A stretch of DNA of 64,000 nucleotides from Gautieria morchelliformis (Eukaryota > Basidiomycota > Agaricomycetes > Gomphales > Gomphaceae). Made by a program: the position numbers and the translations under genes. Location of the stretch: contig WHVA01000589.1 in the NCBI GenBank assembly GCA_015179125.1, positions 1 through 64,000 on the forward strand. The letters run 5' to 3'. This document shows, in pieces, positions 1 to 64,000 of the stretch. Within the stretch, counting starts at the first letter, position 1. Each line of letters begins with the position of its first letter. The notes under the pieces are model-generated. The model saw only the letters and a program-made list of their open reading frames with translations, made no database searches and was not told where the DNA came from.

Positions 1-232
1 CAGTGGGGAAGCGACACAACTCGTCCGAGCTCCGACAGTCCGCAGCCAACGAAGCAGCACAACGTGGAGACCCGCACCGAAAGGAGCGGGACAAGCAGCG
101 AATGCCGCCAGCCGTCCCGTGTCGAACAGGACGTAAGGTTCAGGAACGAACCTCAAGAGCAACCGCTGCCCCAACGGACAGCCGTAAGACGATCCAACAG
201 ATCTTAGGGATCAGGTCGCCTCAGACCTGACT

Positions 233-1833
233 CTGAAACGACACGAGAGCTTAGAGCTCGAAGTCGCACACTGGCGCATAAAGAAGCCGCAGCCACGTGC
301 CGCCACACACGGGCACTCGAGCTACTAGCGAAGAACCTGAGAAGAACAGTGGCCCACAGCCACACCGCTCAGCTGCCCGACGAGCAGCTCAGGAGCCGTA
401 CAGGACACACGGCAGGCGGCAGCCTACAACAGCAGGCTGCGGATATGCAAGCGGGACTGACCGGGACACCAGGCACAAAACCCCCGGAACCGAGAGCACA
501 AAATGCTCCCCCGAGCCCGATCCGGGCCCGGGGCCCTCAGGGCATAAACAGCCTGCCCCCGCGCGTCACAAGCCCGCGAGGATCCATGGCCCCAACGGAA
601 GGCCAGGGAATCCCTGACCAGGCCGACTCGTACCAATGGAGCCGTACGACGGGATCACACGGATGATCCATGTGCGTTAGCAGACGCCGGACACAGACCC
701 GGAGAAGTCTGTGCTAGCAAAGCTGGCGTGAAATTGGTTCACCCCAAGCCATATGCCAGGGGATTGATCTTGAAGAGTTTTGAAATCTTCGTGCGAGCCA
801 TCCTACGATGGCTGAAAATGAATTGCCTCCTAGGGCCAACCAGCATAGACATGCAGGTCTGCTACATGGGCACTCGCCTCACCGGCGAAGCCCAGGAGTG
901 GTTCCTTCGAAACATAGCACACTTCGATCGCCAGGTCCGCAGCTGGACGCTGGAAACTGTGATGCAAGGCCTTCAAAAAGGTTCCTGCACACACTGACGT
1001 ACCATCACACATCGAAGAAGTTCGACGCGGTCATGCAGGGCATGAAAACCATTCAGGAAATGCTGAATGAGATCACAAAATACGCGGCACGTATGATACA
1101 GCCACCAGACTATTACACGTTCCGGAGACGGTTCATCTCCGCACTGTGCGAAATGCTGCGCAACGAAGTCTTCAAAAAGGGCTATAATGCCGAGAGTAGC
1201 TCAATAGAGCAGCTCTTTGAGATGGTCCGGATGATCGAGGAGGCATCCCGATACAACATGGGGATGCGCCGCGCAGAAAGCGCAGCAGCAACGGCTAGTG
1301 CTGCCCGGCTCACAGGGAGCAAGCCATTGACACAAGCGGGCCTGACCAGGCCCAACCTGTTCTCAAGAAGCGGAACAGGACAATGGCTGCCGCCCCCATG
1401 CCCAGCACAAGCTGGACGCCCGCCTGAAGCTAAACAGCCTCAAGTGTCAGGGTCGTCCCCACGACCTGCCCCACCAACGAAAGTGTTGGGCCGGCCTAAC
1501 GATCGGCCCAGGGGCAGCCAAAGCAACACCATGTGCTTTGAATGCTGCCAACCTGGCCACAAGAAGGCAGAGTGCCCCCGGCTTAGGTCCAGTATAAGGA
1601 CAGCAGCCGCAAGGCACGATGATGAGGCCAAGGATCCGGAGATGAATCTCGGTCAAAATTCTCTTCAACAGATTGATGAAGAGGGGGAGGGTGATCCCCA
1701 ACCCAACGACACTCCGGACAACGGAGACGCGCCCGCTGAAGAGTGGGACCCCGAGCCGTCCCAATACTATGAATTGGATGAGGAGGTGGAAGCACCACCT
1801 ACAGAGGATGCGACCAACACGCCCGCACAGTGA
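233..1833 (+). pseudogene. gag-like region of the left-end gypsy element
   Basis: This is the capsid/nucleocapsid part of the first gypsy element. The capsid-like core lies around 730-1300, with the WF motif (EAQEWFLRN) typical of Retrotrans_gag domains. A CCHC zinc knuckle of form C-x2-C-x4-H-x4-C (CFECCQPGHKKAEC) lies near 1540-1580 and would bind RNA. The tail to 1833 is acidic. The upstream part (240-665) is proline- and glutamine-rich and in keeping with a gag N-terminus. It is a fossil fragment. Confidence 0.7.
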
Positions 1834-1849
1834 GAACCGTACCCTATTG

Positions 1850-4800
1850 GGGTACTGGGAAATAAACGGCGTAAAAGCCCACTGCCTGCTAGATAGCGGC
1901 AGCGAAGGGGTACTGCTATCCCCCGAATTCACACGAGCTACAGGAATGAAGACATTCTCCCTGGAGCAGCCAATCGCGCTGCAGATAGCCTGCATAGGCA
2001 GCTGTTCCACAATCAACTATGGAATGAACACGACCTTCAAATTTGGTCGTGAGACATACGGCGAATATTACGACGCTATCTTAGGGACACCATTCCTAAG
2101 GAGACTCGGCATAACCCTGGACTTCTCCAGCCCAGGGACAATCCGCAAGGGAATAAAGTGATCCCCACGGGCAAGGTCTCATTCGATGACAACAGATTGA
2201 TGAATGAGGACAAGGGGCCACGGGTGAGCAGGATCACCCAGGCACCAAAGCCTAACCTGGCTCATTGAAGCCAGGAGGACGAGTTGCGGGACAACTCATC
2301 CTCGAACTCACCCTACAAGCGTAGGGAGAGGCGCTCTCACCTAACGGTGAAAGGGATGGGGAAGAGGAAAGCGGTTCTGCGCGCCACGGGACCTAATAGA
2401 CGCCAATAGCGCCTAATGGCTTCTAAGCCAACCACCACCATCATCCTCACGGATGATGACCTTCCTCGCCTCCACGAGGAATAGATGGAACGAATCATTG
2501 ACTTAGTCAGTGGAATTCCATTAGAACTCCCACCACTACGGGAGATCAACCATGAGATCAACCTCATTGATCCCAACAAGCACATGCGGTATCGCCTACC
2601 GAAATGCCCCGAACACTTCCGAGAGGAACTGTCGGCTAAGATAGAACGATACACCACTGCAAAGTGGTGGATTCCGGCAGTCGCGCAGCAGGCAGTGCCC
2701 ATGCTGTGTGTGCCGAAGAAGAATGGTACATTGCAAACCGTCTTTGATCTGCGCCAGCAGAATTAGAACACGGTGAAGGACGTCACACCCTTCCAAGATC
2801 AGGATATCATCCGCAGCGACATGGCTCGCTGTCGGTATCGAACAAAACTCGATATGTCAGAAGCATACGAGCAGATCCGGATCCATCCGGATCATGTAGC
2901 AAAGACTGCCTTTGCCACAATCCTTGTCACCTTCAGGAGCCAGGTGATACAGATGGGGGACTGTAACGCCCCATCAACATTCCAATGGTTGATGACAGCC
3001 ATTTTCCGCGACTGCATACGTCGCTTCATCCATGTATACATGGACGACATCTTCATATTCTCGCTCTCAATACAAGAGCATGAAGAGCACCTCTACATCG
3101 TCTTTGACAGACTGAGGAAGAATCACCTTTTTCTGAGCAAGAAAAAGGTGGACCTCTACTCCATCCGAATGGAGTGCCTCGGCCATATCATCGATGGCCG
3201 AGGGGTACATGCCAACGAGGACAAGATGCAACGCATCCACAAGTGGCACAGGCCACAGACGTTCAACGACGTCCAGCGTTTCCTCGGGCTGGTACAGTAT
3301 CTGGCACACTACATGCCAGATGTTAGCGCATATACCACCCCACTATCGGGCTGTGCGCGTAATAACCATCCATTCAAATGGACGCCACTACTAGACAAAT
3401 GCTGGCAAAGCATTAAGGCGTTGGCCTGTAAGGCCCTGATCCTGCATCCAGTAGACACAAGGTGCCCAGAGCCGATCTGGGTGATCACCGACGGATCAAA
3501 ACCCGGCGTCGGTGCGGTCTATGGCCAAGGTCCTGACTGGAAAACATGTTGACCTGCCGGCTTCTTGTCAAAGAAGTTCAGCGTTGCTCAGCAACACTAC
3601 TGGACTCACAAGCACGAGACGATCGCGGTGCTCGAGGCTCTCATGAAATGGGAGGACAAGCTGCTGGGGGGAAGGTTCACCCTCGTCACAGACCACAAAG
3701 GGCTCAAGTACTTCGAGACCCAGAAGAGCCTATCTCACCGCCAGGTCAGATGGTGGGAGTTTCTCTCCCGGTTCAATTTCAACACCGTTCACGTTGACGG
3801 TGTAGAGAACAAGGTAGCGGACTGCCTGTCGCGCTACTACGAGAACGACACAAGTGATGACAATCACCCAGACCACATCTTCGTGAACGCAGATGCGCGT
3901 TTAGACCTGGACGGTGAGTTATTGCCCACCAACCGGTATATCGAGCTACGAACAGCGGCGACAAGATGCTCTAAACGCCTCGCTGAGAAGACAGAGGCGA
4001 GGGTAACAGAATCCACCGCATTAAACGAGGGCTCACCAGAGCCCGCGAACATCGCCGCATCATGCGACCACGACTATGATGACGTGAGAGTCATCGCCGC
4101 AGGAAATGATGGCGCGCCCCTGCGCCGGGTCGTTGAGCAAGGCATAGACCTGTCTAAGGTCATACGAGACACGTACCACAGGGACGCCATGTTCACAAAG
4201 ATCATGGTGCACCCAGAAGCACACCCGAGATTTGGGATCCGGGATGGGCTGATCTGGACTAAGAACCAGATCAAAAGAGACGTCATCGCCCTCCCCGCTC
4301 TGTTTTTCAAGGGGAAGGAAGCTGATCGAAATCATCATCGATCGGGCACATCAGATAGTGGGCCACTACGGCCATCTGAAGACTTCGAACTACGTTCGAA
4401 GATCATATTGGTGGCTGGGCATGAGCCCAGACATAGAAGTGTTCTGCACATTGTGCGCGAGGTGTCAGATGACGAAAAACAGACCACAACGGCCCAAAGG
4501 CCTACTACACAGCCTACCCATTCTGGATAGGCCGTGGCAGTCGATTGGCATCGACTTCATGGGGCCCCTGCCCAAATCCAACGACTGTGACTACCTGATG
4601 TAGTCATCGACCGACTAACGTCGCTCATACACCTCATACCGACCACGATGAGCGTGTCAGCCAAGGGAGTAGCCTGGCTGTTTCTGAAGGAGGTCGGTCA
4701 ACTCCACGGAGTTCCCGACTCCATCGTCTGGGACAGAGACTCGAAGTTCACTTCGATCTTCTGGCGCGAACTACAGCGACTCATGGGGACTAAGCTCCTC

Positions 4801-5628
4801 ATGTCAACTGCCTTCCATCCCCAAATGGATGGAGCCACCGAGCGGGCAAACCGCTCGATCGGCCAGATATTACACGCGGCCATCAGAGACGATCAGAAGG
4901 ATTGGGCATTGAAATGCCCAATGGTTGAGGTCGCCCTCAACAGCAGCGTCAGCGCGACCACAGGGTTCGCACCTTTCGAGCTGAACCATGGCTATATGCC
5001 ACGGATAGACCTCCCCATGGCCATGGACACCCTGTTCAAGGGGTAGCCCAGTTCGCACATCAGGAAAAATGGAACCTGATGGCGGTACATGATGCAATCA
5101 TAGAGCATTGAGTGACGCAAACGTTTCATGCAAATAAGAAACATATGGCGAGCGACAGGTACGCGGCCAACGACCACGTCTACCTTTCGACACAAAACCT
5201 AACTCTCCCGAAAGGAAGAGCCAGAAAACTAGTCCCGCGGTACATCGGACCGTACCGCGTTGTCATGGCTCACAACGACACCTCGACGGTGACCCTTGAT
5301 CTTCCCGACAAGCTGAAAAGCCATCACATTTCACCGGTCTTCCATTCAAGCCTCATACGGCGATACGAGGCCAACAACAACGAATTGTTCCCTCGTCGTG
5401 AGGCCAAGTCATTTTATGACTTTGGAGCGAATGACGACAAGGAGTGGCTCGTTGACGAGATTATCGCACATTGATGGATAAACTCGACGGACCTGGAGTT
5501 CCAGGTCCGTTGGACCCTAGGCGATGTGACATGGGAACCCATGTCGTCCTGCAAGGACCTTGAGGCCCTAGATAGCTATCTAGAGCTTCGGGGGGTGAGC
5601 AAGCCACGCGACCTCCCCAGACGCAGCT
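1850..5628 (+). pseudogene. pol-like region of the left-end gypsy element
   Basis: The protease-like segment carries LLDSGSEG, a D-S/T-G active-site triad, near 1890. The reverse transcriptase carries the YMDD motif (VYMDDIFIFS) near 3035-3060 and the downstream FLGLVQYL motif. RNase H begins near 3565. Integrase shows the zinc-binding region (CTLCARCQMTK) near 4450 and the core ending in the ATERANRSIGQ motif near 4840. A chromodomain-like end (WTLGDVTWEP) sits near 5510-5540. It is broken in several places. The segment order is the standard chromovirus order. Confidence 0.8.
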
Positions 5629-5799
5629 AGATGTATCTGTCATGTGGAGACCACGTGACGCGCCGGCCACGGCGTGGGTAAATTTTCACCTCAGATCTTT
5701 GCAAGGGCGCATTGCTTCTTGGGTATTTAACGAGAAGCAAAGCTCATGTTATCTACCAGCAAAGGACTAAGGAGATGATGCTTATATATATATACATAG

Positions 5800-6959
5800 G
5801 GCACACCTTGCTCATGACCACACCCCATGGCAACCAAGCTTTGAACATGCCTTTGCTTCTGAAGTCCTGACTCAAGTCGTTATAGCCGAGCAATTGGGAA
5901 GGGTTGTGAAGATGGTATTCACTGTGTTATTCAAGCTGTGAAATTATGTGCATATTGTGTAATGCAATCCAGGATCACCAAAGATGAAACTGCATCGGTT
6001 GAGGATAACATGAGGATGTGGAGAACTGGCAGCATCTGCCAAAGGGTGTGGAGCCAGAAGATAATTGAATCATTCCTGGGGAATCTCCTTGACACAATAG
6101 AGTGAACATGATGATAATATGCTTTAGAAAAGAGACCAACAAAACAGCAGCCAACCCAAGTACCAGTTAGCATCCCAGGTGTGAACACACACCGTCTGGT
6201 CATGGGTTGCGCCCACGGGATGTAGCAAGTGAGCAGACAGATCCAGTCAAGCTCATATTGCTCACTACTATAACCTACACCCAGTCTGAAAACATTGTTC
6301 TTCGTCAAGTTCGCTCCACCAACTCATCATTGGTTGGGCTGCCTCAAGACAGATGATATAGCTCAAGAGCACTGTGGGTGTGGGCAGCAGGTGGGTGATG
6401 AGAATATTTAAGCTGAAGTAGTCTTTTACAAAAGTCGGCAGTGAGGATGGCAGTTCTGCTAGAGTGAGTGCAGGCATTGGCAGCAGCATTGGGGTGATGG
6501 TGGAGAAGGAAATTATTGAGAAGCACCCAGCCTAGGCCGGGTCTTTAGCTGGGACTTGGAAAACACTAAAAGTATTAGATAACTCTCTTTAAAACTAAAA
6601 GTGTGGAGCACGGCTCCACAGATACCTTTCTCAGCTTGAACTTGCATGCATGTCAGTCACGCTTGGATGGACTGTCAACAATCATATCATTCGGTCAGGC
6701 TCAGACAGCCCTATAGATGTAGTAATTGATTAAACTAAACAGTATTCTAAACAACAAGTCAGGCAAGGAAAGTGACTAGTTACTTAATTCTGTAAGGTAG
6801 GAGGTTCTGAGTAACTAGTAAAATGAAATCAAACAAAAGAAAGACAAATGAATAGGGACTGCGTCAGCGTCGATCAGCGGCTAGGAGCGCCATTTCTTAA
6901 ACAAGGATGTGGCCTCTGCTGCATTCATAAACAGTAACAGACTTCTTCGCAAACAAGGA
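5800..6959. other. Unassigned sequence between gypsy and copia remnants
   Basis: No convincing gene is visible. Short open frames on the minus strand have no recognisable motif. A short TA-rich run (tatatatata) lies near 5786. The stretch is probably decayed transposon or intergenic DNA. Confidence 0.4.
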
Positions 6960-8305
6960 CTGTCTGATAATGCTGGTCAAAGCCACCTACATGGGGATAG
7001 CCACATCTATTATCAACAGAAGGAAGACACACACCATCAGCAAAATCACATTGTTTGAAGGGAAGGAGATATCAGATCAGGAAATCAGAAACCTTCCGCA
7101 ATCATGGAGGGCTATTTCACAGATGATCAGAATGATTACCAGAGTTCCAGACGAGATAGAAGAACATCTCGAGGCACATGAAGCTGATCTGAGTTCACTG
7201 GAATTATCAGATCAGATGACCACAGCATTTATTGCATGAGAGAAACCAAATCACCTCCCACAGAACAAACACCAGAGTAGCAACCAACCTACTGTACGTG
7301 CTAATGACATATCCCCACCAAACTCATCAAAAGCACCATTTGTATGTAACAACTGTGGGAGAAATGGTCATTCCATTGCTCGCTGCTATGCACCTGGTGG
7401 AGGAGCAGAGGGTCAGGCACCTTGGATGAAGAACAGGGAACAGAGTAACCTACCTTCTCAAAACCTGGAAACGCCTTCGCTACTAGAATAGCAACAACCC
7501 CCAGAGCAACATCTGATGCAGCACAGTGAGCCGAACAGACATCGACCAACCTCATCATGATGGCGACCATAGACACACCTGCATGACAAATCGAATGTAT
7601 CAACCATGTCATCATGAAGACAGAATCCGTACCTTCACCTTCTGATGACAGATTCAAATGGTTAATCGATTCAGCAGCGTCTAGTTGCATCTGGGGAACA
7701 AAGATTTTTTCCAGGAATTGTATGCTATACCACCGATCAAAATCGACATAGCCAATGGGAAGTCTTTCACCGCAGACCAATGAGGGACCATTTGAATCAG
7801 AATTGTCTCAGACCCTCACTGGGAACTTGAAGAAATACCCATAACTCTTGTCGACGTTATCTATGCCCCAAAGCTCAGGTGCAACCTACTCTCTGTAGGA
7901 AGAATGACCAACTCCAATGTTAGCGTACACTTTGGAAAATACTTCTCATGGTTAGTCCTTGATGGAAAGAGATTATCATATGGACCAAAGGAGAACAACC
8001 TCTACACTTACATTGCATTCCCCATTGAATCCAAAGACGAAGTTGCTGACCTCATGTCAGATCCCTCCAGACCTACTCTATGGCATCATAGACTAGGACA
8101 CACGAGTTATCACACCATCAAGAACATGAGAAAATTACAGACCACCAAGAATTTTCACCCAGGAGTCCATATCCAGTGTGGACATGGTCAGTTGTATGTT
8201 GGTGTATCAAGGGGGTCCAACTGGAACAGAGTTAAGGTCTTTCTTGAGGAGGGTGTGCAAACCAAAAACATTGTATATATAGATATATTGGTTAGAGCTC
8301 CTTGA
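6960..8305 (+). mobile_element. Ty1/copia remnant (gag to GAG-pre-integrase)
   Basis: These are fragments of a copia-type polyprotein in collinear order. A gag UBN2-like segment lies at 6970-7239. A CCHC zinc knuckle (CNNCGRNGHSIARC) lies near 7342-7383. A protease-like patch with IDSAAS is near 7667. A GAG-pre-integrase domain with the LWHHRLGH motif is near 8078-8102. Integrase core, RT and RNase H are not seen, so only the 5' third of the element remains. It is broken and truncated. No LTR was located. Confidence 0.7.
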
Positions 8306-8606
8306 ATTGTGACATTCACTTCCCTGATACAATTTACTTAGTATACTTTTTCTTGATGCAAGTTTTTATTGTCCCAATGCCTGTGAATTTACTGATGTGT
8401 TTGACCTAAACCCCCATGCGAAGTGCAGGTACCCACCTAGTACTTAATATCTTAGCTAATATACTTAACATCTAATATACTAGCTTAAACGCAAGAGCGG
8501 ATACAAATATCTTGAACATGACAATGAGTCTGTCATGAATCTTGGTGGCAATAAGGAGAAAGGAGTAGACCTTGGTGAGCAAGGTAATTCTGTAATCCTG
8601 TCTTTA
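8306..8606. other. Unassigned spacer before the DNA transposon block
   Basis: AT-rich sequence without a recognisable gene. A TA dinucleotide at 8605-8606 directly precedes the left terminus of the first Tc1/mariner-type element and may be a target-site duplication. Confidence 0.35.
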
Positions 8607-9030
8607 CAGCTGTTTCGGGTACATAGGGCGGAGTCTGAAATACATGCTGCCCGGTGCCGCTCGAAAATATCAAGCTGTATCTCCACAGCAATTGATGATT
8701 AAGGGTTGGTACTTTGTATATATTCTGTACTATGTAGTAGCTACCCTCTGATATACAAAACGTGGCTTACTATGAGTTATTGAATATTTGGATAATTTCA
8801 CTTATATGCATCATTATGCACTCAAATTCTTTCAGTAAGGTCTGTAACTTTCTCAGATTATAGTAATATACATGTATAAATGTTGGAAATAGAAAACAAT
8901 GATGTAATCTCCAGGTTATGGAAGGGGGAGGGGTGCATGTCTGTTTGCCTTCTCCCAGCCTTTTTAGCCTTCTACATAGCCAAAGCCTCAGGTTTAAGGA
9001 CTTAAATATAATATAACCTCTATATACTCT
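8607..9030 (+). repeat. Left inverted-repeat arm of element 1
   Basis: It starts CAGCTGTTTCGGGTAC after a TA. About 400 bp align, inverted, with 21620-22011, sharing for example GGTGCATGTCTGTTTGCC-type and CACTTATATGCATCAT-type blocks. It also aligns in direct orientation, more weakly after the first 60 bp, with 14424-14830. Confidence 0.7.
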
Positions 9031-9152
9031 AATTACAATGATGTGACACTATATTTCTTCATCTGCAAGTCTTGCCGGCATGATGTCATGACATCATGTG
9101 CAACCACGTCACATGACAGGCGTTACATGTTGTACACGTACTTGTGCCATCG

Positions 9153-10498
9153 ATGCCTAGATACATCCCAGAACACCTATGACAACGACAAACGTACTCA
9201 GAGGATCTACGAAAATGTGTTATATATCAGAGGTATACACGCGAAAAGAAGATTGCTGATATCACAGTGGATCTCAACATGTCGCAACACATCGTTGAAC
9301 ACGTTCTGCAACTATGGCGCACTACCGGTGAGGTTATGCCACCGGAACCCGGCAAGAAGGGTAAAAGGAGAAAAATCATGGATCCTGAGGAAATGCAGGT
9401 AAGCAAGCAGCAAACCTTGATGATACCAGATTACGCTGACTCTTATCTGGTTTCTCTCCTAGTTCCTAATTCGGCTTGTAGAACACTTCCCGGACCTCTA
9501 CCTCGATGAAATACAGGGTATCATGCAGCATCTATATGGAATAACTGTTGGAGTTAGCACTCTCTGGGATACAATGACAGAACTTGGGCTCACACGGAAA
9601 TGAGTATGTCCTTTTTTTTCTTGTGATTCTTCAACTTATTCACTCCCTCGTTAGTTGTTAAAGGTTGCTGCGGAGCGAAATGAAGACCTCCGACAGGGTT
9701 TCCGTTTCCGAATTGGTCACGAAAGCCCAAGCCGTCTTGTATTCATTGATGAGAGCTGGATCGATTGCCGCACCACATATCGCTTGAACGGATGGGCGCA
9801 GAAAGGGAAAAGAGCAAGATCAAAGGCTAGGTTTGTGCGTGGCACAGGGTATGTCTCCTTCCATATCTTACTTTCCTCTAATATTTACATCAGTGTAGGT
9901 ACTCCCTTCTACCCGCCCTCTGTGATGAGGGGATAATTTATTCCGATGTCCGCGAGGGATCATATGACGCCGACACCTTCCTGACATTCATCATGAACCT
10001 CATGCCATATCTGAACCCATGGCCCCAGCCGCGCAGTGTCTTGGTGGTGGACAACTGCGCCATTCACCATGGTCCTGAGGTTGCCGCAATTTGCCAAAAA
10101 CAGTAAGCAATCCTAACAAATTTCCCAAGTAATCTCAAAAATATCTGTTACGCAGTGGTGTGCACCTCTACTACTTACCGCCATACTCCCCCGACATGAT
10201 CCTGATTGAGGAGGCCTTTTCTTACCTGAAGGCATACCTTCACCGCCATGGTGCAGAATTTCGGCAAGCGGTAGATGGCAAAGATGAGATGGCTATTTTG
10301 TTATTCCTTCACACTGCTATGTCTTCAATATCAGCTGAACACTGTAAAGGTTGGATGACACATTCAAGGTATTTGCAAATGTACATGTCTGTCCTATCCC
10401 TATACCAGCAGCTAGTGTCAACACCAGTATACCAATCAGTTTGGTCAAATATTATGACTATGCTATTCCCACAGCTCTGCACTTTGTGGGTGATGTGA
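9153..10498 (+). pseudogene. DD34E (Tc1/mariner, DDE_3-type) transposase, copy 1
   Basis: This is a transposase of the IS630/Tc1/mariner superfamily, which cuts and joins the element ends at TA sites. The N-terminus has a helix-turn-helix (YTREKKIADI...NMSQHIVEHVLQLW) followed by a basic GKKGKRRK patch. Catalytic residues are the Asp of VFIDES, the Asp of VVDNCAIHH and the Glu of the LIEEAF segment; 34 residues separate the last two after splicing. Five exons fit: 9153-9398, 9463-9603, 9655-about 9848, about 9898-10107 and 10156-10498, and the introns sit where copy 2 has them. In-frame stops at 9180-9182 and at the end of exon 2 (9601-9603) mean it is probably inactive. The usual N-P before the final Glu reads I-L here. 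Confidence 0.8.
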
Positions 10499-10950
10499 GT
10501 GATGCAGGGGAAATAATGGAAGCCATGAATGAAGTGGAAGTGCAGGGATGTGGGTGATGCAGGGGAAATCATAGAAGGCATGAATGAAGCAGAAGTGCAG
10601 AGATGCGGGTGATGCGGGTGATGCGGGTGATGCGGGTGATGCGGGTGATGTGGGTGATGCGGGTGATGTGGGTGATGCGGGTGATGCGGGTGATGCGGGT
10701 GATGCGGGTGATGATGCGGGTAATGATGCGGGTGATGCGGGTTGATGCGGGTGATGCAGGTTGATGCAGGTGATGCGGGTGATCCGGGTGATGCGGGTGA
10801 TCCGGGTGATCCGGGTGATCCGGGTGATCTGGGTGATCTGGGTGATCCGGGTAATGATGCGGGTGATGCGGGTTGATGCGGGTGATGCAGGTTGATGCAG
10901 GTGATGCGGGTGATGATGCGGGTGATGCGGATGATGCAGGTGATGAAATA
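10497..10950 (+). repeat. 9-bp GGGTGATGC minisatellite array with higher-order repeat
   Basis: Tandem copies of GGGTGATGC and close variants (GGTTGATGC, GGGTGATCC, GGGTGATGT). A block of about 60 bp near 10720-10790 recurs almost exactly near 10857-10915, giving a higher-order period of about 137 bp. A flanking phrase containing atgaatgaagtggaagtgca-like sequence recurs near 10524, 10580 and 10959. Long open frames across the array (runs of His-Pro-His) follow from a repeat unit that is a multiple of 3 and are not evidence of a gene. Confidence 0.9.
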
Positions 10951-11032
10951 ATAGAAGCTATGAATGAAGTGGAAGTGCAGAGATGTGGGTGATGTGGGTG
11001 GTGCAGGGGAAATAAAAGCTTCTGTAACCCGC

Positions 11033-11280
11033 ATAACTGCATGCCATGTGTTCAAGGAAGGTGCAATTCATGGTGTTGGTTTTGGCATGAGAATCAGCAT
11101 CAATCCATGCACCAACTGTTATGGTCTGGGCATGAGGATGTGCCTCAGTAGCAGCTGTGGGTCTTTGGGTAATGTAGAGACTTCTGTGGCAGGTGAAGTT
11201 GACATGTGTTGCCAGGGAGCATGTTATCCTCTATCAAGTTGTTGTGAATTTTCTTTGAATGGTGATGCAGATGCAGGTGA
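11033..11280 (+). repeat. Direct repeat, copy A (about 250 bp)
   Basis: Starts near CATAACTGCATGCCATGTG and ends at TTTGAATGGTGATGCAG. It recurs with scattered differences at about 11607-11865. The two copies flank the inverted minisatellite, giving a unit of about 575 bp. Confidence 0.85.
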
Positions 11281-11299
11281 CAGAAGCTTTTATTTCCCT

Positions 11300-11606
11300 T
11301 GCACCACCCGCATCACCTGCATCACCCGCATCACCTGCATCACCCACATCACCCGCATCACCCGCATCACCCGCATCACCCGCATCACCCGCATCAACCC
11401 ATATCACCCGAATCAACCCGCATCACACGCATCACCCGCATCAACCCGCATCACCCGCATCAACCCGCATCACCTGCATCAATCTGCATCACCCATATCA
11501 ACCCACATCACACGCATCAGCCCGCATCAACCCGCACCTGGATCAACCCGCATCACTCACATCAACCTGCACCTGCATCAACCCGCATCACCCGCATCAT
11601 CACCCA
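11300..11606 (-). repeat. 9-bp minisatellite array in opposite orientation (GCATCACCC)
   Basis: Tandem copies of CATCACCCG, CATCAACCCG and CATCACCTG on the + strand, the complement of the GGGTGATGC array 350 bp upstream. The change of strand shows an inversion or an inverted copy of the same repeat family. Confidence 0.9.
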
Positions 11607-11870
11607 CATCACTGCATGCTATGTGTTCAAGGAAGTGTGCAGTGCAGTTCATGGTGTCAGTTTTGGCATGAGAATCAGCATCAATCCATAGGCTGACTGT
11701 CATGGTCTGGGCATGAGGATGTGCCTCAGTAGCAACTGTGAGTACATTGGGTAATGTAGAGACTTCTGTGGCAGGGGAAAGGTCGACATGTGTTGCCAGG
11801 GAGTGTGTTAGCCTCTGTCAAGTTGTTGTCAATAACGGCCTTTTCTTTGAATGGTGATGCAGGTGATGCA
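11607..11870 (+). repeat. Direct repeat, copy B (about 260 bp)
   Basis: Second copy of the segment at 11033-11280, carrying a small insertion near the CAATAACGGCC stretch. Both copies end with the same TTTGAATGGTGATGCAG phrase leading into minisatellite-like sequence. Confidence 0.85.
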
Positions 11871-11971
11871 GAAGTGCAGTGATGTGGGTGATGCACAGTA
11901 CTGTGTTGAATTTTGCCAATGGCACAAAATATGGATTGATATGAGTACCACTCCTAATTATCTATGCTGTT

Positions 11972-14235
11972 CTAGTGTTGTCTAGCCTTCTTGGACCCCT
12001 TCTCCCCACCTCCCACTCCAAAACCATACCTCTTGCCAGCCTCTTCAAGCTGCTCTATCAGAAACAATGCATCTACTACTTTGAGCTCAAAGGATATCTT
12101 CAGGGTCTCCAGAGACATCCATGCAATGCGTGTAAGGGTGATATCGAGGCATTCCTCAGCTTCAAATCTTCTGCGCAGAAAATCCCACCTGGTGTAATGA
12201 CTGAGCTCTTGCTTGCCCTTCAACTCCATGAGCCAGTCCTAAATTGTTGGTACAACCTGTGCATGAGTATCAGCATTACCAGCGGTACTCATTGTGGACG
12301 CCGGTGAATGAGATTGTTTTGCGGGTTGTGAGGCAGCACGAAATGCCTGAAACACTTCCGGTGGGAAGTTGATATTGATGGCAGGGGTGGGGGCGGGCTG
12401 TTGCAGGGGCTCAGTGCTAGCGTACCTCGTTCCACTGCAACGTGTGTGGTCAGATGCCGCCGGGTTCGCGCTGTAGTGAAAAAATCTGAAATACTCCACA
12501 TTTGGCGGCGTATTGAGATCAATGCCCGGTTTATGATCCATCTATTGACAAATAGGTGAGTATACACATGTTATGGAAAGAAAACACAAAACTATACCAA
12601 TTATAATACCCACACCAGCTCCCCTTCATTGCTGATGACCTTATGGTGCCCATTGAGGGCATGCGCCATGCAAATTGACCCGGTGTGTTGAGCGCAAGTC
12701 CAGACATCGCGCAGCTTCTCCAGCTGTGCTTTGTATCCGTCCAAGTTTGTGGCATTGAGGGCTCGCCTGTCCACGACTTCAGGTTTGACCGGTTCTTTCT
12801 GAGAAAGGAACCCGTTGATGAGTTCTTTCTTTTTAGTCTTCGGTTTACCCGTGGTGCCGGTCTGTGCTTTGACCGCCTCTTCTAAAAATTGAAAGAACTG
12901 TGAATTAGAGTATATTAGTTTGAATCAATGATGAGAAAGAAAGAAAAGCTGACCTTGGGGGGAAGAACGATGTCGATACAGGCTTCCGTGCCCCTCTTCG
13001 CCACCTGATTTACCCACTCGGCCTTCAAGGCCATCCAGTCATCCTCAGTCTCCAATGCAAAGAAGCGCTTTTCTGGGTCCTTGTAGAAATGAGTTATGAG
13101 GCCGATCCTTTTCTCTTCAGAGATCGCATACAGGCCGAGTACGAGTGGAGTGTCCCCTTCACCTCGTCAAGAGTGCTCATCGGATTGATGAGCTGCGTTC
13201 GATGAGCAATCACCCCAATTTGGTTACAGAACGGTATAAGAAATTTCATTTCTATGAAAAAATTAGTCAGTAAGCATAAAATAAGACAAGAAAAAAAGGA
13301 AACACAAAAGAAAGAAAAATACGCATGGGCAGGCAAAGGATCCTTTGCCATTGCATTGGCTTTGCTCACAGCCTTGCCCTTCTTCTTTGGAGCTGGAGGG
13401 GGAGATGGTGAGGGTTCAGTCATACCGTCACGATCATTGTCGCTGCTAGACGCTCCATCCTCATCCACATATTTGATATCATCATCACCGATGTCGGGTA
13501 TCTCAGCATATCCCAGACCATCGTTAGGAATGGGGACGTTGGGCTCATCCTCATTGCCCTCGGGCACCATGCTGAGGTGCATCTTGCCTGCGATATCAGT
13601 GGCCTCGCGCGTTTTCGTGGAAGTGGGTTCTTTGGCTGAGACAGTGGTACTGGATGCTCTGGATGTGGTGGAGAGAGTAGCGGTGGGGGCTTTAGGTTCG
13701 GCGTCGGCTCTGGATTTGGCCGTTGAACGCGGTTTCGACCCAGCCTCAGTGTGTTGGAATATCAATGTCATACAATGACACACGTCCACACACACCCACT
13801 GACATGTCAATACTTACTGTTCAAACCCCGCTTCGTCCCCTTTCCTCAGTCGTTCACGATCATCTGAACGTCTGAGGTAAGGACCATCTCATGCTCCTGC
13901 GTTCTACTTCCTTTACTCACCCATCATCACCTGTACTCTAGCTCACAGTAGTACAGGTAATAATACGAGTCATTCACGATCATCCGAACATCTGAGCTCA
14001 CAGTAGTACAGATCCAACACAGTGGACATGTTGATGGTGTTCCTCTTTGATGGAGGGGGTATCTTGATGGGGGGTATGCTTCCCTCACGCATTCGAATGG
14101 AGGGAGTACGGCTGTGCCTGCCTTCGATGATAAGGGCAGGGTCAAGTGTGTCACACTGACGAGTTTTGGGGTTGTTTTCAGGGGGTGGCTCCAAAGGAAT
14201 GAGAGCTTTAGCGTATTCCTCTTGATACCAGCCAT
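11972..14235 (-). pseudogene. Partner gene of Tc1/mariner-type element, copy 1 (unknown function)
   Basis: I do not recognise a named domain. The reading, in order: an N-terminal segment (LDPALIIEGRHSRTPSIRM) shared with copy 2; a Ser/Thr-rich stretch; an acidic stretch (IGDDDIKYVDEDG) and a basic KKKGKA patch; a conserved globular segment (ITHFYKDPEKRFFALETEDD, around 13030-13090); a Lys-rich linker; a Cys/His core (CAQHTGSICMAHALNGHHK, around 12620-12720); an IDLNTPP motif; and a C-terminus ending GSKKARQH. Several introns are implied. The frame changes near the N-terminus (about 14.19 kb) and near 13.13 kb, so this copy is decayed. It faces the transposase. From memory, similar C-x2-H-x-G-x-C proteins are abundant and uncharacterised in agaricomycetes; this is unverified. 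Confidence 0.6.
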
Positions 14236-14298
14236 AATGAAGTGATTAGAATGAAGCTTAGTGTGTGTTGAACGCAGCGATGGATGTCACTACGTGGC

Positions 14299-14422
14299 GC
14301 GTAGCGGTCACGTGACGGCGGTCGCACAACTGTCACGATATCATGCTGGCAAGACTTGCAGATGAAGCAAGGTACTGTCACATCAATATAATTAGGGTAT
14401 ATATAAAGGTTATATTATATTT
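14299..14422 (-). repeat. Inner right inverted arm of element 1
   Basis: Inverted match to about 9000-9115, sharing TTCATCTGCAAGTCTTGCC and the aatataatataacc stretch. The outer 400 bp that the left arm possesses is absent on this side. Confidence 0.7.
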
Positions 14423-14423
14423 A

Positions 14424-14830
14424 CAGCTGTTTCGGGTACACAAGGCGGAGTATGAAATTCATGCCGCGTGACGCCGCCTGCACAGATCGCACTGTAGCTC
14501 GTCAACCGTTGAAGAATAAGACATTAATTTTGGTAGATAGTTTTTCCTGTATATTATATACAATTTCATATAAAAATTGTAGCTTATTATGAAATATTGA
14601 ATTTTTGGAAACTTGAGCCTATATGCATCATTGTGCCCCAAATAGCATCAATCTGGGAGGTAGCAGGCTCAAATAAAGTAAGGGTGTGCATTTAGAAAGT
14701 AAGGCCTTGCATGTATAAAGTTCTTGAACACTAATAACTAGTGTATAAGGGAAGTGGGGGGCTGCATAGTTTCCCAGTCTTTTAGCTTTCTATAAAGCAA
14801 AAATTCTAATTGAGAGAGTGTACTACATGT
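14424..14830 (+). repeat. Left inverted-repeat arm of element 2
   Basis: The first 60 bp are almost identical, inverted, to the right arm (shared GGCGGAGTATGAAATTCATG). Further in, the match weakens, while the overall AT-rich layout and the TATGCATCATTGTGC block remain. Confidence 0.65.
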
Positions 14831-14955
14831 ACATGTAATAAAATATATAATAAGCAGACACAAGTTTATACTTGCCTTGACTTCCCATCTTGTGTGGACT
14901 ACACGCAACACATCACATGATTCACATGACATTACATATCTTGTACTTGTACCAT

Positions 14956-16180
14956 ATGCCGCGCTTTCTGCCTGAACACCAACAGCAGCGTCAAACCTAC
15001 TCTGAAGACCTTCGAAAATGAGTAATATATCAACGGTTCACGCGGGAGAAGAAGATCGACGAAATCGCGCTCGATCTGAACATGTCAAAACGTGTGGTCG
15101 AGCACATCCTCGATCTATGGCGTACTACTGGCGAGGTTATGTCGCAGGAACCTGGCAAGAAAGGCAAAAGGAGGAAGATCATGACTCAAGAGGAATTGGA
15201 GGCAAGTAACAGGTCTTTCTGCCATAGAATAAATGTACTCATAACTCCTTATCCTAGTTTCTTCTTCAACTTACAGAGGAGTTCCCCAACCTATATCTGG
15301 ATGAGATACAGGGCCTATTGCAGCGTCTGTATGGTGTGACGGTTGGAATTAGTACTATATGGGATCCAATGACAGGCCTCGGCCTCACGCGCAAAAAGGT
15401 ATGCCTCAATATATTCTGTTGCGTCATCCAATCTAATCGGCCTCTTCGTAGCTATCCAAGGTTGCTGCCGAGCGTAATGCAAACCTTCGAAGTCTATACT
15501 GTTTCAGGATTGGTCACGAGAGTCCCGAGCGTTTGGTATTTGTCGACGAGAGTCGAATTGATTGTCGCACCACATATCGCCTGAATGGATGGGCTGCAAA
15601 GGGAAAACGAGCTTCAGTAAAAGCTCGCTTCGTCCAAGGGACTGGGTAAGTACCTTCTCATTTGTTCATTTGCTGCTGACTTACGGATGATCTAGTTATT
15701 CAGTCCTTCCTGCCCTCAGCGCTGAGGGTATCATATATTCCGACGTGCGTGAAGGCGCCTACGATATGGACGCGTTTGTTCAGTTTATCCATGACCTGAT
15801 GCCCCATATGAACCCATGGCCCCTACCACCCAGCATGCTTGTGATGGACAATTGCGCCATTCATCATTCAGAAGAAGTGGCAGAACTTTGCCAGAAACAG
15901 TAATTTTTCTTCTCCTAGTCTTCTGTATATCTCAAGGGAGGCTGAATCTTATGACAGCGGTGTCCGGCTATACTACTTACCGCCTTATTCACCAGACTTC
16001 AACCCAATAGAGGAAGCATTTTCTTTCCTGAAAGCCCACCTCCAGCGCCATGGTTCAGACTTTCGTGCAGCGATTGATTCTAAGGATGAGGGGGCAATCT
16101 TGTTGTTCTTTCATAGTGCTCTTGCCACCATTACTCCAAAACACTGTGAAGGCTGGATGACCCATTCTAGGTATTTGTAG
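14956..16180 (+). pseudogene. DD34E (Tc1/mariner, DDE_3-type) transposase, copy 2
   Basis: Five exons fit: 14956-15201, 15258-15398, 15452-15645, 15696-15899 and 15958-16180, with GT-AG introns except intron 1, which reads GC-AG. The product starts MPRFLPEHQQQ, carries a helix-turn-helix (EIALDLNMSKRVVEHILDLW), a basic patch, the catalytic Asp of VFVDES, the second Asp of VMDNCAIHH and the final Glu of PDFNPIEEAF. D and E are separated by 34 residues, so DD34E. It ends GWMTHSRYL. One in-frame TGA at 15019-15021 (Cys in copy 1) interrupts the N-terminus; the rest is open. Of the two copies this one keeps the catalytic core best. Confidence 0.85.
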
Positions 16181-16516
16181 ATGCAAGCAGCCTTGTAGTA
16201 GCAGTGTAGCACTTCATCACAATTGTAACCTCATATACCCCTCTGAAAATTATGTTGCAAGGTTTTTATTAGCTAGTTAGTGTTGCCACGACAAGCTCAG
16301 AGTTGGGTTGAGCCTGTGTTTATTCAAGCTAGATGACTGGTTCAGTGTCACCAGATATTCAGGGCTCATGTGGCATGTTGGCTGACCAGTGTGGCCAGAC
16401 TATTCAGGGCCCATGCGGCACTGTCATGTTTGATGTGTAGTAACTTGGTTTGGGAAAGTAGGAAGTTATAGACCAGTAGTTCGATGGATGGAACCTTCAG
16501 GAGACTATTTGGTGTT
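16181..16516. other. Unassigned sequence after transposase copy 2
   Basis: No gene. It contains one of three copies of a phrase reading AGTGTGGCCAGACTATTCAG (near 16397); the other two lie near 18771 and 18888, so this is dispersed repeat material. Confidence 0.4.
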
Positions 16517-16648
16517 CTCCTCAGTGATAGTCAACATTAGTAATATAAGGGAAAGCTACCTATATAGTGTTCTACATGTTTTTTCAGTTAAATACTACGA
16601 AGATACACTATTAAACTCACCTCCTCAGTGATAGTCAACACTGAGGAG
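16517..16648. repeat. Paired 20-bp direct repeats, the second forming a hairpin
   Basis: CTCCTCAGTGATAGTCAACA occurs at 16517-16536 and 16621-16640. The second copy continues into CTGAGGAG, giving perfect 10-bp arms (16621-16630 and 16639-16648) around an 8-nt loop. The TG...CA-type ends suggest remains of small LTRs. A look-alike pair sits at 18267-18412. Confidence 0.6.
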
Positions 16649-16661
16649 GGAAGGGCATGCA

Positions 16662-17272
16662 TTGGCCTGTTTCACTCACATATATGAAGTTCTGGCACGC
16701 ATGTCAGGCAATGGTGTGAAGGTCAAAGATGACATGGCAAGGTACTACAACCAACACCAGGTTCCGGAGTACCAAATTGGAGACAAGGTATATTTGGACG
16801 CAAGTGATATCCGCACCACATGCCCTTCACAGAAGCTTGCCCACCACTACCTTGGGCCCTTCACAGTGATGCGGAGGGTCAGATGAAATGCGTACCTTCT
16901 CCGACTCCGAACTCCATGTCCCAGCTCCACCTGTCTTCAATGTAGTGAAGTTGCTCCCAGCACCAGGGGGTCCAATTCCAGGCTGGAAGTCTCATCCGCC
17001 ACCTCCACTGGAAATTGTAGATGGGGAAGAGCATTATGTGGTAGAACGGATCCTGGAGAGCCAGTTCGTGCAAGGACGATTCCAATTCCTCGTGAAATGG
17101 GAAGGATATGGGTACGAGGAAAATTCATGGGTCCCGGAGCAAGATGTCTCTGCCCCGGACAAACTCTGAGAGTTCTACAGGACACACCCTGGTGCCCCTC
17201 ATTGAATGCATTCGCTAGCCTTTCAATCCCTTGTGTCCCGTGCTTCGAGGATGCAGCACACTAGAGGTGGGG
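16662..17272 (+). mobile_element. Ty3/gypsy 3' fragment: integrase tail and chromodomain
   Basis: A fragment of pol from a chromodomain gypsy element: an integrase C-terminal segment (IGDKVYLDASDI, LAHHYLGPFTV) followed by a chromodomain (YVVERILESQF, FLVKWEGYGYEENSWVPEQD). The final residues before the LTR (AFQSLVSRASRMQHTRGG) recur in the fragment at 25905-25979. The rest of the element is missing. It lies inside Tc1/mariner-type element 2, so it arrived later than that element or during its decay. Confidence 0.8.
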
Positions 17273-17699
17273 TGATGTCAGGGAACACCCAGTTTTCCAG
17301 TTCCGACACCACACCAAATTCTGACTCCATTTCCAACTCCGCTTCCAGTTCCGCTTCAATCTCTGACTCCGCTTTCGGAAATGATTCCGCTTCTGGGAGA
17401 ACTTCCACATGTTCTGTTTGCCTTGCCAATTCCACTCCAATTTCTGACTTCCACTCTCGGAACAGTGTCGGAAGTCAAGCGACTCGTGTAGTATGTGGCA
17501 TCAAGGGTCGATCAAGGGTCAGGGACGTCAGGGGGATGCAGGGTTGATGGCGAGTGCCGAGTGTTGTCCCTGGCTGCAGACTAGTGTAGTATAATACGGG
17601 CTCACTGACATTGGGGGTCCTTAGACTTTTCTCTTTGGATTTCCCCTTGTCAATTCCGTGGTAGTGTGACCTCCACAGCCAGCTAGGGTTGCCCTTACA
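17273..17699 (+). repeat. Gypsy LTR, family A, copy 1
   Basis: Begins TGATGTCAGGG and ends CCCTTACA, directly after the pol tail. It aligns along its length with 25980-26352, sharing the TGTAGTATAATA and GGGGTCCTTAGACTTTT-type blocks. It holds a (TTCCGMYTC)-like Ser-codon-rich pyrimidine repeat near 17300-17410. Confidence 0.75.
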
Positions 17700-18266
17700 G
17701 GTGTGCAGTCAGGATACAAATAGATGAAATGCATATACAATAGAATAAAGGAGGAGTGCGAACATGAAACGATGGGGGGGAAAGAGGACAAAGGTACCTA
17801 TGTAAGAAAACACACTTTCAGACCTGCATACATGTTACCCTGCACGGACTCTTGGTCTGCTGGATCAATCTCACATGATCTACAGGTAGGACCTCCCGCG
17901 AATGCATCCCAGCCATAGGAACACCAAGAGGGGGTTGAATTGGGAAGGTGAAAGGGCCAGTGATGAACATCATGCCAGGTAAAGGATGTTGATCGTGTTT
18001 GATGGTGTGCCTATTGGTGAATGATGCGAGTAGCGAATGGTCATTTCGGTGAATTCAGCGAAGAGAGAACGGAGTGAACATAGAGGTAGAGGGATAAAAA
18101 GGGAAAAAGGGGGTAACTTGATATAAGAATAAATGGGTCATGACACACATATGCACCCAACATGATGTCACTTCAAGGATCACATATAAGAACGTACTGT
18201 AGAGGATAGGAATTATAGGCAGTAGGACTGGACTTGGTGCTCAAAAGAAGACTAGAAATTAATTCA
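17700..18266. other. Unassigned sequence inside element 2
   Basis: No recognisable gene. One open stretch on the minus strand (about 17.85-17.97 kb) looks protein-like but has no motif I can name. A cacatataagaac phrase near 18185 recurs near 18832. Confidence 0.35.
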
Positions 18267-18412
18267 CTCTCTCAGTGAATTTAGTTGTCACTGTTAATAT
18301 TATACATTACCTAGAAATTAATTCACTACAGGATTTCTAGGTCAACAAATCGAAGAGAAATAAGACTAATTTACTTGCCTCTCTCAGTGAATTTAGTTGT
18401 CACTGAGAGAGG
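18267..18412. repeat. Paired 27-bp direct repeats, the second forming a hairpin
   Basis: A 27-bp repeat beginning CTCTCTCAGTGAATTTAG occurs at 18267-18293 and 18379-18405. The second copy runs on into GAGAGAGG, giving 13-bp arms around a 9-nt loop (18378-18412). The architecture matches the pair at 16517-16648. Confidence 0.6.
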
Positions 18413-18913
18413 GGGGAAATGTGCCTCATGCGCATGTACTACTAGCCAGCGCTTTAGCGCCCGTGGGGCACTGGTGTGCCGTGCTAAGCGCCTGTAGAAC
18501 GTAGCACAGTAGTGAACAGCCTCAGCTCAAAAAGGAAACTTGTCCACAACCACCCACAAAGGGTCGGTTGGACAGAACATGAAAAGAAGTAGAAATACAG
18601 CTTCGAAAAATCAAAGAAAAAAATTTGACAAATCATAGAATGAATGTCAGCATGGTTTCAAGTCAAAATCAAAAGAAATCCGAATGGTGGAATCTATTTG
18701 GCTTGATTTTGGTGCAGGAGCATAAATGCACCCAACACGTACACATTTGATATTCTGACCCGAGGGGCCAGTGTGGCCAGACTATTCAGCCCGTGTGGCA
18801 TTGTCATGTTTGATGTCACTTCAAGGATCACATATAAGAACATACATATTTGACATTCTGACCTGAGGGGCCTGTTGGCCGATCAGTGTGGCCAGACTAT
18901 TCAGGGCTCATGT
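18413..18913. other. Unassigned repeat-rich sequence inside element 2
   Basis: No gene. It holds two copies of the GTGTGGCCAGACTATTCAG phrase (near 18772 and 18889) and a second cacatataagaac phrase. Confidence 0.4.
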
Positions 18914-19262
18914 CACTGGAGGCATATAAAATTTTTCTGGTCTGAAAAACTATTCAAAAACCTGTAAAGATATTCCAATTTTTTTTAGTGTTTCTAATGT
19001 AAAAAAACTTTGATAAAATTTTGTGCTTTTGTTAGAATTTGTTGAGCAAGAAAATTGTAAAAAAAATTAAAGTTTTTTGCAGGGTTTTTTATGTGTTTTT
19101 ATAAGTTTCTTTGTGAAAACACAAAGAAACTGATAAAAAACCCTGAAAAAAACTTTGAACTTTTTTACAATTTTCTTGCTCAACAAGCTCTAATAAAAAC
19201 ATAACATATTACAGTTTTTTGAACAGTTTTTCAGACAAGAAAAACTTTATATGCCTGCAGTG
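18914..19262. repeat. Fold-back element (MITE-like), family F1, full copy
   Basis: Almost the whole 349 bp is one long imperfect hairpin. It begins CACTGGAGGCATATAAA and ends with the complement of CACTGCAGGCATATAAA. The centre is GTTTCTTTGTG-aaaa-CACAAAGAAAC. There is no coding capacity. The right half of a second copy lies at 35833-35994. Confidence 0.85.
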
Positions 19263-19375
19263 TGGGGCATCATCATGTTTGCATCATCATGCTTTTGTTC
19301 CTCACTTCAGTGTTTCTTGCCATGAACTCAAGATGTAGATTTCCCTAGCACTTGTGACAAACTAACTATGGTAAT

Positions 19376-21441
19376 CTAGTGGTGTTTAGCCTTCTTGGCC
19401 CCCTTCTCCTGATCTCCAACCTGAAAGCCATACCTCTTACCTGCTACTCTGAGCTGGTCTGTGAGAAACAAAGCATCTCCCGCCTTCAGGCCATACAATG
19501 CCTTGAGCGACTCAACAGCGAGCCATGCGATGCCGGTGATGGGGGCCCGAGGCTCTCCTCCTCCGCAAATCTACCGTGCAGAAAATCGAACCTGGAATAT
19601 TGGAGGCCTTGAGCCTCTAACTCTGCGAGCCAAACACTGATAGTGGGAGTGGGAGCGTTCTGCAAGAGAGGGTTGGCCTCGACATCGGGACTTGCCACGC
19701 GATCGCTAGATGGCGGCGAGCGCGAACGCATTCTCTTTGGGGGTCGCGAGGAGGGGTGGAGGATCTGGATAAGCTCAGGGGGGAAGTTGATGTTGATAGG
19801 AGGAGGTGGGGGGATCTGCTGAGGTGCTGGGGGCTCACTGAAATACCGTGCTCCACCTCGACGCAAAGGAGGCTCAGGCATTGAATTTGCAATGCCAGCA
19901 TTCGCATGAAAGAACTTGAAGTACTCCACCTTCGGTGGGGTGTTCAGATCAATGCCCGGCACATTTTTCAACTAATAATAATAATTAGTAAAAGAATAAA
20001 AGAAGAAAAAAAAGAAAGAAAAAAAAGAAAGAAAAAAAGAAAAAAAAAAAGAAAAAAAAAATTCTCGCACCAGCTCGAGCACCTATACCAGCTCTCCTTC
20101 GAAGTTAAGCAGCTTGTGGTACCCATTAAGGGCATGTACTAAGCATATTGAACCTGGATGTTGTTTGCAAGACCAGGCGGCGAATAATTGCTTGAGTTGA
20201 GCCTGGTATGCCTCGGTCTTCGTGTCATCGAGGCCACGTTTGTGGAGGGGGTGTTCGGTTTGGTCGGGTGGTTTTGGCGTGAGGAAGGGGTTAACAAGCT
20301 CTTTCTTCTTTGCCTTTGGTTTACTTGCGGTGACGGTCTGAGCCCTGACCGCTTCCTCTAAAAACTGGAAAAACTATAAAATTGCAATTGATTAGTGCAA
20401 AAATGTAAAAGAAATAAAACTTACTTACCTTGGGCATGAGAACAATCTCAATGGTGGCTTCAGAACCCCTTTTTGCCACCTGACTGGCCCACTCATCCTT
20501 CAAAGTGATCCAATTGTCCTCGGTTTCCAGGGCGAAACACCGTTTGGCCGGATCCTTGTAGAAGTGGGTCACCAGACCCGCTCGCTTGTCCTCAGGTATG
20601 GCGTAGAGCCCTAGGACCTCGTGGATGGTAGTCTTCATGATGTGGAGGGTGCTTGTCGGCTTGAGAAAATGTGTGAGATTGACGATAACGCCGACCTGGT
20701 TACGAAAAGGGATGATAAATTTCATTTCTGTAGATAAAGTGTCAGGTAAACATCACAAATATATAATAAAACACTTACTATCAGGCATAGAAGCCACTGC
20801 CTTTGCTTTGGCCGCCGCTTTACCCTTCTTCTTGGGAGGCTCGACCGGAGAGGAGAGCGGTTCCACATCGCTGTTGGGATGATCGTCGCTGCTGGGGGAC
20901 TCGAAGTCTTCTGACAGGTCTGCGACCTCTTCCTCCTCGTCCTCTTCTCTCTCAGAGTCTCCAAACACATCGGCATGCCCAAGGTCATCCTCACTGACTA
21001 ACCCCAACCCTGGCTCTCGATCCCCCTTGTCCTCCTGGTCCCCCTGGTCCCCCTCACCTCCTCGGGAATTGTGATGAGAACGAGGCAGCCAAGGATAGCG
21101 TCAGCGGCACCGGTTTTCCTGGTTGCAGGGTCACCAGACTTGGACGGCCCTTTGGAGGCAGAGGTGGATGTCGGGGCAATAGAGGGAAGGGGGTCTTTGG
21201 CAACGGTGGTTTGGAGGTGGAACCATCATTGGTAGCCGGCACCTTGCTGCCTGCCTTCATCTTTGAGGCAGGAGGTCAAATTGGGGGGATCACACCAGCG
21301 TCACGCAGTCGAGCTGACGGCGTGCGACTACGCTTGCCATCGACGATGAGGGCAGGGTCAACCGAGTCCCGCTGGCGGGTTTTCAGCGTGTTTGAATCCC
21401 CAAGTAGCTCAGCTTTAGCTTTCTTTTTCTTTTTGCCAGCC
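19376..21441 (-). pseudogene. Partner gene of Tc1/mariner-type element, copy 2 (unknown function)
   Basis: Begins MAGKKKKKAKAELLG (likely nuclear, basic start), then VDPALIVDGKRSRTPSARL, matching copy 1. Next come a Pro/Ser-rich part, an acidic stretch (EREEDEEEEVADLSED, around 20.93 kb), a KKKGKA patch, a conserved segment (LVTHFYKDPAKRCFALETED, around 20.53-20.59 kb), a Lys-rich linker, the Cys/His core (CKQHPGSICLVHALNGYHK, around 20.12-20.19 kb), IDLNTPPKVEYFKFF and a C-terminus ending GAKKAKHH at 19376. At least four introns are implied; one contains a run of A/G (19.99-20.06 kb). A TGA at 21276-21278 (an in-frame sense codon in copy 1) and one frame change near 19.54 kb break it. No named domain is recognised. 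Confidence 0.65.
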
Positions 21442-21649
21442 ATGAGAGGGTTATAGATAAAGCAGAAGAGAGGAAGGCGTCGAGTGGTTGTGGTAGGAGG
21501 GAAGGCTGCTCGTCATGCGTGGCAGGAACGAGGCTGCAACGAGGCGCCAGGCAGTCATGTGACTCAGTCGCGCTACCCCGCGTCATAGCACAACGCGCTG
21601 CTATCATGCCAGGTATGCCGAAACTACAGGTATTATATTTTGTTATGTA

Positions 21650-22011
21650 TAAATATGTACTAGGACTCGATGTAGAAGGGTAAAAGGGCTGGGAGCAGGC
21701 AAACAGACATGCACATGATGCACCTCTCCCCCCTTCCACAGCCAGATGATTTCACCCTTGTTTTCTGTTTAAAACATTTGTATATGTATATTACTATAAT
21801 CTAATGATGCATATAAGTGAAATTATCCAAATATTAAATAAATCATAATAAGCCAAGATTTGTATATATAATGGTAGCTAATATATAGTACAGATTATAT
21901 ACAAAGTATAAACCCTTAATCTCCAATGGTTGTGGAGATACAGGTCGATTTTCGCAGGCGGCACCGGGCAGCATGAATTTCATACTCCGCCTTGTGTACC
22001 CGGCCACACTT
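21650..22011 (-). repeat. Right inverted-repeat arm of element 2
   Basis: Reads inward as AAGTGTGGCCGGGTAC, then GGCGGAGTATGAAATTCATG. Over about 380 bp it aligns, inverted, with 8607-9000 better than with the left arm of its own element. TA follows at 22012-22013. Confidence 0.75.
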
Positions 22012-22237
22012 TATGTAAGTCAACGGATTGGGAGTAATCACTTAGCGCCACCCATCTTTTGGTCAGTTTTCAGTCCGCAACATTCAGGCCTACAGCGTCT
22101 AAAGTGCTATCTCCGAACTTCTTCCAATTTAGATCGAGATCTGTGCTATGACATCGGCAGAGCTCCGAGTCCCCATTGGGTCGATGCCGCGTAGCTGGTA
22201 CTGTTGGACATTGCTCGGCTTGATTATTCCATCAGGC

Positions 22238-22247
22238 TTATATTTAA
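22238..22247 (+). promoter_or_regulatory. Possible TATA element of the laccase gene
   Basis: The sequence ttatatttaa lies 127 bp before the laccase start codon. A CCCCTTAAAGGG stretch follows at about 22251-22262. Only 362 bp separate the transposon terminus from the ATG, so the promoter is short or overlaps the transposon. Confidence 0.4.
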
Positions 22248-22373
22248 CAGCCCCTTAAAGGGAACGGTCTTTCATTGTATTGTTTTTTCCCTTTCCATAA
22301 GCGCCAAGCGTACCTACATAAACCGATTACTCAACCGCGCCCTCGCCTTCCTTCCTCAATATTTGTTTTCCCT

Positions 22374-25052
22374 ATGCTTTCGGTGTTGCTCTCTTTCTTT
22401 TTGACGGCTGGAGCCCAGGGCGCTTTGGTATACCGAGACTGGGAGTTGACTGCTCAAGAGATATCGCCTGATGGCTTCAAACGCAGCGCTGAACTCGTGA
22501 ACGGCATGTTCCCAGGGCCGGTGTTGACCGCGAATAAGGGTGACCTAATTCAGGTCAATGTCAAGAATCGTCTCCTAGATCCAACTATGGTTCGGAGCAC
22601 TAGTATTGTGGGCGCCAACTATCTTCTATTCCCCACTTTTACCGACACTTATTTGCAGCATTGGCATGGGATTGTATGATTAGCTTATCTCAGCACATGG
22701 TACCTATTATAACATTGAGTCATGAAATCAGCTACAGCCTCGCAATGCCCAGTACGCATTCAATTGTTTCATAGTGGCCAACATATTCTCATGCCTCTTC
22801 CAGAAACGATGGCGCCTCCTTTGTGACACAATGCCCCATTGCCCAGAAGTAAGAACCAAGGAATGTCAACCTCAACTAATGACTGTTTCTGAAGTATATA
22901 ACCACTAGCCAGTCTTTTCTTTACACTCTTCTTCCCGAGCAGCAAACGGGGACTTATTGGTGCCTAGGTTGAATTTTATTCTACTTATCTCTCTAACATC
23001 GGCTCCAGGTACCATAGTCATCTGAAAACTCAGTATGTTGATGGAATCCGCGGCCCCCTCGTCATATGTACGTCCAGATGAATGGTATACTATATGCATT
23101 CGTAGAGACTTACTCGACCCACCAGATGATCCCGAAGATCCGCAGAGGCACCTATATGACGTGGATGATCCATCTACGTACGTGGGCTATGCGAACTAGC
23201 GTGAGCTAATGACATGAATCTATATGCTTGAACTTAGAATCGTGACTTTGGCCGACTGGTATCACGGTTCTGCCCTCAGGGCAACCAGCAAGTTTTCTCC
23301 CACGTTTCCGTGTTTGTAGTTCACTGAGTTCGGAAAGATTCCTTTTTTGCGGGAGGGCCAGAGCCGAACCCAGATTCTGGTCTCATCAACGGTGTTGGAC
23401 GGTTTACAGGTGGACCTGCGATCCCCTGGGCTAGGATCAACGTCACATATGGAAAGCGTTATCGGTTACGTCTCCTCGGTTTGTCCGCTGCAGGTATGGC
23501 TTGTATGAATTGTGAGGCGCGGGGGCCTGACCGATTCATAGGCGCTTTCGAGTTTTCAATTTTCAAACACTCAATGACTGTCATTGAGGCTGATGGTAAC
23601 GCTTATTTCTTCTAGTGAGAGGCGTCAATTAATTTCAGTGTCCACAATCGCAGGCATTGCCCATCAGCCCTACGTCGTGGACTCCATCCCAATTTTGCCT
23701 GGGCAGCGTTACAGTGTCATCGTGCGAGGTATTCATCGCATCTACACCCTTTCCTGTGTTGAATCCTTGAAATAGATTAATGCCAACCAAGCCATTGATA
23801 ACTACTGTGAGTTGCCGTTTGCTACTTCCCTGGCCTATACCCAACGTTCTGGAGATAGGGATCAGCGCGAAAATGTCAGACATTAATCCTGGTTGTAAGT
23901 GATGTGCTATTCTCATCCTCGCTCTCTGACTTGCTATGAAAAGTCAATGGAACGTCCCCTACTTTTGCGGTCCTCCATTATGATACGGCCCCAGATGCCG
24001 ACCCCACTACCCCACAACCTACTGGTCTCCCGGCGGGTGGCATAGAGTTCCAAGAGTTCAACCTCATAGTCTGTTTTGAAAGCGGCTTATATGTACCATG
24101 ACTCACTAAGATACTGGTCTTTTTTTCTAGCCCCTTGAGAACCCAGGTGCACCCGGTGGCGATCAGCCAGCTGATCAGGTCTTCAACCTTACCTTCGCCC
24201 CTGACCTGGTTGGTCATCCCAATGGGGATAGATGGGTAATTATATCATCGTCATTGGCTACGTGGTGCTTAGACGTTTGATTAAATTATTTAGGTCATCA
24301 ACGGCATTCAGTATAAATCACCTTCGGTACCTACATTGTTAAATATCCTGTCCTCCGGCGACTCTGAGTCTAGCATCATTTCTCTCTATTTATTTTCCGA
24401 CACTAACATAGGGACAGGCCCCGATATACGCCCTCTGAACATACTTTTACTCTGAAACCCAACGCCATTATTGAGGTAGTTCTCTTCATTCTCCTAGGCG
24501 GCCCGGGTCACCCCTTCCACTTGCAGTACGTGACGCCTGTTCTATCACCCTTATTTGGGCTGGTTTAAGATACTTGGCTCTTCAGCGGACACGCATTTGA
24601 CGTTATCCAGTCTTCCAGTGGCGGTCCCAACTTTATAAACCCTCCAAGACGCGACGTGGTTTCTACCAGCGGTTCCACTGACAAACCTGTACGCATCAGG
24701 TTTAGAACAGATAATCCTGGTGAGCCACACGAATACTTCATTCAGATCACTTGCTCACGATTTATGCTCAGGCCCTTGGATACTACACTGTCACATCGAG
24801 TGGCATTTCAGTAAGCAATCCCCCACGCTTTACAGGCCAGATAAGCAATCTTAATACGAACAATCTTTTTAGCCGCTGGTCTTGCGGTCGTCTTTGCTGA
24901 GGATCCACAGGGCAAGTGTGCCACTTGTTTGACGTGCACTCACTCATATGCCTTGTCCAGGCATTAAAAAGGGACCAAAGTCTGTTCATCCTAATGAACA
25001 ATGGGAGCAACTTTGCCAGATCTACAATAAGCTCGCTGCTGAGCTTCAATAA
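22374..25052 (+). CDS. Laccase (multicopper oxidase), about 21 exons
   Basis: Benzenediol:oxygen oxidoreductase, secreted, oxidising phenols while reducing O2 to water. It starts with a signal peptide ([16 protein letters not shown]). All four copper motifs are present after splicing: HWHGI (22659-22673), WYHSHL (across the intron at 22960-23008), HPFHLHGHAF (across an intron near 24.53-24.59 kb) and HCHIEWHF (24791-24814). The residue ten after the type-1 Cys is Leu, as in medium-potential laccases. Other landmarks: [49 protein letters not shown]; it ends KLAAELQ. About 20 introns of 45-65 nt fit; two flank microexons and the last reads GC-AG. I found no stop or frame loss, so it looks functional. 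A transposon ends 362 bp upstream. Confidence 0.9.
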
Positions 25053-25249
25053 TATTTCTATGTATCACATTGGCTGTTTTCTGTTATGTAATAGTCACAT
25101 TCATCTGTGGTGAAAGTATGTGGTTTGGTGAAGAGGGCTGAACCAAAGGATTATAAGGTAGTGGGTGATGCAAGTAAAGTACCCCAAATCTGCAGTTGAA
25201 GTGAATGGCTTATGTTGCTAGATGGTAACATGTGAGGCTTTGTGGAAAG

Positions 25250-25633
25250 CACTACTTGCAAGTCACTGTTTGTTTACCATAACCTATGGCAACAAATAGT
25301 GAAAAAAGAGGAAACCTTGTAATAATTTGAAACTATGGCAAATGGTGAAGAATACTTTCTTTTTGTTTACAATTTAAAACATCAAGAAAACCTGAATGAA
25401 GGCAAATAATAATTTCATGCATCTTATGCAATGAATCGGATTTATTTTGTCACAATTTATTTCTTATAAATGTTCACCTGTGTTTATTCAGATTTTCTTG
25501 ATGTTTTAAATTGTAAACAAAAAGAAAGCATTCTTCACTATTTTCCATAGTTTCAAATTATTACAAGATTTCCTCTTTTTTCACTATTTGTTGCCATAGG
25601 TTATGGTACACAAACAGTGACTTGCACCTAGTG
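25250..25633. repeat. Fold-back element (MITE-like), family F2
   Basis: About 384 bp with long inverted arms: roughly 25250-25392 pairs with 25489-25633 (shared GCAAGTCACTGTTTG, CCATAACCTATGGCAACAAA and AAACATCAAGAAAA blocks). The unpaired centre is about 100 bp. No coding capacity. It lies 200 bp after the laccase stop. Confidence 0.85.
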
Positions 25634-25904
25634 AAGGCCATTTGGAGATAATGCATGCAGGTGCTGCACAAATGTGTCCTGACCACACAAACACCCATGT
25701 GGGGTCAGGACCAACAGATGATAGTGATGAACCATGGCATCAGTCAGGAGAGATTGGTCATGAATGATGGCGGGAGCAATGGTTAATAATGCAAATGGTG
25801 AACAAGCTCGGCAAATTGACTTAATGGTGAACGGCGTGAATGGGTATGTCAAAGGGTGATGAGTTGAATGGAGATGGTTCATGCCAAAATAAATGTCATG
25901 ACAC

Positions 25905-26352
25905 CCACATTGCATTGGTTCTGTTGCCTTCCAATCCCTCATGTCCCATGCATTGAGGATGCAGCATGCTAGAGGGGGGTGATATCAAGGGGACCCACCT
26001 TCGCCTGTTCCAACCCCAATCTGAATTCTGCTCACCCAGCTTCCATTTCCACTTCTGCCAGCTGTGCTCCCTTCTCCACCTCTGCTTGACTTCTGCACCT
26101 CTGCTTTTGGAACAATGCCAGAAGTGAAGCGGCTCACATAGTACATGGCATCCAGGGTCAATCAGGGTTAGGGAGGCCAGGGGAGGCCATGGTCATGGGT
26201 GAGTACCAAGTGATGGCCCTCACTGCAGTCGAGTGTAGTATAATATTGGCTCGCTGGCAATGGGGATCCTTAGACTTTTTTCTGTTTGGAGTTCCCATCT
26301 ATCAGCTTGTGTGATTGGGTGATCTCCAGGACACATGAGGGTTTCCCTTACA
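25905..26352 (+). mobile_element. Gypsy pol tail plus LTR, family A, copy 2
   Basis: A short pol tail (AFQSLMSHA...RMQHARGG) at about 25925-25979 is followed by an LTR at 25980-26352 that begins TGATATCAAGG and ends CCCTTACA. Both parts match the copy at 17200-17699. Only this 3' end of the element is left. It is an old fragment. Confidence 0.7.
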
Positions 26353-27180
26353 TCACCAACCAAAGACCTGCATGGCCCTTCTGAATTGCACAACACACAT
26401 TTCAACAATATGGCATATATATGACAGAGCTGTCTGGGGACAATTCCTGGTATTTTTCTCTAAAAGTTTCTTTTTATCTACTCCCCCCTTATTACTCCCT
26501 TACTTTTCTTAGACCCTGAGCCGCTTCACTTGTGTCTATTCCTGGTTACACAGCCTGCCTACATGACACTGCGTAGCAGCTATATAGCTTACCACTGAGG
26601 TGAGGAGATCCCACCCTATCCTCTTTAGATCTCCTCCACCTCAGGTGCATAGTCTGTGTAGTTACTGACTTATTAGTCCTCATATAGATTATCTTTGGAT
26701 CTTGTACACCTCAGTCTACCTCCTAAGTGCGTAGATGAGTTGCATCCAGCTACTGGTTAGGTAGGCAGTGTTAAGATATATGAATCAATGCACTGAGTGT
26801 ATCCTTAGTGATGATGTGGGTTGACTCAGCATGACTGGGTCTGGGAAGTCTTGGCTCCCACTCAACTTAAATTAGGGTAAATAACCAAGCTGAGGTTGAT
26901 TCCCTCAACTTAAGATTAAGTCACAACTTAGCTTTACAGACAACTGCTCAAATAGATCAAAATACTCCATTGTGCCATTTAGGGCTGTCCAATTATGAAT
27001 AAATTAAATTATTGGCTGTAATTTAACATAATTCTAATGATGGAGGTCCTGAAATGATAATTTAATATTACCTTGAATTTAATGTAATATAACCCTAATA
27101 TAATCTTAATATAATCTTTAACACTGAAGGGTATAGATTAAAGTTTATAACTAGTAACTCTGTGTGAATACTAACCCATG
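26353..27180. other. Unassigned AT-rich sequence
   Basis: No gene seen. Short repeated AT phrases (taatataatctt and similar) occur near 27.0-27.12 kb. Confidence 0.4.
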
Positions 27181-27438
27181 CTAAGTAATCCAAGCCCATC
27201 CCAAGGCCTTTTTTAAATGTTCCTCTGTCACAATCGTCTTTGAGGCTGTTAAGGCACTCATAGAGGGCCTGGCATCACTTATAATTGTCCTACTATTTGA
27301 GAACAGTCCCTCCACATACACAGTGACACCAGGGATGCACAATATGTCACAAGCAATAGCAGAGAGTACCAGAAACTGAACCTGATTACTCAGCAGGTCA
27401 TTCTCGACTGTTGCCAGTCTTGCACAGTTGCAAGACAT
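27181..27438 (-). pseudogene. hAT transposase C-terminal dimerisation-domain remnant
   Basis: The minus-strand reading AIACDILCIPGVTVYVEGLF followed by SNSRTIISDARPSMSALTAS and EEHLKKALGW has the spacing and key residues of the hAT dimerisation domain (A-x-D-x-L-x-I-P...S/E-x-x-F-S...R...M). Only this C-terminal part is visible; the RNase H-fold catalytic part and ends are absent. It is a fragment of a hAT DNA transposon. Confidence 0.65.
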
Positions 27439-27538
27439 TCTTCTTGTATATTATGTTTCTTTCACCACAGGATGGGCTTGTCAAGATTGGATATGGGTGT
27501 TAATATTGCATATTAGTGAACATGGCAAATGCCCGAAC

Positions 27539-28160
27539 TGTTATGTATTGGAAATCCTGGATAATGGAACTATAAAGGACAGTGGCTTCAACTTATTTGC
27601 GCCCCCAATGAACTATCGTCCTAGGTATTTCAGAGCTGAGTATTGAAATACAGAAGAAGTGGAGGTAGTGAAACTATGAGTTGAACTTAGTTGAAAGGTC
27701 AAGGGTTGGAGGTTGGAGGCACAGGTCGGTGTAAGGGAGTTACACTCCCTGCACGGTGATTTCAGAGTCAGCAATGTCCACAAACACCCACAGATCATCA
27801 GCTTAGTGCCACCCCATTGTTCTGGCTCGGTCCATTGTTCTATTTTCAATATAAAGCCCTTGTAAATAGTTTACAAGAACTAGATAGAGCTTTACCCTCC
27901 CTCTCATTAGGCTTGCATCTGCGCCTGTGGCACATAGCATTCTTACATTGGAAGAGGTGGAAGACAGTGTATCGTAAGACAGAGAGGCAGAGTACTTGCA
28001 AGACTTGCTGTGCTAAGAACAGGAGACAATGCAAGGAGATTCAGGTATTGAAGTCAATTATCAGATTGCAGAAACGGAGGGCACACATGAGTGGGGCTTA
28101 TATAAAGAGCTAGATCAACAAGTAATGGGATGAGGCTAAGCAAGTCCAGGGAAAGCAGAA
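27539..28160 (-). repeat. Gypsy-type LTR, family B, truncated copy
   Basis: Begins (on the + strand) TGTTATGTATTGG, matching the inverted end of the complete LTR at 36320-36964. It shares CACCCCCAATG-like, TATCGTCCTA and TTGCAAGACT-type blocks and the ATCAGATTGCAGAA stretch. It contains extra sequence of about 250 bp in the middle and loses the match after about 28160. Confidence 0.6.
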
Positions 28161-28455
28161 GTAACTATGCTAAATTGTAAAGGATGTCGATCTTAGAACC
28201 TTGTATCACAAGGGCACTACAGAACTTGACCAATGAGTGGTATTCTGAATGCTACATAGTGACAGGTAAGAGTAAGATGCGATGGGGACCGCTGGCCAGT
28301 TCCCACGCATAAAGTATACAGTGGGTCCCTAAGGGGCCCATTTGGGATTATGTAATAACTATTGTACATGTAGATACATAGGTTATTTACACCCTCCCTC
28401 TCTATAGACAACTATAGGGGTCAACTACGACTCATAGAGGTCATCCATAAGGGAG

Positions 28456-30408
28456 TCAGTCCTCTAGAGTGGCCGATACGATGACGTCGTCGTCGTACGG
28501 GGCCGGTGGAGCATGTGACTCCTCCGGGGGCAACTCCGCGTCATCAGTGGTGATTGGGTGAGGCTGGTTGGCCTCACCACTAGCGGCGGTATCCGCTTGG
28601 GTGATGAGGCCAGCGTCCTCACGGAGCATGGCCTCAACGCCCGGGTCCTCAGTCTGGGGAGGGGGCCGGAAGCATGCCAGCTCTTGGTCGAGCTGAGCGT
28701 GAGTGAGGGGTCGCAGCACCACGGCCCTCACATGGCTGGTCTCGAGGACCTTTTGTTGGCCCTCCCGGGCGGCAGCACTGAATGCCGCGCCAGTGATGCT
28801 ACGTTGAACATAGTGTTCAATGCGTGCCACTTGCTCGGGAGTGACCCCCACGTAGCGGGTCAACCATCTCGCGATCTCGGTGAGGGGGATGTCGGGGCCG
28901 GCTCGGCCCTCCACAGGGAATGGGCCCATGATTGAGAGCCGCAGGGTGGTGCTCTGAGGCATCAGCACTTCCCTGGCGTCGACGAGGCTCGACCATCGGT
29001 CTGTTGAGCCGAATAGGTCGAGTAGCCTCACCCTGAGAGGTGATGCGACCCCTTTGACCTGGGGCGCAAGGGCCTTCAACCACATCCAGACGTCCATGTC
29101 GTCTAGGTTGAAGGTGCCATCCGCTTTGTTGCGGATGGCGGATGGGATTCCTTCAGGGTTGTGTATCCAACCCTTCAGGATGGCCGCGATATCATGCGGG
29201 GTACCGCCCACTATCACGAGAGAATCCCTTTTGGGATTGCGAGCGCGTTGTTCACGCTCGATGCGTTTAAATATGCTGATCATTTCGCACGTACGTGCGA
29301 GCTGTGGCGTCTCTTTTGCCTGGGCTAAGAGTTCGACAAAGTGTGGTTCGTCGAGCGGGCAGACCTCATACCATTGAGTACGACGCTGTTGGGCCTTCCC
29401 TACCAGCCGTGGTAGGAGGCCTGTCTCGGAGATCAGTGGATCTCGGAGTGGGATGAGCATCCCCGGGTAGGGAGGGTGAACTGTCCCCGCCGGTGGAGGC
29501 AGGGCCATGCCAGGCCCAATGTACTGGGCCTCGACCTGTGCTATCCGCCGTTGAAGGGTGGGGTCGTTGACAGTATGCGACGATGACACCGCTAGGTAAG
29601 CATTAATCGCGCTTTCCCTCGCAATGGTTAGCCCATTGACGGTGTTGGGGGAGCCGCGCTTTTTCTTGCGCTTTTTCTTTGGCTGCTCTGCCAGTCGCTG
29701 TGCCCTTTCCGGGTCGTACGTCTTCCAGACGGATGAGTCTGACTCCCATCCTTCTGGGACGCCGTACGCAGAGTCGGAAGGCGCGCTATGCCCTCCCATT
29801 GTTGTCGTTGTTGGGGTCGGCGCCGACAATCGGGACGCTAGTCCCAATGTTGCGCGCACTGGCAGAGGCACCGTCGTGTGAGGTGATGATGGCCCGGCCA
29901 CTGGGTTCGTGGCCGGGTCAAGTCGCGGCCTTTTTGAGGCAACGTGGGCCAGGTTCACCTGGAGCTGTGCTGCGCTCAGCTGTTGCTCCAGTTCCTTGAT
30001 CTTGGCGCGCTCGGTTGTGAGCGCATCGTCGCTGTCTTCAACTGTGCGTTCCAACTCCTTGACCTCTTTTTTGAGGTCGTGGATGTCCCGGAGGGGCTCT
30101 TCTCGCGCGTCACATGCGATGCCCCTTGGGAGCCATCCCCAGGCTGCATCGACGGTGTCACCGATGTCTTCGTCCCGCAATTTGACCTTGCGGGTGCCTG
30201 TCGCGGCCCTTAAGTGCGCGGCGTAGTCCGCACACGTTGTGCAATCGTCTGGGTGGACGATGGCGAGGGCGTCCTCCCATCCCACGATCATCCAGTGCTC
30301 CTGGTCTACTGGAGCACGGATAATATCTGCGGCCCCCTGTCTCAGGGCCGTTGCTCGCGTTGTGGACGCTGACGGATCAACGTCCATCCCATCTTTGGGG
30401 GGCATCAT
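28456..30408 (-). CDS. Large uncharacterised coiled-coil protein, 650 residues, uninterrupted
   Basis: A single open frame without an intron. The frame stays open to 30573, but the first 55 codons overlap integrase-like sequence of the neighbouring gypsy element, so the start at MMPPKDGMDVD is preferred. Visible parts: a Cys pair (DDCTTCADY, about residue 50), a heptad-type coiled coil (about residues 115-160; IHDLKKEVKELERTVEDSDD onward), a strong nuclear-localisation-like patch (PKKKRKKKRG, about residue 245), and a C-terminal globular half with DDMDVWMWLKAL and LTEIARWLTRYVGVTPEQV. It is GC-rich compared with its surroundings. From memory the C-terminal layout resembles a large uncharacterised family repeated in mushroom genomes; unverified. 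It may be cargo of, or domesticated from, a mobile element. Confidence 0.6.
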   Translation of the reverse strand: MMPPKDGMDVDPSASTTRATALRQGAADIIRAPVDQEHWMIVGWEDALAIVHPDDCTTCADYAAHLRAATGTRKVKLRDEDIGDTVDAAWGWLPRGIACDAREEPLRDIHDLKKEVKELERTVEDSDDALTTERAKIKELEQQLSAAQLQVNLAHVASKRPRLDPATNPVAGPSSPHTTVPLPVRATLGLASRLSAPTPTTTTMGGHSAPSDSAYGVPEGWESDSSVWKTYDPERAQRLAEQPKKKRKKKRGSPNTVNGLTIARESAINAYLAVSSSHTVNDPTLQRRIAQVEAQYIGPGMALPPPAGTVHPPYPGMLIPLRDPLISETGLLPRLVGKAQQRRTQWYEVCPLDEPHFVELLAQAKETPQLARTCEMISIFKRIEREQRARNPKRDSLVIVGGTPHDIAAILKGWIHNPEGIPSAIRNKADGTFNLDDMDVWMWLKALAPQVKGVASPLRVRLLDLFGSTDRWSSLVDAREVLMPQSTTLRLSIMGPFPVEGRAGPDIPLTEIARWLTRYVGVTPEQVARIEHYVQRSITGAAFSAAAREGQQKVLETSHVRAVVLRPLTHAQLDQELACFRPPPQTEDPGVEAMLREDAGLITQADTAASGEANQPHPITTDDAELPPEESHAPPAPYDDDVIVSATLED

Positions 30409-30489
30409 CTTCGTGGGGATGATGGTGGTTAGCCGACTTAGTACGTGTTCTCTCGTCTGTGTTGGGGTCTGAGGAATGCGAGTGCAGGG

Positions 30490-33478
30490 AGAGTGGGTGC
30501 CTGACGATGAACTGTGTGCCTCAATCACTGATGATTTCTTCAGGGAGCCCATGAAGTTTCCAAAAATGATCATGGAAGAGTCGGGTGACTCCCACCGGAG
30601 TTACATCTGAAGTGGTGGGAATGGCATGTGCACGCTATGAGAGGCTATTGACAACAACAAGGAGAGCATCATAGCCATGACTGGTAGGCAGATCTACGAT
30701 CAAGTCAACAGACATAACCTGCCATCTATGGTCTGGGATACGGTTTGGTAGAAGCTTGCTAATAGGAGAAGCAGGGAAGGTTTTTGTCCGGTTGCACAGG
30801 TCACAGGCCTTCACGTATTTTGAAATGTAACGTCCCATCCCAGGCCACCAGTAACTCTGAGCAACTAGTTCAGTAGTTCTCCAACAACCAGGGTGACCGG
30901 TGAGAGGCATGTCATGGTGCACTTCACTATGTCATGTCGTAGTTTTGCATCAAGCGGCACATACACTTTGTTGTGATAGTGCACAAGCCCATCCTGTTCA
31001 GACCACTCTTCTCCTCATAAATTTCCAGAGGAGCCCAGTTCTTTGAGAGCCTTGACAACCTTTTCATCCCGGTCTACACAGTTCCTTACTTGATTGAGGA
31101 AAGCATCACCTTCACCTGGGACTAACTGCACGCCAGCCTCTGGAGGATTTGCCTTGATGTGGAACAAGTCAGGGGTAAGTAAGACTTGATTTTGGTTGTC
31201 TTCCTCCCCCCGCTTATGATCCACGCGTCATGAGAGTGCATCAGGCTTGGCTGAATGACGACCAGGACGATGGATCAGCTCAAAATCAAAGCGAGAGAGG
31301 TAGAGTGACCAGCGTTCTTGACGACGGTTCAAGTTTTGTGCAGTGTGGAAGTAGGTGAGATTCTGATGGTCATTGAGAATCTCAATCTTGTTCTTCGTTC
31401 CCTCTAAGATGTGGCGCCATTCCTCTAATCCCCGAATCACAGAAAGAAGCTCCTTGTCATGGATGGCATAGTTGCGTTCAGCATCATTGAGGCTTTTGGA
31501 CACAAACCCCACAGGCCGCTATTTGCCATCAACACATAGCTGGGACAGTACTGCTCCTGTGGCATAGGCCAAGGCATCTGTTTCAAGATGGAAATGTTTG
31601 TCTTGATCAGGGAGGACAAGGATCGGTGTTGAGGTGATGAGGAGTTTGAGCTTGTCAAAGGACGCTTGCTCTGGGCCATTTGGATCCCAAGACCATTGGG
31701 CATCCTGTTTTGTCAAATGGTTGAGGGGCTTTGCAATGTGTGAGAAGTCTTCCACAAATCGACAGTAGAAGTTGATGAAACCAAGGAATGATTTGACTTC
31801 AGTGACATTACGTGGTATTGGCCAGTCCCGCACTCCTGCAACCTTGACTGGGTCCATGGCAACCTGTCCCTGAGAGAGGATGAGGCCAAGATACTCCACC
31901 TCTAGTTGCTCAAATAGGCATTTTTCAGGTTTGAGGTACAGGTTGTTGGCCCGGAGGATTTCAAGGACACGTCGTACAATCCTACAATGTTCTTCAAGCG
32001 ACTCTGTGAAGATGAGAATGTCATCCATGAACACCACCACAACCCCTTCATCGATGAGACTCTTTAAGATGTCATTCATCATCGTCTGGAAGGTTGCTGG
32101 GCTGTTCGTGAGTCCAAAGAAAATTACTAGAGGTTCATACAGGCCCCTATTTGTCGGAAAGGCTGCCTTCCACTCATCTTCCTCTTTTATGCATACATTA
32201 TTATATCCCCAGCGAATGTCAAGCTTTGTGAAGTATTAGCCCTTCCAGCAGCAATCTTATTCATAATGTCTGGAACAAGGGGCAAAGGATGGGCATTCTT
32301 GATTGTTATATCATTGAGCTTCTGGTAGTCTTGCACAAATCTAAGACTGCTGTCCTTTTTCTTCACAAAGAAGACTGGAGATGCCATAGATGACTTGGAA
32401 GGACGGATACGATGGCTCTTCAGGTTCTCCTCAAGGAAGTTATCCAGTTCCCTTTGCTCAACCGGTGACATTGGGTAAACCTTTGTGCTGAAGGGTTGTG
32501 CAACTGGAGTGAGCTCAATCGCATGGTCCCAGGGCTTTCAAGGAGGCAGTTGGTCAAATGACTCCTTAGAAAACACATCCTTGGACTCCTGGTATGGTTT
32601 AGGGACAAGGTCCTTGAAGGATCTGACTGGTGCAGACTTGCTGGCCCGTTCAGCAAGCTGTTGGGAGACCATCCAGCCTGCACCAATTGTTTCAGGACTC
32701 TCAGTCACAAAGATGACAAAGGTCCTGTCTCCTTCCTCAAGTAGGGAGCGGGTGTGCTGTATAGGACCCTCCTTGTGATCTACACTCTCTTCTGGAACAG
32801 TTTCAACCGTGGGCCCTCTGACAACAGGTCTGCCCCCACATGACTTGGGACAGCGTGTCATCTTCACATTTCCTGTATGCCAGTTAACTTCTGGGTTGTG
32901 TTAAACAAGCCATGTGTGACCAAGAATGATGGCAAGTCGTCCAAGGCTTGTGACAGAGAATGTGGCACATTCCATATGATCCCCAAAGGTGAAAATGAGG
33001 TTGACTTCTTCCTTGATTGAGCCAGCCTCATTTGGGGTACCATCAATATTGTAGACGGGGATGGCACGGGGTAGGGGACGGGTCCAAAGTCTGTGTCCCT
33101 TACAAACTCCACATCGATGAACATCCCTGTAGAACCACTGTCAAGGAGGGAGTCAATTGCAAGTGGATGCCCTGTGTCAATGGAGTGGACCTTGAGAGGT
33201 ACTTTGGTGCATCGGCGGAGGTCAGCAGTAGGGACATATAGAGGGACTGGAAGGTTTGCATTAGCAACTGGAGCGATGGGTTGGGTTTTTGGCATGGCTG
33301 GTTTGGTTTCAGTTTGATAAGGGGTAGGAGAAGGATGCATCATATCGCCTGTGATCCCTATTGTACATGTTTCGAGAACTGAAAACTGATTCGTCCAGCG
33401 GGGCATGTCTTTCACCACTGACTGGCCTAAAAACCCTTTCCTTCCTCTTGGACAGGGGCTTCCACCTTCTGTTTTCAT
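30490..33478 (-). pseudogene. pol-like region of gypsy element 2
   Basis: The protease-like part has LLDSGSTGMFID near 33.13 kb. The reverse transcriptase shows VVFMDDILIF near 32.03 kb and FLGFINFYCRF near 31.77 kb. RNase H begins near 31.5 kb. The integrase zinc-binding region reads GHPGCWRTTELV...CDLCNRTK at about 30.79-30.90 kb and the core VMSVDLIVDLP near 30.7 kb. No chromodomain remains because the end is lost. A few interruptions are present. Confidence 0.8.
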
Positions 33479-33549
33479 TCCTCCATTGCCGCTGCTACAG
33501 ATTTAGAGACACTTGGTGCAATGTCTGCCTCTGTGAGGTTTGCACGGAT

Positions 33550-34533
33550 TCATGGCTTGCGAGGTTCAGGACAGTCTGGTGAAATGTGACCAAGTCTCTT
33601 ACAGTTGTAGCAGGTCCGTGTTTCGGTGCGGCGGCTGGATGAGTCAATGTCCATAGGTGTCGCATTACTGGGTGGTGCTGTGACAACAGGTGCCGTAGCA
33701 GGAGTGTGGAGTGGTTGGGCAGGAGGAGGGCAATTAGGAGCATGAGGTGTCTGTGCCTTCCTGACCTCTAACAGACAGCGATGATTGTGGTCAATCTGAC
33801 AGGCTGATTCCTTCCAGCCTTTGAGGTTGGGTAGAAGAAAGGGCTGGGCATGGATCTTGTCAATGATACCTGCTGGAAGGCCATGAGCATAGGCATCCTC
33901 GAGTACCTCATCATTAAAGCCTGTCCTGCCTGCCAGGATCTCAAATTGAGCCGCGTATTCATCTGCCGACATTCCTGATGTCATCCTGAGGTCATGCAGC
34001 TTAGTGTGAGCCGTTCTGGCACGATCTGGGTCCCCAAAGGCCTCCTCCACACGTTTAATGAACTCCTCCAGACTGGATATAGAGGAGGTGCCATCAATGA
34101 CAGCCTGTGTCTCGTTGTGTGCCCATATCTCCGCAGAGCCTCCCATCATGAAGGAAAGAGCATATAGGATCTTTGTGCGCTCATCTGGGAAGGATGCTGG
34201 CTGTATGGCAATGGACAACTTGATAGACCTGATAAACCCTTCAGTCTCTGCACGGTCTCCATTGAACTTCTCCGGTTCTGCTGCCTTTATAGAGCGAGTA
34301 GATGGAGGGACACTGTGAGGTACTGAGGGCGCAAGGGCTTGAGCAGCAGCAACAGCAGTGTTGGTGGCAGCATGGGCTAAGTGGTCGTGAACGTTAACAA
34401 TCTGATTGTGCAGCTCCTGATTCTGCAGTTGAAGTTGCTGCAGCTGCTGCGCTTGGCTAGACAGGAGGCCTCGAAGAAATGGCCCATGTTTACCCAAGGA
34501 GTCCCAGTATGCCTCCGGGAGTGGGTCTGCCAT
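33550..34533 (-). pseudogene. gag of gypsy element 2
   Basis: An open frame of 327 residues: a Gln/Leu-rich coiled coil near the start (SSQAQQLQQLQLQNQELH), a capsid-like core (PEKFNGDRAETEGFI, SFMMGGSAEIWA, MSADEYAAQFE) and a CCHC zinc knuckle (CYNCKRLGHISPDC) close to the end. This is the usual length and order for gypsy gag. Listed as a part of a fossil element. Confidence 0.8.
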
Positions 34534-34619
34534 AGGCTGAGATGAAGGTTGGCTAAGAAAAGTGTGTGGGGTCGTCCTATGAGCTTGATCTTCTGTGAGG
34601 GCAACACTAATGACGAATC

Positions 34620-34900
34620 CACAACCTAAAGATACTCAAGGAGATAGCGGCCGATGCAAGGACAATAACCAACCAACTGTGTAGTGGGTATCCTGAGAGA
34701 TCAAGCTGAGGAAACACCACCACACTGGCTACAGTCTTATGGTGCTGGCAAGGTCTACATAATAGGGGAGACGGAAACTTGTAGAAGGTTGGGGAAACTT
34801 GTGGAAGATGATAGAAACTCGTAGAAGGTTACGGAAACTGACGGAAACTCATGGAAGGAAATAGAAACTTGTGGAAGGAAACACGTGAACCCTGACAACA
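34620..34900 (-). repeat. LTR-like end of gypsy element 2 with internal short repeats
   Basis: Read on the minus strand it starts TGTCAGGGTTCACGTG or three bases earlier. It contains six or seven degenerate copies of a GGAAACTTGTGGAAGG-type phrase between 34.77 and 34.88 kb. Its partner LTR is not in place, so the limits are approximate. Confidence 0.5.
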
Positions 34901-35832
34901 TCTCTGTTTGCTTCTTATGTACGTGCCATTGATGCTCTTGGCTTGTGCTGCAGACACCAGGGGAACTGTCACTGATCTTCAGTGGCTATATCCATGGAAA
35001 CATGAACCATGTGGGTAGATGGTGTGAAACCACCACACCAGTGGACTTGCCTGGCTGCCAGCCAGGCAAGTCAATAAAATTGCCACTCTACTAGAGTTGC
35101 AATTTTATCGACTTGCTCTAGTTACTCTACCAAGTACTGTGGGGCTGTTCATCGGCCTAGTAAACACCTCACCTGTAGGCCAGGTTTAAGGCCAGGCCAG
35201 GACGGACCTGGGATGGACTTTTGAATTGGTCCTGGCCCTGAAATCAAGTGAGCCAGGTCTGATCAAGCCAGGTCCAAGCCGTGACATTTGAGAGCCTGGA
35301 CTGAGCCTGGAAAACCCTAAATAATTTAACCAGTATGATCACTGGTTAAAGGGCCTACAAGCATGTTGGTGATGTCATGACATCACAAACATCAGTCAGT
35401 GGCTTCCCATCAGCTGACAGATCTAACTGAGTAAGGTGCCTGTGTGTTGATCAAGTGCTGGATCAGGGGGACAGCTTGAGCAGGGGCAAAAGAGAAAGCA
35501 TTTTCTATCGCACCACAAATGCTATATAGAGACACTGGCGCTTGTGGGATGTGAGTAGAATAATGCATCAAGATTAGTTGAGTGACTGTCCTTTGGAGGG
35601 GACATGGAGATCATGTGCATATGCAGGTGCATATACATTTGAGCTCAATGAGAAAACCAATCATGCTGACAGTCTGCAGGGCAGAGACAGTCAATCATGG
35701 AGTTATTACATATTGAAAAGATCATTATATATGTCCATATAATCCCCATCTCTCAAATCCCCCTGTAGGTTAATCCCCATCATTTTGCTTGTTTTTTCCA
35801 TGATTTGTAATTAGCCCCTACCCTGTCCAAAT
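34901..35832. other. Unassigned sequence with hairpins
   Basis: No gene. Two adjoining hairpins lie at 35045-35115 (separate entry). A GGCCAGG/CCTGGCC-rich stretch follows at 35.17-35.31 kb. Confidence 0.4.
35045..35115. repeat. Two overlapping hairpins that share one arm
   Basis: ACTTGCCTGGCT (35045-35056) is a perfect complement of AGCCAGGCAAGT (35060-35071). The GCAAGTCAATAAAATTGC segment (35066-35083) pairs with GCAATTTTATCGACTTGC (35098-35115) with one mismatch. The shared GCAAGT means the two stems exclude each other. Confidence 0.7.
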
Positions 35833-35994
35833 AAACTTTGAATTTTTTTACAATTTTCTTGCTCAACAAATTCTACTAAAAACACAAAATTTTATTATTG
35901 TTTTTTTACATAAAAAACACTAAAAATATTCAGAATATCTTTACAGTTTTTTGAACAGTTTTTTAGACAAGAAAACCTTTATATGCTTGCAGTG
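35833..35994. repeat. Fold-back element family F1, right half only
   Basis: Matches 19149-19262 of the complete copy and the adjoining centre (AACTTTGAA, ACAATTTTCTTGCTCAACAA, CAGTTTTTTGAACAGTTTT, ending GCAGTG). The left half is missing. Confidence 0.8.
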
Positions 35995-36200
35995 TCCTCC
36001 TTCTCCTGGTGTTCCTTGTCCTGGCACAACTTATCCTGGCACTCCTCTTCTTTGTGCTCCTCCTCCTGGTATTCCTTCTCCTTCCATTCATGCTCTTCGG
36101 CCTCGCGTTTCTTTGCCAACTCCTTGCTCACAATTATGTCAGCAAAGTGTTGTTTCATTTCGGTGCTGGTCATTTTGGAGAAGTCGACATTGGATTCCAT
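35979..36200 (-). CDS. Small Glu/Lys-rich ORF antisense to a gypsy 3' end
   Basis: A 73-residue frame beginning MESNVDFSKMTSTEMKQH and turning into a Glu/Lys/Gln/Cys-rich repeat (QEEEHKEEECQDK) likely to form a helix or coiled coil. Its last codons run into the fold-back fragment ending at 35994, so the natural C-terminus may have been replaced. It starts 120 bp from an LTR on the opposite strand. No domain is recognised; it may be a truncated accessory ORF of the retroelement. Confidence 0.35.
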   Translation of the reverse strand: MESNVDFSKMTSTEMKQHFADIIVSKELAKKREAEEHEWKEKEYQEEEHKEEECQDKLCQDKEHQEKEDTASI

Positions 36201-36319
36201 GATGGTTCAGGACAAGAGGCATTCCTCTTCCTGCCTATCTTTCGAACTCCGCCGTGTTGTTCACAAGTCACGTGACATGACTTGTGGTTTCGTGGGGTGC
36301 AACCTTAAAGGGGAGATAC

Positions 36320-36964
36320 TGTTATGACAATGCATTTCCAACTTCTGACACTCAGTTCCGGTCACATTCCGACCCTCCGATAATTCCAATCCCACCCCTT
36401 GTTATATCCTTTGTTCTTTCGACTCTATTACTCAGCCCCACAGCACTTGACCTTCAGCACACCAAGATCATATGTCCGCCCCCTTTGGGGTCTCGTTGTT
36501 CCGTTATGTCAGATATACTTTCCAACCCCTTGTTCTTTTGCCATTGTTCTTTACTCTACCCTGTGTCCTTGGTTCCCAATTAGTTACTTGCCCCATATGT
36601 CTATCCGACTTCTGCTTCCTCCAGAATTTGCTTAGTACTAACTACCCCATTGCCTGTTGTCTCAGCTCTTTGTATCAAAGCCCCTCATGTATGCTCATTA
36701 TTCTGCAATCAGATAATCGCCTTCAATATGTGATTTCCTTCACTCGATCTCCTGTTATTAGCACAGCGAGTTTTGCAAGACCTCTGTCTCTCCGCCTTCT
36801 GCCTTCTGACCCAACTCCCAACATCTTTCTGTCTGGTTTGATACTTTCCGACTTCTGACTCGTGATCCAAAATACTTAGGACGATAGTACATTGGGGGTG
36901 CAACATATAAGTTGAATCTGTTGTTCTTTCTAGTTCCAACTTGTGGAAATATTGATACATAACA
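36320..36964 (+). repeat. Gypsy-type LTR, family B, complete
   Basis: 645 bp, begins TGTTATGACA and ends TACATAACA, so the termini form a 7-bp inverted repeat TGTTATG/CATAACA. A polypurine tract (AAAGGGGAGATA) directly precedes it, as expected for a 3' LTR. A truncated relative lies inverted at 27539-28160. The pol gene that should precede it is not recognisable. Confidence 0.75.
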
Positions 36965-37740
36965 CACATGAACATCTAGTACAACTAAAACCCTACATGT
37001 GGTGGTACTTTGAAGCTCATTCTGGTTCCAATTGATGCGTCATCTGGCAGTGCAATGATACCAGCAACATGGAATACCTACATATTGTAACTTGAATTGG
37101 ATTAGCAAGAATATCGTGCTGATTCGGGTCACCAACATGGGCCCACTCACAGTCCTTTCCCAAGCCTTGTCCTACCTACCACATAGATGTATATGGTACT
37201 GGTGGTTTTCTCCACATGCACCTCTCACACCAGACTCCTTTCAGATACTCGCAGCAATCCCATGAAAGGTAATGGGACTGTTCATTCTCAATGTGTTCAA
37301 ATTGAAATGCGAGTCTACAGAGGGAAATGATTGCTTGACTTTGCAAGGGCTGCCGGCCTTGGCTGTTCCACTCGTCCCTTGACACTAGAGGACTTCAAAA
37401 GAAGGAACATACATACTCAGCTGGGCAGATAAAACAGCTTCACAAGTGAATTCAACACTGTGAGGAGGAGCATCTTTAGAGTTGCGGGCAAGTTGAGTGG
37501 CATGGAGAAATGCTTTGCAGTTGAATTTGCATTTGACTTGCACCCCCGTGCAAAGCATGGGTATCCACCTAGTTGCTCTATATGAAAGTAGCTCGGTGGG
37601 TTGTGGGTGCACTGCCGACAAATAATATTACATACAAGTTAGGTCAGCGGCGAGGGCACACAGCCGTGAGCATGAACACTGCGCAGAAGTCACGTGACCC
37701 ATTCACGACCATCGTGCGCATACACGAGTGTGGTCCGTGC
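36965..37740. other. Unassigned sequence
   Basis: No gene recognised. The last 60 bases lead to a TATA-like agtatataaagg at 37757, but no coherent coding frame follows it. Confidence 0.35.
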
Positions 37741-37994
37741 ATGACACGCGCGGGCAGTATATAAAGGCAGAATGGTAAGGATGGAACACCAGGAATTGGC
37801 TTGATTGGCAATTCCTCTCTCTGCTGTCTGCTCTGTCTGCTGTCTCCTCCTTCAGCTGGCTGGCTATCTATTGCTTTGGTTGGGTGGCTATCTATTGGTA
37901 GGTAATATCTCTTTTTTAATGAATTGCCATGTATTTTATTTTATTTCATTCCTTTTTTTTTTCATCATATTGTATTGTCACATATGTGCTCTCT

Positions 37995-38650
37995 ATTTTG
38001 GTGATTTTTTTCGAAAATAGATTTAAATAAAATCCCAAGACTGTGCTGAAACAAAAGTATTTTAATATCTATATTTTTCAGGTTTTTTTCGAAAATAGAC
38101 ATCAATATGCTTCCTCTAAAATTAATGACAATAGGTTCTGCCTTTAAATGTGGTTTGTTTTGTTGTTTTATTTACTGTAAAGCTGCTCACCAGGCACTCC
38201 TGTCTGGCTGTACCGGTGGCTGGCTTACTATGGCTTTGGCTGGGCTCTGGGTTTCTCTGTCAGTCTCTGGGCTTCTCTGGCTTTGGCTGGGCATTAATAA
38301 CAGCTTCTGATTCAATGTACTGTACTTTTTTGACATTTTTTCGCAAATAGATGTCAATAAATTGTCCTGACTTTGTGAAAATTGACAACAGCTCCAGCTT
38401 CAATGTACAGTGCATTTTTTTGGCATTTTTCGCAAAATAGATAATCCTAACTTTGCTAAAATTAATAACCGCTTCAGGTTACATGTATCAGACATTTTTG
38501 TGACATTTTTTCGAAAAATAGATAATCCTGACTTTGCTAAAATTAATAATGCCTTCAGCTTAAATATACTGGACATTTTTTTTTGACATTTTCAAAAAAT
38601 AACTTTGCTAAAATTAATGACAGCAGCTACTTAAATATGGTTCCCTTTAC
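37995..38650 (+). repeat. Degenerate tandem repeat, unit about 82-87 bp
   Basis: The phrase TTTTTCGAAAATAGA or a variant recurs near 38007, 38087, 38337, 38422, 38505 and 38586, each followed by CTGACTTTGCTAAAATTAAT-like sequence. The unit length is 80-87 bp, with a non-repetitive gap near 38.15-38.30 kb. The function is unknown. Confidence 0.7.
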
Positions 38651-39427
38651 TATTTTATTTAGGTCTGTATATGTCACACAATATATATTGGCGGATGCTC
38701 ACAACTTTTTATTATATGTAGATTCACCCATTTTATGCTCAGATTATAGAAAAGAAGGGGATGAAAGTACATGCCAATCTTATTGTTGGGATATAAATAA
38801 ATGTTCTTTTGTCCCTCCCCGAGTGGTGGCTCCACCAACGAGAACACTGATTCTTATTTTTATACCTCTTCTTATTTTTTCTACCCACTTTTAATATACA
38901 TTATATCATTATAACTATTCATATATATTATAAATATCTAGACAACTACTATTACTCCATATGGTAGTCTAATACTCTCTCATTATAACCAGTCATACTA
39001 ATACTCCTACTCATATCTGTTACAAGTATCTCTCCAAGTATCTGTTACTCTATCTTGTAGTCTAATACTCTCTCATATGTATATATATCTTCGAGATGTT
39101 TAAATATATACAGAATCATCTAATAACATCTAGTATTCTCCTTATAAATACTACTATATATTCCTATATGTTGTTATTAATACTCTTATAGTATATATTA
39201 TATACTCATATATGCTGTATTACATAACGATTATGATTATCCTCCATTGATACATGTCCCTGAGTTTGTTAAAAGTTAATAATAAGTAATAGCCTCTGCT
39301 TGCTTCACTTTGAGGGCCTTTGGGGATATGCTACGCATGGGTGAGACATTACAAGCAAGTGACTGCTACACATGTGGCATGCTATGCATGTTATGTGTGG
39401 GGACACATGTCCTCACATAGGGATAGC
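38651..39427. other. Very AT-rich unassigned sequence
   Basis: Low-complexity phrases such as ACTCTCTCATAT and TATATAT recur. No gene seen. Confidence 0.45.
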
Positions 39428-42400
39428 TTACCTTGTGAAGGTGTGAGTGGCGGCGTATATAGCCTCCGGGATCACGTACACTATCCGGGGAGTGGTGGCC
39501 CATTGCTTTGCCTCGCTGGCGGTCCACTTGGCTACAAGGCGGCCTCGATTGCGGCGGGTCTCGATCTGGTCCACGAGGAGGGCGAAATACGGTGCAACGA
39601 CCAAGGTGATCTGGTCCTTCTCATTAATATTGGCCAGGAAATCCCACACTAGCCTCTTTCCCGCCCCAGTGCCTAGGATGGCAACAAAGTTCGTGGCCCG
39701 CTCTGCAGTTAGCTGGAGCATGCTGCGCTGGGTGGGCGAGGTGAACTCAGCTGTCGGATTGTCGAGTGCCATGGGGAGCAGCCTGAGGAGCATGGCTGGG
39801 TTGTACTTTGCAGACGGGGGGACCTGTGTAACTAGGGTTTTTGGGTCCAGTTATAACGGCTGCCCACAAGGGGGCCGAGAGGTGCTCACCTTCTGGAATA
39901 ACTCCAGGGCGTTGGCCACCGGAGTGAGAGGACGCCTGCACATCCTGGAGAACTTGGTCTTTCAGGGCCATGGAGACCTCGGCGATGCCCGCAGCTATGG
40001 CAGACTTGACCTCTGAGCGGACGCCTGCCATATGGGTCTGAAGAGCCACGCCGACGGCGGACTGGATGAGCTTTGACAGATCTCCTGACAATCTATCAGG
40101 CATCAATGGTTGCCAGCGGGGGGAGGTGCAGTGGGCAAGGACATGGCGGAGGTGAGGAAACGGAGGGGTAAGGGAGGAGGGTTGGCGCCAAAACCAATGA
40201 AGTCGTGCCATGTTTACCCGTACTGCAGTTGCTCCCACATCGCGTCTGTGGGGAGAAATTCGAGCCTGGCCGAGTCTCAAGCGTAAGCTGTCCGGGCGGT
40301 GGCGGTGGTGTGTCCCCCGGCCAAATCGCCGGGGTGATCATGTGATAGGTTTATGTCCCGGATGAACTCGTGCTTGAGGGCAACAGCAAGGTGGCGCTCG
40401 TCTCTGATGCTGAGCTCTATGTCCCAGTACCTGTGGCAGGGTGAGAATGGGGAGGCAGGTGTGAGCTTGGCATGCTTACTTCAGAGTGAACTTTTGGAGG
40501 GCTTGGCCAAACTGCTCTGAGGTGGCGCGCTTGTTGGATAAGGGGAACATGAATTGCTTAAATACTGAGGCTGCCATGGAGGACTCTGTTTCAGTAACCC
40601 ATCGGATGGCAAGGGGCCGAGCAAATGCCAGCCAAATAGAGATAAGACGGTCGACGTTCTTTGGGTACAGTCGCGGAATATACGCGTCATGTCCCTTGGT
40701 ATTGGTGGTTTTATCATACATCCCAATGAGCCAGAGCTGCCCATTGTCACGGAAGAGATTGCGCCTGCGCGTGGAGTGTTCTCTATTTTTGAATCCACCA
40801 GCTCGGTTCCACGGGGTGGTGCAGGGAGGGTGGTTTGGGTCAGACACATGAACATTGCAGTCATGTGGTCGTAGGCATTCAACCAATTGCGAACGGCCGT
40901 GTGTCTCAGGTGAAAGCGACCGTCGGTGGTGGGGAGGATGAACGGTGAGCGGGGCTCACGCAAAAAAAGTGCGAGAAGCGGCTCTTTTTTGAGAGAATCC
41001 GGGTGCGGCAGGTTGTTAACCCAGCCGTAGCCAACGGAAGTGTTGCGGAGGTCATCCAGGAAGTTATCGGGAATGTTCAAGGGGAGATCATGGCCCCGCA
41101 GGAGGGTCTTCAAGAGGAAATGCTCCGCGTCACGGACGGCGCGTTGGAGCCCAAGACGGTACTTGGCAAGGCTAAGGGTTCCCTTGCATCCGATGGTAAC
41201 TGCAGTGAAGTGGAGGTCCCACGTGATGTTCGGGGGCGGATGCTCGTTGTGGGCGAGAGACGTGACATAACGCTGGAGCTGCACCACAAACGAGTAAGGG
41301 CTCGACTCCGTGTCACTCAGGTACAGCTGAACGTTCTGTTGGCAGGCCCTGCATAGAGGCTGGGTAAGGACGGGGGTCGAGTGACTGCATGAACCACTCA
41401 CCTGAGCACCATGCCATCGTAGGTGTCGTGGATGGCATACATCTGCTCATGGAAACAGACGGTTATCAAGTGGGTCATCCGAGACAGAAGTCCGGCCGTA
41501 CGCGAGGCATTGGGGAACACGTTGTCTGAAAAAGAGTCGAGGGCCCAGAGTGCGACGTAACACCGCACGGGGCTGAGCCACTTGTTGGTGTGGATATGGG
41601 AGGGATGAACGCACAGAAGAATCCAGAGGGCCGCCTGCACGTCTGTATGAGAGGGTGTGCCACCGTCCCTCAAGCCAAGCAGAAGGCGGTCGATGGCCTC
41701 AAGTTGGTCCGTGGAAAGAGGAAAGCGGTAGGCGGTGGTGCTGAGGTTTAACAGGGTGCGGATACAAAGGGAGAGGAAGTTGATTGCGTGCGAAAGATAA
41801 TCATGGATAGTCTTGGGTTCCTGGAGAGGCTGGAAAGGGCCGCTCCCATCTTGGGCCAGCAAGCGTCGTAATAGGACATCCTGGTCATGGATGTGCTGGC
41901 AGGCAGTGGCAAACCAACTCTCCACGGCGACTTTGAGTTGGGCGCCCACGCCCGGTTTTTTTGCACTGGAAAGCAAAGTTTGGGTAGCGGCTCTGACGGA
42001 GGGATCAACCAGCTCGGAGGTAAAATGGATGTGCCAGTCGGTTTCCCGGAGCAGGAGGGGGATGTCGCGTTCAACGGTGGGTGGGGAAACTTCCGATGGA
42101 GCGATGGGGTGATCGGTAACGTACAGCGAGTAAGGGTCACCCCCGGCACTGGGCAGCAGGTGGAGGTCCACAGAGAAGTAACACCGCCGCTGAGCCTCAA
42201 AGAGTTTCTGAACAGGAGATGGCCGGTAAAGGGTCTTGGGTGGGTCTCGGGCCTTGGCCTTATTGTATGCAGCAACATGCCTTGTGATTGAATTCTTGAT
42301 GGTGCAGGCGTGGTCGCATAGGTTACACTGCCAGCCCTCTTGATGGATTGTGACACCTTCAATGGGGCATGAACCTGGGGGAGGTGGGGCGAAGTGGTCT

Positions 42401-43305
42401 TGGGGATTAGGGATGCCCCACTTGAGACAAGCGCAGGCGACCAACTGGTCAAAGGTTTGATGGTCTGGGGTTTGAAGAGGTCCCTCGGGGTAATGCTCCT
42501 GCAAGTGAGCGGGTAACCAGTCACTGGGTACTGCAGTCTCACATTGGGTGCAGATAAACAGGTGGTGGAAGAGATGGACATAGATGCCGTAATAAGACAG
42601 GTCGTGGTCCGTCTGGAGGTAGGACTGGCGGGGATCAGGGACATCGCCTGTAAAAAAACAGGTCAGGGTAGGCCAGGGTAGAAGGGGCGAGATGGAGAGG
42701 AACCCACTAAGGGAGGGCCTGGAAGCCACATAGTTGTCCATGTCAGTGGCTGCTGTGTCAATGACCAGTGGAGGCTGTTTGGGAGTATCCTCCACAGGGA
42801 GCTTGTGAGGACTGGCACCAGATAATGAGGTCGTGGGTGTAAAGCGTCCTGGTGGTGGTGAGCCAGAACCACGTGTATGAGCCTGGCTTCTGGAGGTGGG
42901 AGTCGTGTGGCGGGGGTTGGGGTAGGGATAGCGGGTGGTCGGCGACGCGGTATGAGGAGTAAAGGTCCTAGGTGAGGGAGCTAGAAGATGGAGGTGAGTG
43001 TTGATTTGAGTCTGAAGAGAGGTGGGACTTGCCTTGATCAGCACGGGCCTTGCCTCCAATTGCACGGGTGATATGGTGCAGGGGACTAGTGGGGATTGAG
43101 GGCACCGGCAGGGAGGGTGACCGAGGGTTGAGATGGGAAGGTGGTTCTGAGGCTGGAGTGAGTGCAGCGTCAGGCTAAGAATGACTAGACGGAAAAAAGG
43201 GAACAAGCCTGGGAACTCGCCGTATGCGGGGTGGGATAGGGTCATGTGTTCTTGTAGAAGACGACTTTGGCTGCTCGCAAACTCGCACAAAGGACAAGTA
43301 GGCAT
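39428..43305 (-). pseudogene. C2H2 / RecQ-type helicase-like gene, truncated and broken
   Basis: The first exon (43305 to 41402, 635 codons) starts with a C2H2 finger (CPLC...HMTLSH), followed near 42.5 kb by FICTQCETAVPSDWLPAHL and near 42.3 kb by WQCNLCDHACTIKNSITRH, an arrangement like OrsD/DUF3505-type zinc fingers. A clean intron (41349-41401) leads to the next exon (LSDTESSPYSF, AVRNWLNAYDHM, PPRGTELVDSKIENTP). The frame then shifts near 40.77 kb, and in-frame stops occur near 40.28 kb and just after. The last part (39793-39428) is the start of an SF2 helicase: a Walker A-like GTGAGKR (normally GSGKS) and motif Ia-like VVAPYFALLVDQ. The DEAH box and all later motifs are absent. This layout recalls telomere-linked RecQ-type genes of fungi. 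Confidence 0.6.
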
Positions 43306-44347
43306 TGGCCGGGGAGGGGTTGGGGGGTGGGTAGAAAGCTCAAGCTAAGCTGGAAGATTGGGGCAACATGCACGGGGAGCTAGATATTTCTGCAAGGGAG
43401 GGCAGATAAGAGCGGAATGGGTCGGTAATGGGATAGGGCAGAGGGCAGACACACCTGTTTCATGTGTTGAATGGAGAGGACTGCGGTCACTGAAGCGGTT
43501 GAAGTGGCGCGCTATGTATGCGGAGGGCGATGGCAATGTGAATAGAAATGTGTTTGATGTTTAGGAGAGGAGCGGTTAAATGGAGGGGCGGCAGCCAATA
43601 GGGTTCAACATGGCTGGACAGGCAAGGGTGGGCCGATTAGAGGGGAATGGGTTCTTAATGGGCTGGGTAGGAGGGCCGGAGGACGTGTTTCAGGTGTTTA
43701 ATGGAGCTTGCAGGCCAGAGGACTGGGCTGATGGAAGCTGTTGAATAGGATGCAGGGATAGGCGGAGTCTAATGGGAATTTGAATGGAAACAGGTGTTTG
43801 CTGTTTGGGAGGGGGCAGGGCATTCAATTGTGGTCAACTACCGTTGTAAGCTATTGAGCGGGCATTGGCAAGAAAGGAGGGGCAGTTGACGGTTGAAGAG
43901 CTGGGCTTGGGTTAAAGTTGGGACTCTTTCAAATGGGGGTAAGCATGTTTGGGTTTGCCAATGGCGGCATTACTACTTCAGGGATCACGGGCCCGCAGAA
44001 AATGGGGTCAAGCGGTACAGAAGAACCCGGTGATGGGGCAATTGTCAACTATTAAACGAATGCGAGTGTATGAATGTTTGAAAAGGGGTCAAGCGGCACA
44101 GAAGAACGCGATCACACGGCAATTATCAACTATTAAAAGAATGTGATTGTGTGAATGGGATTGACCCTTTTTTAAATTGATTGCTGATGATGTTTGTGTA
44201 GCAACAAGAAATCAGACTGGCATAGAAGAAGGATGGTATTGAAGAGTATGTGTCTGGCATGGCAGGGGACAAAGTGTGGCATCAAGGATTGCTTACACTG
44301 TGGTGGAACTGTGCCTCCCATTCTAATACAGCGGGGTGAGGTGAAAT
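43306..44347. other. Intergenic repeats between two helicase-like genes
   Basis: No gene. A segment of about 180 bp (43.39-43.56 kb) is repeated in diverged form at 43.62-43.81 kb. A two-copy tandem repeat with an 81-bp period begins GGGGTCAAGCGG at 44004 and 44085. Confidence 0.55.
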
Positions 44348-46817
44348 CTAAACAAAGATGACAATCAGATCAGGAGCCATGGATACAGTAGTGCTGTGGA
44401 CCTTGGCGGGATTGAGGTTTAATACCTCAAGGCTGGAAGAGGCCACGGCTCGGGATAAAGCCACATAGGCCTGACCTGTAATGGAAGAATTAGGCATGGC
44501 CTGCGGCTGAGGGGGAGGGAGTGATGTTGGCTTACCTCTTTGAAAAATGCCTTTAAGATCCACTCGCACCCGGCTAAGAGTCTGACCTTGAGATTTGTGG
44601 ATGGAGATGGCCCATGAAAGAATGAGGGGAAGCTAAGAGGTGGGGTAAGCAGTAAACAGGTCTTGTGAATGGAGAATCCATACCTGCCGGCGAGAGGCTG
44701 AACCCCGACCCCAGGCAACTCAAGTTTAAAAGTGTTGGAGAGCACGAGGACTTCTTGGTGCATGGAAGCGCCATCAGTCCCAACAAGGGCGAAGCATACC
44801 AAGGGGTACTTTGCCTGGCCTAACAGCGGGTGCACGGTTTCCTTGCCCACAGAAAGCCCTTCATGGTCATCGGGAAGGATGAACCCAGTCACTATGCCCA
44901 CACATCCATTGAAAAGTAGCCCGACGTAGTTTTTCAGGCGGGGGTAGTTTTTGATAAGCATGACCTGGACTCCTACCCTGAGCTCCAGTTGCACAGGGAC
45001 CATAAGAGAACTTAGGAGGGTTTGGCGGTCTGCAGGGTCAGTGACCCGACCGCCGTCCCAGCCAATGTAAACAAAGGCCGGGTGCGGGAGTACTTTCAAT
45101 CTTCTCTGGTTGGCATTGTGGACCTGGTTGCGAAGCGGAAAACTGTTCCCAGTGATATGAGTGGGGAGGGGACCCTGATGGGCATAGTGGTACTGACAGA
45201 CATGCAGGCTGAATGTTGTCCTGGTAATCACTGGGGACGGCGAGCTGAGAGAGGTAACGTATAGTGCCAGGCGATAGGCCACCATATCGAACATTGTGGA
45301 GAACCTGTAAAAACTCTGTGAGAGTAGGCATAGGTCAGGTGGAATGGGATGCAAGGGCGGGATGACGGCCACCTGGGTCTGCCTGGTGGTACACACGCTT
45401 GAGAATAAAGGTGTGTTGAATGCTGGAGGACCAGTTCTTCGCCTGGAAGGCAAACTTGGCAGTACCGCCCTTTGCAGGGATAGGAGGCAGCTGGAAGAAA
45501 TCCCTGGTGAGGATGAGCTGCAGCCCACCGAAGGGAAGGCGGGGTTGTTTGCGCAGGATTTGAGCCATCTGGCAGAGCTTGTCGAAGACGTCCCCATCCA
45601 GCATTCCGGCTGTGTGGAGTGTTTATGTCATGAGGGACAGGAGAGTGGGGGACAGGGGTACCTTTGTCAATGACAAGGCATTTGGCTTTGCGCCAGCGGG
45701 AGAGGACGGCAGCGTTGGATGGCCAGCGTGCTGAATAGATATACTCAGATGCAGTTTTTTCACCGGTGCCGATACCTGCCCAAGAGTACAGTGTGCAGCC
45801 ACCAATGTGACAAGCGGCGAGGCCAGTGGATGCGGTAATGCCAATCGCCTCAGGTTCTTTGGGGTTTCGCCTGTGCAAGAGCTTTATGATGTGTGCAAGG
45901 AGCACAGATTTGCCACTGCCTGCACATGGTGAGCGTGGAGCTGGGGGCCACATGAGAAACTTACCTGCAGAACCAGTAAAAAAAATATTTTTCCCAGCCC
46001 AAGCAGCATCTATAATCTGCCTTTGTTCTGGAGGGAAAAACAGGGAAGCCTGCTTGGAAATATCGATCACAGGTTTGTCAGACGGGTCTTTTGAGTTGAT
46101 GGTTGTTTGAGGGGGTGAGGGGCGTTTGCGAGGGCAAGGCGGAGAGGGGGTGATAGCCTGTTGGCGGGTTCGTTTCCCTGGGGTGTTCTTTTGGGTGGGG
46201 TGGAAGCCTAGCCGGGCAGGTGGGGGGGAGTGCAAAGGGAGTGGCGGCTGTGATGGATGACCGACAGGAATTAGCTGTGCAGGTGTCTACAAAAAGTGAC
46301 TGACCATGATTGGATTGCCCCGAGGTCGGTCGAGGGAGATAGGTAGGGCCTTGGGCATGGATAATGACATAAGAGGCGAATCGGGATGGAGCTTGGGGTG
46401 GTCCAGCCGATGTTGAACTCGACGGATGAGGGCTCGTTCCTTGTTCTGAGAGATCAGCAGGGCCTGGGCCGGGGATAATGAGCCAGGAGGTGGATGAGGT
46501 TGGAGCTGGGGGTGGCTGATCCCATGATGAATTCGATGTATGCGGGCTTGTTCCTTGTTCATGGAGATGCGCAGGGCCTGGGCCGGGGATAGTGAGCTAG
46601 CAGGTCGGTCAGGATAGAGCCCTGAGTGGTCCACCGGATGTTGAATTGGACAGATGTGAGCCCGTTGGTTCAAATCAGGGTCTTGCGGGATGGCCAGATT
46701 TGAAGCGGAGTCATTGGGGATAGGCAGGTTTGTTGCAGTGTCATTGAGCATCATGAGGTTTCGGTGCGGTAGTGGGCGGGGGTTCGTTAAGTATTGTGCA
46801 AAATAAAGGGATAGCAA
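44348..46817 (-). CDS. PIF1-type DNA helicase, probably inactive paralogue
   Basis: The N-terminal exon (46817 to about 46304) has an internal repeat ([17 protein letters not shown] / [17 protein letters not shown]). After an intron the next exon gives a Pro/Lys-rich linker and [20 protein letters not shown]. Walker A ([16 protein letters not shown]) is split by an intron in the middle of the P-loop. Motif Ia reads [10 protein letters not shown]. Walker B reads CLVIDK-AGMLDGD where the family has IDEISM, so the catalytic Glu is replaced by Lys; the next motif reads TRDFFQLPP for TGDFFQLPP. Late motifs are intact: [13 protein letters not shown] and QAYVALSRA, also split by an intron. It ends APDLIVIFV. 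About seven exons. The frame seems open, but the Walker B change suggests loss of ATPase activity. Confidence 0.7.
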
Positions 46818-49800
46818 GGGAGAGGTGGCTGGAGAGCAGGGGGCATTGTCTCACGATTTCACACAGACTCCTAGTCCTAATGGAGTATCATGGAGGCCAC
46901 AGTGGCGGAGATGAAACTTGTTGCAGGTGTATGCAGATGGGACTGTTATGGAAACGGGGTATGCTTTCCGATTGCAAAAGCCGGAACAAATAAAGGTGAT
47001 CCGGGAGACACGGAGTTGTACATAACAGGAGAGCAAATAGAACATGAATAACTAAATATAAAGGGATTATATTAGGATATGCTAGAAACAGCACAGGAAG
47101 CGGTGCAATGGAGATGTCGGTGACCTAGTACAAAGGGAGTCTTAGAGAGCGGAGATTGGCCGAGGTCACAAGTTTCAGGTGTGGGGACATGAGCCTGCTA
47201 CTGGATGGGGTTTCCTGTGATACGAATTGTCATTGTAAAGTGAATTACTGTGACCCAGGAGCAAACCTAAAAGGGAACATGGGCATCATTCAGCACATAC
47301 TACCTGCTCGAGTGGTCATGTCAAAGCCAACTCCCCCGCTGAGGGCGTCTGACCAGTTGCTCCAAAAGATATGCTCAATTGGCCACGTAAAGCTCCGCTG
47401 ATGGAGTATGACCAATTGTCCCATAAGGTATGGGGCCAGGACCATGGTATGTGGCTGCGTATGTATAACATATTCCAGGCTCAGCTCCGTGCCCTCCGTG
47501 CGTAAGACCCAGCCCAATTCATTAATGAAAAAGGGTGCATGAGAGTGTTCTCCAAGTGCCGTCTCAACAGTTGTCCCCCACCATGCCGGGACCACAGACA
47601 GAGGAGGCGCACCTGAACAAGTGGCATCTGGTGGGCGCGGAGCTCCTTCTTGGGGATCACAATACTTAAATATATACACGTACCCTTCAGCCCATTTTTT
47701 CAATTGGGTTTACTAAGTGACCTATTACGTTTCCGTGGGCCGGAACCGAAAGCTCCGCTAGCCAGCTCAATTGATGATACCATCAAGCCAAGCGGTTACA
47801 AAAAGAGCAGTTCTGAGGACTTCCGTCTTATACAAGATATCACCTACGATATTGGTAGCCACAATGTTACCCTGACACGTTTCAACGTAATGAAACACCG
47901 TTGAATTATAATAGGTGTGCCCCATCAAGTGTGTTCCACAAGGCACCAGCATTGGAGGTGTTTCAATGGCACAGCGCGATGCCAGATTCTATGGGAGCGG
48001 CGATCGCATTCTCTTATACGTGCATATATGAGAGTAGTAAACGAGGCTTTTAGGCGCCATAGGTCACGGCTGTCTCCCAGGCGGGCGTCATTTGTATTGT
48101 GCACTTATGACACATGATCAGCATATGCGCTTGTGTTGCCGCCGGCTAGGCGTGGCTCCGGCTAAGCCGCGAGCCGAGCTGCAACTTAGCCATGCCAAAG
48201 CGACGTTTTGAGACCCGGGTATGGATATGACACATGGCTTAAATGCTGGGCTGGCTCACAGGCACCTAGGTAGTTTTGGTATAGCATAAAATAGTTCGAT
48301 ACGTTGGAAAGTACATTCTGAGGATCATACGCTAGCGCCAACACTTCAACATTTTTAAACGGCTTGGCTTCAAGCCAATGTCTGGTCCTACCGGTAGTTT
48401 AGAGCGAAAGCCGAGCCGTGGCATCACTCATGTCAGCCTGCCCCCTAGGTTGAGTACGGCTGGTTGGCTGGTCATGAGGCAAGTGGATACCCACTCAAAT
48501 ATATACAGAGGATACCATGAATTCTGCCTAGTGCTGTGGCCTATTAGGGACCCGCTCGGGCGGTTCGGGGATGCAATCGGGCATGATGTGGGTGCCTGTG
48601 TGGGCTATATGTCACGTGATCATTGTTTTTGCTTCCAGCCAAAGCCAGACCTCATACCTAAACACAGCCAACATGGCATGGGCCAAGCATCTACCCTCAC
48701 CCATCTGGAACCGTCAGACCTGTCAGCTCGCTGTGACCATCAACACACCTGCCCCCCCATAGAAGCCAAAGTATGGCTGAGGTGGATGGCAATCCCATTG
48801 TGCAGCTCTATCTCTCAAGAAATCCCCAGCCGCTCCCCCAGGGATTGAGCGTTGCTCGTTGCCGCTAGATGCCATCTCTGGCTGTGTTTGAGGTGGGCTC
48901 CAAATGCCCTGGGCTGCCCAATGCCTACCGCCAAGATATCCTTTCGGACTGTGGTTGTAGGTGTTTGCTTGGTTGCAGGAGATACCTGACTTTGGCTTCC
49001 AATCCACCCTCATATCTTGCTCAGGGGTGCATGGCTGGTCACACCTTCACCAACGGTTTTGTTTTTTCATGAAAGGTCCGCCATCTCCATCCTCCCTTGG
49101 CATAAATTCACTCTGTTCCTTTTTCCCACCCAATATACTTACCTTATTCTTGTTTTCAGGGCCACCAGGCTAAAAGCCAAACAATCCTCCTGGTGCAGGA
49201 ACTTGGTGCCCAGCACGCAGATTTACATGACAACCTCATCACGCACTTCAAGGTGTCACTTCAGGCCACCCACCACCATGGAAAATGGAAGTGGTTGGGT
49301 GGCAGTACCAATGGGGCATGGTGCGGTCTTAGTTCAGCTAAAAACTGCTCGCATACCTCTAACACAAGTTCTTTTCAAGGTAGGAGGAGATGACTCACCA
49401 CCATGCCCTGCCTTCTTCAGGATTGATCACAATATGCATCACCCCTTATTCCAATGTTCGCCATACAAAGACCACAGCCTACCACACCTTGGCAGGAGGC
49501 TAGAGTGGGGGGCTTGCACAAGGGAAAATCAAAGTTTGTGGAAACCACATCACAGCGCAGTGAATTCTTACTTGAGCTGCAAACAGGAGTGTATCATGGG
49601 TTATGTCAATGTTCGGCATGGAAGGAACAGAGGTGTGGCGCTGGGGTAAGAAGGGACATAGTTCAGGAACAACACTGTAGGTAGACTGGGACCATGCTCA
49701 CAGACATCATGGACAGATAGACCAGTTGAAATTATGTGGAGCGCATCTTGACAGCAATTGTGTATGCTTGGTTTCACATATGGCGCAACCTCAAAGAGGT

Positions 49801-50676
49801 AAATCCATATCAAATCAATAAATACAATGGACTATTGTTTCTTTAACTTTTAATTTAAGTGCATCTGCCAATGGTTGAAGTATACCAAATACTCCTTGCA
49901 ACATATGTGCAGCAGACTTCAAACCCAACGTTTCCTGCATATATTTTTCAACAAAGCCGACCCTTGTGGGTGGTTGTGGACTAGCTGCCTTTTTGGGCTG
50001 CGGTGGTTCACTACCCCGGTACATTATTTGTCACCCATGGCTGACCGGCGCTTAAATGCCAGCACGTATATGTGAGAGAAACGCATGGCCTTCCCTCAGT
50101 TGACTATCAACCAAAGGCAAAACCCAAACATCCATGATGTTCCACACACACTGCACCCTCAAGCTCCCTGGTGCTCAGCTACGCAACCTCCAATGGAGGA
50201 TTGGGCGCTAAGGCTTTCATGCTGACACTTGCCGGTCGGCGGTCGGCGACCGGGCCCCATGCATACACTTGAAACAAATTACTCCCTTTGTATTATGACC
50301 CTTGCCCTTATGCCGTTGCCCAATGCGATGCCTCAGGCATGTCATTTTGGTACTGGCGTATCGCCCGATGTGATCCCTCGGACACGTCATTTTGATACTC
50401 GCGTATCGCCGGATGTGATCCCTCAGCATGTCATTTTGATACTCGCTTTCTGTCCGCTGTCACCTAGCGCCCTCAGCGGGTAATATATATTCGCTCAATG
50501 CACCTTTGCCCCAATTGCTTTTGATTTTGAGTGACTTGTGTCCAGGCAACCACTCGACGGGGTAATCCTGAAAGCAACATGTGTTTTTCATTTCTTTCTC
50601 TTTTTGGACTCAATAAGAGGGGCCCGATATTAAATACGTGCACTTGGACCGTTTGGATATTCCAGCATCACCTCCT
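46818..50676. other. 3.9 kb with no recognisable gene
   Basis: Several open frames of 100-210 codons exist (for example minus 47290-47703 and plus 49017-49649), but none has a motif, consistent splice layout or composition I can support. Confidence 0.4.
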
Positions 50677-52227
50677 ATGTACCTCAAAGTTTCAGACTTG
50701 CCCATTAGCCCACTCTCGTCTCCTGGGGCGACTAAAGGATATGATTCCATGCGTGGGTCGACATGGTCCCCATGGTCCCCAGCGGCTCACTCTTCTGGGC
50801 AGCCTGGTAGTCATGATGCGTGTGAACTACGGCTCAAAACATTCGCGCCCTATCGCGAATGGATCAGCACCACAAAAATGATGTTGAACTGGGGACGTGG
50901 CGGGGAAAACATGTATCGATCGTGAGTTAACTGGCAATGATTAGGTTGGGTGACTCAACAGGGCTCGCAGGCCGTGCTACGCAGACAACCGGTTGTATGC
51001 AGACTACGAGATTCCGGATGCTTTCGTGTCTTTATACGTCAAACAACCGCAGTGCCCGTGCGCTACGCAAGAGACCGAACCGGACGTGAAACACTATTAT
51101 GATATCTGGGTTGTAGAAAATGGGCCATACAAAGGTAAAGTCGCTGCGGGTTGCGCACAGCGAGATGAGGGCTGCGGGTCATGGAGTACGTACTTTGTTT
51201 GTTTCATCGCTAAAAAAACTAACTTGTGACAGTTTGCCTGACAGATTTGATTCAAGAGAATGCGGATATGCCAGTGCAAGTGTATGCCAGGAGACCGGAA
51301 GGCGACCTCAGCCCAGGTCAGTACCACATGTGTTTCTTGGTTGGACTCGCACACTTACACAACACACTGCTTAAGGTCTGCCTTATTTCAACAGATATGG
51401 GCTTTTACGCTCGGTACATAGCACATGTAAGCATTGCTGAACATGGTGGTTTCTTGTACTGAACGCTATTTATAGTCACAAAGTCTCCCAAGAAGGACTC
51501 GGGAATGAGCCAATCTCCGGTGTATCTCCCTGCAAGTCCTGACAACCCCTTTGTTGTGAGTGGTCATCGTTCGCCGTCACCATCTGGGGGAGGGTTCTTC
51601 TCCATGCGTAAAATCAACCCCAAATGACACAGTCATATGCATCATTCTTTACTGTTCCACAGCCGCAGGTTCCTTCCGATGCTCCCTCAAAAGAAGTCAC
51701 TGCGCCGACCACATGAGCCGCAATGCCACCACCCAACCTGAACGCCAGGCAGAAGGCTTTGGGCCCAAGGTCTGATACGGATTCGCGTAAGTGATTTCAC
51801 ACAATCTGAGTTATAGGCGGCTAACGTCCATCTCTAGACATTCCTAGAAATAATTTGTTGGATATAGCAGCCACACTGCACTCTGAATGCGCGCCAACAA
51901 TGCCTGGTACATGTATTGTCTTGCCAGTGAAAGGGGAACTCAGCTGTCCACTCTTTTGGTCAAGGCATTCGTCTGGTTGGTGAGACGGCCTGCCTGTGGG
52001 AGCCACCTGATGCCAGTATGTTACTGGTTTACAACCGGGACATCCCATCATTGTGCGGGCCAGAGTTAGAGGAAGTAGTGGCACGTCTGTGCTCCAACGA
52101 AGGCGTCAATGCAGTCACCTTCTGGAAGGCATTTGATCAGTGCAACTGCACACGGTTCTTCACAAAAGAAGCCCTGCATTCGGTGCATGGGCCCAACTGT
52201 GCGATGTGGATTTATGGGAATAAGTAG
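50677..52227 (+). pseudogene. Uncharacterised spliced gene with GRF-like zinc finger, one in-frame stop
   Basis: Exons fit in frame: 50677-50921 (MYLKVSDLPISPLSSPG...), 50962-51185, 51233-51316, 51395-about 51426, then an exon near 51.48-51.56 kb, another from about 51664, one near 51.84-51.91 kb and a last one to TAG at 52225-52227 (...NCAMWIYGNK). Exon 2 carries C-x-C (CPC), then GPYKGKVAAGC-x6-CGSW, the spacing of GRF zinc fingers, which bind single-stranded nucleic acid in other proteins. The C-terminal half (DIPSLCGPELEEVVARLCS, FWKAFDQCNCTRFF) is unknown. A TGA at 51714-51716 interrupts a frame that continues in phase on both sides, so this is either a recent pseudogene, a sequencing difference, or two genes with the second starting at the ATG at 51723. 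Confidence 0.5.
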
Positions 52228-53117
52228 TCCTCTGGCGGCTACCTGGCTGGACATGTTGCCCTCGACTTTGTTGAAAGCTACTCTGATCTTGAATGTACAT
52301 TGCAGGCTATGGAAAAATGCGTGGTTGTGTCGCTCTTCTGCTCTGGGCATCCCGCCCAAGCCGGGTTTATATGGGACTTCAAAAACACTAGCTAATAGTA
52401 CCTACATATTAAGGAAATGGCTTGAGTGCTGCCCTGGGGCGAAGGCCCAGGAAAACACGTGGCATTGCCGTAACCGAGCAAACCCCGTGGAAAAGTAGGA
52501 ACCGAGCAAAGCCCGCGGCAATGGTAGTTGCAACGATATTAAGAAGTATTTTGTCTTCTCAGGTTCCTGTCTTCTTCCCCGGCCGCCACGGGCTTCTCTG
52601 GCATCCACCACCTAGCCGGTTTCCTTCGTTGTTGCCGTTCTATTCCAACTGTTGCCCTGCTTGGCCGACATCACCCGTCTCCTTGTCTTCCCTGCTGTTT
52701 CGGCGTTGTCTGTTTGACGTTCTCCTTGCCATTTGCTGGGTGTGGGGTCGCGAGCATCAGCGTGTCCTGTCCTTCCATGGGCACCTTTCTGGGATTTTGG
52801 GGTATTCGTTACCTTCCCCACCTTTGTCGGGCTTTTCTGATGATGCTGCAGTATTGTGCTCCTGTCTTCTGACCGTTGACGTACATTGCTTTTTCTCCGA
52901 ATATTATCTCTCCGCGAACTTGAACATCCCCTGATAGTGTAATCTGTTCCCATGTACATTCCTGCATACATTTGGAGACATTATCATTGTTGTATCGCCT
53001 TTATGGAAAAGATAATTTCTCTGTTTTTCTGCCATCACCATGTATGCGTGCATAATGGCCATTGGAGAGTAGGACAGACGAGACGATACCTGGTTGCATT
53101 GAAAATAAAAACACGCG
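52228..53117. other. Unassigned sequence
   Basis: Open frames exist on both strands, but no motif or coherent splice layout was found. Confidence 0.35.
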
Positions 53118-53890
53118 CTATGTCGAGGTGCCTACTCTGCACTTTGCGTTGCGTCGGAATTGTTCTTCCTCCATCAACTGTAGCAGCCTCTCTTTGTGCC
53201 TCTCAAGCCCACAGAACCGAAATACCCCGTCCCATGTGTTACGCATATTTCGGCAAAAAGTGGGCACAATCCTGTCAATTTGAGAAAGCACAAAAGGTGC
53301 AGCGTTGATTTCAATGAAAAAATCATCCAGCTCTGCATGAAACGATGGGCGGGCATTGTCCTTCACCAAGAAGTCGTGCGGTCCGCCCTCAGAAGGTGAT
53401 AATCTCGCGGGGCTAGTGGCGAGGGCGCGGCTTACGGGGAGTTTTATTTCAGGAGCTTGATTACAAGGTGGCATGGCCCCCCGGTGCGGGCCAGCAGACC
53501 CTGTGTCACGCGTTCCTGAAACCCTCCTGGTTCTCTTCTTGGGAGTTATCCATGCATCTATCTTTTCGATATCCTCTGGAGTGAACTCCTCAAATGTACC
53601 CCACAGCCGCTCCTCGCCAGGAGTTCCCTCGCGACAACTTCTAGCCGCCGTTGGGGTCAATCCCGGAGGAGCACGGCTTACGGGGAGTTTTATTTCAGGA
53701 GCTTGATTACAAGGTGGCATGGCCCCCCGGTTCGGGCCAGGAGACGCTGGATCACCAGTCACTGACGGCCTCCTCGTGCTTTTCTTGGGAGTTATCCATA
53801 CATCTATCTTTTCGATATCCTCTCGAGTGAACTCCTCAAATGTAGCCCAAAGCCCCTGGTCACCAGGAGTTCCCTCGCAAGACCTTCTAG
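53118..53890 (-). CDS. Unknown protein with an 82-residue internal tandem duplication
   Basis: The minus-strand frame runs from about 53890, where an acceptor-like site precedes it, to TAG at 53118. Two copies of an 82-residue unit follow each other: LWATFEEFTREDIEKIDVW and LWGTFEEFTPEDIEKIDAW, each followed by ITPKK-(S/R)TRR and RGAMPPCNQAPEIKLPVSR. The DNA period is 246 bp, so the frame is kept. The C-terminus reads HAELDDFFIEINAAPFVLSQ and ends RRNAKCRVGTST. There is no known domain; the charged helical unit may be a binding repeat. Upstream exons were not resolved. Confidence 0.45.
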
Positions 53891-53900
53891 GAGCGGTACC
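53434..53900. repeat. 246-bp direct tandem duplication
   Basis: ACGGGGAGTTTTATTTCAGG occurs at 53434 and 53680; CTTGGGAGTTATCCATGCAT or its one-base variant occurs near 53539 and 53785. The duplication is in frame for the minus-strand ORF. Confidence 0.85.
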
Positions 53901-56900
53901 TGCGGTTCAACACAGTGTGAGACGATGGCTGGCTCGCCAGTCCCATGCCATTGCTTACGCATGCATTCACCAACCCCGTTCTCCTTGGGAGAAAAAGGCG
54001 ACAGGCCGTCATCGGACCACGTTTCCAAAGATCCCCCGCTGTGTATGCCCTTAAGTCCCCCTGCAATGTCATGCTGCAACAACCCCAGATGGGCCATTTG
54101 ACACCCAGGTTAGTCCAAGTGTCGCATATACAACCTGTATGGGGCTTACCGCATTTCCAACATCATGCTCACACTCCACCTCCTCCTCGGTATCAGGATC
54201 ACCCAAGAGCACCACCCTTCCACTTGGGCTTCTGCCCGCTATCGCATTGGCCGATGCCCAGGTCGAGCAGGCGTGAAATAGAGGAGAGGCGGTATACTCG
54301 TCCATTGGTGAGGTCTGAGTCGTCTGGTCAACTTGCCAGCTCAACTTCACAATTAAGCCTATGATTTCACATTCACCACCCTTCAGGCATTTGTATACCA
54401 GTCTCAAGCAGGCGCATCCTGGCTTCTTGGCATATGCCCCAAAATGAAATACACGAAGCCACCCTCAAAGCGCCCTCGTGATTCACCCTCTTCCCCCATT
54501 TGCCACCGGCCTTCTGCAGACCTCAGCTGGCATTTAGGTACAAGTTCAAGCAGCGAAGATTACAGTAAGTGTATGATTCAATTGTGCACAGCGGTACTCA
54601 AGTGGTACTTCACATGAATGGGGCAACTTGGTTGTTGGGCCATCCCAGAAGTCTCCATCAGGCTTGGAGATTAAATACGCAAGGCCATTCTTAACCCACA
54701 CTTGTCACTCATGAGGTCTGTGTGGCTGCTTGATGAATAAAGGGGGTAACTGTAAGCCCAACAGGTAAACCTATGACAAAAACAGGCGATGAAGCGAGAA
54801 CACCCTTCGCCCAGAAAGGAAACACAGCCAGTGTGGTTGTCTGCACCGCGAATGCCGGGGGGCGCGCTAAGTTCCAGAAACTAAACTCCGCCGGCATTAC
54901 GGTGCCCGCCCGAGAATGCCGGTGGTGGCGCTGACTTAGCATAGCCAAGGCACACAACACGATCCTCGCCATATGGGACCACCCTGTCGTATATGATCGT
55001 GAAAGGCATCAATAAAACCATTTTAGTTACCATTTTGCCCAGAGTGAAAGTGCAACCCAGCTGACACATGCTTCCAGGCAATTGCAATTGTGCATACAGC
55101 CGCACCCAATTTGAAAAAAAGCTTAAATATTGTGTTTCCTTCCTGCACAAGGCCACTTGGGCCAACATTCAATCATTAATTAGCGGATCCGCTCATCGTG
55201 GGAGCGCCTCGTGGCCCGGTGCCTGAACCAAGCCCCTCTTCCCAACCTGAGCCACTGGCCTTCCATCAACCAATCACTAACTTCTTCATGGTCACTTATG
55301 GGACACACTTTGATTTGGATGCCTGGGACTCCATCTCCTACTCGTGGTGTCAAAACTCCCATTGCCACAGGCCATTGGCACGACGTGCATGGTTGATGAT
55401 GTCATAGTCCGCAGGCACCTCGTGCCTCCTACCGCATGCCCATCACCACGAGCCATTTAAGCCAGCCAGGTTCCTGGTTTATGGTCTGGTGGCCCCGTGG
55501 TCGGCCCCTATGTGCTAATTTGGCACCATCCTAATACCACTATTAGTGCCTATCAGGGTAAAGGCTTTCATGGGCATTGGAGTAGGTGTTTCCTGTAAGA
55601 AACCCTACCCATTCCCAGATTGCAGCGCGGGAATAGGGGAGAGTCCCATTGCACAATGTGTAATGGCAGTGTTTTAGCTGCTGCTTACAGCATGTAGGTG
55701 TCATTTGAATGCTGATGGTGTTGTACATTTGTATGCGCATAGGATTCTACCAGTGTGCCAGGAAATCAGAGGACGCAGGGGTGTTACAGCCTTGGGGTTG
55801 GAAGGATACAGTTGGAAGAGAATACCTGGCGCCCTTGGGTATGAGAGTCCCTGCTCACTGCACCTCTGCCAACCGCACTCAAGTTGAGGCCATCCAAAAA
55901 CTCCTCAAATGGAAGAAGAGGCAGTTTGAGTAGCCGTCTTAGTGATAACCACTCCGAAGCTGGAGATGGCTGACGATGGCAAGGAAGAATACGCCATAGT
56001 GAGCAGACCTGTCGCTCACACGACCATTCACTTTCGTTTACCTGATGCTCCCTGGCACACAAGTTCCATGAAAGGCAAAAATGCCACTACGTCAAGCTAC
56101 TCGGTGACAAATGGAGTGGCCCTTTGGAAGGCCATAGCATCTGGGTTCTACCAGGGACGGGCAGCACTTCGAAGTTGCAGGTGTCGACATTGACCAATGG
56201 GTCACCGCCCTAGTTAGGCTACCATCGATCGTCTGAAAAGTGGAGCTCACTCACATCATTGTATTACTTTTCTATCATGCCTGAAGAAATGGGGGAAAGG
56301 ACAACCTTGCCTCGGTGAGCATGAACAGACAAAGTACTTGGGATGCTTGATGATGCGCTCCAGATGTGCAGGTGAGTGAGAACCGTCTTCAATTCTGAAT
56401 TGCTGCAAGATGAGTGTGGGGCCGACAGGTGTAGCTACCCAACAACGGTTAATGATGCAGGATATTACATAGGGCGTGCAGTATATCAGTGGCTGCGAGT
56501 ATATGAAGACTTTGACAGGTCTCCAGAAATGAACTCCTGGCGGGTCAAAGTCCAGGTCAGTCTGATTCCAATGGAAGCCCGTCGGTCATTCTTCCCTGGA
56601 TAGGGTCTTCGGTGTTCTCCACGCACATCATAAATGGGTGTATCAACCTTCCTTTACTATCGATTGTCCTATGTTCAGGGTTCTTAGCCGTGTCTCTGGC
56701 ATAGACCCCCTCGCTGACTATCTTGCCTACGAAACTTTGTCCACGCTCATTCGCCCCCCGCCTGGCAGTACAAGGCATGGAAACGGCGATGGATATCATC
56801 CGGCTTGTCGCACGCGAGCTTTCTCAGCCCAAGTGGATGTTTCAGCACTTGTGGCTTGGCGTCTGGTTATTACGGATCGTCGAGAACTGGTTCTAAGCAA

Positions 56901-57038
56901 GTTTTCGGCATATCCGCGAAGCTACACTCCCAAAACTCTCTCTCTACACACCTGGAGGACGCGAACCACCCATCCACCCAGTCCTGCCCCCGATGTCGAA
57001 CGAAGTGTCGACGAGCGGGGCGAGGGGAAGAGTCACTC
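53901..57038. other. 3.1 kb with no recognisable gene
   Basis: Frames up to about 190 codons occur, but none has a motif I can name. The last few hundred bases become rich in CGAGG-like words, similar to the adjoining gypsy element. Confidence 0.35.
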
Positions 57039-57599
57039 TGTTACGATACGATCCGTCGTAAGGTTGACCGAGGTCGGGAACGAAACCCGAGGCAAGGTCC
57101 GAGGTTACGGGGCGAGGTTTGGATGGGGAAGTCGGAGAGGGACTTGGCTTCAGCTTATGTGCTGCGCCGACCCTACGCACGAGTCCCAATTTCGGAGGTA
57201 AACGAATAAGAGGCGAGGTTCTGGCTTAAGAGGCGAGGCGTAGAAACTAGCTAGGGATCGAAGGGACACGATAGTTGATTTTCAGACTGAGGAGTAGGAA
57301 TGCATACAAGGGGGTTATATACGGACGAGGTGCAAGTCAGGGGCGAACGGATTAGTGGAGGTCAGGGCGAGGTCAGGAGACCGAGGTCAGGGCGAGGTAA
57401 TATACGAATGATGCGTGATGGAGCGGAATCAGTAACTAAGGGAATACGGGCATGGGATCAAGGTCGGATATGAGTTCAAGCTCGGGATCGGGCTCGGGCA
57501 CGGATAAGTATCATATGTACTCGGGCATGAATATCACAAGGCTCGGGCTCGGAAGAAGGTTCTACCGGTAAGTAGCCGGCCAAAGGCCGGGTCCTTACA
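57039..57599 (-). repeat. 3' LTR of gypsy element 3
   Basis: On the minus strand it starts TGTAAGGACCCGGCC and ends CGTATCGTAACA, about 561 bp. The window's last bases, read the same way, start TAACAG, which fits the final bases of the matching 5' LTR. The inner part is rich in GAGGTCAGGGCGAGG-type words. Confidence 0.6.
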
Positions 57600-57771
57600 G
57601 TATTCCCCCCTCATGGCCGAGACCCTCGAGGCCGTAATGTGAACAGGGTTCGCCTATCCTTGAATCTAGATCTCGGTCCAATGTTAAGTAGCCGGAAAGG
57701 CGAAGCTTAAATCGTAGCCGAGGTTGGATAAAAGGGTGGGTAGGAGGCAGCGAACCCCATTGCCAACTAAT

Positions 57772-58912
57772 ATGGTGCGCCCTCAAGCCCTCTTCAGCTC
57801 AGCCGTCGACGAGAACAGCGTGAACAACACGTTCGACCAGACTTTGTTGTCTGAGGAGAACGGAGCCTCAGGCGAGGTTACGCCCGAGGATCGACCCGAG
57901 GTTGGCACATTGCCAATTGATGAGACGGGGGCCATCGACATGCGGCAGCCGTGGCAGGAAGGGCCGAGTGGAAAGAAGGTGAGTACCGTAGTTGTCTAAT
58001 CATGGGCGCTGCTGATTTGTCTAGTATAAACGCATGTTATTCTCCTACCACCCGACCGACTTGTCCCTATACGGGTACAAGCTCGCCGACGGGGGACCTC
58101 GCGAGTGGCAGCTCGCGACCAAGGCCGAGGCGAGGTGCGCGCGCTGCGAAGAGCGCGACTATACGTGCCTTCGGGCCGTTAGTCTCGACTTCGGCCTCGC
58201 CGACCAGGGTGCTTGCGTGTGGTGCAGGACCCGTTCCTTGGGTTGTAGTATCGCCCAAGGTCGCCGCAGCAAGGCAACCCCAGGCAAGGGTCAGGCGGGT
58301 ACCGCGAGCAAGAAGCGAGCGAGGAGCGAGGAGGCCGAGGATGGACCGAGGCCGAGGAAAGAGGCCAAGGTTCAGGACGAAGTTGCAGAGGACGACGACT
58401 CGAGTGATTGGGTCGAGAGGAACCTCGAGATGAGGGTAGAGCGGATGGAAGCGAGGTTGAGCGAGGAGAAGGGTAAGGAGACTGGGGAAGTGAGGCAGCG
58501 TGAGGAGACAGAGGTCGGGGAAGCGAGGCAGCCTGAGGGGGAGGAAACCGAGGTTGGAGGTCGGAGGGCGAAAAAGGACAAGAAGACGAAAAGATCGGAG
58601 CGAAGTGCGGAGATGAGGGAGTTGATAGCGGCGGTGAGGGATGTGGGACAGAAGGTTGGCGAGGTTGGGGAGAGGGTGTGCGAGTTGCTAGGGGAGTTTA
58701 GGGCTGCGAATGACAGGATGAGCAGGGCGGATGTGGAGTTCATGAGGATAAGGAGGAGGCGGAATTATCTGAAGCGGATGCAGGGGGCGAGAGACTTGGC
58801 GGATTATGGGGGACATGGGGGTCTGGTGGAGCGAAGTAGTAGCAGTAATGAGGAGGAGTCAGGCGAGGGGAGCGAGGAGAGCGAGGGAGAGGATATGAGG
58901 ATGGTGGAATAA
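57772..58912 (+). CDS. Spliced gene antisense to gypsy element 3: Zn2Cys6-like, coiled coil
   Basis: Two exons: 57772-57978 and 58025-58912, with a 46-nt GT-AG intron, 364 residues. Exon 2 begins YKRMLFSYHPTDLSLYGY. Around residues 107-142 the cysteines follow C-x2-C-x6-C-x15-C-x2-C-x6-C (CARCEERDYTC ... CVWCRTRSLGC), the Zn2Cys6 spacing with a long loop. A basic patch (KKRARSEEAEDG), a long charged helix or coiled coil (NLEMRVERMEARLSEEKGKE and after) and an acidic Ser/Glu tail (SSSNEEESGEGSEESEGED) follow. It lies between the pol end and the 3' LTR of a gypsy element but on the opposite strand, starting 173 bp from the LTR, so the LTR may supply its promoter. It is open throughout. Likely nuclear and nucleic-acid binding; this is inference. 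Confidence 0.65.
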
Positions 58913-59015
58913 CTAGTAAATGGAATAATAGACTTTTCTTGGATTTTATCGATTTTGTTTTGAAGGGTTTTTGTCATCTAACTACCGGGGTCATGGGGAT
59001 TAACAGGGAAAACGA

Positions 59016-62000
59016 TCATAGAGCAGTCAAGGGGCCGGGCTTGCCCGGGTAAGAGTCATGGAAATCCGTGACCAGCTCCGAGGCATGATCAAGCTCGGAA
59101 GCGAGGATCCACGAGGTTTCTTCGTCGGTACCTTCGTAACCAGTCCACCTAACAAGGTAGAGTAATTTGCAGCTCTTGCGTCTATTATCGATCTTCGAGT
59201 CGAGGATTTCGGAAACCTCGAACTCGGGTTCGCCGTCGATAACGACTGGGGGCGGAGGCGGCTGAACTCGGTTTGGTATGGTGTTGGGCGAGGCTGGTTC
59301 GAGCATAGATACGTGGAAGACCGGATGGACTGAATGCATGTGTTCTGGAAGTCGAAGGGTGAAGGAGTGAGTACCCGCTCGGGAAATGATTTCAAAAGGA
59401 CCCAAGAACTTCTCGGCGAGCTTCTTGGTAGGCCGAGTTGTTCGAAAGTACTGTGCCTTTACAAAAGCGAGGGATCCTACTTGGAAATCAGGCGCGGGCT
59501 TGCGACGAACATCGGCCGAGGCTTGGTAAGTTTTCTGAGCCTCGAGGATGGCGCGGCGAAGTTCTTGGTGAAGCTCGTCCAGGTCAACCACGAAGTCTCG
59601 GGCTCGTGCCGAGGCGAGGTCGCGCTCGGGGTGAACTGCGAGGTTCGGATGGTAGCCTTTATTGGCAAAGAATGGGGAGACGCCGGTGGTTGCGCTAGGC
59701 GCGTTGTTGTAGGCGAACTCGGCTAGGGGAAGGAGCGAAGCCCAATTGGACTGCTGATAGTTGCAATAGATCCTGAGGTACTGTTCCAAAGTTTGGTTAG
59801 CACGCTCGGTCTGACCGTCACCCTCGGGATGATATCCCGAGGTGAAATGCAACCGCATGTCCAAAGCTTTCCCTAGGGAACGCCAGAAGTGCGAAACAAA
59901 CTCGGAACCCCTGTCCGAGGTGACGTGCGAGGGGACTCCATGCTTTGAAAAGACATGAAGAACGAAGAGGTGAGCGAGCTCTTGCGAGGTTATCTTGTCT
60001 GTGGTTGGAATGAAGATAACCTGCTTAGTGAAGCGGTCAACAATCACTAGGATGGAGGTGAACTCGGATGAAGGGGGGAGTTGCTCAATGAAATCCATAG
60101 AGATGGAATTCCAAGGTTTCTCGGGAACAGGAAGTTGCTTGAGGAGACCATAGGGTTTGTGACGTTGCGGCTTGCTTCGCATACAAGTGGTACACGTCTT
60201 GCAATACTCCTTGACAAAGGATCTAATCCCTGGCCAAGTATAGTCTCGTCGGATCAGCTCCAAGGTCTTGTTGACCCCGAAGTGTCCCGAGAGAATGTGA
60301 TCGTGCTTGTATTGCAGGATGCGAAGTCGAAGGTCTTGGGCCGCTGGAACATAGGTTCGGTTGTCAAGTTTGAGAAATCCCTCGGGGTCTGTGGTCCACC
60401 TCGGGTCATTAACCAAGCCGAGGTGCGACTTGGCTATGGGGTCCGAGGGGAGGTTTGCTAGTATGTCAGCTCGGATCTGCTCGGTATCAAGCAGTGAAGC
60501 GGCTCGGAGTACGATGGGAGCGAGGTTAGTAGCTCTAAGGGACGATGCCAGCTGGTGCTGAGTAAACACTGGCCGTAGGTTCTGCGGGTTTATGGTGGCA
60601 TAGTCGCTATTCCCCTCTTTAAGGTAGACGTCCCATCGTCTGGTGAGAGAGTCAGGCTTCGTTCCGAGGCGACCAGGTCGGAAGCGTATGGCGAGGTTGA
60701 ACTGGGAAAGGTATTCCGACCACCGAGCTTGTCGACGGGTCAAGAGCTTCGTAGTTGAAAAGTATTCGAGGTTCTTGTGATCGGTGATAACGTCAACGGT
60801 TCGCCTGAGCCCTCTAGGTAGTGTCGCCAGCGTTGAAAAGCTTCAAAAATGGCGAGGAGCTCCTTGTCGTGAACATCGTAGTTGAGCTCGGTAGAGGTGA
60901 ATGTGCGGGAGTGGAAAGCGACGGGATGAAGTTCGCCTTCCGAGGTTCGTAGTGATAAGATTGCCGCTAAGGCATAATCTGATGCATCAGTCTCTACGAT
61001 CAGTGGAAGGTCAGGAATCCAGTGAGTAAGGATAGGGGCGGTAGTGAACGCCCTCTTCAACAGGTTGAAAGCCCGTCGACAATCCTCGGAAAAATTCCAA
61101 GGGGTACCCTTGCGGGTAAGTCGGGTGAGAGGAATGGTGATGTCGGAGTAGTTGTGAATGAAACGTCGGTAGAAGTTGGCGAAGCCGAGGAAGGATTGGA
61201 TGTCGCGAACTTTGCGAGGTTCAGGCCAGTCTTGAATGACCTTTACTTTGTCATCTGCCATAGTGAGGCCCTCGGGAGAGAGTATGTAGCCGAGGAATTC
61301 AACCGAGTCGCGATGGAACTCGCATTTGTCTTCTTTGGCGAAGAGGTTGTTGAGTCGTAGTCGTCGCAAGACTTCCTTGACATGTTCAACATGTTTGGAG
61401 GGGTCACTGGAGTAGATTAGAATGTCATCCAAGTATACCACCACACAAACGTCCAAAAGGTCGGCGAACACCTCGTTCATGAATCTCTGGAAGGCAGCAG
61501 GGCCATTAGTGAGACCAAATGGCATAACCAACCATTCAAAAGACCCATAGCGAGTCCTGAAGGCGGTTTCCATTCGTCACCCTCGGCCACCCGTACGAGG
61601 TGGTAAGCGTGACGAAGGTCAATTTTCGTATAGATGCGAGCATTCTTTGGAGCATCAAGTAAGTCAGCAATCAATGGCAATGGATACCGATCTTTTTTTG
61701 AGATTTTGTTTAACCCTCGGAAGTCGACACACAACCGAAGTGAGCCATCTTTTTGCGAACGAACAATACCGGTGCACCATGAGGCGAGCGTGAAGGTCGG
61801 ATGAAACCGATGTTTAAATGCTCGTCGATGAACTCGCGAAGTGCTTTGAGTTCGGAAGCTGAGAGAGAGTAGATGGGACCGATAGGTGGCGAGGTCCCTT
61901 CTTCGAGGTTGATTTTGATATCGTGAGGTCGGTGGGGAGCTAGAGTGTCAGCGCGTGCTTTGCTGAACACATCTGCAAATTCGTGATATACTTCGGGAAC

Positions 62001-62672
62001 ATGTTTCTTAACGTTCTCAGGAAGCTCGGAAGAGCTTCCTCCCGATGTTGCCCCTCTGGCGAGGAGCTCAGGCGAAGCCAAATTGAGCTGAAACACTTCG
62101 GACCCTTCCAATCTAGATGCGCGCATGAAAGCGGGTGCATTGATTAGGGAAACGAGGGGTGCTTGCAACTTCGGAAGCGAGGTCGGAGGCGGGGGCGAAG
62201 ATGCCGTAGGCGAGGTCGAAGTCGTAGCCGAAGCTGAGCGGGCTGACGTCGCCGGGGTCGCTGGAGTCGTTGTTAGGTCGATGGTCTTGAAAGTAATACT
62301 GCCCAATACCCAGTCAATCGACGGATTGTAGCGGGTGAGCCAGTTGTGGCCAAGTACCATCGAGCAACTTGAGTCGAGCGAGGTTACGTAGAAGGTAACC
62401 CATTGTTGTTCGCCGGTCGGAAAGCAAATGCAGAGGTCTAGAGCTTGGGTAATGGTAGTGTTAGTACTACCGTCAAATAGTTTCAAGGGTATAGGAGTGA
62501 CAGGATAAGCAGGCATGGAGTACTTTTGGACAAATCTGGATTCAATAAAACAGTCTGAGGACCCGCAGTCAACTAATGCAACAAAAGCGACGTTGGGCAG
62601 CGAAGGCGAGGTTAGATCTACATTAAGGGAATCTTTGGACAATGAATGAGAAGCGGCGCTGAGTCTGAGCAC
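59016..62672 (-). CDS. pol of gypsy element 3 (protease to chromodomain)
   Basis: A protease-like part with [12 protein letters not shown] near 62.57 kb. Reverse transcriptase with the template region ([16 protein letters not shown] near 61.69-61.73 kb), [11 protein letters not shown] near 61.4 kb and [11 protein letters not shown] near 61.2 kb. RNase H near 60.75-61.0 kb. Integrase with [12 protein letters not shown]...CTTCMRSK, the core [10 protein letters not shown] and [16 protein letters not shown], then the [10 protein letters not shown] module. The chromodomain ([29 protein letters not shown]) is at 59.06-59.22 kb. It is one part of the element and is listed as a fossil; a small number of frame changes occur at domain borders. 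Confidence 0.85.
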
Positions 62673-62730
62673 ACGGGTGAGGTTACCGCAATCCTCGGAT
62701 CGTGTGGTTCCGAGGTTGCTACCTATTTTT

Positions 62731-63951
62731 TCACCTCCGTAATGGAGGCTGAAGTCCCCTCGTTAGGGGTCTTCGTTGCCCAACCTTTAGAACCGCTACT
62801 GTTGGTAGACTTGTTCTTCGGGCAGTCCTTGACGACGTGACCTTTGGTGCCGCAGAGCAGACAAAGCCTTGGTCGACCCGACGTTGGCGCTCCTCGGGAA
62901 GCAGTTTGCCATCCTTCCCGAGTTTGCTCGAAATGTCGGGCTGGCTCTTGTTGTTCGAAGAGTTGTTGTTGTTGGAACCCTTGCCGCTGTTGTTAGTCTT
63001 GTTGCGGTTCTTATTGTTATTGGAACCACTGGAAGACTGGTGGTTGTTAGTGGCATTGCTACTGGACTGATTAGTGGTGCGTGCAGGCTGGGAGCTACGA
63101 CCATTGATCATGGCGTCGTATTCCTTTCGCTCCCAGTAACGGCTATCGCATTCCAGCGCGAAGTTCCTAAGCTCGGCGAGGCTGCGGAATCGAGGGAAGT
63201 GAAGTAAGTCGTCCTTGATCCGTTTGGCCAAGCCCTTGTAGGCAAAGTGTCGGAGGGCCGCGTCGTTCCACTGAGTCCGAGTCGAAGCTCGGGCGAAGTC
63301 GATAAAGAATCGCGCGGCCTTGTGGTGCTCTTTCATAACGATCTTCTCGAGGTCAATCTCGGCTTGGGCCGCGTTGTCGTATGGGCCGAAGTTAAGCTCG
63401 AGCTCGGCCTTGAAACTGTCCCAGTCCTCGAGCCAATCTGGCTCGGGTTGGACTTCGCCGAGATCGCCGGCTCGAAATATTGCAGAGCCGAGCCGGACAG
63501 GTAAGAAATAGCATACTGCACCTTTGAGGCCCCAGTCTTGAACGCGGTGGGGCGATCTCTGAAGTTGAGTACACATTGAAGGAAGAAGGTGCGAAGCTTG
63601 GCTTGGTCAGTACCGTCATAACTATCCGGTTCCTTGACCTTGGCTCGTGCTTCGGATTCGCGAGGTTTCGCGAGTTTGATGAACACTCGACGCATAAGCT
63701 CGTTGTCCTCGAGGTCACCGAGGTCCTCGGCGGAAGGTTGGGGAGGTCCCGATCGTTGTCAGAACTTCTAGAGCCATCACCTGGATCACCTGAAGGGTCA
63801 CCGAGGTTAGCCCTACCTTTGCCTTTGTTACTAGGCTCGGCGGGTCTGCGAGGGGCATCCCCGGGGACGGGGGTGAATCATCGGGGGCTTCCGAGAAACG
63901 TCGCTGTTCTGAGATACCCCGAAGGGTGCGAGAACGAGTTATCATGGACAT
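62731..63951 (-). pseudogene. gag of gypsy element 3
   Basis: Starts MSMITRSRTLRGISEQ. The capsid-like core includes ALQYF, WNDAALRHFAYKGL and a LAELRNFALECDSRYWERK segment. An Asn/Ser-rich linker (SSGSNNNKNRNKTNN) follows, and the zinc-knuckle region is near 62.8-62.87 kb. Order and length fit gypsy gag. One or two frame changes are present. Part of a fossil element. Confidence 0.7.
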
Positions 63952-64000
63952 CGTGAAAAAAAGGGATACGTAGGGTGTAAGCAGTCTGAAAATACTGTTA

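Follow-up and report, generated by a model that had tools for sequence, protein, structure and literature searches.

Typical Tc1/mariner elements carry a single gene, and a locus in the basidiomycete Gautieria morchelliformis raises the question of whether a lineage of such transposons can hold a second gene as an integral part of the element and, if so, what that gene might do. Within the window (the whole analysed stretch of 64,000 nucleotides), two neighboring elements of the IS630/Tc1 type with a DD34E transposase, diverged from each other and both decayed, occupy 8607 to ~14420 (element A) and 14424 to ~22002 (element B; Table 1). In both, a spliced transposase gene on the forward strand faces a spliced partner gene on the reverse strand; that is, the two genes are convergent. 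A preliminary description had reported this layout in two diverged copies, with the segments of the partner protein conserved in order. Both observations hold, the order being constant at a core identity between subfamilies that drops to ~30% or less. As element copies the two have a mixed standing: their arrangement recurs far above chance in the genome, yet both are decayed, with stops in the transposases and in the partner of B, and with the partner core of A split between frames.

Table 1. Positions of the features of elements A and B in the window.
Feature	Position	Strand	Basis or remark
TTA bordering left end of A	8604–8606	.	Sequence; printed element ends; TA is the likely target dinucleotide
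A left TIR, outer and inner parts	8607–9093	+	Repeats; alignment to L039 and L040 ends; printed ends
A transposase, spliced, DD34E (DDE_3), decayed	9183–10378	+	Exons within 9183–10375; in-frame TGA at 9601–9603
A partner gene, spliced, subfamily S2	11972–14235	-	Core divided over two frames
A right TIR, inner part only	14331–14420	-	14331–14403 pairs with 9021–9093 at 86%
B left TIR	14424–14646	+	Repeats (14433–14632); printed ends; TIR search of genome
B transposase, spliced, DD34E	about 14961–16180	+	Exons within ~14961–16177; in-frame TGA at 15018–15020
B partner gene, spliced, subfamily S1	19377–21443	-	In-frame TGA in exon 1; apparent stop in middle exon
B partner C-terminal exon: INFPPE motif and predicted SAM-like helical domain	19377–19971	-	Modelled on the L039/L012 copy
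B partner middle exon, Cys/His cluster C-x2-H-x4-C	20083–20373	-	Translation; alignment
B partner core exon, predicted PB1/ubiquitin-like beta-grasp	20429–20728	-	Structure model and Foldseek
B right TIR without outermost ~12 bp	21729–22002	-	Repeats (21802–22002); printed ends; TIR search of genome

The earlier statement that everything lies inside long inverted repeats flanked by TA has to be narrowed. Element B has both terminal inverted repeats (TIRs), which are 76% identical over 200 bp, but at its right end the query match starts only at base 13, leaving the outermost ~12 bp of the canonical end unmatched. Element A has its left TIR (8616–8816 by repeat comparison) and only the inner part of the right one; the outer ~400 bp are gone, and the left end of B begins at 14424. 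TTA is found at the left ends of both elements. An empty site joining the left flank of A to the right flank of B was sought in the same genome, and none was found. A terminal TTACA(G/C)C is common to the ends of the S1, S2, P450 and FunK1 clades, and the printed ends read TTACA except at the right end of B and a truncated end in L014. Duplication of TA, at TTAA, is shown by an exact empty site for one P450-clade copy, and thus for that sister clade only.

The transposase itself fits the superfamily. It matches the DDE_3 profile (1.2e-28), a hand count places 34 residues between the second D and the E, and its closest model is a bacterial IS630 in NCBIfam (3.5e-43; 148 bits, cut-off 100). Matches to HTH_33 (2.5e-5; 24.2 bits) and HTH_32 (2.9e-5; 24.9 bits) lie under their respective cut-offs of 25 and 33.7. 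Nineteen transposases with all three exons were compiled, a set in which S5 and S6 are not represented.

Searching the same genome located 196 partner loci, and among the transposases scored at least one was detected within 10 kb of no fewer than 122 of these loci, where ~7 would be expected by chance. At these 122 loci the nearest transposase is convergent in 111, on the same strand in nine and divergent in two; the expectation for convergent pairs among the 196 loci is ~1.8. These expectations are analytic estimates that assume uniform positions, rather than the outcome of a shuffle. The partner is thus linked to the transposase, in convergent orientation, across subfamilies whose cores are ~30% identical or less. 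The analysis covered all 86 partner rows of a first search and 118 of 121 from a search with an S6 query (three small S6 fragments were left out), 104 of 119 kinase rows (each kinase copy entering with one stretch where it had two) and two sets of 122 and 150 transposase rows selected from three candidate lists, the best 150 of 454, 262 and 270 candidates having been scored. Many copies are fragments, and the identity bins are crude enough that short fragments may be misbinned.

It had been proposed that partners found mostly alone as host genes, or transposases of this clade found mostly alone within complete terminal repeats, would speak against a two-gene element, and these outcomes are only partly excluded. 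Most partner loci are paired, yet 74 of 196 have no transposase found among those scored, and there are at least 225 transposase loci, with 115 of 225 outside any convergent pair. Among the 12 scored transposase loci closest to that of B, no partner was detected within 10 kb at five; C648, one of the five, lies ~1.2 kb from a contig end. Some unpaired partner loci could be lone host genes. The 74 loci are also what would favor a host gene family that merely sits near transposons, through chance or assembly; we consider this highly improbable given the strong orientation bias, the constant spacing between kinase and partner described below, and the presence of both genes within TIRs in eight elements.

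Seven of these eight are B-type units with the order left TIR, transposase, partner, right TIR (B itself, C195, C308, C356, C403, C382 and C537), and the eighth, C293, belongs to subfamily S2; the counts are lower bounds, as the best 40 of 117 TIR candidates were scored. The C537 unit is flanked by an S5 partner on one side and another transposase on the other. Together with the convergent pairs, the seven B-type units support, for this genome, the earlier suggestion that the partner moves with the element.

The gene content of the related clades is informative in its own right. A three-gene clade has a transposase, a FunK1-type kinase and a partner at 49 loci, with the kinase at a fixed position, 3.2–3.6 kb from the partner in 51 of 59 cases. 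The idea that FunK1 replaces the partner was rejected, since the partner is present ~3.3 kb beyond the kinase, which makes the kinase an addition; it is probably a later-added cargo gene. Similarly, some clades at 56–60% transposase identity seemed to be without a partner until the more diverged S6 query found partners there; this query finds the partner in the FunK1 clade, where it is known from search alignments only, and at C1, C425, C271, C1004 and C164. One locus, L074, has no partner match between its TIRs and may be a deletion copy. Another sister clade carries a P450 fragment, and it is the sole clade among those examined in which no partner was found. P450 elements moved recently, and this movement of elements in which no partner was found suggests that a copy can do without a partner in cis, although one supplied in trans could still act.

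That this family does acquire genes, as the kinase and the P450 fragment demonstrate, invites the thought that partner and kinase alike are passengers that benefit element or host in some other way, for example by interfering with signaling, and that have no role in transposition. We regard this as unlikely. Every clade examined apart from the P450 clade has the partner, with its segment order conserved and its core, as judged from substitution rates, under purifying selection between subfamilies: dN/dS is 0.15–0.27 between S2 subfamilies at dS of 0.65–1.0 (these estimates and the alignments used copies with at least 75% coverage and a core free of stops). The P450 fragment presents a contrast: four further places hold relatives 83–90% identical to it, and a search of the 4 kb around them found no transposase.

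What, then, might the partner do? Its predicted parts run from a basic N-terminal box through an acidic linker, a PB1-like core and a Cys/His cluster to a SAM-like C-terminus. In the middle exon of B an apparent stop follows GELV, at a point where L039 reads through. The core model (pLDDT 85.9) has the order strand-strand-helix-strand-strand-helix-strand and matches the PB1 domain of PKC-iota (1wmh_A) in Foldseek with a TM-score of 0.72 of the target, probability 1.00 and E 5.5e-3; E-values for the core are weak (best 3.3e-3, to SUMO), and ubiquitin and PB1 structures stand side by side. The C-terminal model has five helices (pLDDT 82.2, in a range of 67 to 82 across five models), and its top two matches are the SAM domains of Scm and p63 (TM 0.68 and 0.72 of target), at weak E-values of 0.78 and 1.1 and with the non-SAM chains HigA, CadC and Rad51 interleaved. 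A Pfam scan of the partner segments gave weak matches and no PB1, SAM or other domain above cut-off, a PDB sequence search with profiles of the two domains gave no credible match, and pattern matches to the core in IMG/VR viral contigs and in bacterial and archaeal genomes could not be confirmed as relatives. Going by the models, the core would be PB1/ubiquitin-like and the C-terminus SAM-like.

Self-association is typical of PB1 and SAM folds, and for this reason the partner likely oligomerizes. Our preferred reading is of a multi-gene IS630/Tc1-type DD34E transposon family with long TIRs and a dedicated accessory protein, transcribed toward the transposase, with a putative self-associating, end-binding role; we judge its chances to be about even. 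The partner would assemble through its PB1-like and SAM-like parts, and the oligomer would gather the long TIRs and the transposase into one assembly, as an end-binding, synapsis or assembly factor, which could aid the movement of an element of at least 5 kb. DNA binding is guessed from the basic sequence. Alternatively, the partner might take no part in cutting or joining DNA and instead counteract the heterochromatin or cytosine methylation that the host lays down on the element, much as plant transposons encode anti-silencing proteins. Decay in 14 S3 core copies is C-to-T and specific to CpG (60 of 560 CpG cells versus 3 of 1652 other C/G cells), a pattern that methylation of the copies by the host would produce, and the SAM domains of Polycomb-group proteins (Scm, polyhomeotic) are among the close matches. 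However, SAM and PB1 folds serve many kinds of interaction and the partner segments scanned revealed no chromatin domain, and we therefore hold an anti-silencing role to be possible but somewhat unlikely.

It is also worth considering how the family compares with known systems. It is like Tc1, Sleeping Beauty and IS630 in its DD34E transposase, its TIRs and, in the P450 sister clade, TA duplication; it is unlike the single-gene members in its long TIRs, its introns, its length of at least 5 kb and the one or two extra genes facing the transposase, as seen in the 111 convergent pairs and 49 three-gene loci. With PB1 and SAM domain scaffold proteins the partner may share the folds predicted for its core and C-terminus, but it differs in having no Pfam match and in being transposon-encoded. 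A parallel by description is found in ciliates, where Tec and TBE elements combine a DD34E transposase with further ORFs, and where Tec has TIRs of ~700 bp and one ORF in the complement; the extra ORFs include a site-specific recombinase in Tec, whereas TBE has a small ORF and one for a zinc-finger protein, and both are described there as confined to ciliates (PMC7325037). This likeness is one of description rather than of compared partner sequences, and the partner segments scanned gave no Pfam match to the Tec recombinase or TBE zinc-finger domain. PIF/Pong and MuDR/Mutyl likewise pair a transposase with a second protein but belong to other transposase superfamilies. The accessible portions of the open-licence PMC literature searched describe no comparable fungal element.

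The FunK1 family is expanded in mushrooms. One can imagine a fungal IS630/Tc1-type lineage that was ancestrally two-gene, in which a polymerizing PB1-Cys/His-SAM protein acts on long TIRs and of which the FunK1 branch multiplied a kinase family; some of the mushroom FunK1 expansion would then be transposon-borne, and we offer this broader proposal tentatively and think it rather doubtful as a whole. In contrast to the textbook picture of Tc1/mariner elements as one-gene transposons, the present lineage is multi-gene, large and old, and its accessory protein is conserved. Within this superfamily, it allows the idea of an assembly or anti-silencing factor encoded by a transposon to be put to the test. 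Its branch with the kinase suggests one concrete way for a fungal kinase family to grow in number, and some of the FunK1 genes counted in such genomes may belong to transposons.

Searching the Gautieria morchelliformis genome (G000; 122 Mb in 1113 contigs, with the window at C658:1-64000) with the core of element B's partner gene returned 86 stretches, which fall into subfamilies by their identity to the query: S1, that of B (about 91–100%), S2, which includes element A of the window (mostly 57–80%), S3 (43–52%), and S4 and S5 (about 30%). The partner in loci L077 and L078 (S6) is still more diverged and adjoins another transposase clade; used as a query, it returned 121 stretches, many within the clade that carries a FunK1-type kinase. 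Merging the 204 stretches entered with ten listed S4/S5 places yields 196 partner loci, alongside at least 225 transposase loci. At least 122 of the 196 have a transposase within 10 kb, and among the matches listed the nearest is convergent in 111, on the same strand in 9, and divergent in 2; the uniform-chance expectation is about 7 in any orientation and 1.8 convergent. Assigned to subfamilies by crude identity bins, the loci with a listed convergent transposase within 10 kb number 6/7 for S1, 22/40 for S2, 13/23 for S3, 7/13 for S6, and 57/105 for more distant S6 relatives. The proposed movement of the partner together with the element is well supported. Nonetheless, the preliminary description had also held that partners or transposases mostly found alone would speak against this, and here the evidence is divided: among the matches listed, 74 of the 196 partner loci lack a transposase, and convergent pairs account for 110 of the 225 transposase loci, figures that count against the partner traveling with the element. 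Likewise, 12 of the listed transposase loci match B's exons at 90% identity or more; a partner lies within 10 kb of 7 of them, and none was found at that distance for the other 5 (C648, C223, C659, C193, and C891). The C648 locus is some 1.2 kb away from a contig end, several transposase loci are fragments, and in C146 a partner sits between both terminal inverted repeats (TIRs) with no transposase match, so the transposase has been lost. The unpaired partner loci may include lone host genes.

The ends of the elements bear on the further claim that both genes lie inside TA-flanked inverted repeats. B's left 226 bp, used as a query, gave 40 places (the best 40 of 117 candidates), and the order left TIR–transposase–partner–right TIR is found in at least seven elements of B's subfamily (B itself and those in C195, C308, C356, C403, C382, and C537) and in the S2 element of C293, which upholds the placement of both genes between the repeats. 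Compared with B's left TIR, the other six elements of that subfamily are 94–98% identical at their left ends, whereas the right TIRs of all seven are 75–78% identical to it; hence the two ends have become distinct types. The motif TTACA(G/C)C(T/C)(G/A)TTT is common to ends of the S1, S2, P450, and FunK1 clades. As to the flanking TA, intact ends of the window's subfamilies do read TTA, but duplication of the TA is demonstrated for the P450 sister clade only, where C1089:4529-4832 holds intact the joined flanks of the L075 element with one TA removed (304/304 bases, 100%), showing insertion at TTAA with TA duplication. Also, G000:C537:128815-143635 has an S1 element flanked by an S5 partner on one side and a further transposase match on the other, apparently one two-gene element nested in another.

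In the window, A and B adjoin in the same orientation. The break point of A's right TIR is the left end of B, only about 14331-14420 remaining of that TIR, and the match of B's right TIR stops 12 bp short of the canonical end. As read from these junctions, B probably inserted into A's right TIR, with sequence lost afterwards; an empty site for the pair was looked for in the genome and none was found. Both elements are decayed, with inactivating stops or frame breaks. Between A's two genes (10485-11621), a 9-bp unit is repeated as GGGTGATGC and as its complement in large inverted arrays, and similar arrays occur at L040:3330-4279. Within B, a 95-bp inverted repeat (19014-19211; 82% complementary, 8-bp gap) resembles a small foldback or MITE insertion. 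By eye, a Copia-like fragment (7796-8305) lies ahead of A, and a laccase-like multicopper oxidase gene (22248-23615) starts about 300 bp past B.

Features of elements A and B (window positions) and of the P450-type copies (locus positions)
Feature	Position	Strand	Remark
Element A start	C8607		directly after TTA
Transposase of A	9183-10378	+	
Partner of A	14235-11972	-	
Element B start	C14424		directly after TTA
Transposase of B	~14961-16180	+	
Partner of B	21443-19377	-	
Right TIR of B	ends 22002		
P450 element	L043:655-5379		Tc1-type, near-identical, 4.7 kb
P450 element	L075:453-5168		Tc1-type, near-identical, 4.7 kb
P450 element	L076:613-5338		Tc1-type, near-identical, 4.7 kb

By sequence, the transposase is a eukaryotic IS630/Tc1-type DD34E enzyme, given its Pfam DDE_3 match (1.2e-28), its NCBIfam IS630 match (3.5e-43; 148 bits, cut-off 100), Sleeping Beauty as the sole PDB match at E ≤10 (E 0.046), and a D-to-E spacing of 34 counted by hand; HTH_33 and HTH_32 matches both fall under their cut-offs. 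A midpoint-rooted tree of 19 transposases sets S1, S2, S3, and S4 apart from the FunK1 and P450 clades (support 100/99). Multi-gene DD34E elements have a likeness in the ciliate Tec and TBE elements, described as multi-ORF DD34E elements in PMC7325037 (section 8); no fungal counterpart appeared in the open-licence PMC literature searched, including passages of PMC5872316, PMC3203195, PMC9674265, PMC7325037, PMC10799480, and PMC5014426 and a term search of PMC6416283.

The sister clades carry additional genes or gene fragments. FunK1 is a family expanded in mushrooms. Here a FunK1-type kinase is the extra gene of one DD34E clade (L044, L073, L074, and about 100 genome places), with kinase frames of L044 matching PF17667 at 1.1e-8 and 1.6e-5, and with 728-bp TIRs (96%) around transposase and kinase in L074. 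The kinase's position is fixed between transposase and partner: of the 104 kinase loci entered, at least 83 lie no more than 6 kb from a convergent transposase, 59 lie no more than 8 kb from a co-oriented partner (3.2–3.6 kb in 51), and at least 49 have both. The P450 clade comprises three copies 99.2–99.7% identical with TIRs of 311–321 bp, and in L043 cytochrome P450 fragments oppose the transposase. Eight of 13 P450 stretches adjoin a convergent transposase; for the other five no transposase lies within 4 kb among the matches listed, and four of them (83–90% identity) may be host P450 genes, with C431, C720, C782, and C572 as possible sources of the fragments.

In copies of S1 to S4 the partner protein shows five segments in constant order. 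First comes an N-terminal box around TR-x-RD-x2-DP(A/S)-x-I/V-x2-G-(R/K)-x-x-R-x-PS; next are an acidic/Ser linker that includes a lysine-rich stretch and a core of 100 aa; a Cys/His cluster stands fourth, and the last segment opens with INFPPE or a similar motif and ends in a helical C-terminus. The linker, core, and C-terminus are recognized in S6, and the core, cluster, and C-terminus in S5. At L041:2450-3150 the last partner exon is interrupted by an insert that looks, by eye, like the C-terminus of a Helitron helicase. Pfam scans of the N-terminal, core, middle, and C-terminal segments gave no family above cut-off, the weak matches being incoherent (best E 0.033). AlphaFold2 models the core (alignment of 19) as a beta-grasp fold (pLDDT 85.9, pTM 0.77), for which Foldseek places SUMO first and then three PB1 entries, all at E >1e-3, with PKC-iota PB1 the best of these by TM (0.72 of target). 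The C-terminus (alignment of 16) is modeled as five helices (pLDDT 82.2, pTM 0.69; 67 to 82 over five models), and the Scm and p63 SAM domains rank first and second (E 0.78 and 1.1), followed by unrelated chains. We call the predicted folds PB1-like and SAM-like, and neither a family member. Together they suggest that the partner may self-associate, and on this ground we favor an accessory that would organize the long TIRs and the transposase.

The strongest rival is an anti-silencing factor, a reading favored by CpG-specific decay of the copies, in which 60/560 CpG cells are changed against 3/1652 other C/G cells. The S3 partner cores (L059-L072) differ from one another chiefly by C>T or G>A changes in CpG context (60/93), a pattern pointing to methylation-driven decay. 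The partner seems dispensable in cis, as suggested by the recently moved P450 elements, in which none was found. Core-exon dN/dS (Nei-Gojobori, stop-bearing copies left out) averages 0.15, 0.27, and 0.21 between S2 subfamilies at dS 1.0, 0.72, and 0.65, and is 0.26 between S1 and S3 at dS 1.8; within subfamilies it is 0.19–0.56 at low dS, values biased downward by the omission of stop-bearing copies, and most remaining comparisons are partly or wholly saturated. These values support a functional partner throughout the lifetime of the lineages, with single copies decaying.
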